Below are positions 1 to 64,000 of a DNA stretch of 64,000 bases, piece after piece (positions within the stretch are counted from its first letter, which is position 1; every line of letters starts with the position of its first letter). The translations under genes were made by a program, and so were the position numbers. The notes under the pieces are model-generated. The model was not told the origin of the DNA. It searched no databases and saw only the letters and a program-made list of their open reading frames with translations. The stretch comes from Rhodoplanes sp. Z2-YC6860 (lineage in GTDB: Bacteria; Pseudomonadota; Alphaproteobacteria; Rhizobiales; Xanthobacteraceae): NCBI RefSeq assembly GCF_001579845.1, contig NZ_CP007440.1, positions 2,936,029 through 3,000,028 of the forward strand, given 5' to 3'.

Positions 1-2764
1 CGGTCACTCCGGGCGCGGCTGTTGTATTTGCGGCAGGCGGAAACAACAGTCGCTGATAGAGCAGGCCGATGCCGACCAGCACTGCGCCGAGCCCGATGAA
101 GGATAGCGCGCGGAACACGCCGGTGAGGCCCGCCATGTCGACCAGAAATACCTTGCCGACCGTCAGCAGCGTGATCAGCGCCGAAGCAAACCGCGCCGGC
201 TGTGAGCGAAGCGCGATGCCGAACAGCAGCAGCGCCACGCCATAGGCGAGCCACACCACCGAATAGGTGTACTGCTCGGCATTGCCGATGCCGCCGCGCG
301 ACAACACCGGCCCCTGATAGACGGTGCGGACCTCGAGCGTCAGATAGCTCAGCATCAGCAGCACCGCGAAGGCCGCGGCGGTGACGCGATAGGCATGGGG
401 CCGCACGTTGCGTGTCGTCAGCGACAGCGCGATGGCGAGCACCGCCGGGATGCCGTAGCCGAGCAGGATCAGGTTGAAGGGACCGCTGCCGACGGATTCG
501 CCCGAGAACAGCGGATTGTCGGCGAGCCAGAGCCCGATCACGATCCCGGCGGCCGTGAGACCCGCGACGATCAGCGCGCCGGCGTTGTGCACGATGCTCC
601 GGGTGCGATGGCGCACATGCTCGAGGCCGATCGCGGTCGCGAAGCCGCCGCAGACTTGCAGCGCGGTTTCGCCGAGCGGGCTGGAGGTGCGGTAGATGTT
701 GCCGCCGTTCATATAATGGCGGATTTCGAGGAACACGGTCAGCACCGTGAACAGGATCGCAGCGCCTTCGACCGTGCGCGTGGGCTGATCGTCGGCGTTT
801 TTGCGCAGGAGATGCCCGCCGAACCAGAAGGCCGCGGCCGGAATGCCGTAGCCATAAAGCAGCCAATTGAAGATCGGCGTGGTGCCGACCTCGTTACCGA
901 CGATGCGCGGCTCCCAGACGATGCGGGCCACGACCAGCGCGGTCATCACCGCGGCAAGCCAGCGCAGCATCGGCACCGGGCGCGCGTTGGCGATCCAGGC
1001 GATGCCCGGCACCATCAGGGCGAGTGCGACGGTGAGCCAGCCTTTTTCCAGCGAGAAGGTCAGCGCAAGCGCCAACGCTGCCACGGCGCCCGAGGCGTGC
1101 AGCGCGCCTGCCGTGACGAGCGTCGGCGTTTGATCGCGCTTGCCGAACTGCTCGGTGGCAAAGGCGTTGAGTGCGGCGAGCAGCAGCGCAAGGCCGGCAA
1201 ACGGGATCGAGCGCTCGAAGCCTGCGATGCGATAGTAGAGCGCGACCAGCATGACGAGAGGCACTGCGACGCCGCATGCGCTCCACAGCACCGACGCGAC
1301 CGGGCAGGTGGTGCGCCCCTGTGCGAGATAGCCGAGCCCGCCGAACAGCGCGGCGAAGCCAAAACCCAGGGCGAGATGGGGCACGATATCGTATTGCCAG
1401 GGCTGCGGCGCCGCAGCGCCAGCCGGGCCCGCGGGCGCGATCAGAAGATCGACCGCCGGCGCCAGCGCCCAGCGTACGATGACGATGCCGGCAAACACGG
1501 CCGCGACCGGGACGGTGCCGGCGGCCGACACCGTGCGCCATGAGATCGCAAGCGTCGCAACGATCATCAGCGTGAAGACCGTGAGCGCCGCGGTGTCGTG
1601 GCGGCTCGCCAGCACGAGCAGCAGCGCGCCAAGCAGATAAGCCGCAAGTGTGCCCGACGACACCGGATCGATCTGGCCGGGCACGGGGTCAGGACCGTAG
1701 AGCAGGCCGGAGACGAGGATCGTCGCCACCAGGGCAAAGCCCGCGACCACGTGGAACAGGTGCGGCGCCAGTGCATCGACGGTTGTGGGATTGATGCCAG
1801 GCAACAGCCAGAAGAAGCCGAAGGCCACGGCGGTCACCGCGAGCCAGAGCCACATGCGCATCCGCGCCAGCGCGAATGCAGCGCCGCTGACGACGGCGAG
1901 ATAGATGTAGAGCGCCCAGTAGTTCGGCTCGTTGGTGGAAACGAGAAGCGGCGTGACGTATGCGCCGACGAGACCGAGCGCGGCGAGCGCCGGGCCGTGC
2001 AACAGAGCCGCGGCGAGCGTTGCCAGCGCAACGATGCCGAGCAGCACAAAGGCCGAGGCCGGGTCGAGGAATCCGTAGAGCGCGTAGGCCGCATAAACGG
2101 TGGCGTAAGCGACCGTGGTGCCGGCTGCGGCGAGGATGCTCGGCACGTTCGCGGCGGGAAGTCCCGCGATGCCGGCGATCTGCTCCTTGCGGCGCATCCA
2201 TTCGCCTGCCGCGATGAGAGCCGCCGCAAGCAGTGCTCCGAAGAAAAGTCGGAGCTTCGGTCCGATCAGTCCGGCGTCGATCGAATATTTGACGAGGAAG
2301 ATGCCGCCAAGCGCGAGCGCCACGCCGCCGATCCACACGGTCCAGCGCGTGCCGAACTTTTCTTCGAAGCTTTGGGCGGGCGGCTGCGGCGTAGCAGTCG
2401 CGACAGCCGGTTGCGGTGCCGCGGCGGGGACCGACGTGGGTGCAGGCTTGGGCTCGGGCGCTGGCTTGGGCGTTTCGGGCTTGGGCGTCTCGGGCGGAGC
2501 CGGAGGTTCCGGCGCCGCTTGCACGGTCTCGGGCGGCGGGGCTGCGGCGGGCGCGGTTTGCGGCGGAGATGGCGTTGGCTGCTGTGCCGTGGCCGTGGCT
2601 GCGGCCGCCCGCTGCAACAGGTCCGCGACCTTTACCTCGAGCGCGGCGAAGCGCTGCTCCATCGCGCGCAGCCGCTGATTGATATTGACTGCCTTGACCA
2701 GCGCCACGATCGCAATGATCGGGATCGCCAGCATCAGCAGCAGTCCAAGCAGGACGAGTGTCAT
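1..2764 (-). CDS. DUF2339 multi-pass membrane protein (3' end outside window)
   Basis: The frame is open without interruption from an ATG at 2764 to the left edge, giving at least 921 residues; the stop lies outside. Residues 1-23 form a membrane anchor, followed by a short helical stretch and a Pro/Ala/Glu linker (about 60-130). The EEKFGTRWTVWIGG segment (about 134-147) opens the family's membrane domain. The rest is almost continuous hydrophobic helices, well over 20. This order (anchor, proline-rich linker, FGxRWxVWIGG, polytopic body) is that of DUF2339 proteins of around 900-1000 residues, so only a short tail should be missing. Function is unknown; the family sits in the inner membrane. 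The upstream gene is on the same strand but an inverted-repeat element lies between them, so it is probably transcribed alone. Confidence 0.88.
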   Translation of the reverse strand, partial: MTLVLLGLLLMLAIPIIAIVALVKAVNINQRLRAMEQRFAALEVKVADLLQRAAAATATAQQPTPSPPQTAPAAAPPPETVQAAPEPPAPPETPKPETPKPAPEPKPAPTSVPAAAPQPAVATATPQPPAQSFEEKFGTRWTVWIGGVALALGGIFLVKYSIDAGLIGPKLRLFFGALLAAALIAAGEWMRRKEQIAGIAGLPAANVPSILAAAGTTVAYATVYAAYALYGFLDPASAFVLLGIVALATLAAALLHGPALAALGLVGAYVTPLLVSTNEPNYWALYIYLAVVSGAAFALARMRMWLWLAVTAVAFGFFWLLPGINPTTVDALAPHLFHVVAGFALVATILVSGLLYGPDPVPGQIDPVSSGTLAAYLLGALLLVLASRHDTAALTVFTLMIVATLAISWRTVSAAGTVPVAAVFAGIVIVRWALAPAVDLLIAPAGPAGAAAPQPWQYDIVPHLALGFGFAALFGGLGYLAQGRTTCPVASVLWSACGVAVPLVMLVALYYRIAGFERSIPFAGLALLLAALNAFATEQFGKRDQTPTLVTAGALHASGAVAALALALTFSLEKGWLTVALALMVPGIAWIANARPVPMLRWLAAVMTALVVARIVWEPRIVGNEVGTTPIFNWLLYGYGIPAAAFWFGGHLLRKNADDQPTRTVEGAAILFTVLTVFLEIRHYMNGGNIYRTSSPLGETALQVCGGFATAIGLEHVRHRTRSIVHNAGALIVAGLTAAGIVIGLWLADNPLFSGESVGSGPFNLILLGYGIPAVLAIALSLTTRNVRPHAYRVTAAAFAVLLMLSYLTLEVRTVYQGPVLSRGGIGNAEQYTYSVVWLAYGVALLLFGIALRSQPARFASALITLLTVGKVFLVDMAGLTGVFRALSFIGLGAVLVGIGLLYQRLLFPPAANTTAAPGVT

Positions 2765-2925
2765 GGAGGCCCCCGGTGGCCTGAATCTAGTCCAGCCGCG
2801 CGATGGTCAAAAGCGCGCGAAGGCGCAGCAGGGAGCGCTGCGCTGGTATTGGTCGCGCTGTCCCCAGCAAAAGTTCACGGTGGCCCGTTCAATTGCATGC
2901 GGAGGCTGCGGCGAAGGCGGTCTGT

Positions 2926-3026
2926 TCCCTCTCCCGCTTGCGGGGGAGGGTCAGGGAGGGGGAGCGGCTCGGCCGGTGCTTGCAGTGGCCCCCTCTCCAA
3001 CTCTCCCCCGCAAGCGGGGGAGAGGG
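2926..3026. repeat. Intergenic inverted-repeat element, about 36-bp arms
   Basis: The left arm (2926-2962) reads CCCTCTCCCGCTTGCGGGGG and continues into an AGGG-rich stretch. The right arm (2989-3026) is its near-perfect reverse complement. Each arm also contains its own small palindrome around CCGCTTGCGG. Transcribed, it would fold into a very stable hairpin. It lies between the DUF2339 gene and the 3' end of the NAD-regulator gene. Dispersed palindromes with this CTCCCGC-TTGCGGGGGAG core are common in Rhizobiales genomes; it may act as a terminator for the regulator operon or be a selfish REP-like element. No target-site duplication is visible. Confidence 0.75.
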
Positions 3027-3076
3027 CTCAGCAGCGTGCGCGGCGCGATCATGGCAAAATCGAAAGTCTGAATTGA

Positions 3077-4069
3077 TTACGACCGGCCGCCGAATCTGAG
3101 GCCCGGGGCGGGGCGCTCCTGCACCACCTCGCGGCGAAACCGGAACAGCGCCGCCGGCCGGCCGCCGGTCGTGGTCGAGGTCTCTCCCGTGGGCTCGACC
3201 AGGGCCGCGGTCTCGACCAGCCGGCGGAAGTTCTGCTTGTGCAGATGCCGGCCGGAAATGGCTTCGACGGTGCGCTGCAATTCGGTCAGCGTGAACTCGT
3301 CCGGCAGAAGCTCGAACACCACCGGGCGATATTTGAGCTTGGCGCGCAGCCGCGCGATCGCGGTCGCGACGATGCGGCGATGGTCGAAGCGCATCGGCTC
3401 GCCGAGCTTGGGAATTTTGTTCCGTGGAATGGCAGCCTCGCGGCCGTCGCGCCGCGCCTCTTCGACAAGGCCCGCTTCGTAGAGGAGTTCGTAGCGGTCG
3501 AGCACCTTCTCTTCGTCCCAGGGCGAGCCGCCGACGCCGAAGCAGTGCCGCAGTCGTTCCTTGCGGCTGAGCGGCCGCTGCGGCTCGGGCTTGCCGCTTT
3601 TCGCCCAGTGGTCGAGCAACGGCAGCACCTCGTCGAGAATGGCGGGCTTGGTCTCGCGCCAATCTTCCCAAGGAAAGAACCGGTACCACGGCTCGAAGCT
3701 CGCGCCGGCCTGGCGCAGCGCTGCGGCGTTGTCGGACATCCGCGTCAGCGCGAGATAGCCGACCGAGATCATATGGGGCCCGGTGTCGCCGGGATGGGCA
3801 TGGCGGCCGCGATCGCCGAACGTGTAGAGCTGCTCGACATAGCCGGTGTTGAGGGCGGTCTGCGCCGCGACCCAGGCATGCAGCCCGATCTCGAAGGTGC
3901 GATGCGACAGCGGATCGAACGGTCCGAAAGGCAGGCCGGCGCGTATGTCGCGCTCGTGCTTGTCGCTCTTGGGATCGGCAGCAACCAGAATGCGCGGCTC
4001 GTCGTCTTCCACCGCAACGATCGCCGCGGTGAGACCGACTTCGATCGGCGTAAGGTGCGCCTCAGCCAT
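3077..4069 (-). CDS. NrtR-like NAD-metabolism regulator (Nudix domain plus winged helix)
   Basis: The 330-residue protein has an N-terminal Nudix-like fold (about 1-170, beginning TPIEVGLTAAIVAV) without an intact catalytic Nudix box, and a C-terminal winged-helix part (about 240-310) with FTLTELQRTVEAI followed by NFRRLVE. This architecture is that of Nudix-related regulators of NAD synthesis, where the Nudix domain senses ADP-ribose or related nucleotides. I chose ATG 4069, which has AGAGG six bases upstream. A TTG at 4120, just after the preceding gene, would add 17 unconvincing residues. It is the last gene of a same-strand trio with an HD hydrolase and a tyrosine phosphatase. The DNA target is not deducible here. 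Confidence 0.72.
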   Translation of the reverse strand: MAEAHLTPIEVGLTAAIVAVEDDEPRILVAADPKSDKHERDIRAGLPFGPFDPLSHRTFEIGLHAWVAAQTALNTGYVEQLYTFGDRGRHAHPGDTGPHMISVGYLALTRMSDNAAALRQAGASFEPWYRFFPWEDWRETKPAILDEVLPLLDHWAKSGKPEPQRPLSRKERLRHCFGVGGSPWDEEKVLDRYELLYEAGLVEEARRDGREAAIPRNKIPKLGEPMRFDHRRIVATAIARLRAKLKYRPVVFELLPDEFTLTELQRTVEAISGRHLHKQNFRRLVETAALVEPTGETSTTTGGRPAALFRFRREVVQERPAPGLRFGGRS

Positions 4070-4124
4070 CCGCGCCTCTGGTGTCACCGGGGGCTCGCCG
4101 CCCGGCCATGGCGCGCACAATGGC

Positions 4125-4631
4125 TCATTCGAGATCGAGCCGGAAGGGTTCGCCTTCGAGCGCAGGCTTTCCCGGGCCCAGTGCCTCGACGGCCGCGATC
4201 ATCCGGCCTTTGCGGCCAAGGATGCGGTCGGCGTGCCCGACCAGCATGGTGTTCGGCATGGCGGTGGCAGACGAATCGCGGATCGCGCGGGCGATCGAGG
4301 CTTCGTCGCGGTTGGGGTTCAGCGCGCAGGCCGAGATGAACGCGCCCGCGGTCGAGCGGCTGATGCCGGCATAGCAGTGCACCACCAGCGGCGCACGGCG
4401 GTCCCAGCGCTGCGCGAACCGGATGAGATCGTGGACGTGCTCTTCGGCCGGATGGATATAGCCGTCCATGGCCGTGGTGATGTCGTCCATGCCGAGAACC
4501 AGGTGGTCGGCCTCGGCGACACGGGCCGGCCGTTGCACGCGGTCGATCAGCCGCAGCAGCGTCACAATATGGCTCGCGCCGGTCTCGGTCACGGTGTCGT
4601 GCAGACGGGCGAGGGAGCAGACGTGGATCAT
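4125..4631 (-). CDS. Tyrosine/dual-specificity phosphatase-like protein
   Basis: This 168-residue cytoplasmic protein carries the PTP signature HCYAGISRS: nucleophile Cys86 and phosphate-binding Arg92 in the CX5R spacing. An acidic pair at 49-50 (MDD) may supply the general acid. Length and simplicity match compact bacterial phosphatases of the DSP superfamily. Its ATG has GGGA eight bases upstream. It is followed closely by the NAD regulator and preceded at 57 bp by an HD-domain hydrolase, all on the minus strand, so co-transcription is likely. The substrate could be a phosphoprotein or a small phosphate ester; nothing in the sequence decides. Family assignment is firm, biological role inferred only from the operon. 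Confidence 0.8.
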   Translation of the reverse strand: MIHVCSLARLHDTVTETGASHIVTLLRLIDRVQRPARVAEADHLVLGMDDITTAMDGYIHPAEEHVHDLIRFAQRWDRRAPLVVHCYAGISRSTAGAFISACALNPNRDEASIARAIRDSSATAMPNTMLVGHADRILGRKGRMIAAVEALGPGKPALEGEPFRLDLE

Positions 4632-4688
4632 CAGAAAATCCCAGAATTCAGACGCTGATATAGGGCCGCGTGGGGCCCGACGAAAGCG

Positions 4689-5312
4689 TCAATTCCGGTT
4701 CACCGAGCGGAAGCGCTCCAGAAAGCGTTTTTCCGCGGTCTCTGCGGGCCAGGGCGTCAGGTAGTCGCGCTCGACCGCGGGCGAGAGCTGCGGCGGCACC
4801 CCGAAGAAGCGCCGCGCCTCGGCGGCGCTGAAGCCCGCGAGCCGTGTGGCCTCGAGGAACGCCGCGCCGCGGTCGGCGGTCTTGATGATGCGCAACACCT
4901 CATCACCGTGCGTCGGCGGCAGGCCGAAGCGCAGATGGATCGCGGCCAGAAGCCGCGCCTCGACGACCTTGTAGGCGCCGCCGATCACCGCCTTGAACGG
5001 CGAGATCATGTCGCCGATCACGTATTCGGGTGCGTCGTGAAGCAGCACCGCGAGCCGCGCATTGCGATCGAGGCTCGGCCAACGCGCCCGCGCCACGGTG
5101 TCCACGAGCAGCGTGTGCTGCGCGACCGAGAAGATATGCGCGCCCTCGGTCTGGCCGTTCCAGCGCGCCACGCGGGCAAGACCATGGGCGATGTCCTCGA
5201 TCTCGACGTCGAGCGGCGAGGGGTCGAGGAGATCGAGCCTACGGCCGGACAGCATGCGCTGCCAGGCGCGGGAGGAGGCTTTGCCGGGTGTTTTCGCGGG
5301 CGGGCGTGGCAA
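4689..5312 (-). CDS. HD-domain phosphohydrolase (YfbR/5'-nucleotidase-like)
   Basis: The protein has 207 residues. The HD metal-site ligands are visible: His66 (AQHTLLV), the paired His92-Asp93 (LLHDAPEYVIGD) and a later Asp in IKTADR. This is the pattern of small HD hydrolases related to YfbR, a dNMP 5'-nucleotidase. The start is a TTG at 5312; the next ATG lies inside the RAWQRMLSGRRLDLLDP segment that I believe is conserved at the N-terminus of this family. It heads a three-gene minus-strand group with a phosphatase and a Nudix-type NAD regulator, which suggests a role in nucleotide or NAD turnover (inference). Confidence 0.8.
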   Translation of the reverse strand: MPRPPAKTPGKASSRAWQRMLSGRRLDLLDPSPLDVEIEDIAHGLARVARWNGQTEGAHIFSVAQHTLLVDTVARARWPSLDRNARLAVLLHDAPEYVIGDMISPFKAVIGGAYKVVEARLLAAIHLRFGLPPTHGDEVLRIIKTADRGAAFLEATRLAGFSAAEARRFFGVPPQLSPAVERDYLTPWPAETAEKRFLERFRSVNRN

Positions 5313-5425
5313 GGCTTAGCGCGGCCTGTACTGATGAATCGGAAAGAGGAACATGATGGCTATCACAGCCGAGTCGGCTGGGACACGTTACAAGACCCCT
5401 GCCGATTTGACAGTGCAGGCTTGCC

Positions 5426-5779
5426 ATGAAGCGCGTCGGTGTTTTCGTGCTGATCGGCCCATTGCTGGGCCTGGTCCTGGTTTTGGTCCTGAGCGCCCGG
5501 GTTTCGCCGCCACAACCGAGCATCCACCTGCTGGCGTATTTTCTGTGGTTTGCCTACCTGGCGAGCCTGATCCCTGCGATGGTCTCCGCCGCCGCCGACC
5601 TCTGGCTGGCCAACAAAAGCTGGAGGCTTCCCGGCGCCACGGGCGCGGGAGCGGCAGCAGCGGTGATCGAGATGCTGCTGCTGCATGGCCACGTGACAGC
5701 GATGCAGTTCCTGGCGTTCGCCCTGTTCGGCGCCGTTCCAGCAGCGGTCTGTTCATGGCTGTCGGCTCAGGCCGAATAG
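5426..5779 (+). CDS. Small four-helix membrane protein, unknown function
   Basis: The 117-residue product is almost entirely hydrophobic, with predicted membrane helices near 5-24, 33-52, 68-88 and 92-112. The N-terminus MKRVGVFVLIGPLLGLVLVL could be a signal-anchor. No catalytic motif is seen. It is transcribed alone on the plus strand, divergent from the HD-hydrolase operon and convergent with the amidinotransferase-fold gene (7 bp between stops). It resembles short conserved membrane proteins of Bradyrhizobium-type genomes (possibly DUF5413), but I cannot name the family with certainty. Confidence 0.7.
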   Translation: MKRVGVFVLIGPLLGLVLVLVLSARVSPPQPSIHLLAYFLWFAYLASLIPAMVSAAADLWLANKSWRLPGATGAGAAAAVIEMLLLHGHVTAMQFLAFALFGAVPAAVCSWLSAQAE

Positions 5780-5786
5780 AACGCCG

Positions 5787-6713
5787 CTACTGTCGTTGCG
5801 TCGCCCAAGTCCCGGTCACGGCGTCTTGCGCCGTTGCCCGCGAGTTGCGGTCGAGCCGCAGCGTCAGACAGCAGGCCGAGCCGCCGCTGCGCAGGAAGGC
5901 GTCGAGCAACGTCGTCACGACCGTATAGCCGCGCTGCTCCAGAGTCTCGCGGAGCGCCGCGCTGCAGCTCGACATCACGATCACGCGATCGAGGCACACG
6001 GCGTTGGCGGCAAACAGTTCGGCGTCGGCGATATCGAGCGCGATCCGGTCGGCCGGCGCGACGCGGAGCTCGATGGCGGCGCGCGCTTCCTCGGTGAACG
6101 CGCCCGGGTGATAGATGACGCCGCCACAAGGCAGCGGGCAGAGCGCGGTGTCGAGGTGATAGAAGCTCGGATCGGCGAGATCGAGCGGCACGCAGGCGAC
6201 GCCGAAGACATCGTCGACCACGCCGGCTGCTCTCTTGTCGGAGCGGAATCCCGCGCCCATCCAGAACAACCCACGCCGGGCATCCCACAGGCAATCGCCG
6301 GCGCCTTCCAGCACCACGTCATCGGGCATCGCGATCACCTGGTCGATGAGGCCGCGCGCCCTCAGCGCATGGAAACCCTCGGCATAGATCGGCTCCTCGC
6401 GACGGCGCTCGGGGTGACGGAAGCGTGCGAGCAACGCCTTGCCATCGAGCACCACGGCGGCGTTCGCGGTGAAGACGAGATCGGGAAGACCCGACGCAGG
6501 CACCAGCACGTCGACGTTCGCGCCGTGGCGGATCAGGGCGCGGTGCAGCCCATCCCATTGCTGCTGCGCCTTGGCGTGCAGCACTTGGCCCGTGGCCGCC
6601 CAGGCCTTGGGATCCATCCAGGGATTGATGCTGTAGGTGACCGCGAAATGCTGCGGATTGCACATCAGGTAACGGGGCCGAGGCTTGTCGGCAAGCGTTG
6701 CGCGGATGTTCAT
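5787..6713 (-). CDS. Dimethylargininase / arginine-deiminase-fold hydrolase
   Basis: The 308-residue protein has the pentein-fold landmarks of DDAH-like enzymes: Asp78 and Asn84 in LPDLVFTANAAV, the central EGAGDCLWD stretch (136-144), His186 and Asp188 in FYHLDTAL, and the catalytic cysteine near the C-terminus (Cys281 or Cys282 in GGSACCLTLRLDR). Such enzymes hydrolyse guanidino groups, typically N-omega-methylated arginine to citrulline and methylamine, or related amidino compounds. Length is slightly above the usual 255-300. It lies alone between small genes, so context gives no substrate. Its SD is weak; the chosen ATG precedes RATLADKPRPRYLMCNPQHF, which fits the conserved N-terminal strand. 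Confidence 0.85.
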   Translation of the reverse strand: MNIRATLADKPRPRYLMCNPQHFAVTYSINPWMDPKAWAATGQVLHAKAQQQWDGLHRALIRHGANVDVLVPASGLPDLVFTANAAVVLDGKALLARFRHPERRREEPIYAEGFHALRARGLIDQVIAMPDDVVLEGAGDCLWDARRGLFWMGAGFRSDKRAAGVVDDVFGVACVPLDLADPSFYHLDTALCPLPCGGVIYHPGAFTEEARAAIELRVAPADRIALDIADAELFAANAVCLDRVIVMSSCSAALRETLEQRGYTVVTTLLDAFLRSGGSACCLTLRLDRNSRATAQDAVTGTWATQRQ

Positions 6714-6899
6714 CGCTGTGCGGTTCGTCCCTCTGCCAGGGCCAGACGAATCGACTCGACTGGCAAGATGCTAGCAGGAAGGCGTCACATGGCAATGAAA
6801 TGCTGCGCGTCAAGGTTTACACGGGTGCCGTTAATACGAACGAGTCTGAAGACCGTTCGCTGAATTCCGCGGTAGTGTGGACGTCAAACCGGACTCAAC

Positions 6900-7118
6900 A
6901 TGCCGTTCCGAGAAATAAAAGGATTCGACAGCGAGACGCTTCGCCAGATGACGCAGGCATTCGATGCTGCCTGTGTGCGCCTTGGGCTTCGCGCCGACGA
7001 TCCCGAGAGGGACGAGCTGGCCAAGGTCATCGTCGAGCTGGCTTGGCGCGGTGAACGCGATCCGGCGATGCTGTTCGCGCGGGCGATCGAAGCTTCGGAG
7101 AATGATTTCGAGCTCTGA
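6900..7118 (+). CDS. Small acidic conserved hypothetical protein
   Basis: This 72-residue soluble protein is rich in Glu, Asp, Ala and Arg, with a predicted two-helix layout and a tail ELAWRGERDPAMLFARAIEA. No membrane segment, signal or catalytic motif is present. Codon usage matches the neighbours (strong third-position GC), which supports real coding. I believe short proteins of this kind are conserved in Bradyrhizobium-like genomes but cannot name a family. It sits in the 185-bp gap after the divergent amidinotransferase-fold gene and has no strong SD. Confidence 0.6.
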   Translation: MPFREIKGFDSETLRQMTQAFDAACVRLGLRADDPERDELAKVIVELAWRGERDPAMLFARAIEASENDFEL

Positions 7119-7126
7119 GCGCCACC

Positions 7127-7420
7127 CTAGTGAGGGCGTCCATCGCCGAGTGCCTGTTCCATCGCAAGCGCTTCTGTCAGGTCGGCGCATGGAACTGCGG
7201 TGGTGCTGATCTTCGCCAAGGCCTCGTCGGTGGCTCCCACCACGAGGCTTTTTCCTTTGATGATGTGCAAATCCCACCCTCTGGGAGAACTGTCTGGAAA
7301 TAGCGCAAAGACGATCTCGTGCGCCGCAATGACCTTCCTCAGCGCGTCGGCAGGCACAAGGGATTGCGCGAAAGTCCTCAGGTTCTCTTTGGCCATGCGG
7401 GCCAGTTCGGCATGCGTCAC
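7127..7420 (-). CDS. Hypothetical 97-residue protein
   Basis: The frame could be opened further upstream, but the best initiation site is a GTG at 7420 with GGAG seven bases before it. From there the protein reads THAELARMAKENLRTFAQSL and continues to a central WDLHIIKGKSLVVGATDEAL segment. It looks like a small alpha/beta protein and has no motif I recognise. The longer upstream extension has residue composition unlike a real protein. It is convergent with the 72-residue gene and divergent from a 48-residue frame at 7493, leaving 72 bp for two promoters. The pairing recalls small two-gene modules, but no toxin or antitoxin fold is evident. Confidence 0.5.
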   Translation of the reverse strand: MTHAELARMAKENLRTFAQSLVPADALRKVIAAHEIVFALFPDSSPRGWDLHIIKGKSLVVGATDEALAKISTTAVPCADLTEALAMEQALGDGRPH

Positions 7421-7492
7421 TTTGTGCTCCGGGCGGTCCGGGAACGACCTCACAGGTTCGGCGTTGGCTGTCTTGGTAAAGGGAGTTCCACA

Positions 7493-7639
7493 ATGCTCGA
7501 AGCACGCAAAGTGCCAAAACAAATCAAAACGGCTGAGGGCCAAGCCGCCATCCGTGAATTGATTACGGTTCTGGACAGGCTTTTCAAGAAAAACGAGCGG
7601 CTGAAGAGCTTGGCGACTGTCAGGAAAAGGGCCCACTGA
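7493..7639 (+). CDS. Possible 48-residue basic protein
   Basis: An ATG at 7493 is preceded by AAAGGGAG at a good distance and opens a 48-residue frame: an N-terminal LEARKVPKQIKTAEGQAAI, then a helix RELITVLDRLFKKNERLKSL and a basic tail. Composition is that of a small helical, possibly nucleic-acid-binding protein. It is divergent from the 97-residue gene. The RBS and the plausible helix are the only support; no family is recognised. Confidence 0.38.
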   Translation: MLEARKVPKQIKTAEGQAAIRELITVLDRLFKKNERLKSLATVRKRAH

Positions 7640-7706
7640 CCCCTATCCATTTTCTTTGAGGTTCTGAGCATCCGCCTCGGCAGGCTGGGTGCTCAACCAT
7701 GGCCTG

Positions 7707-8318
7707 CTACTTCCGCTTCTTCATCTTCCCGACCAATTCGTGACAATGACACTTCACCAGGTGGTCGTTGACCATGCCGACCGCCTGCATGAACGCATAG
7801 ACAATGGTCGGGCCGACGAACTTGAAGCCTCGCTTGGCGAGGTCCTTGGAAATCGTCCGTGACAGCTCGGTCTCGGCCGGCACGTCTTTGGTGTCGCGGA
7901 ATTTGTTCACCTGCGGCTTGCCGTCGAGATAGTCCCACAGCAGCGCCGAGAAGCCCGGGCCTTTTTCCATCGCATCGAGATAAGCCCGTGCCGACAGCAC
8001 CGCGCCCTCGATCTTGAGCTTGTTGCGGACGATGCCGGCGTCCTCCATCAGCTTGGCCTTCTTGCGTGCGTCGTAGCGCGCGATCTTCGCCGGCTCGAAG
8101 CCGTCGAAGGCCTTCCGGAAGTTTTCTCGCTTGCGCAGGATGGTGATCCAGGAGAGGCCGGCCTGAAAGCCGTCAAGCATCAGCTTCTCGTAGAGCGCGC
8201 GGTCGTCGTATTCCGGCACGCCCCATTCGTCGTCGTGATAGGCGACGTAAAACGCATCGTCCTTGCCGGGCCAGGGGCAGCGATGCAGTCCATCGGTGTG
8301 CAGCAATGCTCCGGCCAT
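7707..8318 (-). CDS. tag: DNA-3-methyladenine glycosylase I
   Basis: The 203-residue protein removes 3-methyladenine from alkylated DNA, starting base-excision repair. The Tag family zinc site is intact: Cys14 and His28 (CPWPGKDDAFYVAYHDDEWG) with a C-terminal His and Cys four residues apart (NDHLVKC). The base-pocket motif FQAGLSWITILRKRENFR (51-68) is also present. Length fits E. coli Tag (187) with a short basic tail KMKKRK. Its ATG at 8318 overlaps the TGA of ygfZ by one base, so it is translationally coupled to that gene. Confidence 0.95.
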   Translation of the reverse strand: MAGALLHTDGLHRCPWPGKDDAFYVAYHDDEWGVPEYDDRALYEKLMLDGFQAGLSWITILRKRENFRKAFDGFEPAKIARYDARKKAKLMEDAGIVRNKLKIEGAVLSARAYLDAMEKGPGFSALLWDYLDGKPQVNKFRDTKDVPAETELSRTISKDLAKRGFKFVGPTIVYAFMQAVGMVNDHLVKCHCHELVGKMKKRK

Positions 8319-9217
8319 CAGACCTTCTCCCCCGGCCAATCGAACGTGGCCCAGTCCGGCTTGCGCGGCTCGAGCGCGATGCCGCCGGCGACGAGCGTCG
8401 TGCCCGCCGCCTGCGCGTCGGCGAGGCGGTCGAGCCGCAGCATTGCGAGCGCCATGTTGCCCCAGCCGGCACCCGTGGTGCCGATCTGTTTGTCGCCTGC
8501 CATTACGGGCAGGCCGGCCTCCGGGGCGAACGCGCCATCCACGTCGACCGGCACGATCCGCGTGCGGGCTGAGCCACGATGCTCCATGCGCGACACCACC
8601 TCCTGGCCGACGTAACAGCCCTTGTCGAAGTCGACACCGGAGAGCTGATCCATGTCGGTCTCGTGCGGAAAGGCGTCGCCATAGATGAAGTCGGCGCCGC
8701 CGCGCGGCACGCCGAGCGAGATGCGATGCTCCTCGTAGTCGAGCCCGTCGACGAGCTCGGCGCCGAGCTCGGCCGCAGCTTCTTTGTCGAGATGCGGCGG
8801 CAGCATGATGCGTTGGCCGAGTCCGGGGAGCCGCGGGTCCGTGTAGACCAGGCCGTAGTCGGTGTCGGCTCTCTTGGTGTCGTTTTGGCCGTCCCACACC
8901 GCCATGACGCCGAGCACCTCCGACAGATCCTCGCAGATGACCTTGGCGCGCAGCTTGTAGAAGTTGAGCTTCTTGACGAAGTCGAACGCCAGCGCTTTCG
9001 GACAGTCGAGGAAGAAGCCGCCGCCGTCGTCGGCCGGCGCCTCGGCCACGATGCAATCGACGATGATCTTGCCCTGCGGCGTCAGCAGCGCGCCAAAGCG
9101 CGCCTGCTCCGGCGTGACCTTGGTGACATCGGTGGTGAGCATCCCGTTGAGGAAGGTTCGGGCGTCGTCACCGGTCACCTTGACCACGCCGCGGTCGGGG
9201 AGAAGTGCCGCTTTCAT
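8318..9217 (-). CDS. ygfZ: Folate-binding YgfZ/GcvT-like protein
   Basis: The 299-residue protein carries the YgfZ hallmark KGCYVGQE at 199-206, with Cys201 as the conserved cysteine, on a GcvT-like tetrahydrofolate fold (VVKVTGDDARTFLNGMLTTDV at 11-31). YgfZ proteins support iron-sulfur cluster proteins, including the tRNA methylthiolase MiaB, in the cytoplasm. The start was set at ATG 9217 because AAGGA lies six bases upstream; an in-frame ATG 51 bp earlier lacks an SD. It forms a two-gene unit with tag and is divergent from dihydroorotase, with about 105 bp between them. Confidence 0.92.
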   Translation of the reverse strand: MKAALLPDRGVVKVTGDDARTFLNGMLTTDVTKVTPEQARFGALLTPQGKIIVDCIVAEAPADDGGGFFLDCPKALAFDFVKKLNFYKLRAKVICEDLSEVLGVMAVWDGQNDTKRADTDYGLVYTDPRLPGLGQRIMLPPHLDKEAAAELGAELVDGLDYEEHRISLGVPRGGADFIYGDAFPHETDMDQLSGVDFDKGCYVGQEVVSRMEHRGSARTRIVPVDVDGAFAPEAGLPVMAGDKQIGTTGAGWGNMALAMLRLDRLADAQAAGTTLVAGGIALEPRKPDWATFDWPGEKV

Positions 9218-9322
9218 GCGATTCCTTGTTGCCACGGCAAACGTAAGCCGCTGATGTGGGTCGCTCAAGGGCGCGGATTGGAATAGGTACAGCCCGGGAA
9301 ATCCAGCAGTCAGCAGGGCGTA

Positions 9323-10660
9323 ATGGCAGGCGGGTTCGATCTCATTCTCAAAGGCGGCACGGTCGTCAATCAGGATGGCGAGGGGGTGCGAGATCTTGCC
9401 ATTTCGGGCGGCCGGATCGCCGCGATCGGCGACGTCGGCGCGTCAGCGGCCGAGGTGATCGACTGCCGCGGTCTGCACATTCTGCCCGGTGTGATCGACA
9501 GCCATGTGCATTTCCGTGAGCCCGGCCTGACCCACAAGGAGGACCTGGAAACCGGCTCGCGCGGCGCGGTGCTGGGCGGCGTCACCGCGGTGTTCGAGAT
9601 GCCCAACACCGATCCGACCACGACCAGCGCGCAAGCGCTCGCCGCCAAGGTGGCAAGCGGGCACCACCGCATGCATTGCGACTTCGCGTTCTATGTCGGC
9701 GCCACCCGCGAGAACACCCACGAGCTTGGCGAGCTCGAGCGGCTCCCCGGAGCCTGCGGCGTCAAGGTGTTCATGGGCTCGTCGACCGGCTCGCTGCTCA
9801 TCGAAGACGATGACGGCGTGCGCAATGTGCTGAAGGCGATCCGCCGCCGCGCCGCGTTCCATTCCGAGGACGAGTACCGGCTGCGCGAGCGCATGCCTCT
9901 TCGGGTCGAAGGCGATCCGTCTTCGCACCCAGTGTGGCGCGATGCCACCGCGGCGCTGATGTGCACGCAGCGGCTTGTCCGGCTGGCACGAGAGACCGGC
10001 AAGCGCGTGCATGTGCTGCATGTCACAACGAAGGAGGAGGCGGCGTACCTCGCCGAGCACAAGGATGTGGCGTCCTGCGAAGCGACCCCTTCGCATCTGA
10101 CGCTGGCCGCGCCCGACTGCTACCAGCGGCTCGGCACGCTCGCGCAACTCAATCCACCGATCCGCGATGCTTCGCATCGCGACGGCATCTGGCGCGGCCT
10201 CGCCCAAGGCGTGATCGACACCATCGGTTCGGATCATTCGCCGCACACCCGCGAAGAGAAGGCGCATCCCTATCCCAAGACTCACTCGGGCATGACCGGC
10301 GTGCAGACACTGGTTCCGGTGATGCTCGACCACGTCAATGCAGGGAGGCTGTCGCTCGCCCGCTTCGTCGATCTCACCAGCGCCGGTCCCGCCCGGGTCT
10401 ACGGCATCGCCCGCAAGGGCCGGATCGCTGCGGGTTATGACGCCGATCTGACGGTGGTCGATCTCAAGCGCCGCGAGCCCATCACCGATCGTTGGATCGC
10501 CTCCCGCGTGGGGTGGACCCCTTACAATAATACCAGCGTGACGGGCTGGCCGGTCGGAACCTTCGTCCGGGGCTACAAGGTCATGTGGCAGGGCGAGCTC
10601 ATGCAACCGTCGATTGGTGAGGCGGTGGTGTTTGGAGAAGCTCTGACTCCGCAGAGTTAG
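9323..10660 (+). CDS. pyrC: Dihydroorotase, class I-type (amidohydrolase superfamily)
   Basis: The 445-residue enzyme shows the binuclear metal site of class I dihydroorotases: DSHVHFREPG (His61, His63), the lysine to be carbamylated in GVKVFMGSSTG, histidines in FHSEDEYR and HVLHVTT, and the catalytic aspartate in GSDHSPHT. It should interconvert carbamoyl-aspartate and dihydroorotate. No aspartate carbamoyltransferase neighbours it, so the gene may be a second copy or act on another cyclic amide such as a hydantoin; class I sequences overlap with allantoinase and hydantoinase. The start ATG follows AGCAGGG. Confidence 0.82.
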   Translation: MAGGFDLILKGGTVVNQDGEGVRDLAISGGRIAAIGDVGASAAEVIDCRGLHILPGVIDSHVHFREPGLTHKEDLETGSRGAVLGGVTAVFEMPNTDPTTTSAQALAAKVASGHHRMHCDFAFYVGATRENTHELGELERLPGACGVKVFMGSSTGSLLIEDDDGVRNVLKAIRRRAAFHSEDEYRLRERMPLRVEGDPSSHPVWRDATAALMCTQRLVRLARETGKRVHVLHVTTKEEAAYLAEHKDVASCEATPSHLTLAAPDCYQRLGTLAQLNPPIRDASHRDGIWRGLAQGVIDTIGSDHSPHTREEKAHPYPKTHSGMTGVQTLVPVMLDHVNAGRLSLARFVDLTSAGPARVYGIARKGRIAAGYDADLTVVDLKRREPITDRWIASRVGWTPYNNTSVTGWPVGTFVRGYKVMWQGELMQPSIGEAVVFGEALTPQS

Positions 10661-10818
10661 CGTTTATTCCCGCTTTATTTCACAAAAATTGATTGCCTTT
10701 TTGCGTCGCGAAATACAACTTGCCTTTGCAAATCGTCGGGGGGAGGAGCGGCGCGCGATGGCGCGGACGTCTCCCGCCGGTCGTCAGTGCGTTACGCGGC
10801 GGGGCCACGACCTTCTGA

Positions 10819-11574
10819 ATGACTGACGAGTTTGTCTCCCTCAAGCTGATGATCGTGTCGGAGGACGCGGCGGAGCGTGAGCTCATCCGGCGCGGCGTCT
10901 CCGACGCTTCCATTCCGGTCGACATCTCCGAGGTCAAAGCTGCCCGTGACGAGACGACCGCCTGCCGCCTTCTGGCTCAGGCGGAGCATGACGTGGTGCT
11001 GTTCGACGAGCGGATGCCTTCCGGCCGTCAGCATGCGCTGCTTGAAGCGGTGCGGGCGACGCCAGGCCATCCGCTGGCCGTCATGCTGGGGCAGGGAGAC
11101 GCCGCCGATCGTTGTGACGCCTTGATCGCCAAGCCAATCGACCATCCGCAGGTTTCGGAGGTGATCGGCGATTGCATCGCAGTGCGTCTGCCGAAGCGTG
11201 TGTTGATCGTCGACGACTCCGCCGCCGTGCGCAGCGTGATCCAGAAGGTTCTGAACGGCAGCCGGTTCCGCATTCACGCCGACGAGGCCGACGGCTATGC
11301 GGTCGCGGTCGAAAAGTTCAAAGCGCGCCGGTTCGACGTGGTGATCCTCGATTGCGACATGTCCGGCAAGGATGGCTTCGAAACGCTCGCGGAACTCAGG
11401 AAGGTCCGCGGGGACGCCAAGATCCTGATGACTGCCGAGACGCACGACACCGCCATGGAAAAGCGCGCCCGCAGCAATGGCGCCGGCGATTTCCTCACCA
11501 AGCCGTTTTTTGCCAAGGACGTCGATGTGGCGTTCAGCAGGCTGCTGGGGCTTAGGCAGATCCGCTGGCGCTGA
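10819..11574 (+). CDS. Response regulator with two receiver domains, no output domain
   Basis: The 251 residues hold two CheY-like domains in tandem. The C-terminal one (about 127-245) is canonical: paired aspartates in VLIVDDSAAVRSV, phospho-acceptor Asp in VILDCDMSGKDG, Thr in LMTAET and Lys in TKPFF. The N-terminal one (about 8-120) is divergent, with a Glu-Asp pair (VSEDAA), an Asp in VLFDERMPSG and Lys in AKPID but no conserved Thr. No DNA-binding, GGDEF or other effector follows, so it probably works by protein contact or as a phosphate shuttle. There is no histidine kinase nearby and no clear SD; the preceding 160 bp are AT-rich by local standards. Confidence 0.85.
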   Translation: MTDEFVSLKLMIVSEDAAERELIRRGVSDASIPVDISEVKAARDETTACRLLAQAEHDVVLFDERMPSGRQHALLEAVRATPGHPLAVMLGQGDAADRCDALIAKPIDHPQVSEVIGDCIAVRLPKRVLIVDDSAAVRSVIQKVLNGSRFRIHADEADGYAVAVEKFKARRFDVVILDCDMSGKDGFETLAELRKVRGDAKILMTAETHDTAMEKRARSNGAGDFLTKPFFAKDVDVAFSRLLGLRQIRWR

Positions 11575-11583
11575 TGGCTTCCG

Positions 11584-11850
11584 CTACTGCGGAGTCTGGT
11601 CGAGTGTGAACTCGCCGTTGCGGATGCGGTTGGACAGCGTATCGGCATATTTCGCCGCAGCTTCCTCGCCATAGACGCCCACGAGTTCGGCAAAGGCCGC
11701 GAACAGACACGTCATCGCCATGCAGTCATCGTCGATGCCATCGAGACGCGCCTCGGCCCACGCTTCCTGCACATAGCCGAGCGCAGCCATTTTCTGTTCG
11801 CTCTCGGGCGAAGCCTCTCGGCCAGAGTCGGTCGGTCCCACTGTATGCAT
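11584..11850 (-). CDS. Small helical conserved hypothetical protein
   Basis: The 88-residue acidic protein is mainly helical, with EEAAAKYADTLSNRIRNGEF near its end. No motif or membrane segment is recognised. It is convergent with the response regulator, with only 9 bp between stops. An internal ATG at 11790 is an alternative start. Proteins of this size and style are frequent in Bradyrhizobium-type genomes and usually unannotated. Confidence 0.58.
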   Translation of the reverse strand: MHTVGPTDSGREASPESEQKMAALGYVQEAWAEARLDGIDDDCMAMTCLFAAFAELVGVYGEEAAAKYADTLSNRIRNGEFTLDQTPQ

Positions 11851-11994
11851 GCTCTAATAATGGCGAGAACGCGCCATCCGCTGCCGTATCCAGGTGCACG
11901 CTAGCACGCGTCATCGCCGCGGGCGGAGCGTAAGTGACGAAACGGTTAATTTGCGCGGTTAATTGTGGGGATTGCGGTATACGCGCCGCGTCTG

Positions 11995-13002
11995 TCAGTC
12001 GACTTTCGCTCCCGACACGCGGACCACCTCGGCCCATTTTCCGGAGTCGGCCTTGATCACGTCGGCGAAGTGCTCCGGTGTGCCGCCGATCGCCACGCCG
12101 CCTTCAAGCGCGATCTTCTCGCGGACGCTTGGCGTGCCAAGCTCGGCGTTGATCGCGGCGTTGAGCGTGTTGACGATCGGGCGCGGGGTTCCCGCAGGAA
12201 CCAGCACGCCGTACCACGTTGTGGCGACGAAGTTCGGCAGTCCCTGCTCGGCGACGGTCGGCACATCCGGCAGCGCCTCGCTGCGCCTGGCGCTGGTGAC
12301 GGCGAGCGCCCTGAGATCGCCGCTCCTGATCTGCGCGATGACCGAGGCGAGCGATCCGATCAGGACCTGCGTCTGGCCCGAGATCGTGTCGATCGCCGCC
12401 TGCGATGCGCCTCGGTAGGGCACGTGCTGCAGGTCGATCTTTGAGGTCTGCTTGATCAGCTCGCCGGCGAGGTGTGACACCGTGCCTTTTCCGGGCGTCG
12501 CAAAGGTGATCTCGCCGGGCTTCGCCTTCGCGGCGCCGATCAGGTCCTGCAGCGACTTCAACGGACTGCCGGAGCGCACCAGCAGAACCACCGGAAGCTC
12601 GGCGACGAGGACCACCGGCGCGAACTCCTTCTGCGGGTCGTAGGGCAGCTTTGAATAGAGCGCCGGATTGATCACGAGATTGGAGGTCTGCCCCATCACC
12701 ATGGTGTAGCCGTCGTGCGGCGACTTCGCCGCCGCATTGGCGCCGATGTTGCCGCCGGCCCCGCCCACATTCTCGACGAAGATCGACCACTTGCGCGTCT
12801 CGGTCAGGCGCTGCGCGATGACGCGCGACAGGATGTCGGTCCCGCCGCCGGCCGGGAACGGCACGATGAATTTGATCGGTTTCGAACCCGGCCAGTCCTG
12901 CGCGGCCGCGGGCGATGCCGTGGTGCCGAGCGCGGCAAGCCCGAGCACGAGAAGCATCGCAGTGCGGTTCGAGGCCTGGGGGCGCGAGCGTGCACCGGTC
13001 AT
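11995..13002 (-). CDS. Bug-family periplasmic solute receptor (TctC-like), first of tandem pair
   Basis: The 335-residue product starts with a Sec signal peptide (hydrophobic 15-33, likely cleavage after AAA near 34). The ligand-entry signature VPFPAGGGTDILSR is at 48-61 and the second binding loop is HVPYRGASQAAIDT. This is the extracytoplasmic receptor family of tripartite tricarboxylate transporters, which bind small carboxylates, often dicarboxylates or aromatic acids. No TctA/TctB membrane subunits are present. ATG 13002 has AGAGG eight bases upstream. It is the last gene of the HMG-lyase / CaiB / receptor operon, so the ligand is probably the substrate of those enzymes (inference). Confidence 0.88.
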   Translation of the reverse strand: MTGARSRPQASNRTAMLLVLGLAALGTTASPAAAQDWPGSKPIKFIVPFPAGGGTDILSRVIAQRLTETRKWSIFVENVGGAGGNIGANAAAKSPHDGYTMVMGQTSNLVINPALYSKLPYDPQKEFAPVVLVAELPVVLLVRSGSPLKSLQDLIGAAKAKPGEITFATPGKGTVSHLAGELIKQTSKIDLQHVPYRGASQAAIDTISGQTQVLIGSLASVIAQIRSGDLRALAVTSARRSEALPDVPTVAEQGLPNFVATTWYGVLVPAGTPRPIVNTLNAAINAELGTPSVREKIALEGGVAIGGTPEHFADVIKADSGKWAEVVRVSGAKVD

Positions 13003-13026
13003 GGCGTTTTCCTCTTCATCAGTTCG

Positions 13027-13992
13027 TCAATTCGCTTTGATGTTGGCCGACTTGATCACGCCGGCCCAGCGATCGATCTCGCTGCGCATGAAATCGCCCG
13101 CCTCGGCGACGCTGTTGCCGACCGGGTCGAAGCCGAGCTCAACGAATTTTGCGCTGACGGCCGGCGCCTTGACGCAGCCGAGAATGGCGGCGTGCAGGCG
13201 CTCGACGATCGGCGCGGGTGTCGCGGCAGGAACCGCAAACCCGACCCAGAAGCTCACATCCATCTGCGGCAGGCCGACGTCCTTGGCGCTCGGCACGTCG
13301 GGCAGCACCTTCGAGCGTTCGAGCGCCGTCAGCATCAGCGGGCGCAACTGGCCGCTGCGGACGTACTCGAGAACGGTCGGGACCGCGCCGACCAGCGCCT
13401 GCACGTGGCCGGCGATGACGTCCTTCACCACGGCGCCGGCGCCGCGATAGGGGACGTGGCCGACGTCAACGCCGGTCTGGCTCTTCAGAAGCTCGAAGCC
13501 GAGATGGGTGTTCGTGCCGATGCCGCCCGAGCCGTAGAACAGCTTTCCGGGATTGGCTTTGCTGTAGGCGATGAACTCCTGAAGGGTCTTCGCCGGCACC
13601 TGCGGGTTGACCACGAGAACATGCGGCACCGAAGCCGCGATGATGACCTGGGTGAGGTCCTTGCGCGGATCGAACGGCAGGTTCGGATTGAGGCTCGGCG
13701 CGATCGCGAGCGACATCTCGGTTGTCAGCACCGTGTGCCCATCCGGCTGGCCCTTGGCGACGGAGACCCAGCCGACCACGCCGGCGCCGCCGGTCTTGTT
13801 CTCGACCACCGTGGTGCCGAGCCGGTTGCTGAGCTCCTGGCCGACGACGCGCGCGAGAATGTCGGTGGTGCCGCCCGGCGCGAAGGGAACCACGATGGTG
13901 ATCGTTTTCGACGGGAAGCTTTGGCCAAAGGCACTGGACGCCGCGAGCGAGCTGAGGCTTCCGGCCAAAAACCGGCGTTTCGTCAGTTCCAT
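13027..13992 (-). CDS. Bug-family periplasmic solute receptor, second of tandem pair
   Basis: The 321-residue receptor has a signal with Tat-like arginines (TKRRFLAGS at 4-12), cleavage probably after AFG near 23, and the binding signature VPFAPGGTTDILAR at 35-48. It differs widely from the adjacent receptor outside the signature, so the two are not a recent duplication. It lies between the CoA-transferase (49 bp) and the other receptor (24 bp). Its RBS, GGGAGG five bases before ATG, is one of the strongest in the window, which fits a highly expressed periplasmic protein. Confidence 0.88.
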   Translation of the reverse strand: MELTKRRFLAGSLSSLAASSAFGQSFPSKTITIVVPFAPGGTTDILARVVGQELSNRLGTTVVENKTGGAGVVGWVSVAKGQPDGHTVLTTEMSLAIAPSLNPNLPFDPRKDLTQVIIAASVPHVLVVNPQVPAKTLQEFIAYSKANPGKLFYGSGGIGTNTHLGFELLKSQTGVDVGHVPYRGAGAVVKDVIAGHVQALVGAVPTVLEYVRSGQLRPLMLTALERSKVLPDVPSAKDVGLPQMDVSFWVGFAVPAATPAPIVERLHAAILGCVKAPAVSAKFVELGFDPVGNSVAEAGDFMRSEIDRWAGVIKSANIKAN

Positions 13993-14041
13993 CGTTTCCT
14001 CCCAAAACCGCGTGTTGTTTTATCGCGGCGCGATGTGCCGC

Positions 14042-15250
14042 TTACGCCGGCTCTTTGATCGTGTCGTCCACGCTGAGAACACCTTCCGACACCAGTGCAT
14101 CGAACTCCGAGTCCGAGAGTCCGAGCTCCGCCGCGATCTGCCGGCCGTGCTCGCCGGCATGCGGAATGTCGAGGCGAAGCCCGAGCCGCCGGCCGTCGAG
14201 CTCCATCGGCAGCGCCGGCGTGCTGGTCTTGCGGCCGTCCGCAAGCGTGACCTCGATCATTGCGTCCGGCGCGTTCAGATGCGGATCGTCGAACATGTCC
14301 TGCGGCCGTGCGATCGGCGCGTGCGGCAGGCCCACCTTTTCGCAGCGGTCAAGGATTTCGGCGCGCGGCATCCGCGCAAACATCGCGCGCAATATCGGCA
14401 TGAACCGTTCGCGCGCGTTGACCCGCTGCGGGTTGGTCGCAAGCGCGGGATCGTTGGCCAGATCGGCCAGCGCAAACGCTTCGCAGAACGTCCGCCACTG
14501 CGTATCGGTCACGACGCCGACGAACACCTGGGGGCCGTCCGCCGTATCGAACACGTCATAGACGGCCCAGGCCGACAGGCGCTCCGGCATCGGGGCGGCG
14601 GGCTTGCCGGTGACGGCAAACTGCATCATGTGCTGGGCCACCAGGAACATGTTGTTCTCGAACAGCGCGCTTTTCACGAGCTGGCCCTTGCCGGTGTGCT
14701 CCCGCTCCTGGAGTGCGGCGAGGATCGCGATCACGCCGAACATGCCGCCCATGATGTCGTTGACCGAGGCGCCGGCGCGGAGCGGCCGGCCCGGCGGGCC
14801 GGTCATGTAGGCGAGGCCGCCCATCATCTGCACCACTTCGTCGAGCGCCGCGCGCTGCTCGTAGGGGCCTTTGAGGAAGCCCTTGAAGGAGCAATAGATC
14901 AGGCGCGGGTTGTCCTTCGACAGCTGATCGTAGCCGAGACCCATCTTGTCGAGCGCGCCCGGGCGGAAGTTCTCGGTGACGATGTCGGTGCGCGCGACGA
15001 GCTTCTTCACCAGCGCCATGCCCTTCGGCGATTTGAGGTCGATGGCGAGGCTGCGCTTGTTGCGGTTGAACGTCGGAAAGAAGCCTGCGCCGGTGCCGGC
15101 GAGGCGACGCGTATTGTCGCCTTCTCCGACCGGCTCGACCTTGATCACGTCGGCGCCGAGGTCTGCCAGGATCAGGCCCGCGCTCGGGCCCATGATCATG
15201 TGCGAGAACTCGACGACCTTGAGGCCTGTGAGGGGAAGCGTTGCGGTCAA
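14042..15250 (-). CDS. CaiB/BaiF (family III) CoA-transferase
   Basis: This 402-residue enzyme shows family III features: LPLTGLKVVEFSHMIMGP at the N-terminus, DLGADVIKVEPVGEGD, RNKRSLAIDLKSPKG, ENFRPGALDKMGLGYD and the catalytic aspartate in ASVNDIMGGMFG. It should move CoA between carboxylates through an aspartyl-CoA anhydride. The start is TTG 15250, part of a TTGA overlap with the stop of the upstream lyase gene and preceded by GGGAGG five bases away. Coupled to an HMG-CoA-lyase-like enzyme, it probably activates the acid that the lyase then cleaves, for example a citramalate- or hydroxymethylglutarate-like compound (inference). Confidence 0.9.
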   Translation of the reverse strand: MTATLPLTGLKVVEFSHMIMGPSAGLILADLGADVIKVEPVGEGDNTRRLAGTGAGFFPTFNRNKRSLAIDLKSPKGMALVKKLVARTDIVTENFRPGALDKMGLGYDQLSKDNPRLIYCSFKGFLKGPYEQRAALDEVVQMMGGLAYMTGPPGRPLRAGASVNDIMGGMFGVIAILAALQEREHTGKGQLVKSALFENNMFLVAQHMMQFAVTGKPAAPMPERLSAWAVYDVFDTADGPQVFVGVVTDTQWRTFCEAFALADLANDPALATNPQRVNARERFMPILRAMFARMPRAEILDRCEKVGLPHAPIARPQDMFDDPHLNAPDAMIEVTLADGRKTSTPALPMELDGRRLGLRLDIPHAGEHGRQIAAELGLSDSEFDALVSEGVLSVDDTIKEPA

Positions 15251-16212
15251 GCGGGCCTCCCGCCGGACGCGTATTGAAAGCCCTTGGGCAAGCCCGCATC
15301 CGCAACATTGCCGTACAGCGTCTCGCCCGGCAGTCCTGCGAGCACCTTGGAGCGTGCGCCGATCAGCTTGTCGAGGTCGATGCCGGTCCGTAGCCCCATC
15401 GATTCCAGGAGGAAAACGAGATCTTCTGTGACGATGTTGCCGGTGGCGCCCGGCGCGTAGGGACAGCCGCCGAGCCCGCCCTGGCTGGAATCGAATGTCA
15501 TCACCCCGGCATCGAGGGCCGCGACGACATTGGCGAGGCCTTGGCCGCGCGTGTTGTGCAGATGGGCGCCGCCGCACTTGTCGCCGATTTCCGCGTGCAG
15601 GCGCTTGAACATGCGCTTGATCTGCGCCGGGTTGGCGTAACCCGTCGTGTCGGAGAGGCAGACCGAGTCGGCGCCGGCTTTCACCAGCATCCCAGCGAGC
15701 TGCATCACCCAGTCTTCGGACACCGCGCCCTCCATGGTGCAGCCGAATGCGGTGGCGACGCCGGCTTCGACTTCGATGTGACGATAGTCCGGACGCTCGG
15801 CGCGCAGACGGCAAACGGCGGCGACCTGCTCCACGGCCTGTTCCGGCGTCATGTTGATGTTCGACTTCGAGTGCGCCCGCGAGGCCGAGACCGGCATGGT
15901 GACCTTGTCAACGCCGGCCGCGAACGCGCGTTCGGCACCTTTGAGGTTCGGGACCAGCGCGAGAACGGTCAGTCCGTCGATCGGGCGGGCGCCGGCCACG
16001 ACGTCGGCGCAGTCCGCCATCTGCGGCAGGAGCTTCGGCGACACGAACGAGCCGACTTCGATCTCGCGCAGGCCCGCGTCGGCCAGCGCCGCGATCCAGT
16101 CTAGCTTCGCCGTGGTCGGCATCGTTCGCTTGACGCTTTGCAGGCCGTCGCGCGGGCCGACCTCGCTGACCAGGACATCGATATCGGCTTTGGCGGTCTT
16201 GGAATTGGACAT
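15247..16212 (-). CDS. Hydroxymethylglutaryl-CoA lyase family enzyme
   Basis: The 321-residue TIM-barrel enzyme has GPRDGLQ (19-25; catalytic Arg and metal-binding Asp), the histidine pair in HLHNTRGQG and the loop cysteine in GGLGGCPYAPGATGNI. These are complete for HMG-CoA lyase, which cleaves HMG-CoA to acetoacetate and acetyl-CoA. Citramalyl-CoA lyases share the fold, so the true substrate may differ. ATG 16212 was chosen; a TTG at 16236 is also in frame. It leads the minus-strand operon with CaiB and two Bug receptors and is read away from an IclR gene across tandem palindromes. Confidence 0.88.
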   Translation of the reverse strand: MSNSKTAKADIDVLVSEVGPRDGLQSVKRTMPTTAKLDWIAALADAGLREIEVGSFVSPKLLPQMADCADVVAGARPIDGLTVLALVPNLKGAERAFAAGVDKVTMPVSASRAHSKSNINMTPEQAVEQVAAVCRLRAERPDYRHIEVEAGVATAFGCTMEGAVSEDWVMQLAGMLVKAGADSVCLSDTTGYANPAQIKRMFKRLHAEIGDKCGGAHLHNTRGQGLANVVAALDAGVMTFDSSQGGLGGCPYAPGATGNIVTEDLVFLLESMGLRTGIDLDKLIGARSKVLAGLPGETLYGNVADAGLPKGFQYASGGRPA

Positions 16213-16240
16213 CGCGGCGCTTCCATCCCTTGACAACGGG

Positions 16241-16279
16241 ATTTCTGTCTGACAGAAATAAATTCTGTAGAATAGAAAT
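16241..16279. promoter_or_regulatory. Tandem palindromic operators between IclR and the lyase operon
   Basis: The first site is the perfect palindrome ATTTCTGTCTGACAGAAAT (16241-16259). Exactly 20 bp on, a second imperfect copy (half-sites ATTCTG and TAGAAA, 16262-16278) has the same spacing. Two helical turns between centres would place two dimers on one DNA face. The pair is AT-rich in a GC-rich region, 29 bp upstream of the lyase ATG and about 76 bp upstream of the IclR ATG, so it is the obvious site for IclR control in both directions. Confidence 0.72.
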
Positions 16280-16354
16280 TACCGGCGAGGCCATGGCCTG
16301 TCAAGTGCGCCCGTTCGGGCGCTCCCAGGCTCGCGTTCGGTGGAGGCGATCCCG

Positions 16355-17065
16355 ATGGCCCGAGACAAGGGTGACACCGCCGCATCGGAGCAGAAGGTCG
16401 AGGCCGTCGAGCGGGCGCTGACGATCCTGGACGCGTTCGGCGACGGATCGGCGAGCCTCTCGCTCGGCGAACTGGCCGAGCGCACGCAGCTCTATCGCAG
16501 CACGATCTTGCGGCTCGCTGCCTCGCTCGAGCGGTTCGGCTATCTCAACCGCGGTGTCGACGGCCGCTTCCGGTTGGGACCGACGCTGTGGCGACTCGGC
16601 GTGCAGTACCAGAATGCTTTCAATCTCGCCGACTATGTGCGTCCGGTCCTGCAAGAGCTCGTCGCAGCCGCCGGCGAGACCGCGGCGTTCTACGTGCGCG
16701 AAGGCGAACGCCGGATTTGCCTCTACCGCCAGCACGCCTCCCGCCTGATCGGCCATCATCTGGAGGAGGGGGCCGATCTGCCGTTGGACCGCGGCGCGAG
16801 CGCACGCGTCCTTGTTGCGTTCACCGACGGCAAAGGTGCGATCTACGACCGGGTGCGAGACGCCGGCATCTATGTTTCAAAAGGCGAGCGCGACGCCGAC
16901 ACGGCCGCGGTCGCGGTGCCGGTATTCGGGCGCGGCCGCGCCTTTGTCGGCGCGCTCGGCGTCACCGGACCGATCAGCCGGTTCGACGAAAAGCGGATCA
17001 AGACGATGAGCGCTGTCCTGTCGTCCGCAGCGCAAAAGCTGTCGAAGACGATCGGCGGCACTTGA
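16355..17065 (+). CDS. IclR-family transcriptional regulator
   Basis: The 236-residue protein has an N-terminal winged helix (about 13-75, AVERALTILDAFGDGSASLSLGELAERTQLYRSTILRL) and a C-terminal IclR effector domain ending VGALGVTGPISRFDEKRIK. ATG 16355 has GGAGG eight bases upstream; a GTG 15 bp earlier is less likely because the SD would then lie inside the gene. It is divergent from the lyase/CoA-transferase/receptor operon, with the palindromic operators between, so it most likely controls that operon and itself in response to the acid or its CoA ester. Confidence 0.9.
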   Translation: MARDKGDTAASEQKVEAVERALTILDAFGDGSASLSLGELAERTQLYRSTILRLAASLERFGYLNRGVDGRFRLGPTLWRLGVQYQNAFNLADYVRPVLQELVAAAGETAAFYVREGERRICLYRQHASRLIGHHLEEGADLPLDRGASARVLVAFTDGKGAIYDRVRDAGIYVSKGERDADTAAVAVPVFGRGRAFVGALGVTGPISRFDEKRIKTMSAVLSSAAQKLSKTIGGT

Positions 17066-17067
17066 TC

Positions 17068-17508
17068 TTAGTTGGTGTAGCGCGCCGTGATCTCGCGCGA
17101 GATCTTCGAGCCTTCCTCGAGATAACGCCGCACCGCCACGTTCGCGGCCGGAGTGCAGGTGCGATAGGACTGTTGGAAGCTGCGGTAGCCGCGGTTGAAG
17201 CTCGTCACCATGCGGTTCTTGCGATCCGCGGTCGTCGCTTCGGCATCGAGCAGAGCTTGCATCTGCTCGCGCCATTTCTGGCCTTCGTTGGCGCCGCACA
17301 GCGTGCGCAGGTATTGCAGCGCCCCCAGAATTTCGGCGAGCCGCATCAGGTCGGGCTCGAATGGCGCGGGCCCGCCTTGAATCTGCGGGGGAGCCGCCGG
17401 CGGCTCGGCCGCCCGCTGCGCATAGGCCGGACTTTGGGCCGACAGCTGCGCCGAGGCGAGCAGTGCGATGGCCGCAATGGCGGAAAGGGTACGCATGGGG
17501 CCCGTCAT
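17068..17508 (-). CDS. TIGR02301-family exported protein
   Basis: The 146-residue protein has a signal peptide (hydrophobic 8-26, cleavage after AYA near 30), a short proline/alanine linker, then a helical domain with LAEILGALQYLRTLCG, EGQKWREQMQALLDAE and NRGYRSFQQSYRTC. This is the TIGR02301 family, restricted to alphaproteobacteria, function unknown. Two cysteines (in LCGAN and YRTCTP) could form a periplasmic disulfide. It is convergent with the IclR gene (2 bp between stops). An alternative ATG lies four codons in. Confidence 0.88.
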   Translation of the reverse strand: MTGPMRTLSAIAAIALLASAQLSAQSPAYAQRAAEPPAAPPQIQGGPAPFEPDLMRLAEILGALQYLRTLCGANEGQKWREQMQALLDAEATTADRKNRMVTSFNRGYRSFQQSYRTCTPAANVAVRRYLEEGSKISREITARYTN

Positions 17509-17544
17509 ATGCTCCGGGGCGGCACTCTGCGCAAGCGACGAAAA

Positions 17545-18051
17545 TCAGCCCGCGATTTTCATCCGTTCGAAGGCTGTGGCGACAATCTCGGCAAGCCCTT
17601 CGGTGGTTTTCAGGCTCGCGAGTTCCTCCAGCCTGAGCCATCGGGCATCCGACAATTCCTCGTTCAGCTTCGGCTCGCCGGAGATCCAGCGCGAGGCGAA
17701 GCACAGGATCACGAAGTGGCGCGAGGCGCGGCCGCCGCTGTCGCGCACCACCACTTCGCGATGGCCGGCAAGCGACACCGGCTCGATGGTCAGCGCGGTC
17801 TCCTCCTGGATTTCGCGGATCAGCGCCTCGGCGAGCGTTTCGCCAGCTTCGACCACGCCACCTGGCATGGTCCAGATGCCGAGCGCGGGACCGCGCGCGC
17901 GCTGCGTCACCAGCACGCGGCCGTCACGGATGATGGCAGCGCTGACTGCGAGGAACGGGCGGTCGGGATAAGCGCGCGGGTCTTGTGCCTGGGTGTCTTG
18001 TGCCTGGGTGTCTTGCGCGCTGGAGTTCTGGGCGGGGGCTGTTGTGCTCAC
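17545..18051 (-). CDS. Nudix hydrolase (ADP-ribose pyrophosphatase-like)
   Basis: The protein has 168 residues with an intact Nudix box, GGVVEAGETLAEALIREIQEE, in the GX5EX7REUXEE pattern. Members hydrolyse nucleoside diphosphates linked to another moiety, such as ADP-ribose or oxidised nucleotides. The N-terminal tail holds a short tandem repeat (QDTQA twice) encoded by two exact 15-bp copies at 17981-18010, so tail length may vary between strains. The start GTG 18051 sits in a GTGA overlap with the stop of the upstream hypothetical gene, so the two are co-translated. Confidence 0.88.
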   Translation of the reverse strand: MSTTAPAQNSSAQDTQAQDTQAQDPRAYPDRPFLAVSAAIIRDGRVLVTQRARGPALGIWTMPGGVVEAGETLAEALIREIQEETALTIEPVSLAGHREVVVRDSGGRASRHFVILCFASRWISGEPKLNEELSDARWLRLEELASLKTTEGLAEIVATAFERMKIAG

Positions 18052-18479
18052 CCGTGGAACATAGCATCGATTGCGGCTTGTGAACTCAGCCGTTCGGCGG
18101 GGTTGTGGGCGGCGCCGTTGATCAAGGCGGCAAGCTCGGCGATCAAGGGCCGGATCGTGGCGGTGGCATGCCTGCCGATCGCCGCGATGTCGCCGCCGCC
18201 GGTTGCTTCGGTTCGCGCTTCGATCAGTTGGCCGAGGATCGCGCCCGCGAGCCGGTCGGTCTCGCGGCGCAGTGGCGCCGCACGATAGAGGTCGATCACG
18301 GCAAGGCGGTTGGTGAAGGGCGAGGCGGCGAAATGCTCGGCGTAGGTCTTGGGCTCCCAGGCTTTGAGGTCATCGAGGCATTCCGGGATGTCGGCCGCCA
18401 TCTCCAGCGCCATCAGCGCCTCGGTGAAGTGGTTGAGATAATCGGTGGATAGCCCGGTAACCGGGTTGATATTGGGCAT
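18048..18479 (-). CDS. Conserved hypothetical protein upstream of Nudix gene
   Basis: The 143-residue helical protein begins NINPVTGLSTDYLNHFTEALMALEM and contains WEPKTYAEHFAASPFTNR and a C-terminal LSSQAAIDAMFHG. No catalytic motif is recognised. I chose ATG 18479 because the NPVTGLSTDYLNHF segment looks like the true amino terminus of this alphaproteobacterial family; an ATG at 18533 would add 18 low-complexity residues. It is translationally coupled to the Nudix gene by a 4-nt overlap and divergent from the SRAP gene. Confidence 0.7.
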   Translation of the reverse strand: MPNINPVTGLSTDYLNHFTEALMALEMAADIPECLDDLKAWEPKTYAEHFAASPFTNRLAVIDLYRAAPLRRETDRLAGAILGQLIEARTEATGGGDIAAIGRHATATIRPLIAELAALINGAAHNPAERLSSQAAIDAMFHG

Positions 18480-18641
18480 GCCCGACCCAGATGCTTCCGG
18501 GCGAAGCGTGGTCGCGGCAGCGGAATGGGGCATCGCGGTCACGCGGTCCGGTTGGGCCGCGCAGTGTTTGCCTCGGCCGGTTAAGGAGCCCCTAAGATTT
18601 AAGGCAATGTGCGGATTTCGAGCCGCCTGTGGGACGGAATG

Positions 18642-19403
18642 ATGTGCGGACGTTATCTCATAACGACGGTGCCTGAGGCGATCCGCGCGCTGTTTCGCTA
18701 CCGGGAGCAGCCGAACTTTCCGCCGCGCTACAACGTGGCCCCGACCCAGCCGGTGCCGATCGTGCGCATGACCGATGGCGACAAGCATTTCGCGCTGGTG
18801 CGCTGGGGCCTGATCCCGCCCTGGGTGAAGGACCAGCGGGGCTTTTCACTCCTCATCAACGCGCGGGCCGAGACGATCCACGACAAGCCTGCCTTTCGAA
18901 ACGCCATGAAGCGGCGGCGTTGCCTGTTTCCGGCGGACGGCTTCTACGAATGGAAGAGCGACGGCTCGCGCAAGCGGCCGTTCGTGGCGCGGCCGACCGA
19001 CGGCAAGCCGATGGCGTTCGCCGGGCTCTGGGAGAACTGGATCGGCCCGAACGGCGAGGAGGTCGAGACCGCGGCGATCATCACCACGGATGCCAACAGG
19101 GAGATGGGCGCGGTGCATCACCGCGCGCCGGTGATCGTGCCGCCGGAGCAGTTCGACTTCTGGCTCGACTGCCGGAACGTGAGCGAGCAGGAGGCGTCGT
19201 CGCTGTTCACGCGCGCACCCGATGGTTCGATGGAGGTCTATGAGGTTTCCAGCGCGGTGAACCGCGTCGCCAACGACACGGCGGACCTGCTCAACCCTTA
19301 CGACCCGAGCACCGAGCCCGCGCCCGAACCGCCGAAGCCCAAGGCGCCGCGCAAAGCACCACGGCCGCAGCCCGAGGACACGGGGCAAGGCTCGTTGTTC
19401 TGA
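18642..19403 (+). CDS. yedK: SOS response-associated peptidase (YedK/HMCES, SRAP domain)
   Basis: The 253-residue protein protects abasic sites in single-stranded DNA by forming a thiazolidine crosslink through its N-terminal cysteine. The start is fixed by biology: ATG 18642 is followed directly by the catalytic Cys2 (MCGRY), exposed after methionine removal. Also present are Asn73 (LINARAET), Glu103 (DGFYEWK) and His160 (GAVHHRAPVI), the remaining active-site residues. A Pro/Lys-rich tail (about 225-250) ends in GQGSLF. A LexA-type box was not found with confidence upstream. Confidence 0.95.
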   Translation: MCGRYLITTVPEAIRALFRYREQPNFPPRYNVAPTQPVPIVRMTDGDKHFALVRWGLIPPWVKDQRGFSLLINARAETIHDKPAFRNAMKRRRCLFPADGFYEWKSDGSRKRPFVARPTDGKPMAFAGLWENWIGPNGEEVETAAIITTDANREMGAVHHRAPVIVPPEQFDFWLDCRNVSEQEASSLFTRAPDGSMEVYEVSSAVNRVANDTADLLNPYDPSTEPAPEPPKPKAPRKAPRPQPEDTGQGSLF

Positions 19404-19500
19404 CACTCGCCATTCCGGCCCCGGTCAGGCTATCTTTTGCCTCTATTCCGGGCGAGCCTTCGCTCGGGGCGGTCACCCGTGCGAATCAACGGAGAGGCCG

Positions 19501-19722
19501 ATGCGGGCTTTCCTCGTGGCACTGATCATCGCGCTGTTGCTGCTGCCGGCCTATGCGCAGCGCGAAGCAGGCCGGGGCGGCGGCGGCAAGCAGAACCCCG
19601 CCGCTGCGGCGGCCTCCGAAGAGCAGAAGCGAAAGAACGCCCAGCAGGAGAAGGACTACAAGTCGGCGCTCGAGCGGATTCCCGACAAGAAGCCGGCCGA
19701 CCCTTGGGCGAATATGCGGTGA
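19501..19722 (+). CDS. Small exported Ala/Gly/Lys-rich protein
   Basis: The 73-residue product has a clear signal peptide (MRAFLVALIIALLLLPAYAQ, cleavage after AYA near 19) and a short hydrophilic mature part with a poly-Ala stretch, a Lys/Gln/Glu helix and the ending PADPWANMR. The PADPW(A/G)xxR ending is a feature I associate with small periplasmic proteins of Bradyrhizobium-type bacteria. Function is unknown. An SD-like GAGAGG lies a few bases before the ATG. An inverted-repeat element follows 26 bp after the stop. Confidence 0.7.
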   Translation: MRAFLVALIIALLLLPAYAQREAGRGGGGKQNPAAAAASEEQKRKNAQQEKDYKSALERIPDKKPADPWANMR

Positions 19723-19747
19723 GCGCTGCTACGGTCCTAGCAACTCG

Positions 19748-19850
19748 GTCATTCCGGGGCGGCGCGAAGCGTCGAATCCGGAATCCAGTCGAGGAGGGAC
19801 TGCCGCTGTAACTGGATTCCGGATCGCCGCTTCGCGGCGTCCGGAATGAC
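19748..19850. repeat. Intergenic inverted-repeat element of the GTCATTCCGG type
   Basis: The left arm (19748-19788) begins GTCATTCCGGGGCGGCGCGA and ends CCGGAATCCAG. The right arm (19812-19850) begins CTGGATTCCGG and ends CCGGAATGAC; it contains the CGCTTCGCGGC complement. Both arms pair over about 38 positions with a few mismatches around a short loop. Dispersed palindromes with GTCATTCCGG/CCGGAATCCAG ends are frequent between genes in Rhizobiales. It lies between two convergent genes and may end transcription on both strands. Confidence 0.78.
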
Positions 19851-19861
19851 AGCGGTGGAGA

Positions 19862-21292
19862 TCACAGCACCTTGCCGGGATTCAGAATGCCCTTCGGGTC
19901 GAGCGTGCGCTTGAGCGTCTTCATCAGATCGTAGGCCACCGGGTCCTTGATCTTCGGCAGGTAGTCGCGCTTGACGATGCCGACGCCGTGCTCGGCCGAG
20001 ACCGAGCCGCCGTACTTCAGCACGATCTTGTAGACCACGTCGTTCATGTCGTCCCAGCGCTTCAAATACGCGGCCTTGTCGGCGCCGACCGGCTGCGTGA
20101 TGTTGTAGTGGATGTTGCCGTCGCCGACATGGCCGAACGGCATCGGCCGGCAGCCGGGGATGAGCTTGATCGCCGCGGCATTGGCCTCTTCGATGAAGGC
20201 CGGAATTCTCGCGACCGGCACCGATATGTCGTGCTTGATCGAGCCGCCCTCGCGGCCCTGCATCTCGCCGAACAGTTCGCGGATGCGCCAGAATGTTTTC
20301 GCCTGCTCGAGGCTGTCGCAGATCGTGGCGTCGAGCACGAGGCCCTTCTCCAGGCCCGCGGCCAGGATCTGTTCCATCGAGTCGCGAAGACCCTCCGTGC
20401 GCTGCGACGACAGCTCGATCAGCACCGAATAGGGCGACGGCGTCGAAAGCGGATCGCGCACACCAGAGCCGTGCCGTAGCACGATGTCGATGCCCTCGCG
20501 CGCCATGATCTCGAAGCTCGTCACGCCGCCGGCGGTGAGCTCCGTTGCAAGCCCGAGCAGATCGACTGCAGCCTGCACGTTCGGGATCGCGGCCCACGCC
20601 GTCTCCACCGACTTCGGCCGCGGCACCATGCGCAGCACCGCCGCGGTGATGACGCCGAGCGTGCCTTCGGCGCCGATGAACAGGTCGCGCAGGTCGTAGC
20701 CGGTGTTGTCCTTCTTCAGCTTGTTGAGGTTGTTCATGATGCGGCCGTCGGCCAGCACCACTTCGAGCCCGAGCGCGTGCGAGCGCGCGACGCCGTGCGT
20801 CAGCGCGGCCGTGCCGCCGGCGTTGGTCGAGAGATTGCCGCCGATCGTGCAGCTTCCCTCGGACGGCAGGAGCTGCGGGTAGAGCCGGTCGACATTGGCC
20901 GCAGCCTCACGCGCGCGCTGCAGCGTGACGCCGGCCTCGCAGGTGATGGTGTTCGACACCGGATCGACCTCGCGAATCTTGTCCATCCGGTTGAGCGACA
21001 GCAGCACCTCGCCGTTGTGCGGGATCTGGCCGCCAACGAGGCCGGTGTTGCCGCCCTGCGGGATGATCGCCGTCGAGGTCTCGTAGCAGATTTTCAGAAG
21101 CTCCGAGATCTCCTGCGTCGAGCCCGGCCGCAGCACCACCGGCGTATGCCCGGTCCACAGCGCGCGGAATTCGACCAGATACGGCGTCTGCTTGTCCTTG
21201 TCGGTGATCGCGTTCTTCTCGCCGACCACCGCGATCAGCCGTTGCAAGGTCTGCGGCGACACGGCGGTGATGGGCTTGCTCATTTCGTTCAT
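19862..21292 (-). CDS. FAD-linked 2-hydroxyacid dehydrogenase (GlcD/D-2-hydroxyglutarate type)
   Basis: The 476-residue flavoprotein has the PCMH-type FAD domain (PQGGNTGLVGGQ near 78-89, EGSCTIGGNLSTNAGGTAAL, LGLEVVLADGR, FIGAEGTLGVIT) and the C-terminal domain with GHVGDGNIHYN and EHGVGIVKRDYL, whose histidines bind the metal and substrate carboxylate. Such enzymes oxidise D-2-hydroxyglutarate, D-lactate or glycolate and pass electrons to quinone or ETF. No GlcE/GlcF partners follow, which favours the single-subunit D-2HG/D-lactate type. ATG 21292 is preceded by AAGG; another ATG lies three codons in. Confidence 0.88.
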   Translation of the reverse strand: MNEMSKPITAVSPQTLQRLIAVVGEKNAITDKDKQTPYLVEFRALWTGHTPVVLRPGSTQEISELLKICYETSTAIIPQGGNTGLVGGQIPHNGEVLLSLNRMDKIREVDPVSNTITCEAGVTLQRAREAAANVDRLYPQLLPSEGSCTIGGNLSTNAGGTAALTHGVARSHALGLEVVLADGRIMNNLNKLKKDNTGYDLRDLFIGAEGTLGVITAAVLRMVPRPKSVETAWAAIPNVQAAVDLLGLATELTAGGVTSFEIMAREGIDIVLRHGSGVRDPLSTPSPYSVLIELSSQRTEGLRDSMEQILAAGLEKGLVLDATICDSLEQAKTFWRIRELFGEMQGREGGSIKHDISVPVARIPAFIEEANAAAIKLIPGCRPMPFGHVGDGNIHYNITQPVGADKAAYLKRWDDMNDVVYKIVLKYGGSVSAEHGVGIVKRDYLPKIKDPVAYDLMKTLKRTLDPKGILNPGKVL

Positions 21293-21317
21293 GGAACTGA
21301 ACCTTCCGGCTATTTTT

Positions 21318-22340
21318 CTAATTGTCTCGCGGCGCAGCCGCGCGGGCAAGGCGGTCGTTGATCGCCTCGCCGAGGCCTTCGAACGGCACCTTCATCACCG
21401 CGATTCCCGTTGCTTCGGCGGCGTCGAGCGTGCGCAGGTCGGAAAACAGGTTCGCCGCGGCCTCGAGCAGGTCGCCCGCGGGCGAGAGGTTCAGCACGCG
21501 CACGGCGTTCTCGGTGCCCTTCGGCAAATTCGCGCCGAAGGCGAGCAGCGCCTCGCCAGGCTTCACGTCGGTCGCATTGAGCCGCAGCGTCGTCCGCGGC
21601 GCGTAGTGCGACGCCATCATGCCGGGCGCGATCAATGCTTCCGGGTCCATGACGCTGGCCGGCGCATCGTCCGGGTCCTTGCCCAGCACCCGCCGGATCT
21701 CGTTACGCGGCAGCCCGCCGGGGCGAAGGAGCAGCGGCCGGTCGAGCAGCGCCACGATGGTCGACTCCACGCCCACCGCCGCAGGGCCGCCGTCGATGAT
21801 CAGGTCAACGCGGCCTTGGAGGTCGTCGAGCACGTGCTTGGCCGTGGTCGGCGACACGTGGCCCGACCGGTTGGCTGACGGCGCGACCACCGGATGGCCG
21901 AGCCGCTTGATGATCTCGCGGGCGAGCTCATGGTCCGGCACCCGCACCGCGATGCTGTCGAGGCCGGCGGTGGCAAGATCGGCCACCGGACAGCCGGTGC
22001 GTTTCTTCAGAACGAGCGTCAACGGCCCCGGCCAGAACTTCGCGGCGAGCCGCTCGGCCGTGGCGTCGAACACCGCGAGCCGCCGCGCCGCCGGCAGATC
22101 GATCACATGGGCGATGAGCGGATTGAACGATGGCCGGCCCTTTGCGGCATAGAGCTTCGCCACCGCCGTGGCGTTGGTCGCGTCGGCGCCGAGCCCGTAA
22201 ACCGTCTCGGTCGGAAACGCCACGAGGCCACCGCCCGCAAGGCACGCCGCCGCCTCGGCGGCCGCGCCGGCCTCGTTCGGGATGACGCGCGTCGGGACTT
22301 TGCCGGGCGTGGGTTTCGCGGGTGTGATTGGGCCGGTCAT
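21318..22340 (-). CDS. tsaC: L-threonylcarbamoyladenylate synthase (Sua5-type)
   Basis: The 340-residue enzyme makes threonylcarbamoyl-AMP for t6A37 modification of ANN-decoding tRNAs. The YrdC domain (about 20-225) shows FPTETVYGLGADA, a KGRPSFNPLIAHV stretch, FWPGPLTLVLKK, VAPSANRSGH and GGPAAVGVESTIVAL. It is followed by a Sua5 domain (about 240-335), which makes it the long form. ATG 22340 overlaps the TGA of the MmgE/PrpD gene (ATGA), so it is translationally coupled to an unrelated metabolic gene. Confidence 0.94.
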   Translation of the reverse strand: MTGPITPAKPTPGKVPTRVIPNEAGAAAEAAACLAGGGLVAFPTETVYGLGADATNATAVAKLYAAKGRPSFNPLIAHVIDLPAARRLAVFDATAERLAAKFWPGPLTLVLKKRTGCPVADLATAGLDSIAVRVPDHELAREIIKRLGHPVVAPSANRSGHVSPTTAKHVLDDLQGRVDLIIDGGPAAVGVESTIVALLDRPLLLRPGGLPRNEIRRVLGKDPDDAPASVMDPEALIAPGMMASHYAPRTTLRLNATDVKPGEALLAFGANLPKGTENAVRVLNLSPAGDLLEAAANLFSDLRTLDAAEATGIAVMKVPFEGLGEAINDRLARAAAPRDN

Positions 22341-23770
22341 CTCGCTTTCGCTCGCTTGACCGGCTTCTTCTGCGCCGAGGCGGCGCGCTTCACCGTCACG
22401 GCCTTGCGCGCTTTGGCGGCGTCGACCTTGACGAAGTCGAGGCTCTTTTCGTTTTCCAGGTTCTGCAGCCGCTCGAACAGCCGCGCCATCGCCTTGCCGT
22501 CGCAATGCCGCGTCAGCAGCAGGAACTTCTCGCGCATCTCCTCGACGCTGAGCGGCTGCTCCGGCGTGCCCTTGAAGCTGTCGACGCGGCGCGTCAGCAC
22601 GCGGCCGTCCTTCAGCGTGACGGTGACGGTAGAGGCGATGGTGTGGCCGTGCGCGGCTTCATCAGCGACCGTGACAGTCACGAGCTTTGCCAACGCACGG
22701 ATCGCCGGATCGTTGAAGTTCTTCATGTTGAACGAGGCCGGATCGCGCGCATCCTTGTAGTGCGCGAGCGCCACGTTGAACGGCAGCGAATACTGCGCCA
22801 GCATCAGGTCGGCAGGTTCGGGGATGTTGTGCACGCTCGCCATCTTCGGCGTGCCGGCGACCGCGATTGAAGCGACATCGGAGCCCGCATAGCCGTGCTC
22901 GCGGCGAAGGTCTTCGATCGCCTGCACCGAGGTGTGCGAGGTGATGTGCACCGGAAAGCGCTTGAGCATGATGCGCAGGCTCGCCCATTCGCTGCCGAGC
23001 CCGCGGGTCAGCGCCGGGAGGTCGTGCTCGCCGCAATAGACGTTGAGGAAGCCGAACTGGCCCTCCAGCACGCTGACCGGCCCGGTGAAGCCCTGTTCGG
23101 CAAGGTGTGCGGCCATGATGCCGCTTTCCGCCGCGCGGCCGAGATGCAGCCGCTTCACCATGGCGCCGGTGCCGGACTTGGCAAATTCCAGAAGTCCCGC
23201 CGAGGTCGAGCCGGCGATGCCGAGCGCATTGAGCATCATCGGCGCGTCGAACCTGAGCAGCCGCCCGACCGCCGCCGCCGAGCCGAATGGCCCGGTGGTG
23301 CCGGGCGCATGAAAGCCGCGGGTCTCGTTATTGTGTTTGGTCGCGCGCCCGACCCGGATCATCAGCTCGCTGCCCGCCACCACGGCCTCGAGCAGCGCCC
23401 GGCCGCCGAGGCCGCGCTCCTGCGCCACGGCCAACGCAGGCATCGCCATGGTGGCGCCTGGGTGCACTCCGGTGTTCGGCCAGGTCAGGTTGTCCATCTC
23501 GAAGGCGTGCGCCAGGCTGCCGTTGGCGAAAGCCGCAGCCGGCGCCTGGAGCTTGGCGCCACCCGGCGCGAACACGTAGGCTTTGCCGCCCGCGCCGCGC
23601 TTTTGCGCATAGCCCACGATGATCCGGCTCCAGGGCAGATGCGCGCCAAACGCGATCGCCGCGATGGTGTCGGCAATGGCGTCCTTGGCCCGCTGGATGA
23701 CCGGCCCCGGGATGTCGCGAAGGCTCAGTCCCGCCGCGTATTCCGCCAGTTGCAAGCTTTCCTGCGCCAT
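22337..23770 (-). CDS. MmgE/PrpD family protein
   Basis: The protein has 477 residues. Family signs include the helical N-terminal half with DAIADTIAAIAFG, AFANGSLAHAFEMDNL, HPGATMAMPALAVAQERG, and the later RFPVHITSHTSVQAIEDLR. Relatives are 2-methylcitrate dehydratase, cis-aconitate decarboxylase and epimerases, so hydro-lyase or decarboxylase chemistry on a tricarboxylate is likely but unspecified. The last 30 residues form an unusual Lys/Arg/Ala tail (KARKAVTVKRAASAQKKPVK) outside the fold. It precedes tsaC with a 4-nt overlap and begins about 185 bp from a tRNA gene. Confidence 0.87.
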   Translation of the reverse strand: MAQESLQLAEYAAGLSLRDIPGPVIQRAKDAIADTIAAIAFGAHLPWSRIIVGYAQKRGAGGKAYVFAPGGAKLQAPAAAFANGSLAHAFEMDNLTWPNTGVHPGATMAMPALAVAQERGLGGRALLEAVVAGSELMIRVGRATKHNNETRGFHAPGTTGPFGSAAAVGRLLRFDAPMMLNALGIAGSTSAGLLEFAKSGTGAMVKRLHLGRAAESGIMAAHLAEQGFTGPVSVLEGQFGFLNVYCGEHDLPALTRGLGSEWASLRIMLKRFPVHITSHTSVQAIEDLRREHGYAGSDVASIAVAGTPKMASVHNIPEPADLMLAQYSLPFNVALAHYKDARDPASFNMKNFNDPAIRALAKLVTVTVADEAAHGHTIASTVTVTLKDGRVLTRRVDSFKGTPEQPLSVEEMREKFLLLTRHCDGKAMARLFERLQNLENEKSLDFVKVDAAKARKAVTVKRAASAQKKPVKRAKAR

Positions 23771-23954
23771 TCCCGTCCATCCCGGCTTGATGATCCGCCG
23801 CCTTGGTCGCGACGTTTGCCGACCCTATACGAATTCGGTGACGGCTGGGGGAGGGGCCTCGGCAGGCGGCGGGCGGCAACGAAGCCCGAAACACGATCTT
23901 GTCACGGACAATTAAGGGGGCGGCGCTCGGGATCACCCATACCCTTAAGAACTC

Positions 23955-24031
<77 letters not shown>

Positions 24032-24112
24032 ACACAGAAGGCCGGTCTTATAGCGGCCACTTCCGGCCCCCGCAAGCGCAGATCAAGCCTCTGAATTCCA
24101 GCGCGTTTCGGC

Positions 24113-25915
24113 TCATCCGTGCTCTTTGATGACCGAGAGGAAGGCTTCCCCGTACCGCGCGAGCTTGGCTTCGCCGACGCCGGAGATGCCGGCAAGCTCG
24201 GCTGCGGACCGTGGCGTGCGTGCGGCCATCTCCATCAGCGTCTTGTCGTGAAAGATGACGTAGGGCGGCACGTTCCCGGCTTTGGCCAGTTCCAGCCGCC
24301 GGGCGCGCAACTTGTCGAACAGGATGCGGTCCGCAGCCGGTAGCGCCTCCTTGGCCTCCCGGCGCGCGGACTTTCCTTTCGGTTTGGCCTTCTTCACCAC
24401 GCGCAGGCTCAACGGCGGCTTCTCGCGCAGGAACTCGCGGCCCTTGGCGGAGATCGACAGGCCGCCATGGCCCGCCACGTCGACGTCGATCAGTCCATGC
24501 GCCACCAGCTGGCGGATGATCGAGCGCCAGGCGTTGCGGTCGTGCGCCGTGCCGATGCCGAACGTGGACAGCTTGTCGTGGCCCAGGCGCTCGATGCGCT
24601 CGTCGGTCTCGCCGAGCAGAACCGAGATGACGTGCGCCTGCCCGAAGCGCTCGCCGGTGCGGTAGATGCAGGACAGAAGCTTCTGGGCGTCGAGCGTGCC
24701 GTCGAACGTCTGCGGCGGGTCGAGGCAGACGTCGCAATTGCCGCAAGGCTCGCAATTGTCGCCGAAGTAACGCAACAGCACCTGCCGGCGGCACTGGCAG
24801 GACTCTGCAAAGCCCAGGAGGGCGTCGAGCTTGCGATGCTCCATGCGCTTGCGCGCATCGGGCGCCTCCGTGGCGTCGATGAAGCGGCGGCGCAGCGCCA
24901 TGTCGCCGGCGCCATAGAGCATCAGCACTTCGGACGGCAGACCGTCGCGGCCCGCGCGGCCGGTTTCCTGGTAGTAGGCTTCGATGCTGCCGGGCAAATC
25001 GACATGCAGCACAAAGCGCACATCGGGCTTGTCGATGCCCATGCCGAACGCGATGGTGGCCACCATGATCAGGCCTTGCTCATGCTGGAAGCGGCGCTGG
25101 TTGGTTTGCCGCGCCTTCATTTCCATGCCGGCATGGTAGGGCAGCGCAGTGTGACCGTGGTCGTTGAGGGTGGCGGCGACTTCCTCGGTCTTGCGCTTGG
25201 ACAGGCAATAGACGATGCCGCTCTCGCCCCTGCGGGACTCGAGAAAGCGAAGCATCTGCTGCGTCGCGCCGGTCTTTTCGGCGGCGCCATAGCGGATGTT
25301 GGGGCGGTCGAAGCCGGCGACGAAGCTGTTGTCAGCGCCGATCTTGAGGTGTTCGACGATCTCGGCTCTGGTTGGTGCGTCTGCCGTGGCGGTGAGGGCC
25401 ATGCGCGGCACGTCGGAAAAGATGTTCGCGAGGCAGTCGAGCGCGCGGTACTCGGGCCGGAAATCATGGCCCCACTGTGAAACGCAGTGGGCCTCGTCGA
25501 TGGCGATGATGGAGAGCGGTGCCGACTTCAGCCGGTCGAGACTCTTCAACAGCGTTTCCGGCGCCATGTAGAGGAGGTCCATCTCGCCGCGCTCGATGTC
25601 GCGCCAGAGAAGATCCTTTTCCGTGCCCCAGAGCTGGGAATTGAGTGCCGAAGCCTTCACGCCGGCCTGTCTGAGCGCCGCCACCTGATCGTCCATCAGG
25701 GCGATCAGCGGCGACACGACCAGGCCGATGCCCGAGCGGACCAGCGCCGGGATCTGGTAGCAGAGCGACTTGCCGCCGCCGGTCGGCATCAGGACGAAGG
25801 CGTTGTTTCCGGCGATCACATGCTCGATGATCTCCCGTTGCTGCCCGCGGAAGGCGTCATAGCCGTAAATCGTCTTCAGAATGGAGAGCGGGTCAGCCTG
25901 CACGGGAACAGTCAA
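24113..25915 (-). CDS. recQ: ATP-dependent DNA helicase RecQ
   Basis: The 600-residue 3'-5' helicase has Walker A MPTGGGKS (43-50), DEAH (140-143), the aromatic-rich loop SQWGHDFRPEYR, motif VI with YYQETGRAGRDG, the RecQ zinc site with four cysteines in a CQCRR...CEPCGNCDVC arrangement (about 376-400), a winged-helix RQC domain and a C-terminal HRDC domain (about 525-600). It acts in recombinational repair and replication-fork restart. The only in-frame start before conserved sequence is a TTG at 25915 with a poorly placed SD; GTG 25903 is an alternative. A Lys/Arg-rich linker separates RQC and HRDC. Confidence 0.95.
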   Translation of the reverse strand: MTVPVQADPLSILKTIYGYDAFRGQQREIIEHVIAGNNAFVLMPTGGGKSLCYQIPALVRSGIGLVVSPLIALMDDQVAALRQAGVKASALNSQLWGTEKDLLWRDIERGEMDLLYMAPETLLKSLDRLKSAPLSIIAIDEAHCVSQWGHDFRPEYRALDCLANIFSDVPRMALTATADAPTRAEIVEHLKIGADNSFVAGFDRPNIRYGAAEKTGATQQMLRFLESRRGESGIVYCLSKRKTEEVAATLNDHGHTALPYHAGMEMKARQTNQRRFQHEQGLIMVATIAFGMGIDKPDVRFVLHVDLPGSIEAYYQETGRAGRDGLPSEVLMLYGAGDMALRRRFIDATEAPDARKRMEHRKLDALLGFAESCQCRRQVLLRYFGDNCEPCGNCDVCLDPPQTFDGTLDAQKLLSCIYRTGERFGQAHVISVLLGETDERIERLGHDKLSTFGIGTAHDRNAWRSIIRQLVAHGLIDVDVAGHGGLSISAKGREFLREKPPLSLRVVKKAKPKGKSARREAKEALPAADRILFDKLRARRLELAKAGNVPPYVIFHDKTLMEMAARTPRSAAELAGISGVGEAKLARYGEAFLSVIKEHG

Positions 25916-26089
25916 ATCCTGAAAGCATGTCGCTCATGGAATAGCGGAGTTCTTCCGCCGAAGCAGCATCGGGCGCGCTTCCGTGCCAGTTATGCCGCAT
26001 CTATTTTATGATCTGACCGGCGAGCCGCCCGACACCGTCGCGTGGTAAAGCTTGGAAATCTTTGTGGAACAAACAACAGGATCGAACCA

Positions 26090-26434
26090 ATGGCACGCGT
26101 GCGCTGTATCACCGAGATGGGCATGGGCGTCGATGTTCACGGGCGCGACGCCACCAAGGCGGCCAAGCGGGCGGTCTCGGATGCGATCCGCCATTCCAGC
26201 CTCGGCTTTGTCAGGATGCTGGGGAAGACGCCGCACGACATGTTTGTCGATGTCACCATCGGCGTTCCGAACCCGGACGCGGTTGACACGTCAGCGGTCG
26301 CGAAGGAACTCCCCTACGGGACGGTGACCGTCAAGGCGGTCAAAGGCGGATTGGACATTCCGGCCGAAAGCGGCGGCGATGCCATCACCATTGCCAACGC
26401 GGCGGTGATCGTGAGTTTGGACGACGGCAAGTGA
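26090..26434 (+). CDS. Lin0512-family protein
   Basis: The 114-residue protein begins ARVRCITEMGMGVDVHGRDATKAAKRAVSDAIRH and contains MFVDVTIGVPNPDAVD and ITIANAAVIVSLDDG, the recognisable core of the Lin0512 family, a small alpha/beta fold of about 110-120 residues with no assigned function. ATG 26090 has AGGA nine bases upstream. It is followed after 19 bp by a proline iminopeptidase gene on the same strand, so the two probably share a transcript, and it is divergent from recQ. Confidence 0.85.
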   Translation: MARVRCITEMGMGVDVHGRDATKAAKRAVSDAIRHSSLGFVRMLGKTPHDMFVDVTIGVPNPDAVDTSAVAKELPYGTVTVKAVKGGLDIPAESGGDAITIANAAVIVSLDDGK

Positions 26435-26453
26435 GTGGGGACGGACAGCGAAG

Positions 26454-27452
26454 ATGGCGCATGACGTAGGCCACGGGCGCACCGAAGCGGCTGCGCCGCT
26501 GACGTCAGAGCAGTTTCCTGTCGGCGATGGCCACGAACTCTATGTCGAGAGTGTTGGCCGCGAAGGTGGCATTCCGGCCGTATACCTCCATGGCGGTCCG
26601 GGATCCGGTTGCCAGCCGGATCATCGCCGGCTGTTTGATCCCGAGCGTTTTCATGCCGTGCTGTTCGACCAACGCGGCTGCGGCCGCAGCCGGCCGAAAG
26701 GCAGCCGCGACAACAATACGACGGCGCATCTGATCGCCGACATGGAAGCGATCCGAAAAAAGTTCGGCTTCGAACGCTGGATGGTGGTCGGCGGCTCCTG
26801 GGGCGCCACGCTGGCGCTCGCTTATGCGGAGGCGCACCCGGAGCGCGTTTCAGGCCTCGTGTTGCGTGCGACCTTTCTCGGCACGTTCGAGGAGATCGAA
26901 GCCGGCTTTGGCCAAAGGCTTTCCTGCTTCTATCCCGAGCTGTATGAGGATTTTCTGGGCCTTCTCCCCGAGGCGGAGCGTGACCGGCCGCTCGAGGCCT
27001 ATTGGCGCCGCATCCTCTCCGACGACGCCGCCGTGCATGGACCCGCGGCGCGCGCCTGGCACGACGTCGAGCGCATCTTGTCGGAGCACGCACCGAAACG
27101 CACACGGCTCGATGCTGCGGCAATAAAATCCGGCAAAGGCTTGCCCGCAACCCCCTTCATGGAAGCGCATTATTTCGTCAACGACTGCTTCATGCGGCCG
27201 AACCAGATTCTCGAAGACGCCGGCAGGCTCACCGGTATTCCCGGCATCATCGTGCAAGGCCGCTACGATTTGCTCTGTCCGCCCGCGACCGCTCACGCGG
27301 TCGCCAAACGCTGGACCGGCAGCGAAATCCGCATCGTTGAAGGCGCGGGTCACACGCTCTACGACCCTGGCATACGCGACGCCGTGACGAAGGCTATTGC
27401 TGACGTCGCGTCATTGATGTCCGCGGGCGATGCGGCAAGTTCTGCTACTTGA
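26454..27452 (+). CDS. pip: Proline iminopeptidase (alpha/beta hydrolase)
   Basis: The 332-residue peptidase removes N-terminal proline. It shows HGGPG (46-50, oxyanion hole), DQRGCGRS (72-79), nucleophile Ser115 in GGSWGATLAL, an aspartate in QGRYDLLCPP and the catalytic histidine in EGAGHTLYDPG. Length matches bacterial Pip (about 310-330). It is cytoplasmic, with no signal peptide. It ends 8 bp inside the convergent MBL-fold gene. The downstream partner of a Lin0512 protein by position; no functional link is known to me. Confidence 0.93.
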   Translation: MAHDVGHGRTEAAAPLTSEQFPVGDGHELYVESVGREGGIPAVYLHGGPGSGCQPDHRRLFDPERFHAVLFDQRGCGRSRPKGSRDNNTTAHLIADMEAIRKKFGFERWMVVGGSWGATLALAYAEAHPERVSGLVLRATFLGTFEEIEAGFGQRLSCFYPELYEDFLGLLPEAERDRPLEAYWRRILSDDAAVHGPAARAWHDVERILSEHAPKRTRLDAAAIKSGKGLPATPFMEAHYFVNDCFMRPNQILEDAGRLTGIPGIIVQGRYDLLCPPATAHAVAKRWTGSEIRIVEGAGHTLYDPGIRDAVTKAIADVASLMSAGDAASSAT

Positions 27453-28377
27453 AGTAACTCCGCTGCCCGGTCTGGATCAGTTCGTACAAGCCTTTGATGT
27501 CGTTTCCCCGGCGTGTGTAATTGTGCCAGTCCTTGTAGGCCGAGAAATCCAGCGTCGCGATCGCGGTTTCCAAAGGAACGCCGTCGGCCACGGCCTTTTT
27601 GACCGTTGCATATTCGTAATTGATGAACCCGGCGAGGTCCGTTACGTCGGCGCGCGTCGCGATATCGCCGTGAGGCGGCATCACGACATCGACATCCATT
27701 TTCGCGACATCCGTCAGAAGCTTGACCCAGTTTTCTGGCGATGGCGTGAAATTCATGTTGGGCATGCTGCGCTTACCGAACGCACCGGAGGTGAAGACGG
27801 CTCGGGCGTGAGGAAAGAAAACGAACGTATCTCCCGGATTCTGACCGGGCCCGCGGTATGCAAGATGCACTTCACGCCCGCCCAGATGAATGGTCAGGTC
27901 TTTGGAGAAGGTCAGGCTCGGTAGCGTCAGTTTCACTTCGCCCGGATCATAATGACGCGCCTTGAAAAACGGCTGGCGCCGGGCGAACTCCTTGTCCGCG
28001 ACCTGTGCCATGATACGGGCCGTGTCTTCATGGGCGACGATGTTGGCTCCCAACGCCTTGAACACCGAATTTCCGTAGGTGTGATCGCCGTGGAAGTGCG
28101 TGTTCACCACCCATTTGACCGGCTTGTCGGTGATCTTACGAATGCGATCGAGCAGATCTTGGCCATCGCGAGGATGTTGACGCGTGTCGACAACCAACAC
28201 GCCCTCATCGGTGATCAGAAAAGCCGAGTTGGACGAGGTCTCGTCATAAAGAAAATAGAGATCGGGGGCGACCTGACGTTCGACGATCTCCTTTGCGGCG
28301 CCGCCGGTCTGTGTCTGCGCCTGGCAGGAAACGCCGGCCCAAACCAGCACGAAAGCGCAGATGAAGCCTTTGAACAT
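27445..28377 (-). CDS. Exported MBL-fold protein with altered metal site
   Basis: The 310-residue protein has a signal peptide (hydrophobic 4-15, cleavage near 20) and a metallo-beta-lactamase fold. The first metal motif HFHGDH (94-99) is intact, as is the last histidine (His236, PPHGD). The third histidine position, normally in a GHTxGD loop, is Gln179 (GPGQNPGD), and the usual aspartate of an FTGD strand is replaced (FTSGAF, 195-200). Both zinc sites would therefore each lose one ligand. It may be a variant hydrolase or a non-enzymatic binder. It is downstream of carbonic anhydrase on the same strand and overlaps the end of pip by 8 bp. Confidence 0.8.
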   Translation of the reverse strand: MFKGFICAFVLVWAGVSCQAQTQTGGAAKEIVERQVAPDLYFLYDETSSNSAFLITDEGVLVVDTRQHPRDGQDLLDRIRKITDKPVKWVVNTHFHGDHTYGNSVFKALGANIVAHEDTARIMAQVADKEFARRQPFFKARHYDPGEVKLTLPSLTFSKDLTIHLGGREVHLAYRGPGQNPGDTFVFFPHARAVFTSGAFGKRSMPNMNFTPSPENWVKLLTDVAKMDVDVVMPPHGDIATRADVTDLAGFINYEYATVKKAVADGVPLETAIATLDFSAYKDWHNYTRRGNDIKGLYELIQTGQRSYFK

Positions 28378-28508
28378 GACCGTGATCCTCGTCGAAGAAC
28401 CGTTTCGGTCCGCATAGTCCGCGTCGCAAATGCAGATCGAGGCACGCCTGTATCTCGGGGGAATGACGGCGTCCGGGACGAATGAGTGCTGATCCCGGCG
28501 CCCGCCAA

Positions 28509-29246
28509 TCAGGCGGGCGTTACAAGGTCGACCCGGCCGTTATCGAGATTGTAGACCGCGCCCACGACGAGGACCTTTTTGTCCGTCACGTATTTGTCGA
28601 TGATCGGACTCGCGGCCTTCAGCTTCTCGACGTTCAGAATGACGTTCTGCTTGATGGCGTTGTCGAGCGCATCGCCGGATTGATCGGCCGTTGCCTCGAC
28701 GGCGGGTCGGAGGGCGGAAACCAGCGATGGCAGGTGTCCCGGCAGCGTCGTTTTGTCCTTCAGCGATTTGATCGCCGCGTCGATGGCGCCGCACGACTTG
28801 TGCCCGAGCACCATGAGCAGCGGCACGTTGAGGACAGCAACGCCATATTCGAAGCTTGCGATCACGTCGTCGTTGAGGAAATTTCCGGCAACACGGCACA
28901 CGAACAGGTCGCCACGGCCGCTATCAAAGGCGTATTCCGGCGCGATGCGGGAATCCGCGCAGCTCAGGATGCCGGCATAGGGGTTCTGGCCTTTGGTCAG
29001 CGCCTCGCGCTCGTTGATGAAATCGTGCCGCTTGGCAAGCCCGCGCACATAGCGGCGATTGCCCTGCATCAGAATCTTCAAGGCATCATTCGGAGACACG
29101 ACATTCTGCGGCTTGGGCGGGGCTTTCTTGGCGAAGGCCATGCCCGGCATCGCAACACTGGCAGTCGCGGCAGCGGCAATCTTGAGAAAGTGGCGCCGCG
29201 AGGCAGCGGCATTATTGGCGGCATTATGATCGCAAAGTTGGCACAT
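28509..29246 (-). CDS. Tat-exported beta-carbonic anhydrase
   Basis: The 245-residue enzyme hydrates CO2. Zinc ligands are Cys96 (SCADSR, with Asp98/Arg100 dyad), His149 and Cys152 (GHKSCGA). The N-terminus carries a twin-arginine signal (SRRHFLKIAAAATASVA, 16-32; cleavage after AFA near 39), so it should reach the periplasm folded with zinc. Before the Tat motif is an unusual MCQLC start with two cysteines. Most beta-class enzymes are cytoplasmic, so export is noteworthy. It lies 131 bp upstream of the MBL-fold gene and about 190 bp downstream of an acyltransferase gene, all on one strand. Confidence 0.92.
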   Translation of the reverse strand: MCQLCDHNAANNAAASRRHFLKIAAAATASVAMPGMAFAKKAPPKPQNVVSPNDALKILMQGNRRYVRGLAKRHDFINEREALTKGQNPYAGILSCADSRIAPEYAFDSGRGDLFVCRVAGNFLNDDVIASFEYGVAVLNVPLLMVLGHKSCGAIDAAIKSLKDKTTLPGHLPSLVSALRPAVEATADQSGDALDNAIKQNVILNVEKLKAASPIIDKYVTDKKVLVVGAVYNLDNGRVDLVTPA

Positions 29247-29435
29247 GAAGTTTCCCCCGGATGAATGCGGCCATCATCGTTGAGGCTTCTGCGGTTGTCG
29301 AGGTGTGCGGCCGCAGTAATCGGGGATTAGTCAATACATTATGTTTGAGGGAATGGCCGCTTGCAGCAGCCAAAGTTGGTGCCATCGCAATTGGCTGTTT
29401 GTCGGCATTCGCAGGCGCAAAAAAGATCAAACGGC

Positions 29436-30464
29436 TCACCCGGTTGCGGGTAGCGAACTTAAACGCGTTTGCGTGGGATAAATCCAGCCGCGCAAAACGC
29501 GCATCGTTGGTTGTTCCAGCAGGATGTAAAAAAGCAAACCCGACAGCATTCCAACCGCCACCATGGCCACGCACAAGAGCGCGGGCGAAAGTCCTGGCAG
29601 CAGCATCAACACCAGCGGCATCACCGGAGCATGGGCCAAATAAGTGCTATAGCTCAACTTGCCGAGAAACTCTGTCTTCGGTGAACTGAGACTGCCGCGT
29701 TTGGTCTCGAATGCCGCCAACCCGGCAATCATGAACGCCGCAGGGATGCCAAACGAGATATAATAGGGGCACGACACCAGCCACTGCTCGACCGAGCGTC
29801 CGATCCCGTAGCCGAAGAACCACGCAGCGCTTATTGCGGCGATGATCAAGCCGGCCCGCGCCGACAGCCGGGAATGGAGCAGCGCCGCAATCATGCCGAA
29901 CAAAAACATGACGATAATGGGGTTGAGGAAAAACGAGGCCGGAAAGGTCATCGGCACATGGGACCGCTCAAGCACCACGATCGCAGTGCCCCACGCTGCG
30001 AACAGCAAGGCTCCGAACACAGGGCGCAACACGAGCAACAAGCAAAATGCCAAGTAAAACATCAGCTCGTAGTGCAATGTCCATGCGGGGGTGACATAGG
30101 GAAAGTCCCGCACGGACGTGGGAATCAAAAAGAAGTCACGCACGAACGTAGCTGCATTCAGCGGCTTGACGCCGCCGGTTATTGGAATCAGAGCGGCGGT
30201 AATGCCGAGCGCCAGCCAATACGGCGGGAAAATGCGCAGAAACCGTCGCAGGACATAGTTCGGGAGTCGAGACGGCTGCCCAAGATCCCCGCGGTGCGCA
30301 GTCAGGATGACAAAGCCGCTCAGCACGAAGAAAAAATGGATGCCATGATACCCAACGGTGAGGGCTCCGCCGGCCAGCTTGTGGCCGGTAAAAAACGAGG
30401 CGTGAAAGATCACCACCATGGTGGCTGCGATCAAGCGGGAAACGTCAAGAAGCCCGTAGCGCAC
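29436..30464 (-). CDS. Acyltransferase 3 (OafA/YrhL-type) membrane protein
   Basis: The 342-residue protein is an integral membrane O-acyltransferase of about ten helices. Motifs are LLDVSRLIAATMVVIFHASFF with its catalytic histidine near the start, FFFVLSGFVI, RRFLRIFPPYW and a late FLGKLSYSTYLAHAPV. Such enzymes acetylate or acylate exopolysaccharide, LPS or other envelope sugars. I set the start at GTG 30464, with GGAG five bases before it, because the fold begins right there; a TTG at 30530 lacks an SD. No glycan genes are adjacent, so the acceptor is unknown. Confidence 0.86.
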   Translation of the reverse strand: MRYGLLDVSRLIAATMVVIFHASFFTGHKLAGGALTVGYHGIHFFFVLSGFVILTAHRGDLGQPSRLPNYVLRRFLRIFPPYWLALGITAALIPITGGVKPLNAATFVRDFFLIPTSVRDFPYVTPAWTLHYELMFYLAFCLLLVLRPVFGALLFAAWGTAIVVLERSHVPMTFPASFFLNPIIVMFLFGMIAALLHSRLSARAGLIIAAISAAWFFGYGIGRSVEQWLVSCPYYISFGIPAAFMIAGLAAFETKRGSLSSPKTEFLGKLSYSTYLAHAPVMPLVLMLLPGLSPALLCVAMVAVGMLSGLLFYILLEQPTMRVLRGWIYPTQTRLSSLPATG

Positions 30465-30602
30465 GATTGCTCCAATCGATGCTCGATCTTGCGCAGAAAA
30501 AGTGAACCCGGCAATCGCGAATACCGCCAAGTTGACTGCAACCGAATGATGCTGTGGCAGGGAGACCGGGTGGGCAAGTGCCGGAAGTTGGACGAGGTCT
30601 CG

Positions 30603-31067
30603 TCACGGAGAAGCTGAAGATCGGGCCAGGCTGGCGTTATAGTATTTGCGTTGGTGAGTGACCTCGCGGCCCAGCCATTCCGGTCGTTTGAACGTGCTGC
30701 GGGTGGATCGAAGTTCGATTTCCGCGATGACAAGCCCGCGAAGATCGCCCTTGAACACGTCGACTTCGAAACTGGCCGTTCCTGCCTTCACCACATGCCG
30801 GGTCTTTTTGATGACGCGCCCTGTGCGAAGCTTCAACAGAGCCCGCGCGTCTTTGACCGGGATCGGATACTCGAATTCCGCGCGTGAGATTCCGGAGCGG
30901 GCACCCTTGATGGTGACGTATGCCGTCGTCCCGTCAATGATCCGCACGCGCACGGATACCGGGCCGGCGAGCACGAGGTAGGCCTGCTGGATGTCCTTTC
31001 CGCGCCTCGCCTGCTTGCGCCAGCTGTCGCCCGAGACAAGAAATTTCCGTTCGATTTCTCTGGCCAT
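30603..31067 (-). CDS. CYTH-domain protein (inorganic triphosphatase-like)
   Basis: The 154-residue protein starts with the CYTH signature EIERKFLV (4-11) and has alternating basic and acidic strands expected of a triphosphate tunnel: VSVRVRIIDGTTAYVTIKG, RAEFEYPIP, RVIKKTRHVV, FEVDVFKGDLRGLVIAEIEL. Single-domain CYTH proteins of this length hydrolyse inorganic tripolyphosphate or bind organic triphosphates. ATG 31067 is preceded by GGAG at five bases, better than an upstream start at 31139. It is divergent from the YtcJ-type amidohydrolase, 85 bp apart. Confidence 0.9.
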   Translation of the reverse strand: MAREIERKFLVSGDSWRKQARRGKDIQQAYLVLAGPVSVRVRIIDGTTAYVTIKGARSGISRAEFEYPIPVKDARALLKLRTGRVIKKTRHVVKAGTASFEVDVFKGDLRGLVIAEIELRSTRSTFKRPEWLGREVTHQRKYYNASLARSSASP

Positions 31068-31152
31068 CACCGCTCCGGTTTGCCTATCCGTATCGTTCGT
31101 CTCAGGTTTCGACAACGCGTCTTGATCCGTATCCAACACTCAGGAGTGTCCC

Positions 31153-33108
31153 ATGAATACAATTCGGCGGCGTTCAGTCGTACAGGGACTTGCGGCGACT
31201 GGTATTGTTGCGGCAACAGACCTCGGGGGCGCAGCGAGGGCACAACAGATGCAAGCCGAAACGGTTCTTCGCAACGGGCGCTTTACCACGCTCGATCGCA
31301 GCAATCCGCAAGCCGAGGCTGTCGCCATCAAAGACGGCCGCTTTGTTGCAGTCGGGTCGGAGCGGGAGGTCATGGCGCTGGCGGGCAGTGGCACCCAGGT
31401 CATCGATCTGAAGGGCCGCCGCGCGATTCCAGGACTGATCGACAGCCATCTGCACGTGATCCGTGGCGGGCTGAACTACAATATGGAGTTGCGTTGGGAC
31501 GGCGTTCGCTCGCTGTCCGACGCGATGTCGATGCTCAAGCGCCAGGTGGCCATCACGCCGCCGCCACAGTGGGTGCGTGTCGTCGGCGGCTTCACCGAGC
31601 ATCAGTTCGCCGAGAAGCGCCTGCCGACCATCGAGGAGATCAACGCGGTTGCGCCGGACACGCCTGTTTTCATTCTTCACCTGTACGACCGTGCGCTCCT
31701 GAATGCCGCGGCGCTGCGGGTGGTCGGCTACACCAAGTACACCCCGAACCCTCCGGCCGGCGAGATCGTCAAGGACGCTGCCGGCAATCCGACCGGCCTG
31801 CTGTTGGCGCAACCGAACGCCACGATTCTCTATTCCACACTCGCCAAAGGCCCGAAGCTGCCCGCGGAATACCAGCTCAACTCGACCCGGCACTTCATGC
31901 GTGAGCTCAACCGGCTCGGCATTACAGGGGCGGTCGATGCGGGCGGCGGCTTTCAGAACTATCCCGAGGACTATCAGATCATCGACCAGCTTCACCGCGA
32001 CGGACAACTCACCGTTCGCATCGCCTACAATCTCTTCACCCAGCGGCCCAAGCAGGAGTTCGAGGATTTCGCCAGCTGGTCCAAGCAGGTGAAGCCAGGG
32101 CAGGGCGACGACACCTACCGGGTCAATGGCGCGGGCGAGATGTTGGTCTACTCGGCGGCGGACTTCGAAGACTTCCGCGTGCCGCGGCCGGAGATGCCGC
32201 CGAACATGGAGAAAGACCTCGAAAAGGTGATCCGCCTGCTCGCGGAAAACCGTTGGCCGTGGCGTCTGCACGCCACCTACAACGAGACGATCGGCCGCGC
32301 TCTCGATGTCTACGAAAAGGTCAACCGCGACATCCCGTTCAAGGGGCTCAACTGGTTCTTCGATCATTGCGAAACCATCGATCAGCGCAACATCGACCGG
32401 ATCGCCGCGCTTGGCGGCGGTATCGCCGTCCAGCATCGCATGGCCTATCAGGGCGAATACTTCATTGAACGCTACGGTGCCAAAGCCGCAGAGGCCACTC
32501 CGCCGATCAGCCGGATGATGGCGGCGGGCGTTCCGATTGGGGCCGGCACCGACGCCACGCGCGTCTCGTCTTACAATCCATGGGTTTCGCTGGCGTGGCT
32601 CGTGTCCGGCATGACGGTGGGGGGCACACGGCTTTACCCGCCCAACAACCGCGTCGATCGGGAAACGGCGCTCCGGCTCTGGACCGAGAGCAACACGTGG
32701 TTCTCCGCGGAGCAAGGCAAGAAGGGTGTCATCAAGAACGGGCAGCTTGCCGATCTGGCCGTGCTGTCAGCCGACTTCATGTCGGTGCCGGAGACCGAGA
32801 TTGCCGAGATCACGTCAGTGCTGACCTTGCTGGGCGGCAAGGCCGTTCATGGCGCGGAGGAGCACAAGGATGCGGCGCCGGCGTTGCCGCCGCCCATGCC
32901 CGATTGGTCGCCGGTGCGAAGCTTCGGCGGCTACCAGCAACGGCGGGCCGATGCTGCGACGAATTTGAAATTCGCCGCCGCTTGCGGCTGCGCCAGCTCC
33001 TGCAACATACACGGCCACGCCCATGCGGCTGCATGGGCGGCGAGCGCACCCGCAGCCGACCCGGCCAGCTTCTGGGGCGTCATGGGTTGCTCCTGCTGGG
33101 CCGTATAG
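31153..33108 (+). CDS. Tat-exported YtcJ-type amidohydrolase with Cys/His-rich tail
   Basis: The 651-residue protein has a twin-arginine-like signal (RRRSVVQGLAATGIVAATDL; cleavage after ARA near 30). The amidohydrolase core follows with HLH metal ligands (GLIDSHLHV, His99/His101), GLNWFFDHCETID, IAVQHRMAYQGEYF and the aspartate in GAGTDATRV, ending in KNGQLADLAVLSADF. YtcJ/NfdA-type enzymes hydrolyse N-substituted formamides or related amides. After the core comes an extra tail (605-651) with Cys611, 613, 617, 646, 648 and His620, 622, 624, ending FWGVMGCSCWAV. The tail could bind a metal or be membrane-proximal. It ends about 200 bp before transketolase on the same strand. Confidence 0.87.
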   Translation: MNTIRRRSVVQGLAATGIVAATDLGGAARAQQMQAETVLRNGRFTTLDRSNPQAEAVAIKDGRFVAVGSEREVMALAGSGTQVIDLKGRRAIPGLIDSHLHVIRGGLNYNMELRWDGVRSLSDAMSMLKRQVAITPPPQWVRVVGGFTEHQFAEKRLPTIEEINAVAPDTPVFILHLYDRALLNAAALRVVGYTKYTPNPPAGEIVKDAAGNPTGLLLAQPNATILYSTLAKGPKLPAEYQLNSTRHFMRELNRLGITGAVDAGGGFQNYPEDYQIIDQLHRDGQLTVRIAYNLFTQRPKQEFEDFASWSKQVKPGQGDDTYRVNGAGEMLVYSAADFEDFRVPRPEMPPNMEKDLEKVIRLLAENRWPWRLHATYNETIGRALDVYEKVNRDIPFKGLNWFFDHCETIDQRNIDRIAALGGGIAVQHRMAYQGEYFIERYGAKAAEATPPISRMMAAGVPIGAGTDATRVSSYNPWVSLAWLVSGMTVGGTRLYPPNNRVDRETALRLWTESNTWFSAEQGKKGVIKNGQLADLAVLSADFMSVPETEIAEITSVLTLLGGKAVHGAEEHKDAAPALPPPMPDWSPVRSFGGYQQRRADAATNLKFAAACGCASSCNIHGHAHAAAWAASAPAADPASFWGVMGCSCWAV

Positions 33109-33305
33109 GAGCATGTAGCAGCTCTCGAAGCGGCAATCGCATGTTGTCTCCCAGCAAGGAGGCAGCTTCGTGATCGGTGAACCAAATCGCGTGTCGGGCG
33201 TTCCACATCTGGGGCGGTCTGAGCAGACGCTGGCGGGAAGAGTTGAGGACGCGAACGGGGGTCCTTGTCTCGATCTTGCCGGCGGTTGCGTTCAGGGATT
33301 TGTTC

Positions 33306-35452
<2,147 letters not shown>

Positions 35453-35456
<4 letters not shown>

Positions 35457-38326
35457 ATCCGCAAACTCAAAGCTCGGCCAAGCCGCAGCAGGCAGCCGCC
35501 AATCCGCTCGCGGCGCTCCATCAGCACGGCCAGGCGCCATGGCTCGACTTCCTGGCGCGCAAGTTCGTCGCCGACGGCAGTCTCAAAACGCTGATCGAGC
35601 GCGACGGCGTGACCGGCGTCACGTCCAATCCGTCGATCTTCGAAAAGGCGATCGGCGGCAGCAGCGACTATGACGCGTCGCTCAGGAAATCGGAGGAGCA
35701 GGGCGACCGCGATGTGATGTCGCTCTACGAGGCGCTGGCCATCGAGGACATCCGGAACGCTGCGGACGTGTTGCTGCCGGTCTATAAAGCCACAAACGGC
35801 AATGACGGCTATGTCAGCCTCGAGGTGTCGCCCTATCTGGCGATGGATACCGACGCCACGATCGCGGAGGCGCAACGGCTTTGGCGCGCGGTGGGACGCG
35901 TCAATCTGATGATCAAGGTCCCTGCCACCGATGCGGGGCTGCCGGCGATCCGCCGTCTGATCGGCGAGGGCATCAACGTGAACATCACGCTGCTGTTCTC
36001 GCAGGATGTCTATCAAAAGGTCGTCGAAGCCTATCTGGCTGGATTGGAGGATTTGGTTGCCCATGGCGGCGATCCGAAGAAGATCGCGAGCGTGGCGAGC
36101 TTCTTCGTCAGCCGCATCGACGTCGCGGTCGACAAGCTGCTCGACGAGAAGATCAAAGCGGGCGCCAAGGACCTCGCGGCGCTGAAGGGCAAGGTGGCGA
36201 TTGCCAACGCCAAGCTCGCTTATCAGCACTACAAGCGCCTGTTCGCCGGGCCGCGCTGGGACAAGCTCAAGAGCAAGGGCGCGCGGACGCAGCGCCTGTT
36301 GTGGGCGAGCACGGGCACCAAGAGCAAGGAGTACAGCGACGTCCTTTATGTGGACGAGTTGATCGCCGACGATACCGTCAACACGCTGCCGCCGGCGACG
36401 ATGGATGCCTTCCGCGACCACGGCAAGGTCGCCGACAGCCTCGAAAAGAACATCGACGATGCCAAGAGCGTCATGTCGAAACTCGCGCAGGCGGGAGTCT
36501 CGATCGACGAGGTGACGCGGCAACTCGTCGACGAAGGCGTTCAGCTTTTTGCCGATGCATTCGACAAGCTGCTGGCCGCCGTCGCCCAGAAGCGCGCGGC
36601 CATCCTCGGCAAGAAGATCGACCCCCAGTCCTGGAAGCTCCCCGCCGATCTCGAAAAGTCCGTCAAGGCGACGCTGGAGCAATGGCGGGCGGACGGAAAG
36701 GTCCGTCAGCTTTGGACGGGCGACGCCAAGCTCTGGACCAACACGGACGAGGCCAAATGGCTCGGCTGGCTGGATATCGTCGCCGACGAATCCAAGCGGC
36801 TCGATCAGTTCAAGGCGCTTGCGAACGACGTTCGCCAGCAAGGCTTCACAGACGTGGTGCTGCTCGGCATGGGCGGCTCGAGCCTTGGTCCGGAGGTGCT
36901 TGCGGAGACCTTCGGCGTTCAGACCGGCGGTCCGCGTCTCTCGGTGTTGGATTCCACCGACCCGGCGCAAGTCCGCACGGTCGAGAGCAAGGTCAACCCG
37001 GCCCATACGCTCTTCATCGTGTCGAGCAAATCGGGCAGCACGCTCGAACCGAACGTGTTGAAAGACTACTTCTTCGATCGCGTCAAAACGGCTGTCGGCG
37101 CCGAGGCGGCCGGCTCGCACTTCGTTGCGATCACCGACCCCGGCTCAAGTCTCGAGAAAGAAGCGAAACGCGATCGTTTCCGGCACGTCTATTACGGCAA
37201 GCCCAACATCGGCGGACGCTATTCGGTGCTGTCTGCCTTCGGCGTCGCGCCGGCCGCGGCGATGGGTCTCGATCTCCCGCGTTTTCTCAATGCGGCAGAA
37301 CTGATGGTGAGGTCTTGCGGAATCCACGTTCCGCCCGCCGAGAATCCGGGCGTCGCTCTTGGCGTGCTCCTGGGCGCCGCCGCCAAGGCAGGCCGCGACA
37401 AGGTGACGATTGTTGCCTCCAAAGCCATCGCAGACTTTGGCGCATGGCTCGAGCAGCTGATTGCGGAATCCACCGGCAAGCACGGAAAGGGCGTCATTCC
37501 CGTCGATGCCGAGCCGCTGGCCGATCCCAAAGCCTACGGCAACGATCGGCTGTTCGCCTACCTGCGTCTGGCCTCGAACCCGGACGCAGCACAGGACAAG
37601 ATGATCGACGCCATCGAGGCCGCTGGGAATCCGGTGGTTCGGATCGAGCTCTCCGATCCCTATCAAATCGGGCAGGAGTTCTTCCGATGGGAAATCGCCA
37701 CGGCCGTTGCCGGTGCGATCATCGGGATCAATCCGTTCGATCAGCCGGATGTCGAAGCCAGCAAGGTGCAGACGAAGGAGCTGACATCGGCTTATGAGAA
37801 ATCGGGCTCGCTGCCGCCCGAGAAGCCGTTCTTTGAAGCCGGCGGCATCAGCCTGTTCGCCGACGCTCGCAACGTCGCAGCGCTCGGCAAGGCTTCGTCC
37901 CTGGTTGGTTATCTGTCGGCGCATCTCAAGCGGCTGCAGCCCGGCGACTATGCTGCGCTGCTGGCCTATGTCGAGCGCAACAAGCAGCACGGCGAAAGCC
38001 TGCAGGATATCCGCGTGATGATCCGCGATCGTCTGCGCATGGCAACCTGCGTCGGCTTTGGCCCTCGCTTTCTGCATTCCACGGGACAAGCCTACAAAGG
38101 GGGCCCCAACACCGGCGTCTTCCTCCAGATCACCTGCGACGACGCGGCGGACGTGCCGATCCCCGGCCGCTCCTACAGCTTCGGCGTGGTGAAGGCCGCG
38201 CAGGCGCGGGGCGATCTCCAGGTTTTGGAGCAGCGCCAGCGCCGCGCCTTGCGCGTGCATCTCGGCTCGCACGTCGCGGGCGGATTGGCCGCACTCAAGG
38301 ACGCCATTCGCCAGGCGCTGGAATAA
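35453..38326 (+). CDS. tal-pgi: Bifunctional transaldolase / glucose-6-phosphate isomerase
   Basis: The 957-residue fusion has transaldolase first (about 20-380), with TSNPSIFEKAI at 57-67, the Schiff-base lysine in MIKVPATDAG near 155 and FFVSRIDVAVD. Phosphoglucose isomerase follows (about 400-957), with GMGGSSLGPEVL near 471, SSKSGSTLEP near 523 and a late GxFLQIT segment. It links fructose-6-phosphate and glucose-6-phosphate pools with sedoheptulose in one polypeptide. Such fusions occur in Rhizobiales and some other phyla. It overlaps tkt by 4 nt and is followed by gnd after 27 bp with AGGAGA before its ATG. Confidence 0.95.
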
Positions 38327-38353
38327 GCCCAATCGGTTGTAGGAGATCTTCGA

Positions 38354-39337
38354 ATGCAGCTTGGCATGATTGGCCTCGGCCGCATGGGCGGCAACATCGT
38401 GCGCCGCCTCCAGCGGAAGGGCCACGAATGCGTCGTGTTCGATCAGAATGCCGGCGCGATCAGTGCTCTGACCAAGGAAGGTGCGACCGGCGGTTCTGAT
38501 CTGTCCGATCTGGTTCGAAAGCTCAAAGCTCCGCGCGCGGTATGGGTCATGCTGCCGGCCGGCAAGATCACCGAAGATGCCGTCGAGCAGCTCGGCAAGC
38601 TGCTCAGCAAAGGCGACATCATCATCGACGGCGGCAATTCGCTCTACAAGGACGATGTCCGCCGCGCCCTCGCGCTAAAGGAAAAAGGCATCCACTACGT
38701 GGACTGCGGGACCAGCGGCGGCGTCTGGGGACTCGAGCGCGGTTACTGCCTGATGATCGGCGGCGACAAGGCGGTCGTCGATCATCTCGACCCGATCTTC
38801 GATGCGCTCGCGCCCGGGAAGGGCGATGTGCAGCCCACGCCGGGACGTGAAAAACGGGATGCGCGCGTGGAGCGCGGGTACGTCCACTGCGGTCCGAGCG
38901 GCGCCGGCCGCTTTGCGAAGATGGTCCACAACGGCATCGAGTACGGCTTGATGCAGGCCTATGCCGAGGGCTTCAACATCCTCCGGCGCGCCTCGTCGGA
39001 TGCGCTGCCGCCCGAGCATCGCTTTTCATTCGATGTGGCCGATATCGCCGAAGTCTGGCGCCGTGGCAGCGTCATCGGTTCGTGGCTGCTCGATCTCACG
39101 TCGATTGCGTTGGCGCGCGATCCGGACCTCGCCGGCTATTCCGGCGTTGTCGACGATTCCGGCGAAGGCCGCTGGACCGTGATGGCGGCGATCGAGGAGG
39201 CCGTGGCGGCCGACGTGCTCTCGGCGGCGCTCTATGCCCGGTTCCGGTCGCGAGACCGTGAAAGCTTTGCCGACAAGCTGTTGTCGGCGATGCGTCATGA
39301 GTTCGGGGGACATGTCGAGATCAAGGCGGCTGAGTGA
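38354..39337 (+). CDS. gnd: 6-phosphogluconate dehydrogenase, decarboxylating, short NAD-type
   Basis: The 327-residue enzyme has the nucleotide-binding motif [15 protein letters not shown] (5-19), [10 protein letters not shown], the substrate loop [20 protein letters not shown] and the catalytic lysine region [22 protein letters not shown]. At about 330 residues it is the short GndA/YqeC-like form, usually NAD-linked, rather than the 470-residue NADP form. It converts 6-phosphogluconate to ribulose-5-phosphate and CO2. It has a good RBS (AGGAGA) and overlaps zwf by 4 nt (GTGA). Confidence 0.94.
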
Positions 39338-40860
39338 ACATGGCAGATCGCGTTCAGCCAGCGCCGCCCTGCGTGCTCGTGATTTTCGGTGCGGCGGGTG
39401 ATCTCACCAAGCGGCTGCTTGTGCCCGCGCTCTACAATCTTCGGCGCTCGAAGCTGCTGCCGGAAGAATTCTCGATCGTTGGAGTTGCACGCGCCGAAAA
39501 GGATGACGAAGCCTTTCGGCGGGACTTCGACGAAAGCATGCGCAAGTTCTCCAGCGCCTCGGAGAACGAAGCCGACTGGAAGTGGCTCCGGGAACGCATG
39601 TCCTATCTCAAAGGCGACCTCGAGGACGCCGAAACATATCAAGCGCTCGGCAAACGGCTGGTCCAAAGCGGCGGCAGGGCCGGGCCGAGCGGCAACGTTC
39701 TTTTCTATCTGGCGACGCCGCCGGCGGTTTTCGCACCGGTGATCGGCCAACTCGGTAGGGCGGAACTGCTTCGGGAGCAGGACGGGAACTGGCGTCGCGT
39801 CATCATCGAGAAGCCGTTCGGCACCGATCTGCGCTCCGCCCAGGAGCTCAATCGGCAGATTTTATCGGTGATGTCCGAGAACCAGATCTACCGGATCGAT
39901 CATTATCTCGGCAAAGAAACCGTCCAGAACATCATGGTGTTCCGGTTCGGCAACGGCATCTTCGAGCCGCTGTGGAATCGCAACCACATCGACCATGTCC
40001 AGATCACGGTCGCCGAGACGGTCGGCGTGGAGACGCGCGGCAAGTTTTACGATGCCACCGGCGCCTTGCGCGACATGGTGCCCAATCATCTGTTTCAGCT
40101 TCTCGAGCTTGTGGCGATGGAGCCGCCGACCTGCTTCGCGGCCGATGCGGTGCGGACCGAGAAGGGCAAGGTGCTCGAAGCCGTGCACCCGTTCGGCAAG
40201 GCCGATGCGCTGCGCAACGTCGTGCGCGGCCAGTACGGCTCGGGCGCCGTCAACGGCAAGGCCGTGAAGGCATATCGGGAGTCGCCCGAGGTCGCGCCGG
40301 ATTCAGCAATGGAGACCTACGTTGCGTTGAAGGTCATGATCGACAATTGGCGGTGGGCCGGGGTGCCGTTCTATCTGCGCACCGGCAAGGCGCTTGTGAC
40401 CCGTCGCAGTGAGATCGTCATCCGATTCAAACAGGCGCCTTTCGCATTGTTCCGGGACACGCCGGTCGAGCGGCTCACACCGAACGATCTTGTCCTTCAC
40501 ATTCAACCGGAGGAGGGCGTGACGCTCAGCTTCGGCGCAAAGAAGCCCGGCCCGAAGGTGACCATGGGCGGCGTCCAAATGCGGTTCGACTACAAGGACT
40601 ATTTCGAGGCCGCGCCCAGCACCGGCTACGAAACGCTGGTTTACGATTGCATGACCGGCGATACGACGCTGTTCAAACGCGCCGAGGAGATCGAGGCGGG
40701 CTGGCGCATCGTTCAGCCGCTGCTCGATGCCTGGTCGAAAGATCGGAACGAGCCCGCGGCATATCCCGCCGGTTCGGAAGGTCCGGCTGAGGCGAATGAG
40801 CTCATGGCGCGCGATGGGCGCCAGTGGCGCCCGCTCGATCAAAACGGGAAGAAGTCGTGA
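39334..40860 (+). CDS. zwf: Glucose-6-phosphate 1-dehydrogenase
   Basis: The 508-residue enzyme catalyses the first oxidative pentose-phosphate step. Visible are [20 protein letters not shown] (nucleotide site), [10 protein letters not shown], the active-site [13 protein letters not shown] near 187-199, and [14 protein letters not shown]. Length matches the family. The GTG at 39334 forms a GTGA overlap with the gnd stop; ATG 39340, two codons later, is equally possible. Its stop overlaps the start of the HAD gene by 4 nt. Confidence 0.95.
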
Positions 40861-41729
40861 CGGCTCAGCGCACACCGGCAGGCCATATCGTCGCGGTGGT
40901 GTCCGATGTCGACGGCACCTTGCTGCGGACCGACAAGTCGCTGGCTCCAAGAACCGTCGAAGTCGTCGAGGAGCTGCGCCGCGCCGGTGTCAAATTCGCG
41001 ATCGTCAGCAGCCGGCCGCCCCGCGGCATGACGGCGGTGATCGATCGTCTGGGCATCACAACGCCGATCGCCGGCTTCAATGGCGGCATCGTCGCGTTGC
41101 CGGATCTGACGGTCATCGCGAGCCACCTCATCGAGCCGGACGTGGCCCGGCACGCCGTTGACGCCATCGGAGCCGCGGGCGCGAGTGCCTGGGTTTTCTC
41201 CGGTCGCGATTGGTACGTCCGCGACCGCAACGGCCCGCGTGTCCCCTTCGAGCAGCGAACCGTTGGCTTCGGCCCCGTGGCCGTTGACGATTTCGCGGCT
41301 GTCATTGGCACGGCCGCGAAGATCGTCGCGGTGAGCGACGATCCGGCGCTGCTGAACAAGCTGCAGGATGAAGTCCGGGTCTCGCTGTCGGGATGCGCTC
41401 ATATCGCGCGTTCGCAGTCCTACTATCTCGATTTCACCCACCCGTTGGCCAACAAGGGCCACGCCGTGCAGGAGATCGCAGCCCGGTTGGGCGTATCGCC
41501 CGCCAATGTCGCGGTCATCGGCGATGGCGAAAACGATATCGACATGTTCTCGAAGGCCGGACTCAGCATCGCGATGGGCAATGGGGATGCCGACGTTCAG
41601 CAGGCGGCCGATTTCGTGACGGGACGAAACGACGAAGACGGGGCCGCGGCGGCCCTCGAATGGTTCGTCCTGCGCGGCCAGCGGACGCCGATGGTCGGCG
41701 GAGGGGCACCGCGGAAGGTCGCGCAATGA
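40857..41729 (+). CDS. HAD-superfamily (Cof-type) phosphatase inside the pentose-phosphate operon
   Basis: The 290-residue protein has HAD motif I DVDGTLL (Asp17/Asp19), motif II serine in [10 protein letters not shown], motif III lysine near [16 protein letters not shown] and motif [11 protein letters not shown], with a C2-type cap as in Cof/YbiV sugar phosphatases. GTG 40857 lies in a GTGA overlap with zwf and follows GGGAAGAAG. Cytoplasmic. Its place between zwf and pgl suggests it removes phosphate from a sugar-phosphate side product or overflow intermediate of this pathway (inference). Confidence 0.9.
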
Positions 41730-42454
41730 CCGCCAAGCCGGCCGTGGATCATCGTGTGTTTGAAAACGCCGAAGCGTTGGCACATGACGCCGCCGAATGG
41801 CTTTGTGCCAAGGCGGTCACCGCCAGGGGCCGCTTTGCTGTCTGCTGTTCGGGCGGCTCGACGCCGCGGCGTTTGTACGAGGTCCTGGCGCAGCCGGCGA
41901 TCGCCAAGCGTTTTCCTTGGGATCGGGTCCACTGGTTCTGGGGCGATGAGCGCTTCGTCCCGTATGACCATCCTGACAGCAACTATCGAATGACGCGGAT
42001 GGCGCTCCTGTCTCAGGTGCCTGTGCCCGAAGCCAACGTCCATCCGATCCCGACCGAGCATCTCAGCCCTGAGCAGGCGGCCGGTGCTTACGAAAAAGAG
42101 CTGAAGGCCTTTTATGGCGCCGATGTTCTCGATCCGGCGAGGCCGCTGTTCGACGTGATGCTGCTGGGCATCGGCGATGACGGTCACACCGCTTCGCTTT
42201 TCCCAGGCCATCCGGCGTTGGATGAAGAGCAGCGCTGGGCGGTGGCGGTGGTCGGGGCCAAGTCGGAAGCGCGCATCACGCTGACCTACCCTGCGCTCGA
42301 TAGCAGTCGCGATGCTGTATTTCTTGCGGTCGGTAGCGACAAGCGATCTGCGGTTCAAAGGGCCAAGGCCGGCGACCGCGCCTTGCCGTCAGCCCGGATC
42401 GAGCCCGCTGGTCGGCTCCATTGGTTTACCGATCGCGCCGCCGCGCCGCTTTAA
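41726..42454 (+). CDS. pgl: 6-phosphogluconolactonase
   Basis: The 242-residue DevB-type lactonase shows CCSGGSTPRRLYE, RVHWFWGDERFVPYDHPDSNYRM and the catalytic GIGDDGHTASLFPGHPAL. It hydrolyses the lactone made by Zwf, supplying Gnd. ATG 41726 overlaps the HAD stop by 4 nt. Its length matches the family. The order here (gnd, zwf, HAD, pgl) does not follow reaction order but the tight overlaps suggest stoichiometric translation. Confidence 0.94.
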   Translation: MTAKPAVDHRVFENAEALAHDAAEWLCAKAVTARGRFAVCCSGGSTPRRLYEVLAQPAIAKRFPWDRVHWFWGDERFVPYDHPDSNYRMTRMALLSQVPVPEANVHPIPTEHLSPEQAAGAYEKELKAFYGADVLDPARPLFDVMLLGIGDDGHTASLFPGHPALDEEQRWAVAVVGAKSEARITLTYPALDSSRDAVFLAVGSDKRSAVQRAKAGDRALPSARIEPAGRLHWFTDRAAAPL

Positions 42455-42470
42455 GGCTGGGATTTTCGAT

Positions 42471-43169
42471 ATGGCAAGGAAGAGCAAAGGTTCGAGGCGG
42501 CGAATCCTTGTGATCGATGTCGGCGGAACTCACATCAAGTTCGAGGTCAGCGGTCAGCGAGAGCGTCGCGAGTTCAACTCCGGGCCGCAGATGACCGCAA
42601 AGAGAATGGTGAGCGAGGTCAAGCGCCTAACGAAGGACTGGGACTATGATGTCCTGTCTATTGGATATCCCGGTCTGGTGGTGCGGGATCGGGTGGTCGC
42701 CGAGCCGCACAACCTCGGTCCCGGTTGGGCCGGCTTCGATTTTCAGAAAGCATTCAAGCGCCCGGTCAAGCTCCTTAACGACGCCGCGATGCAGGCGCTC
42801 GGCAGTTACGACGGCGGCCGCATGCTGTTTCTTGGCATTGGGACCGGCCTCGGCTCGGCGATGATCGTCGACGGTGTGATTGAACCCATGGAGCTCGCGC
42901 ATCTGCCGTACCGCAAGGGCAAGACCTTCGAAGACTATGCCGGTGTAAGAGGGATTCGGCGCCTGGGTAAGCGGAAATGGCGCAAGCACGTCCTCGATAT
43001 CATCAATCGTCTGACTGCGGCTCTGCAACCCGAGTACGTTGTGTTGGGAGGCGGAAATGCCGACAAGATCGGAAAGCTGCCGCGAGGCGTACGGTTGGGG
43101 GGCAACGACAACGCTATCAAGGGCGGCTACAAGCTTTGGGACAAGGATAGAACGGGCGCGCGATCTTAG
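42471..43169 (+). CDS. ppgK: Polyphosphate glucokinase-like ROK kinase
   Basis: The 232-residue ROK-fold kinase has RILVIDVGGTHIKFEVSG (phosphate loop), LNDAAMQALGSYDGGRMLFLGIGTGLGSAMIVDG and ELAHLPYRKGKTFEDYAG. The GGTHIK and LGIGTGLGSA forms with short length resemble PpgK, which phosphorylates glucose with polyphosphate and/or ATP. The classical CXCGXXGC zinc motif of many ROK proteins is absent, as in PpgK. It closes the pentose-phosphate operon, 16 bp after pgl, with GGGA before the ATG. It would feed glucose-6-phosphate to Zwf. It is convergent with the MFS gene (88 bp). Confidence 0.85.
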   Translation: MARKSKGSRRRILVIDVGGTHIKFEVSGQRERREFNSGPQMTAKRMVSEVKRLTKDWDYDVLSIGYPGLVVRDRVVAEPHNLGPGWAGFDFQKAFKRPVKLLNDAAMQALGSYDGGRMLFLGIGTGLGSAMIVDGVIEPMELAHLPYRKGKTFEDYAGVRGIRRLGKRKWRKHVLDIINRLTAALQPEYVVLGGGNADKIGKLPRGVRLGGNDNAIKGGYKLWDKDRTGARS

Positions 43170-43257
43170 GATGTGGCAGCAGCCCGGTTGAACTCATCGA
43201 TCTGCGTTGGTGAATCCGCCGGCGCGATGCCAATCAGCCCAAAATTCTCCGCGTGGA

Positions 43258-44682
43258 TTACCACGAGCCGCGATGTTCCGGCACGCGGGCGATCAAGGGA
43301 AGAGCTGCAAGGAGCAGCACGCCGGCGATTGCGAACAGCCAGGCTTGGATACGGCCGGGGTCGTCAGAACCGGCGAGTATCGCAGTGGCTGTCGAGATTG
43401 TGAGAATGGTTCCGATCGACATGCACATCGTCCGCAACGCGGCAATCGTCGAAGAGGATTGGGGCGCCAGTTGCAGTCCGGCGTTGCGGCTGGCGGGGTT
43501 GTTCGTGCCACGGCCTGCTCCGATCAGGAACGCCGAGCCGGCAAGCCAGACATACGGCGAAATTGCGCCCAGCGGACTGACTGCCAACAGCAGCATTCCG
43601 GCTGCGGTCACGGCGCCGCCGACATACATCGGTCCTCGATAGCCCGAGCGCCGCAAGGCGAAGGTCGCCGAGATCGAAAAAATGATCGCTGCGGCTCCTT
43701 GGGCGACAAGCAAGGTGCCGGAGCCGAGTGCGTCGATGCCGTAACGGTTGCTGGCGTAGAGCGGGATGAGCGCCACCACGCCCGAGGTGACGCCGCCGTA
43801 AAGGGCGTTGATGAGATTGACTGTGCCGAAGCCAGGGCCGGTGATCAGGTGAGGGACGATGAAGGGATGCGCCGTTCGGTTGATGTGATGATAGAACAGC
43901 CACAGCGCCACCACAGCGATGGCCAGGGAGGCGGCAAACGTCGGCGACCACGCGTGTATGTTCCTTTCGGCCAAATGGCTGACCGCCAGCATGCCGAGCA
44001 GGAGGCCGCCACCGAGCAGCGCGATGCCGATGACATCCATTTTCGGATGATTTCCGCTTGCCCGCTGTTTGTCCCGCGGCACGTAACGCAGGGCCAGCGC
44101 GACGACAGCAATGCCGATCGGCACATTGACCAGGAAAATGCCCCGCCACGACCAATATGACACGAACAATCCGCCGAAGATGGGCCCGATCATCGTGCCG
44201 ATCGAGAAGATGCTGCCGAATAAGCTGACAGCGCGGTCCCGTGCATCGCGGAAGTAACTGACGATGATCTGGGTCGCCGAGGGGGTTAAACCCGCACCGC
44301 CGGCAGCCTGCAGCCAGCGCAATGCAATGAGCACATAGATATTATCGGCCAGCCCGCAGCAAAACGACGCCACCGTAAAAGCGGCGACGGAGCCGAGGAA
44401 CACCCGGCGGCAGCCATACTGCTCGCTGAGTTTGCCGGCGATCGGCAAGACGACCACGAATCCGAGCGAGTATGCCGTGATGGTCCATCCCGCCAGGTCG
44501 ATCGACGTATGCAGCTCGTGCTGCATGGAATGCAGCGCCGTCGCGACGATGGTTCCGTCGATCGACATCATGAGCAGCGCGAGCGCGATGACAGTGAAGA
44601 CCCACTTTCGGTGGATGGGTTTGCCCCGCCCGGGTGGATTCAAAGGGTCTCGGGCCGTTCCGGCTTCATTCTCGACATTCAT
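43258..44682 (-). CDS. MFS drug-efflux transporter (DHA2/EmrB-like)
   Basis: The 474-residue inner-membrane protein has about 14 helices. DHA2 features are MMSIDGTIVATALHSM in helix 1 (motif D1), GKLSEQYGCRRVFLGSVAAF (motif A), RWLQAAGGAGLTPSATQII and GPIFGGLFVSYWSWRGIFLVNVPIG (motif C). It probably exports drugs or hydrophobic metabolites with protons. The start ATG 44682 follows GAG seven bases away; ATG 44694 is an alternative. No EmrA-type partner is adjacent. It is divergent from the coiled-coil gene and shares the AT-rich intergenic region that holds a CtrA-type site. Confidence 0.9.
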   Translation of the reverse strand: MNVENEAGTARDPLNPPGRGKPIHRKWVFTVIALALLMMSIDGTIVATALHSMQHELHTSIDLAGWTITAYSLGFVVVLPIAGKLSEQYGCRRVFLGSVAAFTVASFCCGLADNIYVLIALRWLQAAGGAGLTPSATQIIVSYFRDARDRAVSLFGSIFSIGTMIGPIFGGLFVSYWSWRGIFLVNVPIGIAVVALALRYVPRDKQRASGNHPKMDVIGIALLGGGLLLGMLAVSHLAERNIHAWSPTFAASLAIAVVALWLFYHHINRTAHPFIVPHLITGPGFGTVNLINALYGGVTSGVVALIPLYASNRYGIDALGSGTLLVAQGAAAIIFSISATFALRRSGYRGPMYVGGAVTAAGMLLLAVSPLGAISPYVWLAGSAFLIGAGRGTNNPASRNAGLQLAPQSSSTIAALRTMCMSIGTILTISTATAILAGSDDPGRIQAWLFAIAGVLLLAALPLIARVPEHRGSW

Positions 44683-44733
44683 GGCCCGTCTCATACCAGC
44701 CGGCCCCGCCCGGCAGTGGTGCGCAGCCCCGTG

Positions 44734-44748
44734 TTAACGCGAAATTAA
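44734..44748. promoter_or_regulatory. CtrA-type binding site (TTAA-N7-TTAA)
   Basis: TTAA-CGCGAAA-TTAA, followed by CC, matches the full CtrA consensus TTAA-N7-TTAAC. It lies 53 bp upstream of the coiled-coil ATG and 51 bp upstream of the MFS ATG, in a short AT-rich island. CtrA is the essential cell-cycle regulator of alphaproteobacteria. By position it could act on either gene; the orientation of the TTAACC half points to the coiled-coil gene. Sequence match only. Confidence 0.55.
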
Positions 44749-44800
44749 CCATAATTTTCACACATTGGGCCTTGGTTCGGCGCACCTGAAGAAATCAGCA

Positions 44801-47032
44801 ATGAAGCAACCGAATGCGCGGCCTGCGGGCAAGCTCCCCGCAGCGACTCGCAGCTTGAACAGTCCGAGAGGCAGGCTTCTTGACCTCGACGACGATATAT
44901 TCCTTCCTGCCGATCCTCGTCCGGTCGTGCGCCAGCCGGCGCCCGTGTTGGCCCCGCGCGTGGATGGCTTCTCCAGGACCGCAAGAAGCGAAATGGCCGG
45001 CGCGGCCCCGATCGAGCCGCCGCGAGCGAAGGCAGGTCCGTCCGCGGCCGAAGTCCGGGTCGTACGCCTTGAAAAGACAATCGAGGAGCAGTCGCAAAAG
45101 CTGTCCTCCTGTCACGATCTGATTCTCGAGCTGAACACCAAGCGGGATCAGCAGACGCACGATCTGCAGTCGGCGCGCCAAGCCATCAAGGCTCTTGAAC
45201 AGTCCTTGATAGGCTTGCGCGGCGCAGCGTCAAAGCGCGATTCGGAGCTGGTTGCGGCGATCGAAAAACTCAACTTGTCCGAAAAAGAACAGCTTGCGTT
45301 GCAGGCGCAGTTCCACAGCACGCATCGCGATTACATGCAGGTGGCGGATCGGCTGCTCGTCGCCGAAACTACGCTGAACGATCAGAGCGCCACCGCGGCT
45401 GCGGCTCAGGATGCGATTGATCGCTCGAACGCGGAGCTTGAACTCCACAAATTTCAGATCGTTGCGCTTGAGACAGAGCTGAAGAGCACGCAGGAGCAAC
45501 GAAGAGAGCTTCGCGAGCAGGCGGCGCAGCTTCAAAGCGAGCTCGGCGAACAGACGGCCCGGCTCGGCGAGCAAGAGAGCCTGTTTCGAGACAAGCTGGG
45601 TGAGCGGGAGGCTTGGTTTCAAAGCGAGCTGGCTGAGCAGACGACTCGGCTCGGCGAGCAAGAGAGACTGTTTCGAGGCAAGCTGGACGAGCAGGAGACG
45701 CTTTTTCGAGACAAGCTAGGTGAGCGGGAGGCTTGGTTTCAAGGCGAGCTGGCTGAGCAGACGACCCGGCACGGTGATCAAGAAGCTCGGTTTCAATGCA
45801 AGCTGGCAGCGCAAGAGGCTCTGTTTCGAAGCAAGCTGGGTGAGCGGGAGGCTTGGTTTCGAAGCGAACTTGCTGAGCAGACGACCCGACACGGTGAGCA
45901 AGAGGCTCTGTTCCGAAGCAAGCTGAGTGAGCAGGAGGCTCAGTTTCAAAGCGAGCTGGCTGAGCAGACGACTCGGCTTAGCGAGCAAGAGAGCTTGTTT
46001 CGAGGCAAGCTGGTTGAGCAGGAGACCCTGTTTCGACACGCGCTGGGGGAGGGGGAGGCTTGGTTTCGAAGCGAACTTGCTGAGCAAACGACACGACACG
46101 GTGAGCGAGAGGCTCTGTTCCTAAGCAAGCTGGCTGAGCAGGAGGCTCAGTTTCGGAGCGAACTGGCTGAGCAGAACACCCATCTCGGCGAGCAAGAGGC
46201 TCTGTTTCGAAAGGCGCTGGGTGACCAGGAAAGATTGTTCCGAAGCAAGCTGGGTGAGCAGGAGGCTCAGTTCCGAAACGAGCTTAGTGAGCGAACGACA
46301 CGCTTCCAAAAGGAGATCGAGATCGCCAAGGCGATCAGCCAAGAGAGTATCCGCCAAGCAACGGCTGTCGCGCTGGATCGCGCTGCGCTTCAACAACGAT
46401 GCGAGGAACTCTCCCGCGCCATCAATCTCCTGCAGGCGGCGCGTCGCAGGATGAACTCTGAGCTCCAGATTAACGCCGGCGATCTCGGGCAGCTTCACGC
46501 TGACATTTCCGAAATGAAAGAATCGCACAACGCGATTGCAAAAAAATTCGAGCAGGCCGAAACCAAGCTCAGCGCGATGCGTCTGCATGTCGAGAAGCTT
46601 GAGACCTCACACTCGATACTTGCCAGGTACGACACGGCCTTGGTTGATTCCGCTGCAGCGAATGGGAGCACTTCTGAGCAGGCCCGCGAACTTCAGAAGT
46701 CCAAGAATGAAATTTTCGAGTTGCTGGAAGCCTATTTTGAAGACCTCCCGGCTTCGGATCGTCGGGTCGCTTCAAGCCAAGGGATGATTGCAAGCCAAGA
46801 GGTCATTTCCGGTGCAGACTTGGTTTCGGGCCAAGGCCTCCTGGCGACTGACAACCCGCTCCCGGCTGAGAGGGCCAAAGAGATCCAGGAAGGGCAGCCC
46901 GCGGACGGCTCGCGCGACAAAATCCCCGTCGCCGAATTTCAGTTCGCAGAATTGTCGTTCCTCTCTCGCGACGAGCAAGGCGCCGATATCATCAAGCTGG
47001 AGACCGCGGCGCGCGGCAAGAAGGTCGCCTAG
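44801..47032 (+). CDS. Large coiled-coil protein with 11/7-residue tandem repeats
   Basis: The 743-residue protein has no signal or membrane segment. A disordered N-terminus (1-75) includes LLDLDDDIFLPADPRP. Next comes a coiled coil (about 85-247). Residues 248-501 are an unbroken array of 18 eleven-residue units (consensus LGEQEALFRSK) and 8 seven-residue units (LAEQTTR). A second coiled coil (502-640) follows, then an acidic tail ending QFAELSFLSRDEQGADIIKL. The architecture is that of a filament or scaffold protein. I recognise no family. ATG 44801 is chosen because the upstream frame lacks other good starts; its SD is weak. A CtrA-type site lies upstream, and no gene follows for 600 bp. 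Confidence 0.85.
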   Translation: MKQPNARPAGKLPAATRSLNSPRGRLLDLDDDIFLPADPRPVVRQPAPVLAPRVDGFSRTARSEMAGAAPIEPPRAKAGPSAAEVRVVRLEKTIEEQSQKLSSCHDLILELNTKRDQQTHDLQSARQAIKALEQSLIGLRGAASKRDSELVAAIEKLNLSEKEQLALQAQFHSTHRDYMQVADRLLVAETTLNDQSATAAAAQDAIDRSNAELELHKFQIVALETELKSTQEQRRELREQAAQLQSELGEQTARLGEQESLFRDKLGEREAWFQSELAEQTTRLGEQERLFRGKLDEQETLFRDKLGEREAWFQGELAEQTTRHGDQEARFQCKLAAQEALFRSKLGEREAWFRSELAEQTTRHGEQEALFRSKLSEQEAQFQSELAEQTTRLSEQESLFRGKLVEQETLFRHALGEGEAWFRSELAEQTTRHGEREALFLSKLAEQEAQFRSELAEQNTHLGEQEALFRKALGDQERLFRSKLGEQEAQFRNELSERTTRFQKEIEIAKAISQESIRQATAVALDRAALQQRCEELSRAINLLQAARRRMNSELQINAGDLGQLHADISEMKESHNAIAKKFEQAETKLSAMRLHVEKLETSHSILARYDTALVDSAAANGSTSEQARELQKSKNEIFELLEAYFEDLPASDRRVASSQGMIASQEVISGADLVSGQGLLATDNPLPAERAKEIQEGQPADGSRDKIPVAEFQFAELSFLSRDEQGADIIKLETAARGKKVA
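45542..46303 (+). repeat. In-gene tandem repeats, 120-bp and 87-bp units
   Basis: The units are 40 residues (7+11+11+11) and 29 residues (7+11+11), in the order 29-40-40-29-40-29-40 plus a final 7. The copies starting at 45601 and 45721 are close to identical at the DNA level over 60 bp (TGAGCGGGAGGCTTGGTTTC in both, and again at 45841), which indicates expansion by unequal recombination or slippage. Later copies are more diverged. The reading frame is kept throughout. Confidence 0.93.
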
Positions 47033-47660
47033 CCTGCGAACTCCTCATCGCTGGCGGTCTTGCCGTTTTTCAGCGACGTGCGATTTCGCTTTGCATTCTC
47101 GCAAATCACGAGTAGACGCGATTCTGCCTCGCTCGTTGAGGGCGTCGTCTAGAGACGTCTATTTGGCGGAGCGGGGTGTGGCGCCTGCAGGCGTGGCTCG
47201 TGACCACGTCCCAGGGTGTGAGGTCATTGTCCGTCCCCGATGAGGGGGCCGCCTTCAGTGGCAGGGCGCGGTCGGGTGAAAGCGGGCGCAAATGCCCCCT
47301 GGAGCATGGTGGGTGAGAGCCCAGCCTGTCCGATCGAATCTCGAACGGTGGCCTCGCAACAAATCGCCACAGTGGAGCGCCGGGAGGCGAGCGGGCCTGA
47401 TCGCAAAGGTCCGCGGGCGCCCTCGCAAAGCGCCCAGCTATCTGCGCCGTCTCGGCGCTCCGCTCCCTCACTCATGTGAGGGGAAGGAAAAGAGAGAGGC
47501 GCTGGCCCCGCGCCTGATCTGAAGGGGCCGATGAATCACGCCTGGATGAATGCTGAGGTGACGCGTTTAGGAGCGCGGGCTGTTTGACAAGTGAATCTGC
47601 AGAACGAGCGCCGCTTCCTTCGGGAGCGGCGCTGAACGTACGGGACGTGCGCTGTCGTGC
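47033..47660. other. Gene-poor stretch after the coiled-coil gene
   Basis: About 630 bp without a convincing gene. Short frames exist on both strands (for example around 47240-47479) but their translations are rich in Pro, Arg, Ser and Ala in all frames, start without an SD and look like non-coding GC-rich sequence. There is a GGCCCC/GGGGCC hairpin near 47504-47528 and a stronger one at 47607-47633. No promoter, repeat pair or RNA family could be recognised. It may be a decayed region or hold an untranslated RNA. Confidence 0.5.
47607..47633. other. Strong hairpin with TTCG tetraloop
   Basis: AGCGCCGCTTCC-TTCG-GGGAGCGGCGCT can form a 12-bp stem (one G-T pair) closed by a TTCG tetraloop, among the most stable small RNA hairpins. 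No T-run follows on either strand, so it is not a standard intrinsic terminator. It lies downstream of a possible 24-residue peptide gene on the minus strand and may protect its 3' end. Confidence 0.55.
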
Positions 47661-47735
47661 TCAGAAATATCGAAACAAGCAAAGCACATTCGCGAAATTA
47701 GCGACCAGCAGTGCGACGGCGACCACCCGGACCAT
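47661..47735 (-). CDS. Possible 24-residue hydrophobic peptide
   Basis: A minus-strand ATG at 47735 follows AGGAGAGAGCC, a strong and well-spaced RBS. The frame encodes a single hydrophobic segment: VRVVAVALLVANFANVLC and then a LFRYF ending. It could be a one-helix membrane peptide. A stable hairpin lies just downstream of the stop. The only evidence is RBS plus hydrophobicity; the same ATG is internal to a longer open frame with no start signal. Confidence 0.33.
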   Translation of the reverse strand: MVRVVAVALLVANFANVLCLFRYF

Positions 47736-47895
47736 GGCTCTCTCCTGCGCGGAGAGAAGTGGGGCGATTCCATCCCAAGAGTCTCGCGAAATGTTTTCGC
47801 CGGGCGCGGGCGGTTGGGCATGGACTCCGGCGAGCGCACCGCCACTGGCTTCCACCCAGCCGATTCGGCAAGACGCGCGGGCCGGCGTTGCCGGG

Positions 47896-48309
47896 TTACT
47901 TCGCGTCCGGCGTCGTCAGCGTGGTTTCGCTCGCATCGAGCACGAACACCGCGAGCAGCTTGGCTGGCTCCGTGGCGCTCGCGTTCTCGCTCACCCGATG
48001 GTGCGCACCGGGATTTTCCGACCAGCCTTCGCCGGCGCGATAGACCTTCACCGGCTGGTCGTCGACCTGGCTGCGCACGCTGCCCGAGATCACGTGGGCG
48101 TAAATGAAGGCCGACGCCGCGTGATGGTGGCTCGGAGACTTCGCGCCGGGCGGATAGTCGACGACGACGGCAACGAGGTGCTTGCCCGGGATGTTGGGGA
48201 TCGCAGACTTGAACGCGGGTGCCGAGCTCGACCGCGGCGCGTCCTGCGCATGCGCCACGGACGGCGCAGACGCCAGCAAAGCCAGAGCGATGAGGGGCCT
48301 GAGAATCAT
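47896..48309 (-). CDS. Exported small cupin-domain protein
   Basis: The 137-residue protein has a signal peptide (ILRPLIALALLASAPSVAHA, cleavage after AHA near 21) and a cupin fold: motif 1 with SHHHAASAFIYAHVISG and motif 2 with GEGWSENPGAHHRVSEN. The histidines would bind one metal. Homologues of similar length are annotated only as cupin proteins; substrate unknown. GGAGG lies nine bases before the ATG. Upstream is a GGTGCGGC/GCCGCACC hairpin (48353-48379). It resembles, but is not closely similar to, the cupin at 60710-61204. Confidence 0.85.
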   Translation of the reverse strand: MILRPLIALALLASAPSVAHAQDAPRSSSAPAFKSAIPNIPGKHLVAVVVDYPPGAKSPSHHHAASAFIYAHVISGSVRSQVDDQPVKVYRAGEGWSENPGAHHRVSENASATEPAKLLAVFVLDASETTLTTPDAK

Positions 48310-48595
48310 ATGAAATGTCCTCCCTTGAGACTCGCTTGAGTCGTCAGTCGATGGTGCGGCGATGCGATCGTGCCGCACCTCGCGAGCGCGTTTCTTATCG
48401 AGACAAATGAACGCCTTAAGAAACTATCACGGCCCCGTCGCTGCCGCGTCTTTGATGTCAGCCCGCGACAACGGTGGAAAACCTGACGGACTTGTCCCCA
48501 TTAAATTTTGATTGACCGAGCCGAATCGGGCCAACTGTCGCTGTCCGGGGCGTACTCGCCCTCCTGTGCGCCCCATAACCTAAAGGGGAAACTGC

Positions 48596-48652
48596 ATGGC
48601 AAAGAAAGCCAAGAAAGCGAAGAAGGCGAAGAAGGCCCGTAAGAAGAAGTAG
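48596..48652 (+). CDS. 18-residue all-basic peptide (KKA repeats)
   Basis: ATG 48596 follows AAAGGGG at eight bases and opens a complete frame MAKKAKKAKKAKKARKKK, 13 of 18 residues being Lys or Arg. It ends at TAG 48650 and is followed eight bases later by a perfect 12-bp terminator-like hairpin. RBS, complete frame and terminator make a compact transcription unit. The sequence recalls the Lys/Ala tails of bacterial histone-like proteins, so nucleic-acid or polyphosphate binding is a reasonable guess. It is far below usual gene-calling limits. Confidence 0.55.
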   Translation: MAKKAKKAKKAKKARKKK

Positions 48653-48660
48653 AGAGTTTA

Positions 48661-48695
48661 TCGGCCTCGTTGCGCGGGAACGCCAACGAGGCCGA
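48661..48695 (+). terminator. Terminator-like hairpin after the basic peptide gene
   Basis: TCGGCCTCGTTG and CAACGAGGCCGA form a perfect 12-bp stem around an 11-nt loop. ATCTTCTT follows, a modest pyrimidine tail. It begins nine bases after the TAG of the 18-residue peptide gene. Confidence 0.65.
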
Positions 48696-49077
48696 ATCTT
48701 CTTGGCCTCGCTGTTGCGACGATCGCGCAGCCGCCGGGTGACGTGATCGAATAGTCGTCTCGCTTGTGGAGGCCGACAAAGAGCGCGGGCAGGATTTGCC
48801 CGCGCTCTTGTATTCAACGTGTGGTCTCGGCGCCGAAAATGAAACGCCCCGCCTCGGGGGAGACGGGGCTGGTCGTGGAGCAAGCTTGGGGAAATCAGGG
48901 GGGCTTCATTCCCTGCTCCGCGACACGAAAGACAAGATGGCGAGGCGCTTGCGCGTTTGACAGGACGTGCGTCATTTTGCGCGAAGCGGCTGGTGAGCCG
49001 CGTCAACACGGTCGGGAATTTCTCTCAATCGCACCGGTCAAATCGTCACAGCGACCATCCGCGCGGCGTCGCACTCC
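48696..49077. other. Gene-free stretch with stable hairpins
   Basis: About 380 bp with no convincing coding frame. It contains a perfect 13-bp stem AAGAGCGCGGGCA / TGCCCGCGCTCTT with a 5-nt loop at 48779-48809; on the minus strand this stem is followed by TTT, so it could end minus-strand transcription. A shorter GCCCCG/CGGGGC hairpin is at 48846-48869. The spacing of two hairpins about 70 bp apart would suit a small RNA, but no promoter could be assigned. Confidence 0.45.
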
Positions 49078-49275
49078 TTGTGCAGTGCTTTATTTTCCGG
49101 GTCGGGAAGCCTGTTCGCTTTCTTGGCGCTCTTCGTCCTGGTGTTCGTCATTGCCTGGAAGCTCGCCGTGACGATCACCGAACAGTATTCGTCCGCGGGT
49201 GAGGCCGAAGCCGGTCCATCGACCCGAACAGCTTTCCATTCGATGACAGCAAACGAAGTCGCGCCGCGTCCTTAA
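49078..49275 (+). CDS. Possible 65-residue single-pass membrane protein
   Basis: The frame encodes one strong membrane helix (GSLFAFLALFVLVFVIAWKL, about 10-29) followed by a short hydrophilic tail with ITEQYSSAGEAEAGP. The start would be a TTG at 49078 without an obvious SD. The coherent helix and positively charged Lys after it support a real protein; the weak start argues against. It is convergent with the 59-residue gene at 49304. Confidence 0.35.
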   Translation: MCSALFSGSGSLFAFLALFVLVFVIAWKLAVTITEQYSSAGEAEAGPSTRTAFHSMTANEVAPRP

Positions 49276-49303
49276 TGACGCGGCCTGCACTCTGCCTGAC
49301 ACT

Positions 49304-49483
49304 TCAGCGATTCGTTGCGGTCGCAGGCGGGACGCCCGCTTGGGCCCGCTCGGCGAATTCTAGCTTGGCCATCCTGAGCAGATGGGCTCCAACCTCGAGC
49401 CCGTCCCGCTCGGCGAGGGCGGCGAGCTGGTCGCACATGGTCGCCAAGTACTCTGCCGTTGTGTTCGGTGCCTTACCCGTCAT
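49304..49483 (-). CDS. Small conserved helical protein
   Basis: The 59-residue protein reads TGKAPNTTAEYLATMCDQLA, then ALAERDGLEVGAHLLRMAKLEFAE. It is two amphipathic helices. The pattern AEYLATMCDQLAxLAxxDGLExxxxLLxMAxLE is one I associate with small orphan proteins of Bradyrhizobium-type genomes, function unknown. ATG 49483 has AGAGG eight bases upstream. It is divergent from the 65-residue gene at 49546, 62 bp apart. Confidence 0.62.
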   Translation of the reverse strand: MTGKAPNTTAEYLATMCDQLAALAERDGLEVGAHLLRMAKLEFAERAQAGVPPATATNR

Positions 49484-49545
49484 GCGAAAGCCTCTTCCCC
49501 GTCGTGGCGACAGGATAACACCCGTCCGCGGGAGGAAATTCCCAA

Positions 49546-49743
49546 ATGGCCGATGACAGCAAAATTGTTGCGATCGCGGATTTCGCGCATTTGCAGTCAA
49601 AAGCGGCAGCGGTGCCCGAGACTCTCCCCGAGGAGGGCTTGCGGCTGCTCCGGGCCTTTCTCCGCATCCGCGACCCCCGGCGCCGCACCTGGCTGGTCCA
49701 GCAGTCCGAGCAGATCGCCAATCTCCAGTCGACGATGCGATAG
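49546..49743 (+). CDS. Small protein with XRE-regulator-type C-terminal motif, no HTH
   Basis: The 65-residue protein has a strong RBS (GGAGG ten bases before ATG). Its second half, PEEGLRLLRAFLRIRDPRRR followed by TWLVQQSEQI, matches the C-terminal region of the XRE regulator at 50910-51320 (SEGIALVKAYMSIRDTKTRR) and the 75-residue protein at 51331-51558. It has no helix-turn-helix. It could be an interaction module for the regulator. No family name is known to me. Confidence 0.65.
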   Translation: MADDSKIVAIADFAHLQSKAAAVPETLPEEGLRLLRAFLRIRDPRRRTWLVQQSEQIANLQSTMR

Positions 49744-49933
49744 CGCGGCGCCGGTATCGTTCGCGTCAATCGACGCACCGCAATTTTAGTCTATCGAGGT
49801 GCCGCGTGGTGTGTGCCATTCGACACGGCTGCGCGGTGTCGGCATCACGACACTGTGCTTATCCACAAGATGCCCTGGATTTTGTCGGCCACGCGACTAC
49901 GGTTGCGCGCATTGGGAATGCGGCGTTTAGGGC

Positions 49934-50179
49934 GTGACTGTGTATCGGCTTGAAGATCACGAATTGATTTCGTTGTTGGGTCGCCGCGTGCGGGTTCGCA
50001 AAGGCGCGCACACCTTCGAGGGCACGCTGATCGGACCGAGCGAAAAGAAATTTCCGCGCGGGCCCAATCGCACCGCCTACGGCTGCCTTATGGAAGGCGA
50101 GGACTTCCAGCTCGAATTCGCCTGGTGGGATTGGAAGGTCATGCCGATCTCAAGCCCGCAGCCCATCGCCGCGGAATAG
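49934..50179 (+). CDS. Small beta-rich hypothetical protein
   Basis: The 81-residue protein begins with GTG 49934 (TVYRLEDHELISLLGRRVRV) and looks like a small beta barrel: short strands around GTLIGPSEKKFPRGPNR and an aromatic QLEFAWWDWKVMP. An SH3- or Sm-like fold is possible. No SD of strength is seen. It is convergent with the DUF6496 gene (28 bp). Unknown function. Confidence 0.55.
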   Translation: MTVYRLEDHELISLLGRRVRVRKGAHTFEGTLIGPSEKKFPRGPNRTAYGCLMEGEDFQLEFAWWDWKVMPISSPQPIAAE

Positions 50180-50207
50180 CTTCAGGGGCACCGGTCGGGC
50201 TTTTTCG

Positions 50208-50411
50208 TCAGCGTCGCTTGCGCGGCACCTTTTTGCCCTTCTTGCGCGCTTTCGACAGGCCGATCGCGATGGCCTGCTTGCGGCTTTTGACCTTGCCGCC
50301 TTTGCCGCCGCGGCCGCTCTTGGCGGTTCCCCGCTTGTAACGCCGCATCTCGCTTTCGACGTCTTTTCCAGAGCTGCGTGAGTATTTCCGCTTTCGACGC
50401 TTTTTCGCCAT
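50208..50411 (-). CDS. DUF6496-type small basic protein
   Basis: The 67-residue Lys/Arg/Gly-rich protein has the family core KYSRSSGKDVESEMRRYKRG followed by AKSGRGGKGGKVKSRKQAIA and IGLSKARKKGKKVP. About 40% of residues are basic. The RKQAIAIGLSKARKKG segment is the recognisable signature. Function is unknown; nucleic-acid binding is likely from charge. GGAGG is six bases before the ATG, one of the best RBSs here. Confidence 0.82.
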   Translation of the reverse strand: MAKKRRKRKYSRSSGKDVESEMRRYKRGTAKSGRGGKGGKVKSRKQAIAIGLSKARKKGKKVPRKRR

Positions 50412-50468
50412 TCAATCCTCCTCGGCTTTTGCCAGGAACTTCGTCACCGGCGTTCTGGTTGTCTGGGC

Positions 50469-50621
50469 ATGCACAAGCACCATCCAAAACCGGTTCGCAG
50501 CCGTTTGATCATCCGCCGGCGTATTCGCCGCGACACCGAGGAAGACGACGGCGCTTTGGACGACGCGATCCTCATTCTCGGCGGCGACGACAAACCGACG
50601 GCTCCGGAATCCAGCAGCTAG
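50469..50621 (+). CDS. Possible 50-residue charged protein
   Basis: An ATG at 50469 opens a frame with a His/Arg-rich first half (HKHHPKPVRSRLIIRRRIRR) and an acidic second half (DTEEDDGALDDAILILGGDD). The charge split is not random-looking, and the space is otherwise empty between two real genes. No SD is visible, so support is weak. Confidence 0.25.
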   Translation: MHKHHPKPVRSRLIIRRRIRRDTEEDDGALDDAILILGGDDKPTAPESSS

Positions 50622-50675
50622 CCCGGCGCTGGAACAAGACAGCACCGTTCAATTGGTTCCCGACACCTTGCGAAG

Positions 50676-50891
50676 ATGCCCGGCAAGCGCATCCAATTCG
50701 ACGACGAGACCCTGACGGCCCTCAACCAGTTGGCCGACGACAGGATGCAGACATTTCAGGAGCTGGCCGAGGAGGCGTTTTCCGACGTGCTGAAGAAACA
50801 CGATCGGCCCGTTGGCTTGCGCGATGCGCTGCGCAAAAGCGCCGGCCAGTCGGCGACAGTGCACCGGTTGCCGGCCAGGAAAAGCCGATGA
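50676..50891 (+). CDS. Small ribbon-helix-helix-like protein
   Basis: The 71-residue protein reads PGKRIQFDDETLTALNQLAD, then DRMQTFQELAEEAFSDVLKK. A short basic strand followed by two helices is the layout of RHH DNA-binding proteins such as CopG/Arc types. The basic tail is RLPARKSR. It is convergent with the XRE regulator, 18 bp between stops. No toxin is adjacent. The SD is poor (CCTTGCGAAG). Confidence 0.6.
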   Translation: MPGKRIQFDDETLTALNQLADDRMQTFQELAEEAFSDVLKKHDRPVGLRDALRKSAGQSATVHRLPARKSR

Positions 50892-50909
50892 AGTTTCCGG
50901 AGCGACTGT

Positions 50910-51320
50910 TCAGGCGCGAGGCGAAATCTGCTCGACCAGTTGTACGATGCAGCGGCGGGTCTTTGTATCCCGGATGCTCATGTAGGCCTTGACCAGGGCA
51001 ATGCCTTCGGATGACGCCAGGAATTCCGAAACGAACATTGAGCGGGACTCGGTGCTCTTGATCTCGCTGTCGGCGCCTTCAAAGAAAAACGACACCGGCA
51101 CCTGAAGCACGTCGGCAATATGTTGCAGCCGCGACGCGCCGATCCGGTTGGTGCCTTTTTCGTATTTTTGCACCTGCTGGAAGGTCAGCCCGAGTTTGTC
51201 GCCGAGTTCGGTTTGCGTCATGTCGAGCATCAGCCGCCGCATGCGCACACGCGCGCCGACGTGACGGTCGATCGGATTCGGCTTCTTTTTTTTCGGTGCG
51301 GTCGACAGGGACTTGGGCAT
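50910..51320 (-). CDS. XRE-family transcriptional regulator
   Basis: The 136-residue repressor-type protein has a Lys-rich N-terminus, a Cro/CI helix-turn-helix (21-75: VGARVRMRRLMLDMTQTELG, then LGLTFQQVQKYEKGTNRIG) and a C-terminal helical motif (105-131) with SSEGIALVKAYMSIRDTKTRR. VSFFFEGADS joins the two. This is the common Rhizobiales XRE type. The C-terminal motif recurs without HTH in two small neighbouring proteins. It lies 10 bp downstream of one of them on the same strand, so they likely share a transcript. Confidence 0.88.
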   Translation of the reverse strand: MPKSLSTAPKKKKPNPIDRHVGARVRMRRLMLDMTQTELGDKLGLTFQQVQKYEKGTNRIGASRLQHIADVLQVPVSFFFEGADSEIKSTESRSMFVSEFLASSEGIALVKAYMSIRDTKTRRCIVQLVEQISPRA

Positions 51321-51330
51321 GGTTTTCTGA

Positions 51331-51558
51331 TCAGTGCGCCGCGGTGTCTAGGCCGGCAAAATGTTCGACCAGTTCGAGCAGCCAGGCGCGTCTGCGGCTG
51401 TCGTCCACGCGACCGAATGCCTTGAGGAGACGTACGTTCTCTTCCGCGCTCGGGCTGTCCGTCCCATCGAGGCAAGCGGCCTGTGCTGCCGCGCGGCTTC
51501 GACGTTGAGCAACTGCCGAGCTGCCGTGAGCAACAATTCGCAGCTTGTTATGGGGCAT
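51331..51558 (-). CDS. Small protein with XRE-type C-terminal motif, co-transcribed with regulator
   Basis: The 75-residue protein has an Arg/Ala-rich first half and the motif AEENVRLLKAFGRVDDSRRR followed by AWLLELVEHFAGL (39-71). The motif is shared with the downstream XRE regulator and the 65-residue protein at 49546. An HTH is lacking. The start ATG 51558 has GGCGAG some ten bases upstream. With 10 bp to the next gene, it probably forms an operon with the regulator and may modulate its oligomerisation (inference). Confidence 0.55.
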   Translation of the reverse strand: MPHNKLRIVAHGSSAVAQRRSRAAAQAACLDGTDSPSAEENVRLLKAFGRVDDSRRRAWLLELVEHFAGLDTAAH

Positions 51559-51850
51559 TGGACTATCTCGCCTTTTGTACTGCTATTTGCTGTGACCGCA
51601 GTCGTTGCATTCGAGACTTTGGGCATCGTGCAGCAAATGAGACGCGGTATTCCAAACTCCAATAACCCCGAGACGTTCGGGGGCCTGCCTTATGGCGATG
51701 TGTTTGAATTTCCGAAGCCATCCGCCGGAAGTCGTTTGACCCGTATTCACGCCGGCTCGCATCCCCCCGGAAACGATTTGCTGGCTTGAAAACGTTATTT
51801 TCAATCAACCACAGGCGTTTGCGCAAGTCATTAAAGACATGTCATAATTT

Positions 51851-51869
51851 CGTTAGATGGCATCTAACG
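51851..51869. promoter_or_regulatory. Perfect palindrome directly before the LysR start codon
   Basis: CGTTAGATGGCATCTAACG is a perfect 9+9 inverted repeat with one central base. It includes a T-N11-A box (TTAGATGGCATCTAA), the LysR recognition form. It ends on the base before ATG 51870 and occupies the place where an SD should be. A LysR dimer bound here would block its own translation start or transcription. Confidence 0.7.
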
Positions 51870-52790
51870 ATGGCTGAGATCGAGACACGTCTGTTCCGTT
51901 ACTTCGTAGCGCTCGCTGAGAACAAGCACTTCGGCCGCACCGCGCTCAGCCTCGGCATCAGCACGCCCACGCTGAGCAATCAGATCAAAAAGCTCGAGAC
52001 GCAACTGCATGCGCGGCTCGTCGCGCGGAAGGGCAATACGGAAATCGAACTGACCGACGTCGGCGCTCGCTTCCTCGAACGTGCGCGCACCGTGCTGCGC
52101 GAAGCCGCGGCGGCGGAGGCGGTCGCGCGCCAGGCCGCGCGCGGCGAGGTCGGTCGTATCGCGATCGGATTCATGACGATCGTGCCGCTGTTCGGTCTGA
52201 TCGACAAATTCGTCCGCGGCTTCCAGAAGCTGCATCCGGGCATCGAGGTGAGCCTCAAACAGGCGCCGACGATGAGCCAGATCACGTCCGTGTTGCAGCG
52301 AGATCTGGATTTCGGCTTCGTGCGTAAGCCGAACCGGTATCCGCACAGCCTGCGGGGATTTGTCGTCTGTCGCCGCGCGATGATGCTCGCGCTGCACAGC
52401 GACCACCCGCTGGCGCATCACGATCGCATCCACCCGTCGCAGCTCAGATCGGAGTCTTTCGTCAATTATTCGCCCGAGCTCGATGTCGGATTCTGGAAGC
52501 ACATCGATGTGATCGGCGAAGCCGGCCAGTTTACGCCGCGGATCACAGCACGGGTGAAGGACGCGATTACCGTGCTGGCCTGCGTGTCGGCCGGTCACGG
52601 CGTGGCCGTGGTCTCCGAAGCATTCAAGAACGTCAACATGCCGAACGTCGTCTACCGCGATTTCTCCATGAAGCCCCCGATGGCGCCAACCTCATTGATC
52701 CATCGCAGCGATGAATCGGGGCCGGCCGCGCTCGCCTTTATCAAGTTCATGCGGCAGCATGCGATTTCCGAGAAGCAAGGTTCCGATTGA
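51870..52790 (+). CDS. LysR-family transcriptional regulator
   Basis: The 306-residue regulator has an N-terminal winged helix (1-60: LFRYFVALAENKHFGRTALS, LGISTPTLSNQIKKLETQL) and a periplasmic-binding-like effector domain (about 90-295). ATG 51870 starts right at the conserved EIETRLFRYF; further upstream a TTG at 51786 gives an implausible extension. It has no normal SD because a palindrome abuts the ATG, so initiation may be leaderless or weak. It overlaps the convergent dienelactone hydrolase gene by 44 bp. It probably controls the neighbouring receptor/hydrolase unit. Confidence 0.9.
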   Translation: MAEIETRLFRYFVALAENKHFGRTALSLGISTPTLSNQIKKLETQLHARLVARKGNTEIELTDVGARFLERARTVLREAAAAEAVARQAARGEVGRIAIGFMTIVPLFGLIDKFVRGFQKLHPGIEVSLKQAPTMSQITSVLQRDLDFGFVRKPNRYPHSLRGFVVCRRAMMLALHSDHPLAHHDRIHPSQLRSESFVNYSPELDVGFWKHIDVIGEAGQFTPRITARVKDAITVLACVSAGHGVAVVSEAFKNVNMPNVVYRDFSMKPPMAPTSLIHRSDESGPAALAFIKFMRQHAISEKQGSD

Positions 52791-53532
52791 ACATCGCGAA
52801 GATCGTCTCCCAGTCGCGATTGGCGGCTTGCTTCGCGTAGATGTCACGGTCGGGCAGCGCGTAGCCGTGGATCGCCGCCTGATGCAGCATCGGATGATAC
52901 TTTGCGTTCGGGTTGGCGCTGAACGCTTCGAGCAACGCCTGCCGGACCGGCGGTGCGCCGAAATGATCGTGCTCGGCAAAGGCGCAGTAGACTTCGCCCC
53001 GGCACTTCGGTGCGAGCTTGTGCGGCGACAGCGGATCGTCACTGACAAGTCGCGTGCCGTGCATGCTTGCCACGGCGCGGAAGTGGTCGGGATATAGGGC
53101 TGCGACCTGGAAGACGTAGCGGCCGCCGAGGCAATAGCCGATCGCACCTTTCGGGCCGTCGATCACCGGCTCGCCGCGCAGGAAATTGAGCGCCGCCTGG
53201 ACGTCGGCCATGGCCATCTCGTCGGTCAGCAGCGCCATCTGCCGGCGCATCGCGAGCTTGGTCTCGTCCGGAATCTGCTCGAACGACAGCATGCGGTCCT
53301 TCTCGTCACGGAGTTCGAACCGCACGCGGCCCTGCCGATACCAGAAGTTCGGCACGATGCAGTGATAGCCGGTGACCGCAATCTTGCGCGCGATGTCGAA
53401 CAGCTCTTCGCGCAGGCCCCAGATGTCCATCAGGATGAAAACCGATGGAAACGGTCCGCCTTGCTCCGGATGGCAGACGAAGGTGTCCATCCGGCCGTCG
53501 GGCGTTTCAATATCGATCATGGACTCGATCAT
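52747..53532 (-). CDS. Dienelactone hydrolase family protein
   Basis: The 261-residue alpha/beta hydrolase has the DLH nucleophile motif GYCLGGRY with cysteine as nucleophile, an acid residue near AEHDHFG and a histidine in HQAAIHGYALPDRD. A lid-like VPNFWYRQGRVRFELRDEKD segment is also seen. Members open dienelactones in chloroaromatic degradation, but many act on other lactones or esters. No signal peptide. It begins 12 bp after a Bug receptor gene on the same strand, which suggests a receptor for the same or a related compound. Confidence 0.9.
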   Translation of the reverse strand: MIESMIDIETPDGRMDTFVCHPEQGGPFPSVFILMDIWGLREELFDIARKIAVTGYHCIVPNFWYRQGRVRFELRDEKDRMLSFEQIPDETKLAMRRQMALLTDEMAMADVQAALNFLRGEPVIDGPKGAIGYCLGGRYVFQVAALYPDHFRAVASMHGTRLVSDDPLSPHKLAPKCRGEVYCAFAEHDHFGAPPVRQALLEAFSANPNAKYHPMLHQAAIHGYALPDRDIYAKQAANRDWETIFAMFNRNLASRKSHAAA

Positions 53533-53544
53533 CGGTGTTCCGCC

Positions 53545-54507
53545 TCAGTTCGGTTCGAGTTGAATGTTTTCTTTGGCGATGATCGGCGTCCACAGCTCGC
53601 GATCCTTCTTGATTGTCTGTGCAAGCTCTTCGGGCATGCCGCCGATGGCCCGGACGTTGATCTTGGCGAAGGTCTGCCGGCCCTGGTCGGATTTGAGATA
53701 GTCGTTGATCGCCACGTTGATCTGGCCTCGGATTTTGTCAGGCAGTCCGGCTGGTGCGAGGATCGCGATCCAGGTGACCGCCACGACGTCCAGGCCGCTT
53801 TCGCGGATCGTCGGGATGTTCGGCTGAAATTCCAGCCGCCGGTCGCCCGTGACCGCAAGCGCCGTGACGGACTGCACCGCCGGGATGAAGGTCGGCACGC
53901 CAGCCTGGATCTGACCGCTCAGTACGTCGGTCACGACCGCATTGGGGCTGCGATAGGCCACATAGGTCGCTTTCAGTCCGGCTTTCGACGCGAACAATGC
54001 GGCTGTGAGATGGCCCATCGAACCGACGCCAGCGTGTCCGATGGTTAGGCCAGCCGGATTGCTTTTGCCATAGGCCACGAGGTCCGAAAGCGTCTTGAAG
54101 CCGAGTTGAGGGCTCGCAACGATCACGTTCGGCACTTCGCCCAGCATGATCACCGACGTGAAGTCGCGGTCGGTGTCGTAGGGCACAGACTTGAACAGCA
54201 ACTGGTTGAGCACCGCGGGGCCGATCGCCGTGGTGATCAGCGTGTAGCCGTCCGGCTTGCTCTTGGCCACATAGGATGTGCCGACCACCCCGCCGCCGCC
54301 CGGCCGGTTTTCGACCACGAAAGACTGGCCGAACTTGTCGCCCAGCGCCTGGGCCACGGCGCGCGACGCGACGTCGCCGGCGCCACCGGCACCGAATAGA
54401 TTGACGATCGTCACAGGCCGCGATGGCCAGTCACGCTCCTGCGCTGGGGATGCTTGAACTGTCGCGCTGAGAATCAGTAACGAAACCAGCCATCGCTCAA
54501 CGCGCAT
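53545..54507 (-). CDS. Bug-family receptor with divergent ligand motif
   Basis: The 320-residue exported protein has a signal peptide (VSLLILSATVQASPAQ, cleavage near 22). The usual PFxPGGxxD signature is replaced by NLFGAGGAGDVASR (36-49), so ligand contacts may differ from the other receptors here. The second loop is ATYVAYRSPNAVVTD, also unusual because VPYRG is changed to VAYRS. It directly precedes the dienelactone hydrolase gene. Its ATG has no strong SD. Confidence 0.85.
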   Translation of the reverse strand: MRVERWLVSLLILSATVQASPAQERDWPSRPVTIVNLFGAGGAGDVASRAVAQALGDKFGQSFVVENRPGGGGVVGTSYVAKSKPDGYTLITTAIGPAVLNQLLFKSVPYDTDRDFTSVIMLGEVPNVIVASPQLGFKTLSDLVAYGKSNPAGLTIGHAGVGSMGHLTAALFASKAGLKATYVAYRSPNAVVTDVLSGQIQAGVPTFIPAVQSVTALAVTGDRRLEFQPNIPTIRESGLDVVAVTWIAILAPAGLPDKIRGQINVAINDYLKSDQGRQTFAKINVRAIGGMPEELAQTIKKDRELWTPIIAKENIQLEPN

Positions 54508-54637
54508 TGTCTTTCGTCGCCTGCCGGAATGTTTCGAGTCCCCGAAGTTCCGAGTATAGGCGACGGATGTGTGGTGGCCACAAGTCCTTGGCGAGGCCGA
54601 TGAGGTGCAAGCGCGATGTTCAGGAGCTCGCTTGGGC

Positions 54638-54889
54638 TTACAGCGGTTCTGACGATCGAGTGGTGCTGTCGGATTTCAGCAACCGCTCGAGCGAAGCCTC
54701 GATGCGCCGCTGCAAGACGGCGAGCTCCGGCTCGACCGCAGCCGGACGATCGAGCAAGGCCGGCCATGGCTTCTTCCAGGAGGCGTCAATGCGATCGTGC
54801 CGGCCGATGACGAGAACCGGCGCGATCGCGGTCACCACGGCGCTTACCGCTAATGCACTCCACGCGCGATTGGAGAAAAGCCGGCTCAC
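54638..54889 (-). CDS. Small exported or membrane-anchored hypothetical protein
   Basis: The 83-residue product has an N-terminal hydrophobic segment (WSALAVSAVVTAIAPVLVIG, 10-29) followed by a helical hydrophilic part with EPELAVLQRRIEASLERLLK. It could be a signal-anchored protein with an external coiled helix. The start is GTG 54889, with a GGCGGA upstream. It is isolated between two receptor genes. No family known. Confidence 0.42.
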   Translation of the reverse strand: MSRLFSNRAWSALAVSAVVTAIAPVLVIGRHDRIDASWKKPWPALLDRPAAVEPELAVLQRRIEASLERLLKSDSTTRSSEPL

Positions 54890-55133
54890 TGGTGGTCCGC
54901 CCCCATGTTCGTATTTTTGACATGCTTACATCACGAACGTGGAAATCAGCTTGAGCCTTTGAGAAGAATTGTATTGCCCGCTTTAATCGAAAATTCGTTA
55001 TGCGCCGCCGCTTCAGGCCTGGAAGGCCGCGAATTCTGCGTCGCTTTGTCTATCCGGCAGGAGATTTGACGTGTTTTCAGCGCTGTTAGAACCCTGCTAA
55101 CCTTGCCCTGTTTAAGGCCGGAATGAATCACAT

Positions 55134-56105
55134 ATGCACCTCAATCGACGCCGCGCGCTGGCACTGTCCGGCGCGTTCGCTGCAGGCTCGGTGTTGCCTG
55201 CCTTCGCACAGCAGAACTGGCCCCAGCGGGCGCTGCGTATCCTGATCGGAACGTCGCCGGGCGGCAGCCCGGATATCGTCGGACGGCTGCTCGCCGACAA
55301 GCTCGCCGAGCGCCTCGGCCAATCCGTCACGGTCGAAAACAACACCGGCGGTGGCGGCGGGATCGCCGCAAGCATCGTGTCGCACGCGCCGCCGGACGGC
55401 ACCACGATGACGCTCCTGACGGCGGGCTATGCGAGCGGCGCTGCGATCGGCAAGTTTCCGTTCGAGGGCGACGACACCTTCGGTTTTCTCAGCATGGTGT
55501 GTGCCTATCCGTTCGTTTATCAGGTGCCGAAGGACTCGCCGATCAAGTCGTTTGGCGATTTGCTCGCGCGAGCCAAGGCGAACCCCGGCAAGATCACCTA
55601 TGTGATCACCTCGCTCGGTTCGATCTATCACCTGATCGGCAGTTGGGTGAACGCCAAGGCCGGCGTCGAACTCGTGCCGGTGCCGTATCGCGGTTCGGCG
55701 GCAGCGGTGACCGACGTGCTGTCCGGCCGCGTCGACGTGATGCTCGACACCGCGACCTCGGGCTTCCCGCGTATTGCCAATGGTCAATTCCGCGCGCTCG
55801 CCGTCACCTCGCCGACGCGCTTTTCGCTGATGCCGGAGGCGCCCACCGTCGCCGAGACCTTGCCCGGCGTGCACTACATGTCCTGGCTCGGCATGGCGGC
55901 CGCGCCGCGCACGCCGCGTCCGATCGTCGACCGGTTGAACGCCGAACTGCGCGCGGCGTTGGCGCTCCAGGACGTGGAGGCCAAGCTCAAGGAGGGCGGC
56001 AACATTGCGACGCCGACCACCCCCGAAGAGATGCGCGACCAGATCGCAGGCGAGATCGCCAATTGGAAGCAATTGATCGAAGCCAATAACATTAAAGTTC
56101 AATAG
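55134..56105 (+). CDS. Bug-family receptor, plus-strand tandem copy 1
   Basis: The 323-residue receptor has a signal peptide with a triple arginine (NRRRALALSGAFAAGSVLPA, cleavage after AFA near 25), which may route it through Tat. The ligand motif is GTSPGGSPDIVGR (39-51), a variant of the usual VPFPPGG form. The second loop is PVPYRGSAAAVTD. A GGA lies ten bases before ATG 55134. It is followed at 116 bp by another receptor on the same strand. Confidence 0.88.
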   Translation: MHLNRRRALALSGAFAAGSVLPAFAQQNWPQRALRILIGTSPGGSPDIVGRLLADKLAERLGQSVTVENNTGGGGGIAASIVSHAPPDGTTMTLLTAGYASGAAIGKFPFEGDDTFGFLSMVCAYPFVYQVPKDSPIKSFGDLLARAKANPGKITYVITSLGSIYHLIGSWVNAKAGVELVPVPYRGSAAAVTDVLSGRVDVMLDTATSGFPRIANGQFRALAVTSPTRFSLMPEAPTVAETLPGVHYMSWLGMAAAPRTPRPIVDRLNAELRAALALQDVEAKLKEGGNIATPTTPEEMRDQIAGEIANWKQLIEANNIKVQ

Positions 56106-56221
56106 GCGAGGGCGGGTTTGGGCTTGGCGCTTGGTCCAGGCCCGCGTAATTTCTCCATAATAGAAACGAACAAAATTGGCCCGGCACGGAAATTTCCGGC
56201 CGGGTACAGGGAGCGAACGAG

Positions 56222-57196
56222 ATGATGAAACGCCGTGACTTTCTCCGTGTGTCCGCCAGCGGCTTGATCGCCGCGCCGTTTATCAGCACGCGAGCCTGGG
56301 CGGCGTATCCGGACAAGCAGATTCACTGGATCGTGCCCTATCCGCCGGGCGGCACAACCGACATCCTGGCGCGGCTCGTCGCGCAGTTTCTGTCGGACCG
56401 GCTCGGCCAGCAGTTCGTCATCGAGAACCGCGCCGGTGGTGGCAACAACATCGGCACCGATGCCGTGGTGCGCGCCGCGCCCGACGGCTACACGGTGCTG
56501 CTCGTCAATCCGGCTAACGGCATCAATACGTCGCTCTACAAGAAGCTGCCTTTCAACTTCGTCACCGACATCGCGCCGATGGCCGGCATCACGCGCGTGC
56601 CGAACGTGATGGAGATCAATCCGAACGTGCCGGCCAAGACCGTGGCCGAGTTCATCGCATACGCCAAGGCCAATCCGGGCAAGATCAACATGGCGTCGTC
56701 CGGCAACGGCACCTCGGTGCATCTGTCCGGCGAGTTGTTCATGGCCATGACCGGCGTGAAGATGACGCACGTGCCGTATAAGGGCGCAGGCCCGGCGCTG
56801 ATCGACATGCTGTCCAACCAGTGCCAGGTGTTCTTCGACAACCTGCCATCCTCGATCGAGCACATCCGCGCCGGAAAGCTTCGCGCGCTGGCCGTGACCA
56901 CCGATGTGCGTTCGCCTGCGTTGCCTGATGTGCCCACCGTCGCCGACACCGTGAAGGGCTACGAGGCCAGCGCCTGGTTCGGCATGGGCGCGCCCAAGGG
57001 CACCCCGCCAGAAGTCATCGCCGTCATGAACAAGGCGATGAACGACGCACTTGCCGATCCGAAGCTGATTGCAAGACTCGCCGATCTCGGCGGCGTGCCG
57101 ATGAAGGGCACCCCGGAAGACTTCGGCAAGGTCATTGTCTCCGAGACCGAGAAGTGGCGGAAGGTGGTCGAGTTCTCCGGCGCCAGCGTGGAATAG
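56222..57196 (+). CDS. Bug-family receptor, plus-strand tandem copy 2
   Basis: The 324-residue receptor starts with a Tat-type signal (MKRRDFLRVSASGLIAAPFI; cleavage after AWA near 27). The ligand motif VPYPPGGTTDILAR (38-51) is the standard form, with VENRAGGGNNIGTD-like positions following and HVPYKGAGPAL later. GGGAG is eight bases before the first of two adjacent ATGs. It is convergent with the next receptor gene (9 bp between stops) and lies close to a sugar-acid dehydratase. Confidence 0.9.
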   Translation: MMKRRDFLRVSASGLIAAPFISTRAWAAYPDKQIHWIVPYPPGGTTDILARLVAQFLSDRLGQQFVIENRAGGGNNIGTDAVVRAAPDGYTVLLVNPANGINTSLYKKLPFNFVTDIAPMAGITRVPNVMEINPNVPAKTVAEFIAYAKANPGKINMASSGNGTSVHLSGELFMAMTGVKMTHVPYKGAGPALIDMLSNQCQVFFDNLPSSIEHIRAGKLRALAVTTDVRSPALPDVPTVADTVKGYEASAWFGMGAPKGTPPEVIAVMNKAMNDALADPKLIARLADLGGVPMKGTPEDFGKVIVSETEKWRKVVEFSGASVE

Positions 57197-57205
57197 GGCA
57201 GGGCC

Positions 57206-58204
57206 TCACTCCGCCTTGATGCCCATCTCGTCAATCAGCTTGCCGTAGGTCGAGGCGAAGTCGTCGATGTACCGCTTGAGGTTCGCGGGCGTGTTCTCGC
57301 GGGCCTCGGCCACATCGAGTCCGAAGCCGGTCAGGCGCTCGCGCACCTCCTTGTTGTCGAGCGCCGCGGTGAATTCCTTGTTGAGCGCCGCCTGGATCGG
57401 CTCCGCAATGCCCTTGGGGCCGAGCACGAAGATCCGGATGTCGGAGGTGTAGTCGATGCCCGATTCCTTGACGGTCGGGACGTCGGGCAGCTTCGTCATG
57501 CGACGTTCGCCGGTCACGGCCAGTGGGACGAACCGGCCTTCGACGATATGCGGCAACGACAAGGTCGGCGTGTCGAAGGTAAGCTGCACGTCGTTCTGCA
57601 GCAGCGCCTGAACCATCGGGTTGTTGCCGCGGTACGGCACGTGGACCATGTCGACCTTCGCGATCTTGGCGAATTGCGCGCCGGCGAGATGCTGCGGACC
57701 GGCAATGCCCGACGAGCCCCAGTTGATCTTGCCCGGATTGGCCCGCACGTAGGCCATGAACTCCGCGAATGTCTTGAATCGCGATGTGCTCGCTACGTTG
57801 GTCGGCATCACCAGCATGGTGGAATAGATGCCGGCGATCGGCGTGAAATCGTTGCTCGGATGCCAGGGCAGCCTGGACAGCACCGGGAGCGTGGCGTGCG
57901 AGTTGGTTGTGGCAAGAAGTGTCGTGCCGTCCGGCTCGGACCGCATCAGCTCGTTGACCGCGAGCGCGCCGCCCGCGCCGGGCTTGGATTCGATCAGGAC
58001 CGGCTGGCCGGTCTGTTCGGTGATCTTCTGCCCAACGATGCGGGCGACCACATCGACGCCGCCGCCGGGTGCGAATGGCACCAGCAGCCGGATCGGGCGG
58101 TTGGGCAGCTTCACTTGGGCGGAGGCGTCGTCGCAAGTGGCGAACGAGGCGCAGAGCAGCAAGGCTGCGAACAACAGGCTTCGCACGGGCCTTCTTCGCG
58201 GCAT
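57206..58204 (-). CDS. Bug-family receptor divergent from sugar-acid dehydratase
   Basis: The 332-residue receptor has a signal peptide (RSLLFAALLLCASFATCDDA, cleavage after ASA near 29) and the ligand motif VPFAPGGGVDVVAR (42-55); the second loop is HVPYRGNNPMVQ. It is the only gene divergent from the IlvD/Edd-type dehydratase (143 bp between), so receptor and enzyme may respond to one regulator and one substrate, for example a sugar acid (inference). Confidence 0.9.
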   Translation of the reverse strand: MPRRRPVRSLLFAALLLCASFATCDDASAQVKLPNRPIRLLVPFAPGGGVDVVARIVGQKITEQTGQPVLIESKPGAGGALAVNELMRSEPDGTTLLATTNSHATLPVLSRLPWHPSNDFTPIAGIYSTMLVMPTNVASTSRFKTFAEFMAYVRANPGKINWGSSGIAGPQHLAGAQFAKIAKVDMVHVPYRGNNPMVQALLQNDVQLTFDTPTLSLPHIVEGRFVPLAVTGERRMTKLPDVPTVKESGIDYTSDIRIFVLGPKGIAEPIQAALNKEFTAALDNKEVRERLTGFGLDVAEARENTPANLKRYIDDFASTYGKLIDEMGIKAE

Positions 58205-58347
58205 CGTCCCCTCCCGATTTCTTTTGCCGAGCTTTTACTCGGGCTGGAGTCTATCGGCGCCTTCCATGGATTGGAATGAGACCAGGATGGTGCGACACTT
58301 GCGCCACGCTGAAAGAGCCCGAGCCGAAAAGAGTTCAAGAGGAAACG

Positions 58348-60072
58348 ATGACACGCAAGAAGCCCGAAGACCTCCGCAGCCACCGTTGGCTCGGCGTGTC
58401 CGATATGCGCTCGTTCGGCCATCGCTCGCGGCTGCGGCAGATCGGCTACGACGCCGAGGATTGGACCGGAAAGCCGGTGATCGGCATCATCAACACCTGG
58501 AGCGAGATCAATCCCTGTCATGCGCATCTGCGGGTGCGCGCCGAGAATGTGAAGCGCGGCGTGCTGCAGGCTGGCGGCTTTCCGATCGAATTGCCGGCGA
58601 TCTCGCTGTCCGAGACCTTCGTGAAGCCCTCGACAATGCTCTATCGCAATCTGCTGGCGATGGAGACCGAGGAACTGCTGCGCAGTCATCCGCTCGACGG
58701 CGCCGTGCTGATGGGCGGCTGCGACAAGACCACGCCGGGCCTGATCATGGGCGCGATCAGCATGGGAATTCCGGCAATCTACATTCCGGCGGGCCCGATG
58801 CTGCGAGGCAACTGGGAGGGCAAGTATCTCGGCTCGGGATCGGATGTCTGGAAATACTGGACCGAGAAACGCGCCGGCAACATCACCGACGACGACTGGA
58901 ACGAGATCGAAGGTGGCATTGCCCGCTCGTTCGGCACTTGCATGGTAATGGGTACCGCCGCGACCATGATGGCGATCACCGAGGCGCTGGGGCTCGCCTT
59001 GCCGGGATCGTCGTCCATTCCCGCGGCGGACTCCAACCATCCGCGGATGTGCGGCGCGGCCGGCCGCCGCATCGTCGAGATGGTGTGGGAGGATCTCACG
59101 CCGGACAAAATCCTGACGGCTGCGGCGTTCGACAATGCCATCAAGGTGCACATGGCAATGGGCGGCTCGACCAACGCCATCATCCATGTGGTCGCGATGG
59201 CGCGGCGCGCGGGCATTCCGGTCGACATGGAGACATTCGACCGGCTGTCGCGTCAGATTCCCGTGCTCGCCAATGTTCGGCCGTCGGGCAAATATTTGAT
59301 GGAGGATTTCTTCTACGCCGGCGGCTTGCGCGCCATGATGCGGAACCTGGGCGAGAAGCTCGACCTCTCGTGCCTGACCGTCACCGGCAAGACCGTGGGC
59401 GAGAACATCGAGGGCGCCAAGGTCCACCTGCCGGACGTGATCCACTCGCTCAACGATCCGATCTACGCCGAAGGCGCGACCGCGGTGCTGAAGGGCAACC
59501 TTGCGCCGAACGGCTGCGTCATCAAGCCGGCGGCCGCCGATCCGCGCTTCCTCAAGCATCGCGGCAAGGCGATCGCGTTCGAGAACTACGACCACATGAT
59601 GCACGAGATCGAGCGCGACGACCTCGACGTCACGCCGGACCATATTCTCGTCCTCAAGAACGCCGGGCCGAAGGGCGGCCCCGGCATGCCCGAATGGGGC
59701 ATGCTGCCGATCCCCAAGCGGCTGCTGGGACAGGGGGTGCGTGACATGATCCGCATTTCCGACGGCCGCATGAGCGGCACCAGTTACGGCGCCTGCATTC
59801 TCCACGTGGCGCCGGAGAGCTTCGTCGGCGGCCCGCTCGCCTTCGTGCAGACCGGCGACGAGATCGAGATCGACGTCGACAGGCGGATGATCCATCTGCA
59901 CGTCAGCGACGCCGAGCTTGCCCGGCGGAAAGCGGCCTGGACGCAGCCGGCACCCAAGTACCCGCGGGGGTACGGGGCGATGTTCTCCGAGCACATCGGC
60001 CAGGCCGACCAGGGCTGCGACCTCGATTTCCTGCAGGGCAAGGCGGCCATGCCGGAGCCGGAAATTCACTGA
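58348..60072 (+). CDS. IlvD/Edd-family sugar-acid dehydratase (L-arabonate dehydratase-like)
   Basis: The 574-residue dehydratase has three cluster cysteines: Cys57 (NPCHAH), Cys125 (GGCDKTTPG) and Cys198 (FGTCMVMGTA), which are spaced as in L-arabonate dehydratase with its [2Fe-2S] cluster. The metal-binding lysine follows in CDK, and the RMSGTSYG segment supplies the serine base. It should convert an aldonate to its 2-keto-3-deoxy acid. Branched-chain IlvD proteins differ in this N-terminal pattern, so a sugar-acid substrate is favoured. AAGAGGAAA precedes the ATG. No aldolase or dehydrogenase partner is adjacent except the FAH gene at the right edge. Confidence 0.88.
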   Translation: MTRKKPEDLRSHRWLGVSDMRSFGHRSRLRQIGYDAEDWTGKPVIGIINTWSEINPCHAHLRVRAENVKRGVLQAGGFPIELPAISLSETFVKPSTMLYRNLLAMETEELLRSHPLDGAVLMGGCDKTTPGLIMGAISMGIPAIYIPAGPMLRGNWEGKYLGSGSDVWKYWTEKRAGNITDDDWNEIEGGIARSFGTCMVMGTAATMMAITEALGLALPGSSSIPAADSNHPRMCGAAGRRIVEMVWEDLTPDKILTAAAFDNAIKVHMAMGGSTNAIIHVVAMARRAGIPVDMETFDRLSRQIPVLANVRPSGKYLMEDFFYAGGLRAMMRNLGEKLDLSCLTVTGKTVGENIEGAKVHLPDVIHSLNDPIYAEGATAVLKGNLAPNGCVIKPAAADPRFLKHRGKAIAFENYDHMMHEIERDDLDVTPDHILVLKNAGPKGGPGMPEWGMLPIPKRLLGQGVRDMIRISDGRMSGTSYGACILHVAPESFVGGPLAFVQTGDEIEIDVDRRMIHLHVSDAELARRKAAWTQPAPKYPRGYGAMFSEHIGQADQGCDLDFLQGKAAMPEPEIH

Positions 60073-60237
60073 GCCACGGCTGTCCCTGAGGTTGCGGATT
60101 GGGTTGCTAACCACCTGCGCGGGCTCAATTTTCCAGGTTCCCGCCACAACTCTTGATGCAAATCGTCGGACCTGCGTTACCGGATCGGTAAGGCGGCGGC
60201 GCCTATAATTGCCTGACCCGGTAAAGCCCCGTCAGGC

Positions 60238-60690
60238 ATGGCAGCCACAAAGCGAACGATGTTTGGAAAGATTGCTGGTATCGCCGCACGCAGATCCGTG
60301 CAGCGGGCTGCTATCTCTACAGGGATCTTCCTCACCGTGTTCTGCGGCGGCGCTTATTTTATGCGCGACCAGATTCCGCTGTTCAAATGGTTTGCATCGC
60401 TGCAGACCGGCGGCAGCGGCGCCTTCGCCAATGTGGGCCGGCCTGAGCTGCCGACCGGCGGCTCCAGCCTGAGCGAAGACGATCCGGTGCGGAACTTTGC
60501 CAAGACCGGCGTGGGGCAGGTGCTGTTCACCGCGACGAGCAGCGACAACTGCCGGCGCAACCTGTTCGACAACAGAACCGGCGCGACCTACGAGGTCGGC
60601 GAGATCTTCTGCGGCCAGAACCCGGAGAACATGCCGGAGTCGCAAAGCTCGGACCGTCTGCAGTCGATGCGCAAGCCTTTCAAGAAGTAG
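60238..60690 (+). CDS. Single-pass membrane protein, unknown function
   Basis: The 150-residue protein has a basic N-terminus, one membrane helix (ISTGIFLTVFCGGAYFM, about 26-42) and a mainly hydrophilic C-terminal part with two cysteines (in DNCRRNLFDN and EIFCGQ) that could pair in the periplasm. The FDNRTGATYEVGEIFC segment looks like a small conserved motif of Bradyrhizobium-type proteins. No family can be named. It is convergent with the cupin gene. Confidence 0.65.
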   Translation: MAATKRTMFGKIAGIAARRSVQRAAISTGIFLTVFCGGAYFMRDQIPLFKWFASLQTGGSGAFANVGRPELPTGGSSLSEDDPVRNFAKTGVGQVLFTATSSDNCRRNLFDNRTGATYEVGEIFCGQNPENMPESQSSDRLQSMRKPFKK

Positions 60691-60709
60691 CGGCGGCCGG
60701 CAACTCTCC

Positions 60710-61204
60710 TCAGTCCAAGAATGTCGTCAGTGGTGCGCCTTTGTCATGCACCATGATGGCGAGGACATCCGCGCTTTCGGTCGCACTCGGATTCTCGATG
60801 AACACGTGCGTCGTGCCGTACGGCTCGTGGAACATTTCGCCGGTCTGGTAATTGGCGGCGGGCAGTCCGGCATGCTCCGAGCGGACCGTGCCGTTCAGAA
60901 CGTAAGCCGTGACGTCCCCGCCATGCACATGCCGCGGCGTAAAGGCCAGAGGCGGCAGATGCACCAGCTGGGTTGTCACGTATTTGCCCGGTGCGGCGAC
61001 CAGCGGTTCGGATCGCAAGGTCTTGACGACGGTGCGCGGTCGAGGCGCCGTAGTCCCGCTATTCGACGTGCTGCACAGAATCCAAGGCAGCGTATTGAGC
61101 GTCTCGGTTGACGACTTCGCGGCCAGCGGAAGAGCGGCGGATGCGGCAAGGGCCGCAAGCAGCCAGAGCTGTGCCGTCCGGTCGGGGATGAGTGCTGCAA
61201 TCAT
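60710..61204 (-). CDS. Exported cupin-domain protein
   Basis: The 164-residue protein has an N-terminal hydrophobic signal (AQLWLLAALAASAALPLAAK) and a cupin barrel: motif 1 FTPRHVHGGDVTAYVLNGTV and motif 2 GEMFHEPYGTTHVFIEN, with three histidines for a metal. ATG 61204 overlaps the stop of the AhpD-like gene by 4 nt (ATGA), so both are translated together. Cupins paired with AhpD-like proteins are often linked to oxidative or quinone stress. Confidence 0.87.
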   Translation of the reverse strand: MIAALIPDRTAQLWLLAALAASAALPLAAKSSTETLNTLPWILCSTSNSGTTAPRPRTVVKTLRSEPLVAAPGKYVTTQLVHLPPLAFTPRHVHGGDVTAYVLNGTVRSEHAGLPAANYQTGEMFHEPYGTTHVFIENPSATESADVLAIMVHDKGAPLTTFLD

Positions 61205-61695
61205 GACGCACCGACTGAGTTGGCCATTGCGGGCGGGGTGAAGCGGTAGGCCACGCCCAACCTGTTCCAGGCATTGATCGCAAGGACTGCGGACGTGAGC
61301 AGGGCGAGCTCGCTGTCTGAAAATACCGAGCGGGCCTGTGCGTAGCGCTCGTTCGACACACCGCCGGCAATGAGCGTCAAGGCCTCGGCCCAGTCGAGCG
61401 CTGCGCGCTCCCGCTCGTCGAACGCCTGGGCGTCGCGCCAGGCCGCAAGCATGTGCAGTTTGTCGGCGGCGATTCCCAAACGAGACGCCGCGTTCACGTG
61501 CCAGCCGACACAGAACGAGCAGCCGTTGATCTGAGAAATCCGCAGCTTGACGAGCTCGAGCATGCGCTTGTCCAGACCTTGATTTGCCGCGGCTTGCGAC
61601 AGGCTCAACAATGCGGCGTCGGCGGCAGGAGCGAGCTCCTTGAAGCCCTGCCATTCAAGTCGTGCGGAATGCGATGCGTCCACCGGTCGATCCAT
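61201..61695 (-). CDS. AhpD-like carboxymuconolactone-decarboxylase-family protein
   Basis: The 164-residue all-helical protein has the AhpD active-site pattern GCSFCVGWHVNAA: Cys59 and Cys62 four apart and His66. Such proteins reduce peroxides or act as thiol-disulfide partners. Related carboxymuconolactone decarboxylases lack the cysteine pair. The ATG lies in a region without an SD and about 20 bp from the MarR operator. It is the first gene of a pair with the cupin and is divergent from marR. Confidence 0.88.
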   Translation of the reverse strand: MDRPVDASHSARLEWQGFKELAPAADAALLSLSQAAANQGLDKRMLELVKLRISQINGCSFCVGWHVNAASRLGIAADKLHMLAAWRDAQAFDERERAALDWAEALTLIAGGVSNERYAQARSVFSDSELALLTSAVLAINAWNRLGVAYRFTPPAMANSVGAS

Positions 61696-61717
61696 TGCTT
61701 ATGGGCATCATTCGATG

Positions 61718-61742
61718 TATCAGTATGCTGATAACATATCAG
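61718..61742. promoter_or_regulatory. Triple half-site MarR operator
   Basis: TATCAG-TATG-CTGATA-ACA-TATCAG holds two perfect overlapping palindromes that share the middle half-site. It covers the start region of both divergent genes: it ends just before the AGGG SD of marR and starts 22 bp from the AhpD ATG. Two dimers could not occupy both palindromes independently, so binding may be switch-like. Confidence 0.72.
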
Positions 61743-61749
61743 GGTGCTA

Positions 61750-62238
61750 ATGAATAGGTCGAAAACGCAGGACAGCATTGTCGCTGCCGTGAGGGTGCCG
61801 GAACCCGGGGAGGGCAAGCGCGGCGAGGCCGGCTATCTCTCGTATCTGCTGCGCCAGGCGGCGGGCGCAGTCCGGTTGCGGCTCGAGCGCAAGCTCGCCG
61901 ACCTAGGCGTCACGCCGCCGCAATTCCTGGTGCTGACGATGCTGGACAGCTATCCCGGCGCATCAGGCGCCGATGTCGCGCGTCTTGCGATGCTGACGCC
62001 GCAGACGGTGCACGGCATCATCAGCAATCTCGAACGCGCCGAGCTCATCTCGCGCTCGCCGCATCCGGTTCACGGACGCGTGCAGGTGATCGTACTGACC
62101 AAAGCCGGACGAACGCTGCTGGCGCGATGCAAGGAGCGCGCTCTCAAGGCTGACGCCGAACTCAAGGCTGGATTGTCGCCGGGCGATGAAGCCGTGATCC
62201 GCCGCTGGCTGATCGGTCTGGCCAAACAGGCCGACTGA
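61750..62238 (+). CDS. MarR-family transcriptional regulator
   Basis: The 162-residue winged-helix regulator has YLSYLLRQAAGAVRLRLERK (dimer helix), LGVTPPQFLVLTMLDSYPGA, the recognition helix LAMLTPQTVHGIISNLERAE and the wing SRSPHPVHGRVQVIVLTKAG. ATG 61750 has AGGG seven bases upstream; a GTG two codons earlier is also in frame. It probably represses itself and the AhpD/cupin pair through the overlapping palindromes. Confidence 0.92.
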   Translation: MNRSKTQDSIVAAVRVPEPGEGKRGEAGYLSYLLRQAAGAVRLRLERKLADLGVTPPQFLVLTMLDSYPGASGADVARLAMLTPQTVHGIISNLERAELISRSPHPVHGRVQVIVLTKAGRTLLARCKERALKADAELKAGLSPGDEAVIRRWLIGLAKQAD

Positions 62239-62241
62239 TCG

Positions 62242-63231
62242 CTACTCGCCCTGGATGTTGGCTTCCTTGATGACCTTGCCCCACTTGTCGGATTCCGCCG
62301 TCATGAAGGCCAAGGCCTCCGCAGGCGTGCCGCCAACCGGCCGCGCGCCTTGATCGGCGAGCTTCTTCTGCATCTCCGGCGACTTCACGATTCGCACGAT
62401 GTCGCGGTTGATGCGTTCCGTGAGCTCCGGGGAAAGGCCCTTCGGCGCAATCACGACGTACCAGAGCTCGGCCTCGTAGTCCTTCAAGCCGGCATCGGCG
62501 AGCGTCGGCACGTTCGGCAGGATGTCGGTCGCCTTGGCCGACGTCACCGCGAGCGGCTTGATGGTCTTGGCCTGCAGATGCGGCAGCGCTTGCAGCACGC
62601 TCAGCACCGAGAGCGGCACGTGGCCGGCAAGCGTATCGTTCAGCGCGAGCGCGCCGCTGCGATAGGGCACGTGCACGAGTTTGACTCCGGCCAGATAGGC
62701 CAGAAGCTCCATCGACAGATGCTGGATCGAGCCGGTGCCGGGCGACGTATACGAGATCGTCGCGGGCTTCTCTTTAGCGAGCGCCAGCATCGACTTGATG
62801 TCGTTCGCCGGGAAGCTCGGATGCGCGAAGATCAAAAGCGGCGATGAGGCGATCTGCACGATCGGCGTGAAGTCTTTCAACGCATCGAACGGCTGCTTCG
62901 GGTTGAGATAGCCGTTGGTGACGTGACCCGACACGATCATCATCAGGGTCTGGCCGTCGGCCGGCAGTTTCGCGAGCTGGCCCGCGGCGATTGCGCCGTT
63001 GGCGCCGGCCCGGTTCTCGATCACAACCGGCTGGCCCCAGACCTTCTCCAACTCGTGGCCGATGTCGCGGGCGATGATGTCGGTCGATCCGCCCGCCGCA
63101 AAGCCCACGAACATCTTCACGGGGCCGTTGGGCCAGTTCTGCTGGGGCTGCGCCGAAGCGTCGCGTCCGGCAACGATCAGCAGCAGCGTAGCGGCTATCG
63201 CCGCGATCCAGCGCGTGTCCCAACGTCTCAT
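62242..63231 (-). CDS. Bug-family receptor next to FAH-family gene
   Basis: The 329-residue receptor has a signal peptide (WIAAIAATLLLIVAGRDASA, cleavage after ASA near 28) and the ligand motif VGFAAGGSTDIIAR (42-55), slightly changed from VPF. The second loop is HVPYRSGALALND. AGGA precedes ATG 63231. It is convergent with marR (3 bp between stops) and divergent from the FAH-family gene, with about 96 bp between, so it may serve that enzyme's pathway. Confidence 0.9.
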   Translation of the reverse strand: MRRWDTRWIAAIAATLLLIVAGRDASAQPQQNWPNGPVKMFVGFAAGGSTDIIARDIGHELEKVWGQPVVIENRAGANGAIAAGQLAKLPADGQTLMMIVSGHVTNGYLNPKQPFDALKDFTPIVQIASSPLLIFAHPSFPANDIKSMLALAKEKPATISYTSPGTGSIQHLSMELLAYLAGVKLVHVPYRSGALALNDTLAGHVPLSVLSVLQALPHLQAKTIKPLAVTSAKATDILPNVPTLADAGLKDYEAELWYVVIAPKGLSPELTERINRDIVRIVKSPEMQKKLADQGARPVGGTPAEALAFMTAESDKWGKVIKEANIQGE

Positions 63232-63327
63232 CGGGCATTCCTCCTGATATTTTCCCTGCGTTTTAGTTGGTTGCCTGCCGCGCGCCAAGCGGGCACATTG
63301 CCACCACAACAAAGGCGAGGAAGCGCG

Positions 63328-64000
63328 ATGAAGCTTGTGACGTTCGTGAAATCCGGCGAAGAGCGGCTTGGTTTGCTCGCCGGCGACAGCGTGGTCGATC
63401 CGCTGCTGGCGTCGGGCAGCCGTGACGTCTTCGCGAGCGCGCTGGCTTTCATCAAGTCCGGCGATGCCGGCATGAACGCCGCAAAGGCGATCCTCGCCAA
63501 TCCGCCGAAGGCTGCGACCACGCCGCTCAAAGACGTGACGCTGGCGGCGCCCATTCGCCCGGCCACCATCCTGTGCAGCGGCAGCAACTATCGCGACCAC
63601 AACGCCGAAAAGGCCAACACGCCGATCAGCGGCAAGGAACCGGAGTTCTTCGTCAAGACCGCCGATTGCGTGGTCGGTCCGAACGAGTCGATCGCGTTTG
63701 ACGATCGCTTCTCCAAGAAGATCGACTGCGAGACCGAGTTGGCCATCGTGATCGGCAAGCCCGGCCGCTTCATCGAAGCGGCGCGCGCACTCGATCACGT
63801 GTTCGGCTACACCATCGTCAACGACGTCACGGCCCGCGACCGGCAGGTGCGCCGCACGCCCGAGGGCATGACCTGGTACGAGCTTGGCAGCGGTAAGGCT
63901 TTCGACACGGGCGCTCCGCTCGGCCCCTGCATCGTCACGGCCGACGAGATCGGCGATCCGCAAAAGCTCAAGGTGATGTCGCGCATCAACGGCGAGCTGC
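63328..64000 (+). CDS. Fumarylacetoacetate hydrolase family enzyme (3' end outside window)
   Basis: At least 224 residues are in the window and the frame is still open at the edge. The N-terminal part MKLVTFVKSGEERLGLLAGD is followed by CSGSNYRDHNAE with the catalytic histidine, then PEFFVKTADCVVGPNESI, the metal ligands in DCETELAIVIGKPG and GYTIVNDVTARDRQ. This is the FAH catalytic core; members cleave C-C bonds in 2-keto acids or hydrolyse acylpyruvates, and some dehydrate or cleave 2-keto-3-deoxy sugar acids. GAGGAA precedes the ATG. A link to the nearby sugar-acid dehydratase is possible but unproven. Confidence 0.87.
   Translation, partial: MKLVTFVKSGEERLGLLAGDSVVDPLLASGSRDVFASALAFIKSGDAGMNAAKAILANPPKAATTPLKDVTLAAPIRPATILCSGSNYRDHNAEKANTPISGKEPEFFVKTADCVVGPNESIAFDDRFSKKIDCETELAIVIGKPGRFIEAARALDHVFGYTIVNDVTARDRQVRRTPEGMTWYELGSGKAFDTGAPLGPCIVTADEIGDPQKLKVMSRINGEL

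Follow-up and report, generated by a model that had tools for sequence, protein, structure and literature searches.

How a single bacterial protein comes to mix two coiled-coil repeat lengths in one regular array, and what such a rod might do for the cell, is the question raised by a gene in the 64-kb stretch of Rhodoplanes sp. Z2-YC6860 DNA analyzed here (the window). The gene (44801-47032, forward strand) starts with ATG, an alternative TTG start being possible 12 codons 5' of it, and encodes 743 residues. We regard its product, with confidence a little above even, as a fast-changing, intermediate-filament-like cytoplasmic scaffold, probably under cell cycle control, and its straight segment as an insertion peculiar to its lineage. 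The likeness to intermediate filaments is one of architectural kind only.

Layout and predicted structure

The head (residues 1-81; 44801-45043, on the forward strand like all protein features below) is predicted to be disordered, has 14 prolines within residues 1-80, and begins basic, residues 1-27 holding six K/R and no D/E. A head-rod junction (residues 74-150; 45020-45250), the part common to the single relative described below, leads into the first rod part (82-247; 45044-45541), a heptad coiled coil. The repeat array follows (248-501; 45542-46303), then a second heptad coiled coil (502-647; 46304-46741) and the tail (648-743; 46742-47029), which is mostly predicted disorder. An initial annotation of this DNA had called the tail acidic; it is only mildly so, with 18 D/E versus 11 K/R in residues 641-743. 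Prolines are confined to residues 4-80 and 650-709, so that 81-649 is proline free. The same annotation saw no membrane segment, and the highest 19-residue Kyte-Doolittle mean across the protein, 0.78, agrees with it.

Run on single sequences, AlphaFold2 gave a low-confidence model of the whole protein (mean pLDDT, 61.9; pTM, 0.31) with helices at 82-158, 161-317, 328-522, 527-620, 625-647, and 651-661, weak breaks at about 313-328, 515-527, and 620-624, and pLDDT below 50 in the head (1-77) and tail (652-743). The array alone was modeled as one unbroken helix (residues 2-253 of 254; mean pLDDT, 86.7). Because the break within the array, at about 318-327, is missing from the array-only model, it looks like an effect of folding one lone long chain. 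Foldseek comparison of the whole-protein model with the PDB returned assorted helical hairpins, 1 of 1,152 at an E value of ≤0.001.

Two repeat lengths in one array

Units were parsed by a simple rule, in which leucine or histidine in first place together with phenylalanine at position 8 marks a hendecad and leucine or histidine in first place otherwise marks a heptad. Under this rule residues 248-501 have a single complete parse, into 18 hendecads and 8 heptads, which is exactly how they had been described, and none of 20,000 residue shuffles of the array could be parsed. The unique parse likewise bears out the proposed super-unit order 29-40-40-29-40-29-40-7: a first unit of 29 residues (7+11+11) at 45542-45628, two of 40 residues (7+11+11+11) at 45629-45748 and 45749-45868, one of 29 at 45869-45955, one of 40 at 45956-46075, one of 29 at 46076-46162, one of 40 at 46163-46282, and a closing heptad, residues 495-501, at 46283-46303.

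Hendecad position 5 is glutamate and position 8 phenylalanine in all 18 copies. Position 1 is leucine in 15 and histidine in 3, position 4 is mostly glutamine (13/18), and position 7 is divided among leucine (10), tryptophan (4), glutamine (3), and arginine (1), while the heptads read LAEQTTR in five of eight copies. The array as a whole is 22% L, I, V, M, F, and W, 36% charged residues, and 9% alanine. Its self-identity is 0.44 at a lag of 29 residues, 0.57 at 40, 0.62 at 69, and 0.68 at 109, compared with about 0.10 after shuffling (2,000 shuffles for each lag). At lags 11, 29, 40, 69, and 109 the values lie some 13 to 24 standard deviations over the shuffles; at lag 7 self-identity equals the background.

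The DNA carries the history of these units. Tandem Repeats Finder reported periods of 33, 87, 120, and 207 bases, corresponding to 11, 29, 40, and 69 residues, and super-units 5+6 are 87.4% identical in DNA to super-units 2+4. When hendecad pairs were compared over the three frames of the coding strand, with stop-bearing codons excluded, the nonsynonymous/synonymous ratio was 0.39 in frame, compared with 0.92 and 0.93 out of frame; across all 18 repeat codon columns, pN/pS was 0.47 (0.25-0.81, bootstrap over codon columns). The array has expanded by in-phase duplication and stays constrained at the protein level. Whole steps are gained or lost when aligned hendecads cross over unequally, so that the 29/40 plan could arise without selection for straightness; the constraint at the protein level implies that the product of duplication has been kept.

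Coiled-coil geometry

The best hydrophobic periods by Fourier analysis of L, I, V, M, F, and W were 3.495 residues over 81-247, 3.635 over 248-501, and 3.50 over 502-640, and in no case did any of 300 shuffles do as well; the substretches 81-160 and 160-247 are weaker alone, with 7% and 34% of shuffles equaling them. The mean pitch of the array, 254 residues in 70 turns, is 3.629. Since a helix free of distortion makes one turn every 3.63 residues (PMC9858780), the middle of the rod should run straight and its flanks left-handed. We therefore predict a coiled coil that is left-handed, straight, and again left-handed along the rod, and the three periods support the annotated picture of a near-straight array between ordinary left-handed flanks. 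The explanation that came with that picture, right-handed hendecads canceled by heptads, needs correction in one respect. The mixture is indeed straight, but hendecads alone are described as nearly straight already, with an excess of only +0.03 (PMC9858780), so the heptads fine-tune the pitch and reverse no strong right-handed coil.

The stripe that these periods trace in the array consists of leucine at hendecad position 1 and phenylalanine at position 8. It is thin: positions 4 and 5, at its edge, are polar, position 7 sits about 100 degrees away from position 8, and 20 of the 24 array alanines lie 90 to 150 degrees away from position 1. Dimeric hendecads, according to PMC9858780, need small core residues, alanine foremost. 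An invariant phenylalanine is not a small residue, which makes a dimer like that of FilP or Scy doubtful and hints at more than two chains per bundle.

Relatives

The initial annotation had called for a comparison of orthologues and of their 29- and 40-residue units. One relative was found; it shares the head-rod junction, but the 29/40 array is without counterpart in the searches described here. The first 130 residues, searched against 390 other genomes of the family, matched weakly in 18 (E values of 2.4e-5 to 0.0097), and one of these matches, in genome G156 of another genus (L018), marks a real relative of the junction. It is a 298-residue frame (L049:8709-9605) whose alignment to residues 74-150 spans 77 residues at 40% identity (E value of 3e-10); the local score is 151, whereas 500 residue shuffles reached at most 73 and 500 shuffles within heptad columns at most 90. 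Its prolines fall only at residues 2-60 and are followed by a proline-free rod with a period of 3.515, a value that none of 300 shuffles reached. The likeness thus extends to the junction, a proline-bearing head, a proline-free heptad rod, and, as described below, a CtrA-type site upstream. The relative has no array, no tail, and no Pfam match, and its neighbor genes differ. Since it keeps the junction and a heptad rod without the array, the array appears to be an insertion of the host lineage.

The other weak matches were set aside. Six (L014-L017, L019, and L022) are on the strand opposite a dehydrogenase gene and give no support as relatives (Pfam Iso_dh was seen for L016, L019, and L022, and L014, L015, and L017 were recognized as dehydrogenase by reading of their frames), L020 and L021 have no protein match to the rod protein, and nine further places gave nothing at an E value of 0.001. 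The whole protein matched once in the genomes of 60 relatives (G034; E value of 7.8e-6), in frame with the coiled coil of an AAA_27 ATPase, and was not found in 396 other genomes of the order. Its C-terminal third (residues 501-743) was found in none of 10 other genomes of the genus and 390 of the family; the C-terminal 123 residues had two matches in the 390 family genomes (E values of about 0.004), both antisense to genes for a phage prohead protease and capsid. A repeat profile found nothing in 285 other family genomes, and pattern scans of genome contigs and viral contigs confirmed no match. Neither the rod protein nor its relative matched any of 50,697 phage records by tblastn. Among plasmids, the relative had no tblastn match, and the rod protein matched one Streptomyces place (24.9% identity; E value of 1e-4) in a pentapeptide repeat protein, which was set aside by judgment. 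Pfam, NCBIfam, and PADLOC searches returned no match over cutoff or at an E value of 0.01. Among PDB sequences the whole protein had none at 0.01, and the array alone had two, at E values of 0.052 and 1.6.

On these searches, the array has no counterpart in the genomes, contigs, phages, and plasmids examined. Candidates were scored per genome among the matches listed, at most 17 for the whole protein in the 60 relatives, 7 for the C-terminal third in the family, 11 for the C-terminal 123 residues, 10 for the first 130, 2 for the order search, and 16 for the repeat profile; with so few per genome, further relatives may exist. A literature search, with subscription journals mostly outside its range, yielded no proteobacterial protein with such a plan in the text available.

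Genomic neighborhood and a CtrA-type site

On its 5' side the rod gene is preceded by a pentose-phosphate cluster (transketolase, transaldolase with a phosphoglucose isomerase part, 6-phosphogluconate dehydrogenase, zwf, a HAD hydrolase, 6-phosphogluconolactonase, and ROK) and then a divergent MFS gene; cupin, HTH, and LysR genes follow on its 3' side. Its GC content is 0.593 and its GC3 0.672, compared with 0.596-0.662 and 0.711-0.791 in the five preceding genes, and the HTH and LysR genes that follow have GC contents of 0.584 and 0.599. The neighboring genes have affinities of their own: plasmid records matching the nearby HTH protein come largely from Rhizobium, Sinorhizobium, or Agrobacterium (576/779), the best records for zwf are from Bradyrhizobium (61.0%) and then cyanobacteria (59.8%), and every record for the MFS gene is below 33% among the matches listed.

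The transporter and cupin neighbors likewise had no match in the 10 other genomes of the genus (at E values of 1e-60 and 1e-20), so the rod gene may be missing from them because they are distant. ROK relatives were present in 3 of 36 other genomes at an E value of 1e-30. After ROK in G014, the frames of at least 130 residues look like pentose-phosphate genes by reading, and no rod gene is among them; in G006 the contig ends nearby and a 216-residue helical frame is unrelated (BLASTP E value of 0.99); and a tblastn scan of the G040 stretch (L025) gave no match.

Between the rod gene and the divergent MFS gene is a gap of 106 bases, which contains a perfect CtrA-type motif, TTAA-N7-TTAAC, at 44734-44749 on the forward strand (TTAACGCGAAATTAAC; matched on the other strand at 44733-44748), 51 bases from the rod-protein ATG and 39 from the MFS gene start. 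TTAA-N7-TTAA occurs only once in the window, against a mean of 0.01 in shuffles. The sequence TTAACCAT at 44745-44752 overlaps the end of the site and is insignificant alone (0.25 expected). Promoter scanning near the gene found no sigma-70-like site, and terminator-like sites there are at chance level only. In Hyphomonas, ChIP-seq gave TTAA-N7-TTAAC as the CtrA consensus (PMC7200025), and conservation of the CtrA motif throughout Alphaproteobacteria has been described (PMC9437464). The window's site was noticed post hoc; an independent check, which it passed, came from the relative. Among 47 other loci (542,221 bases), there are two copies of the motif. One is in a 400-kb sample of the genome that holds the window (L034). 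The other, at L049:8550-8564, falls in a gap of 969 bases upstream of the relative's gene, 143 bases from the TTG and thus farther from the start than the 51 bases of the window's site. It is the only such motif in 18 kb around the relative. From these putative sites, CtrA probably controls both genes, although the window's site could instead belong to the divergent MFS gene.

GANTC occurs 134 times in the window versus 323 in shuffles, a scarcity that would fit a CcrM-bearing alphaproteobacterium. In the genome sample, CTNAG is rarer still than GANTC (425 versus 710).

Interpretation

The following model would accommodate these observations. The proline-free helical rod of about 566 residues would measure about 84 nm if it is one continuous helix, with the array contributing about 38 nm as a stiff, straight spacer. 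Identical rods may associate along the single hydrophobic stripe of leucine at position 1 and phenylalanine at position 8, the flanks coiling left-handed and the mixture of hendecads and heptads setting the array stripe at 3.63 residues per turn. Blocks of 29, 40, and 69 residues, duplicated in phase, have altered the length of the array. The head may attach the protein to the membrane, the protein would act as a filament or scaffold, and the cell cycle probably governs transcription by way of the CtrA-type site preceding both genes. The earlier suggestion of an undescribed cytoskeletal or polar scaffold rod stands as regards layout, geometry, and the lack of a match to a known family, and is weakened in that no orthologue of the array was found, so that a polar or filament role is still only a proposal. 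Further points count against our reading: there is one relative only, over 77 residues, and no sequence kinship to filament proteins. The relative's first 27 residues, moreover, are mixed in charge (four K/R and two D/E), which argues against a conserved membrane-binding start.

The same data could describe a fast-changing coiled coil without a specific architectural role, expanded by recombination under a loose constraint only to remain helical and soluble, its straight pitch a by-product of in-phase duplication. The array without counterpart, the lone short-range relative, the duplication signature in the DNA, the missing rod gene in the one readable stretch near a ROK relative, and GC and GC3 values below those of the five preceding genes would all suit such a protein. 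We hold it to be a real but distinctly lesser possibility, since pN/pS is below 1, LAEQTTR is kept in five of eight heptads despite synonymous drift, and a CtrA-type site stands before both the rod gene and its relative; nor is the low GC content special, given the HTH and LysR genes next to it. Eleven-residue-repeat helices also occur on lipid surfaces, as in apolipoproteins, perilipins, and synuclein, and the array could be an amphipathic helix of this kind, lying on a membrane or lipid surface and not in a bundle. That proposal fits the 11-residue repeats, the stripe formed by positions 1 and 8, and the further hydrophobic patch that position 7 makes. It is improbable in light of flanks that are coiled coils of period 3.5, an array in which charged residues (36%) outnumber hydrophobic ones (22%), a mean hydrophobic moment (0.219) not above that of the flanks (0.229 and 0.244), and a Pfam search that matched no such family at an E value of 0.1.

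Any long coiled coil gives weak matches to others, and this bears on the idea of an SMC- or Rad50-like arm without ATPase heads. NCBIfam SMC models match at E values of 2.6e-4 and 0.031, far below their cutoffs (18.9 versus 567 bits), SMC arms appear with many other helical hairpins in the Foldseek comparison, and the sole match in the 60 relatives is in frame with AAA_27; Pfam, however, finds no ATPase domain in the 743 residues, and we give this idea the least credence of all. Barely more credible is an origin in a phage or other mobile element, for instance as a tail tape measure. A PHROG tape measure family matches weakly (E value of 4.4e-5), as does the NCBIfam LysB model (E value of 0.0041, below cutoff), but the best-matching PHROG stretch, 521-639, is outside the array in plain coiled coil. 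No match came from the 50,697 phage records and none was confirmed in viral contigs, while 16 of the 18 window genes tested have Pfam matches, that of the rod protein being weak and below cutoff. None of them is to a phage gene, the matched neighbors being metabolic, regulatory, or transport genes.

A bolder proposal can also be entertained, which we offer as speculation: a CtrA-timed family of alphaproteobacterial scaffold rods that keep the junction while the rod is reengineered by lineage, with a straight ruler inserted and length-stepped here. Were the ruler real, recombination in phase between modules of 29 and 40 residues (8 and 11 turns) would step the length and leave pitch and presented face unchanged. 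The two-length array, with its canceling supercoil and readable duplication history, is a natural test of how a rod changes length at constant pitch. A CtrA-type site common to two diverged rod genes suggests cell cycle scaffolds in this bacterial group, which may evolve too fast for ordinary searches and which promoter and architecture together could find.

Comparison with known systems

No characterized filament family, as had been anticipated, matched the rod protein in searches with Rod_CreS, DivIVA, Pfam, and NCBIfam. Rod_CreS (PF19220) had none at an E value of 0.001 in the window's genome and matched in 6 of 14 control genomes, including Caulobacter, 1 of them over cutoff. The DivIVA profile is not among the protein's Pfam matches at an E value of 0.1, and the motif RGYDxxEVD, which precedes the coiled coil in DivIVA, GpsB, FilP, and Scy (PMC9858780), is absent. 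On its sequence the protein belongs to neither the crescentin nor the DivIVA/Scy family.

In architecture it is closer to these systems. A nonhelical head, a rod, and a tail are the stated layout of intermediate filaments (PMC6599971), and the AlphaFold2 prediction and the proline pattern give this layout here, as in bacterial intermediate-filament-like proteins. Crescentin is divided at 1-79, 80-444, and 445-457, its first 27 residues attach to the membrane, and its 365-residue rod is heptad based with one stutter (PMC10873595). The rod protein resembles it in a head of about 80 residues with a basic start, a long rod, and a tail, and differs in having 18 hendecads among its 26 array units and a rod longer by some 200 residues. 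The Ccrp proteins of Helicobacter pylori, likened here by description, are cell shape coiled-coil scaffolds for which PMC4460556 gives no sequence kinship to others.

Scy and FilP of Streptomyces are likewise coiled-coil proteins of the bacterial cytoskeleton, in which heptads accompany long runs of hendecads (PMC9858780). An extended hendecad coiled coil mixed with heptads, as in their rods, is what residues 248-501 form, whereas the alanine-rich core of FilP- and Scy-like rods is replaced by a leucine and phenylalanine stripe, and the head is proline rich. As Walshaw is said to have described in 2010, the 51-residue repeat of Scy reportedly consists of one heptad and four hendecads. The units of 29 (7+2x11) and 40 (7+3x11) residues would obey the same rule, and the Scy repeat, compared by this description, is probably the nearest known plan to that of the array; unlike Scy, the rod protein mixes two unit lengths in one array.

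The gene for the 743-residue coiled-coil rod protein is followed by a stretch (47033-51786) that is sparse in genes, the few convincing ones being a cupin gene, an 81-residue frame, and an HTH gene; this stretch is possibly an accessory region. The pentose-phosphate cluster of the window, extending from transketolase to the ROK gene (33177-43169), encloses a single frame of 957 amino acids (35453-38326) with a Pfam match to transaldolase and, after it, a partial one to phosphoglucose isomerase. In G006, another genome, the ROK gene has downstream of it a 216-residue frame (L024:110-757) that is helical, charged, and contains repeats; it had no match in a Pfam search, and BLASTP showed no kinship between it and the rod protein (E 0.99).

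GANTC was rarer than expected both in the whole window (134 observed versus 323 in shuffles) and in a 400-kb sample of the same genome (710 observed versus 1317 from base composition). This sample contains a second TTAA-N7-TTAA site (L034:6596-6610), which is not inside any frame of at least 150 amino acids and is close to a 257-residue frame with a hydrophobic N-terminal start. In G156, from another genus of the host's family, a perfect CtrA-type motif was found upstream of a coiled-coil gene (motif and gene together, L049:8550-9605), the 298-residue product of which is akin to the rod protein at the head-rod junction.
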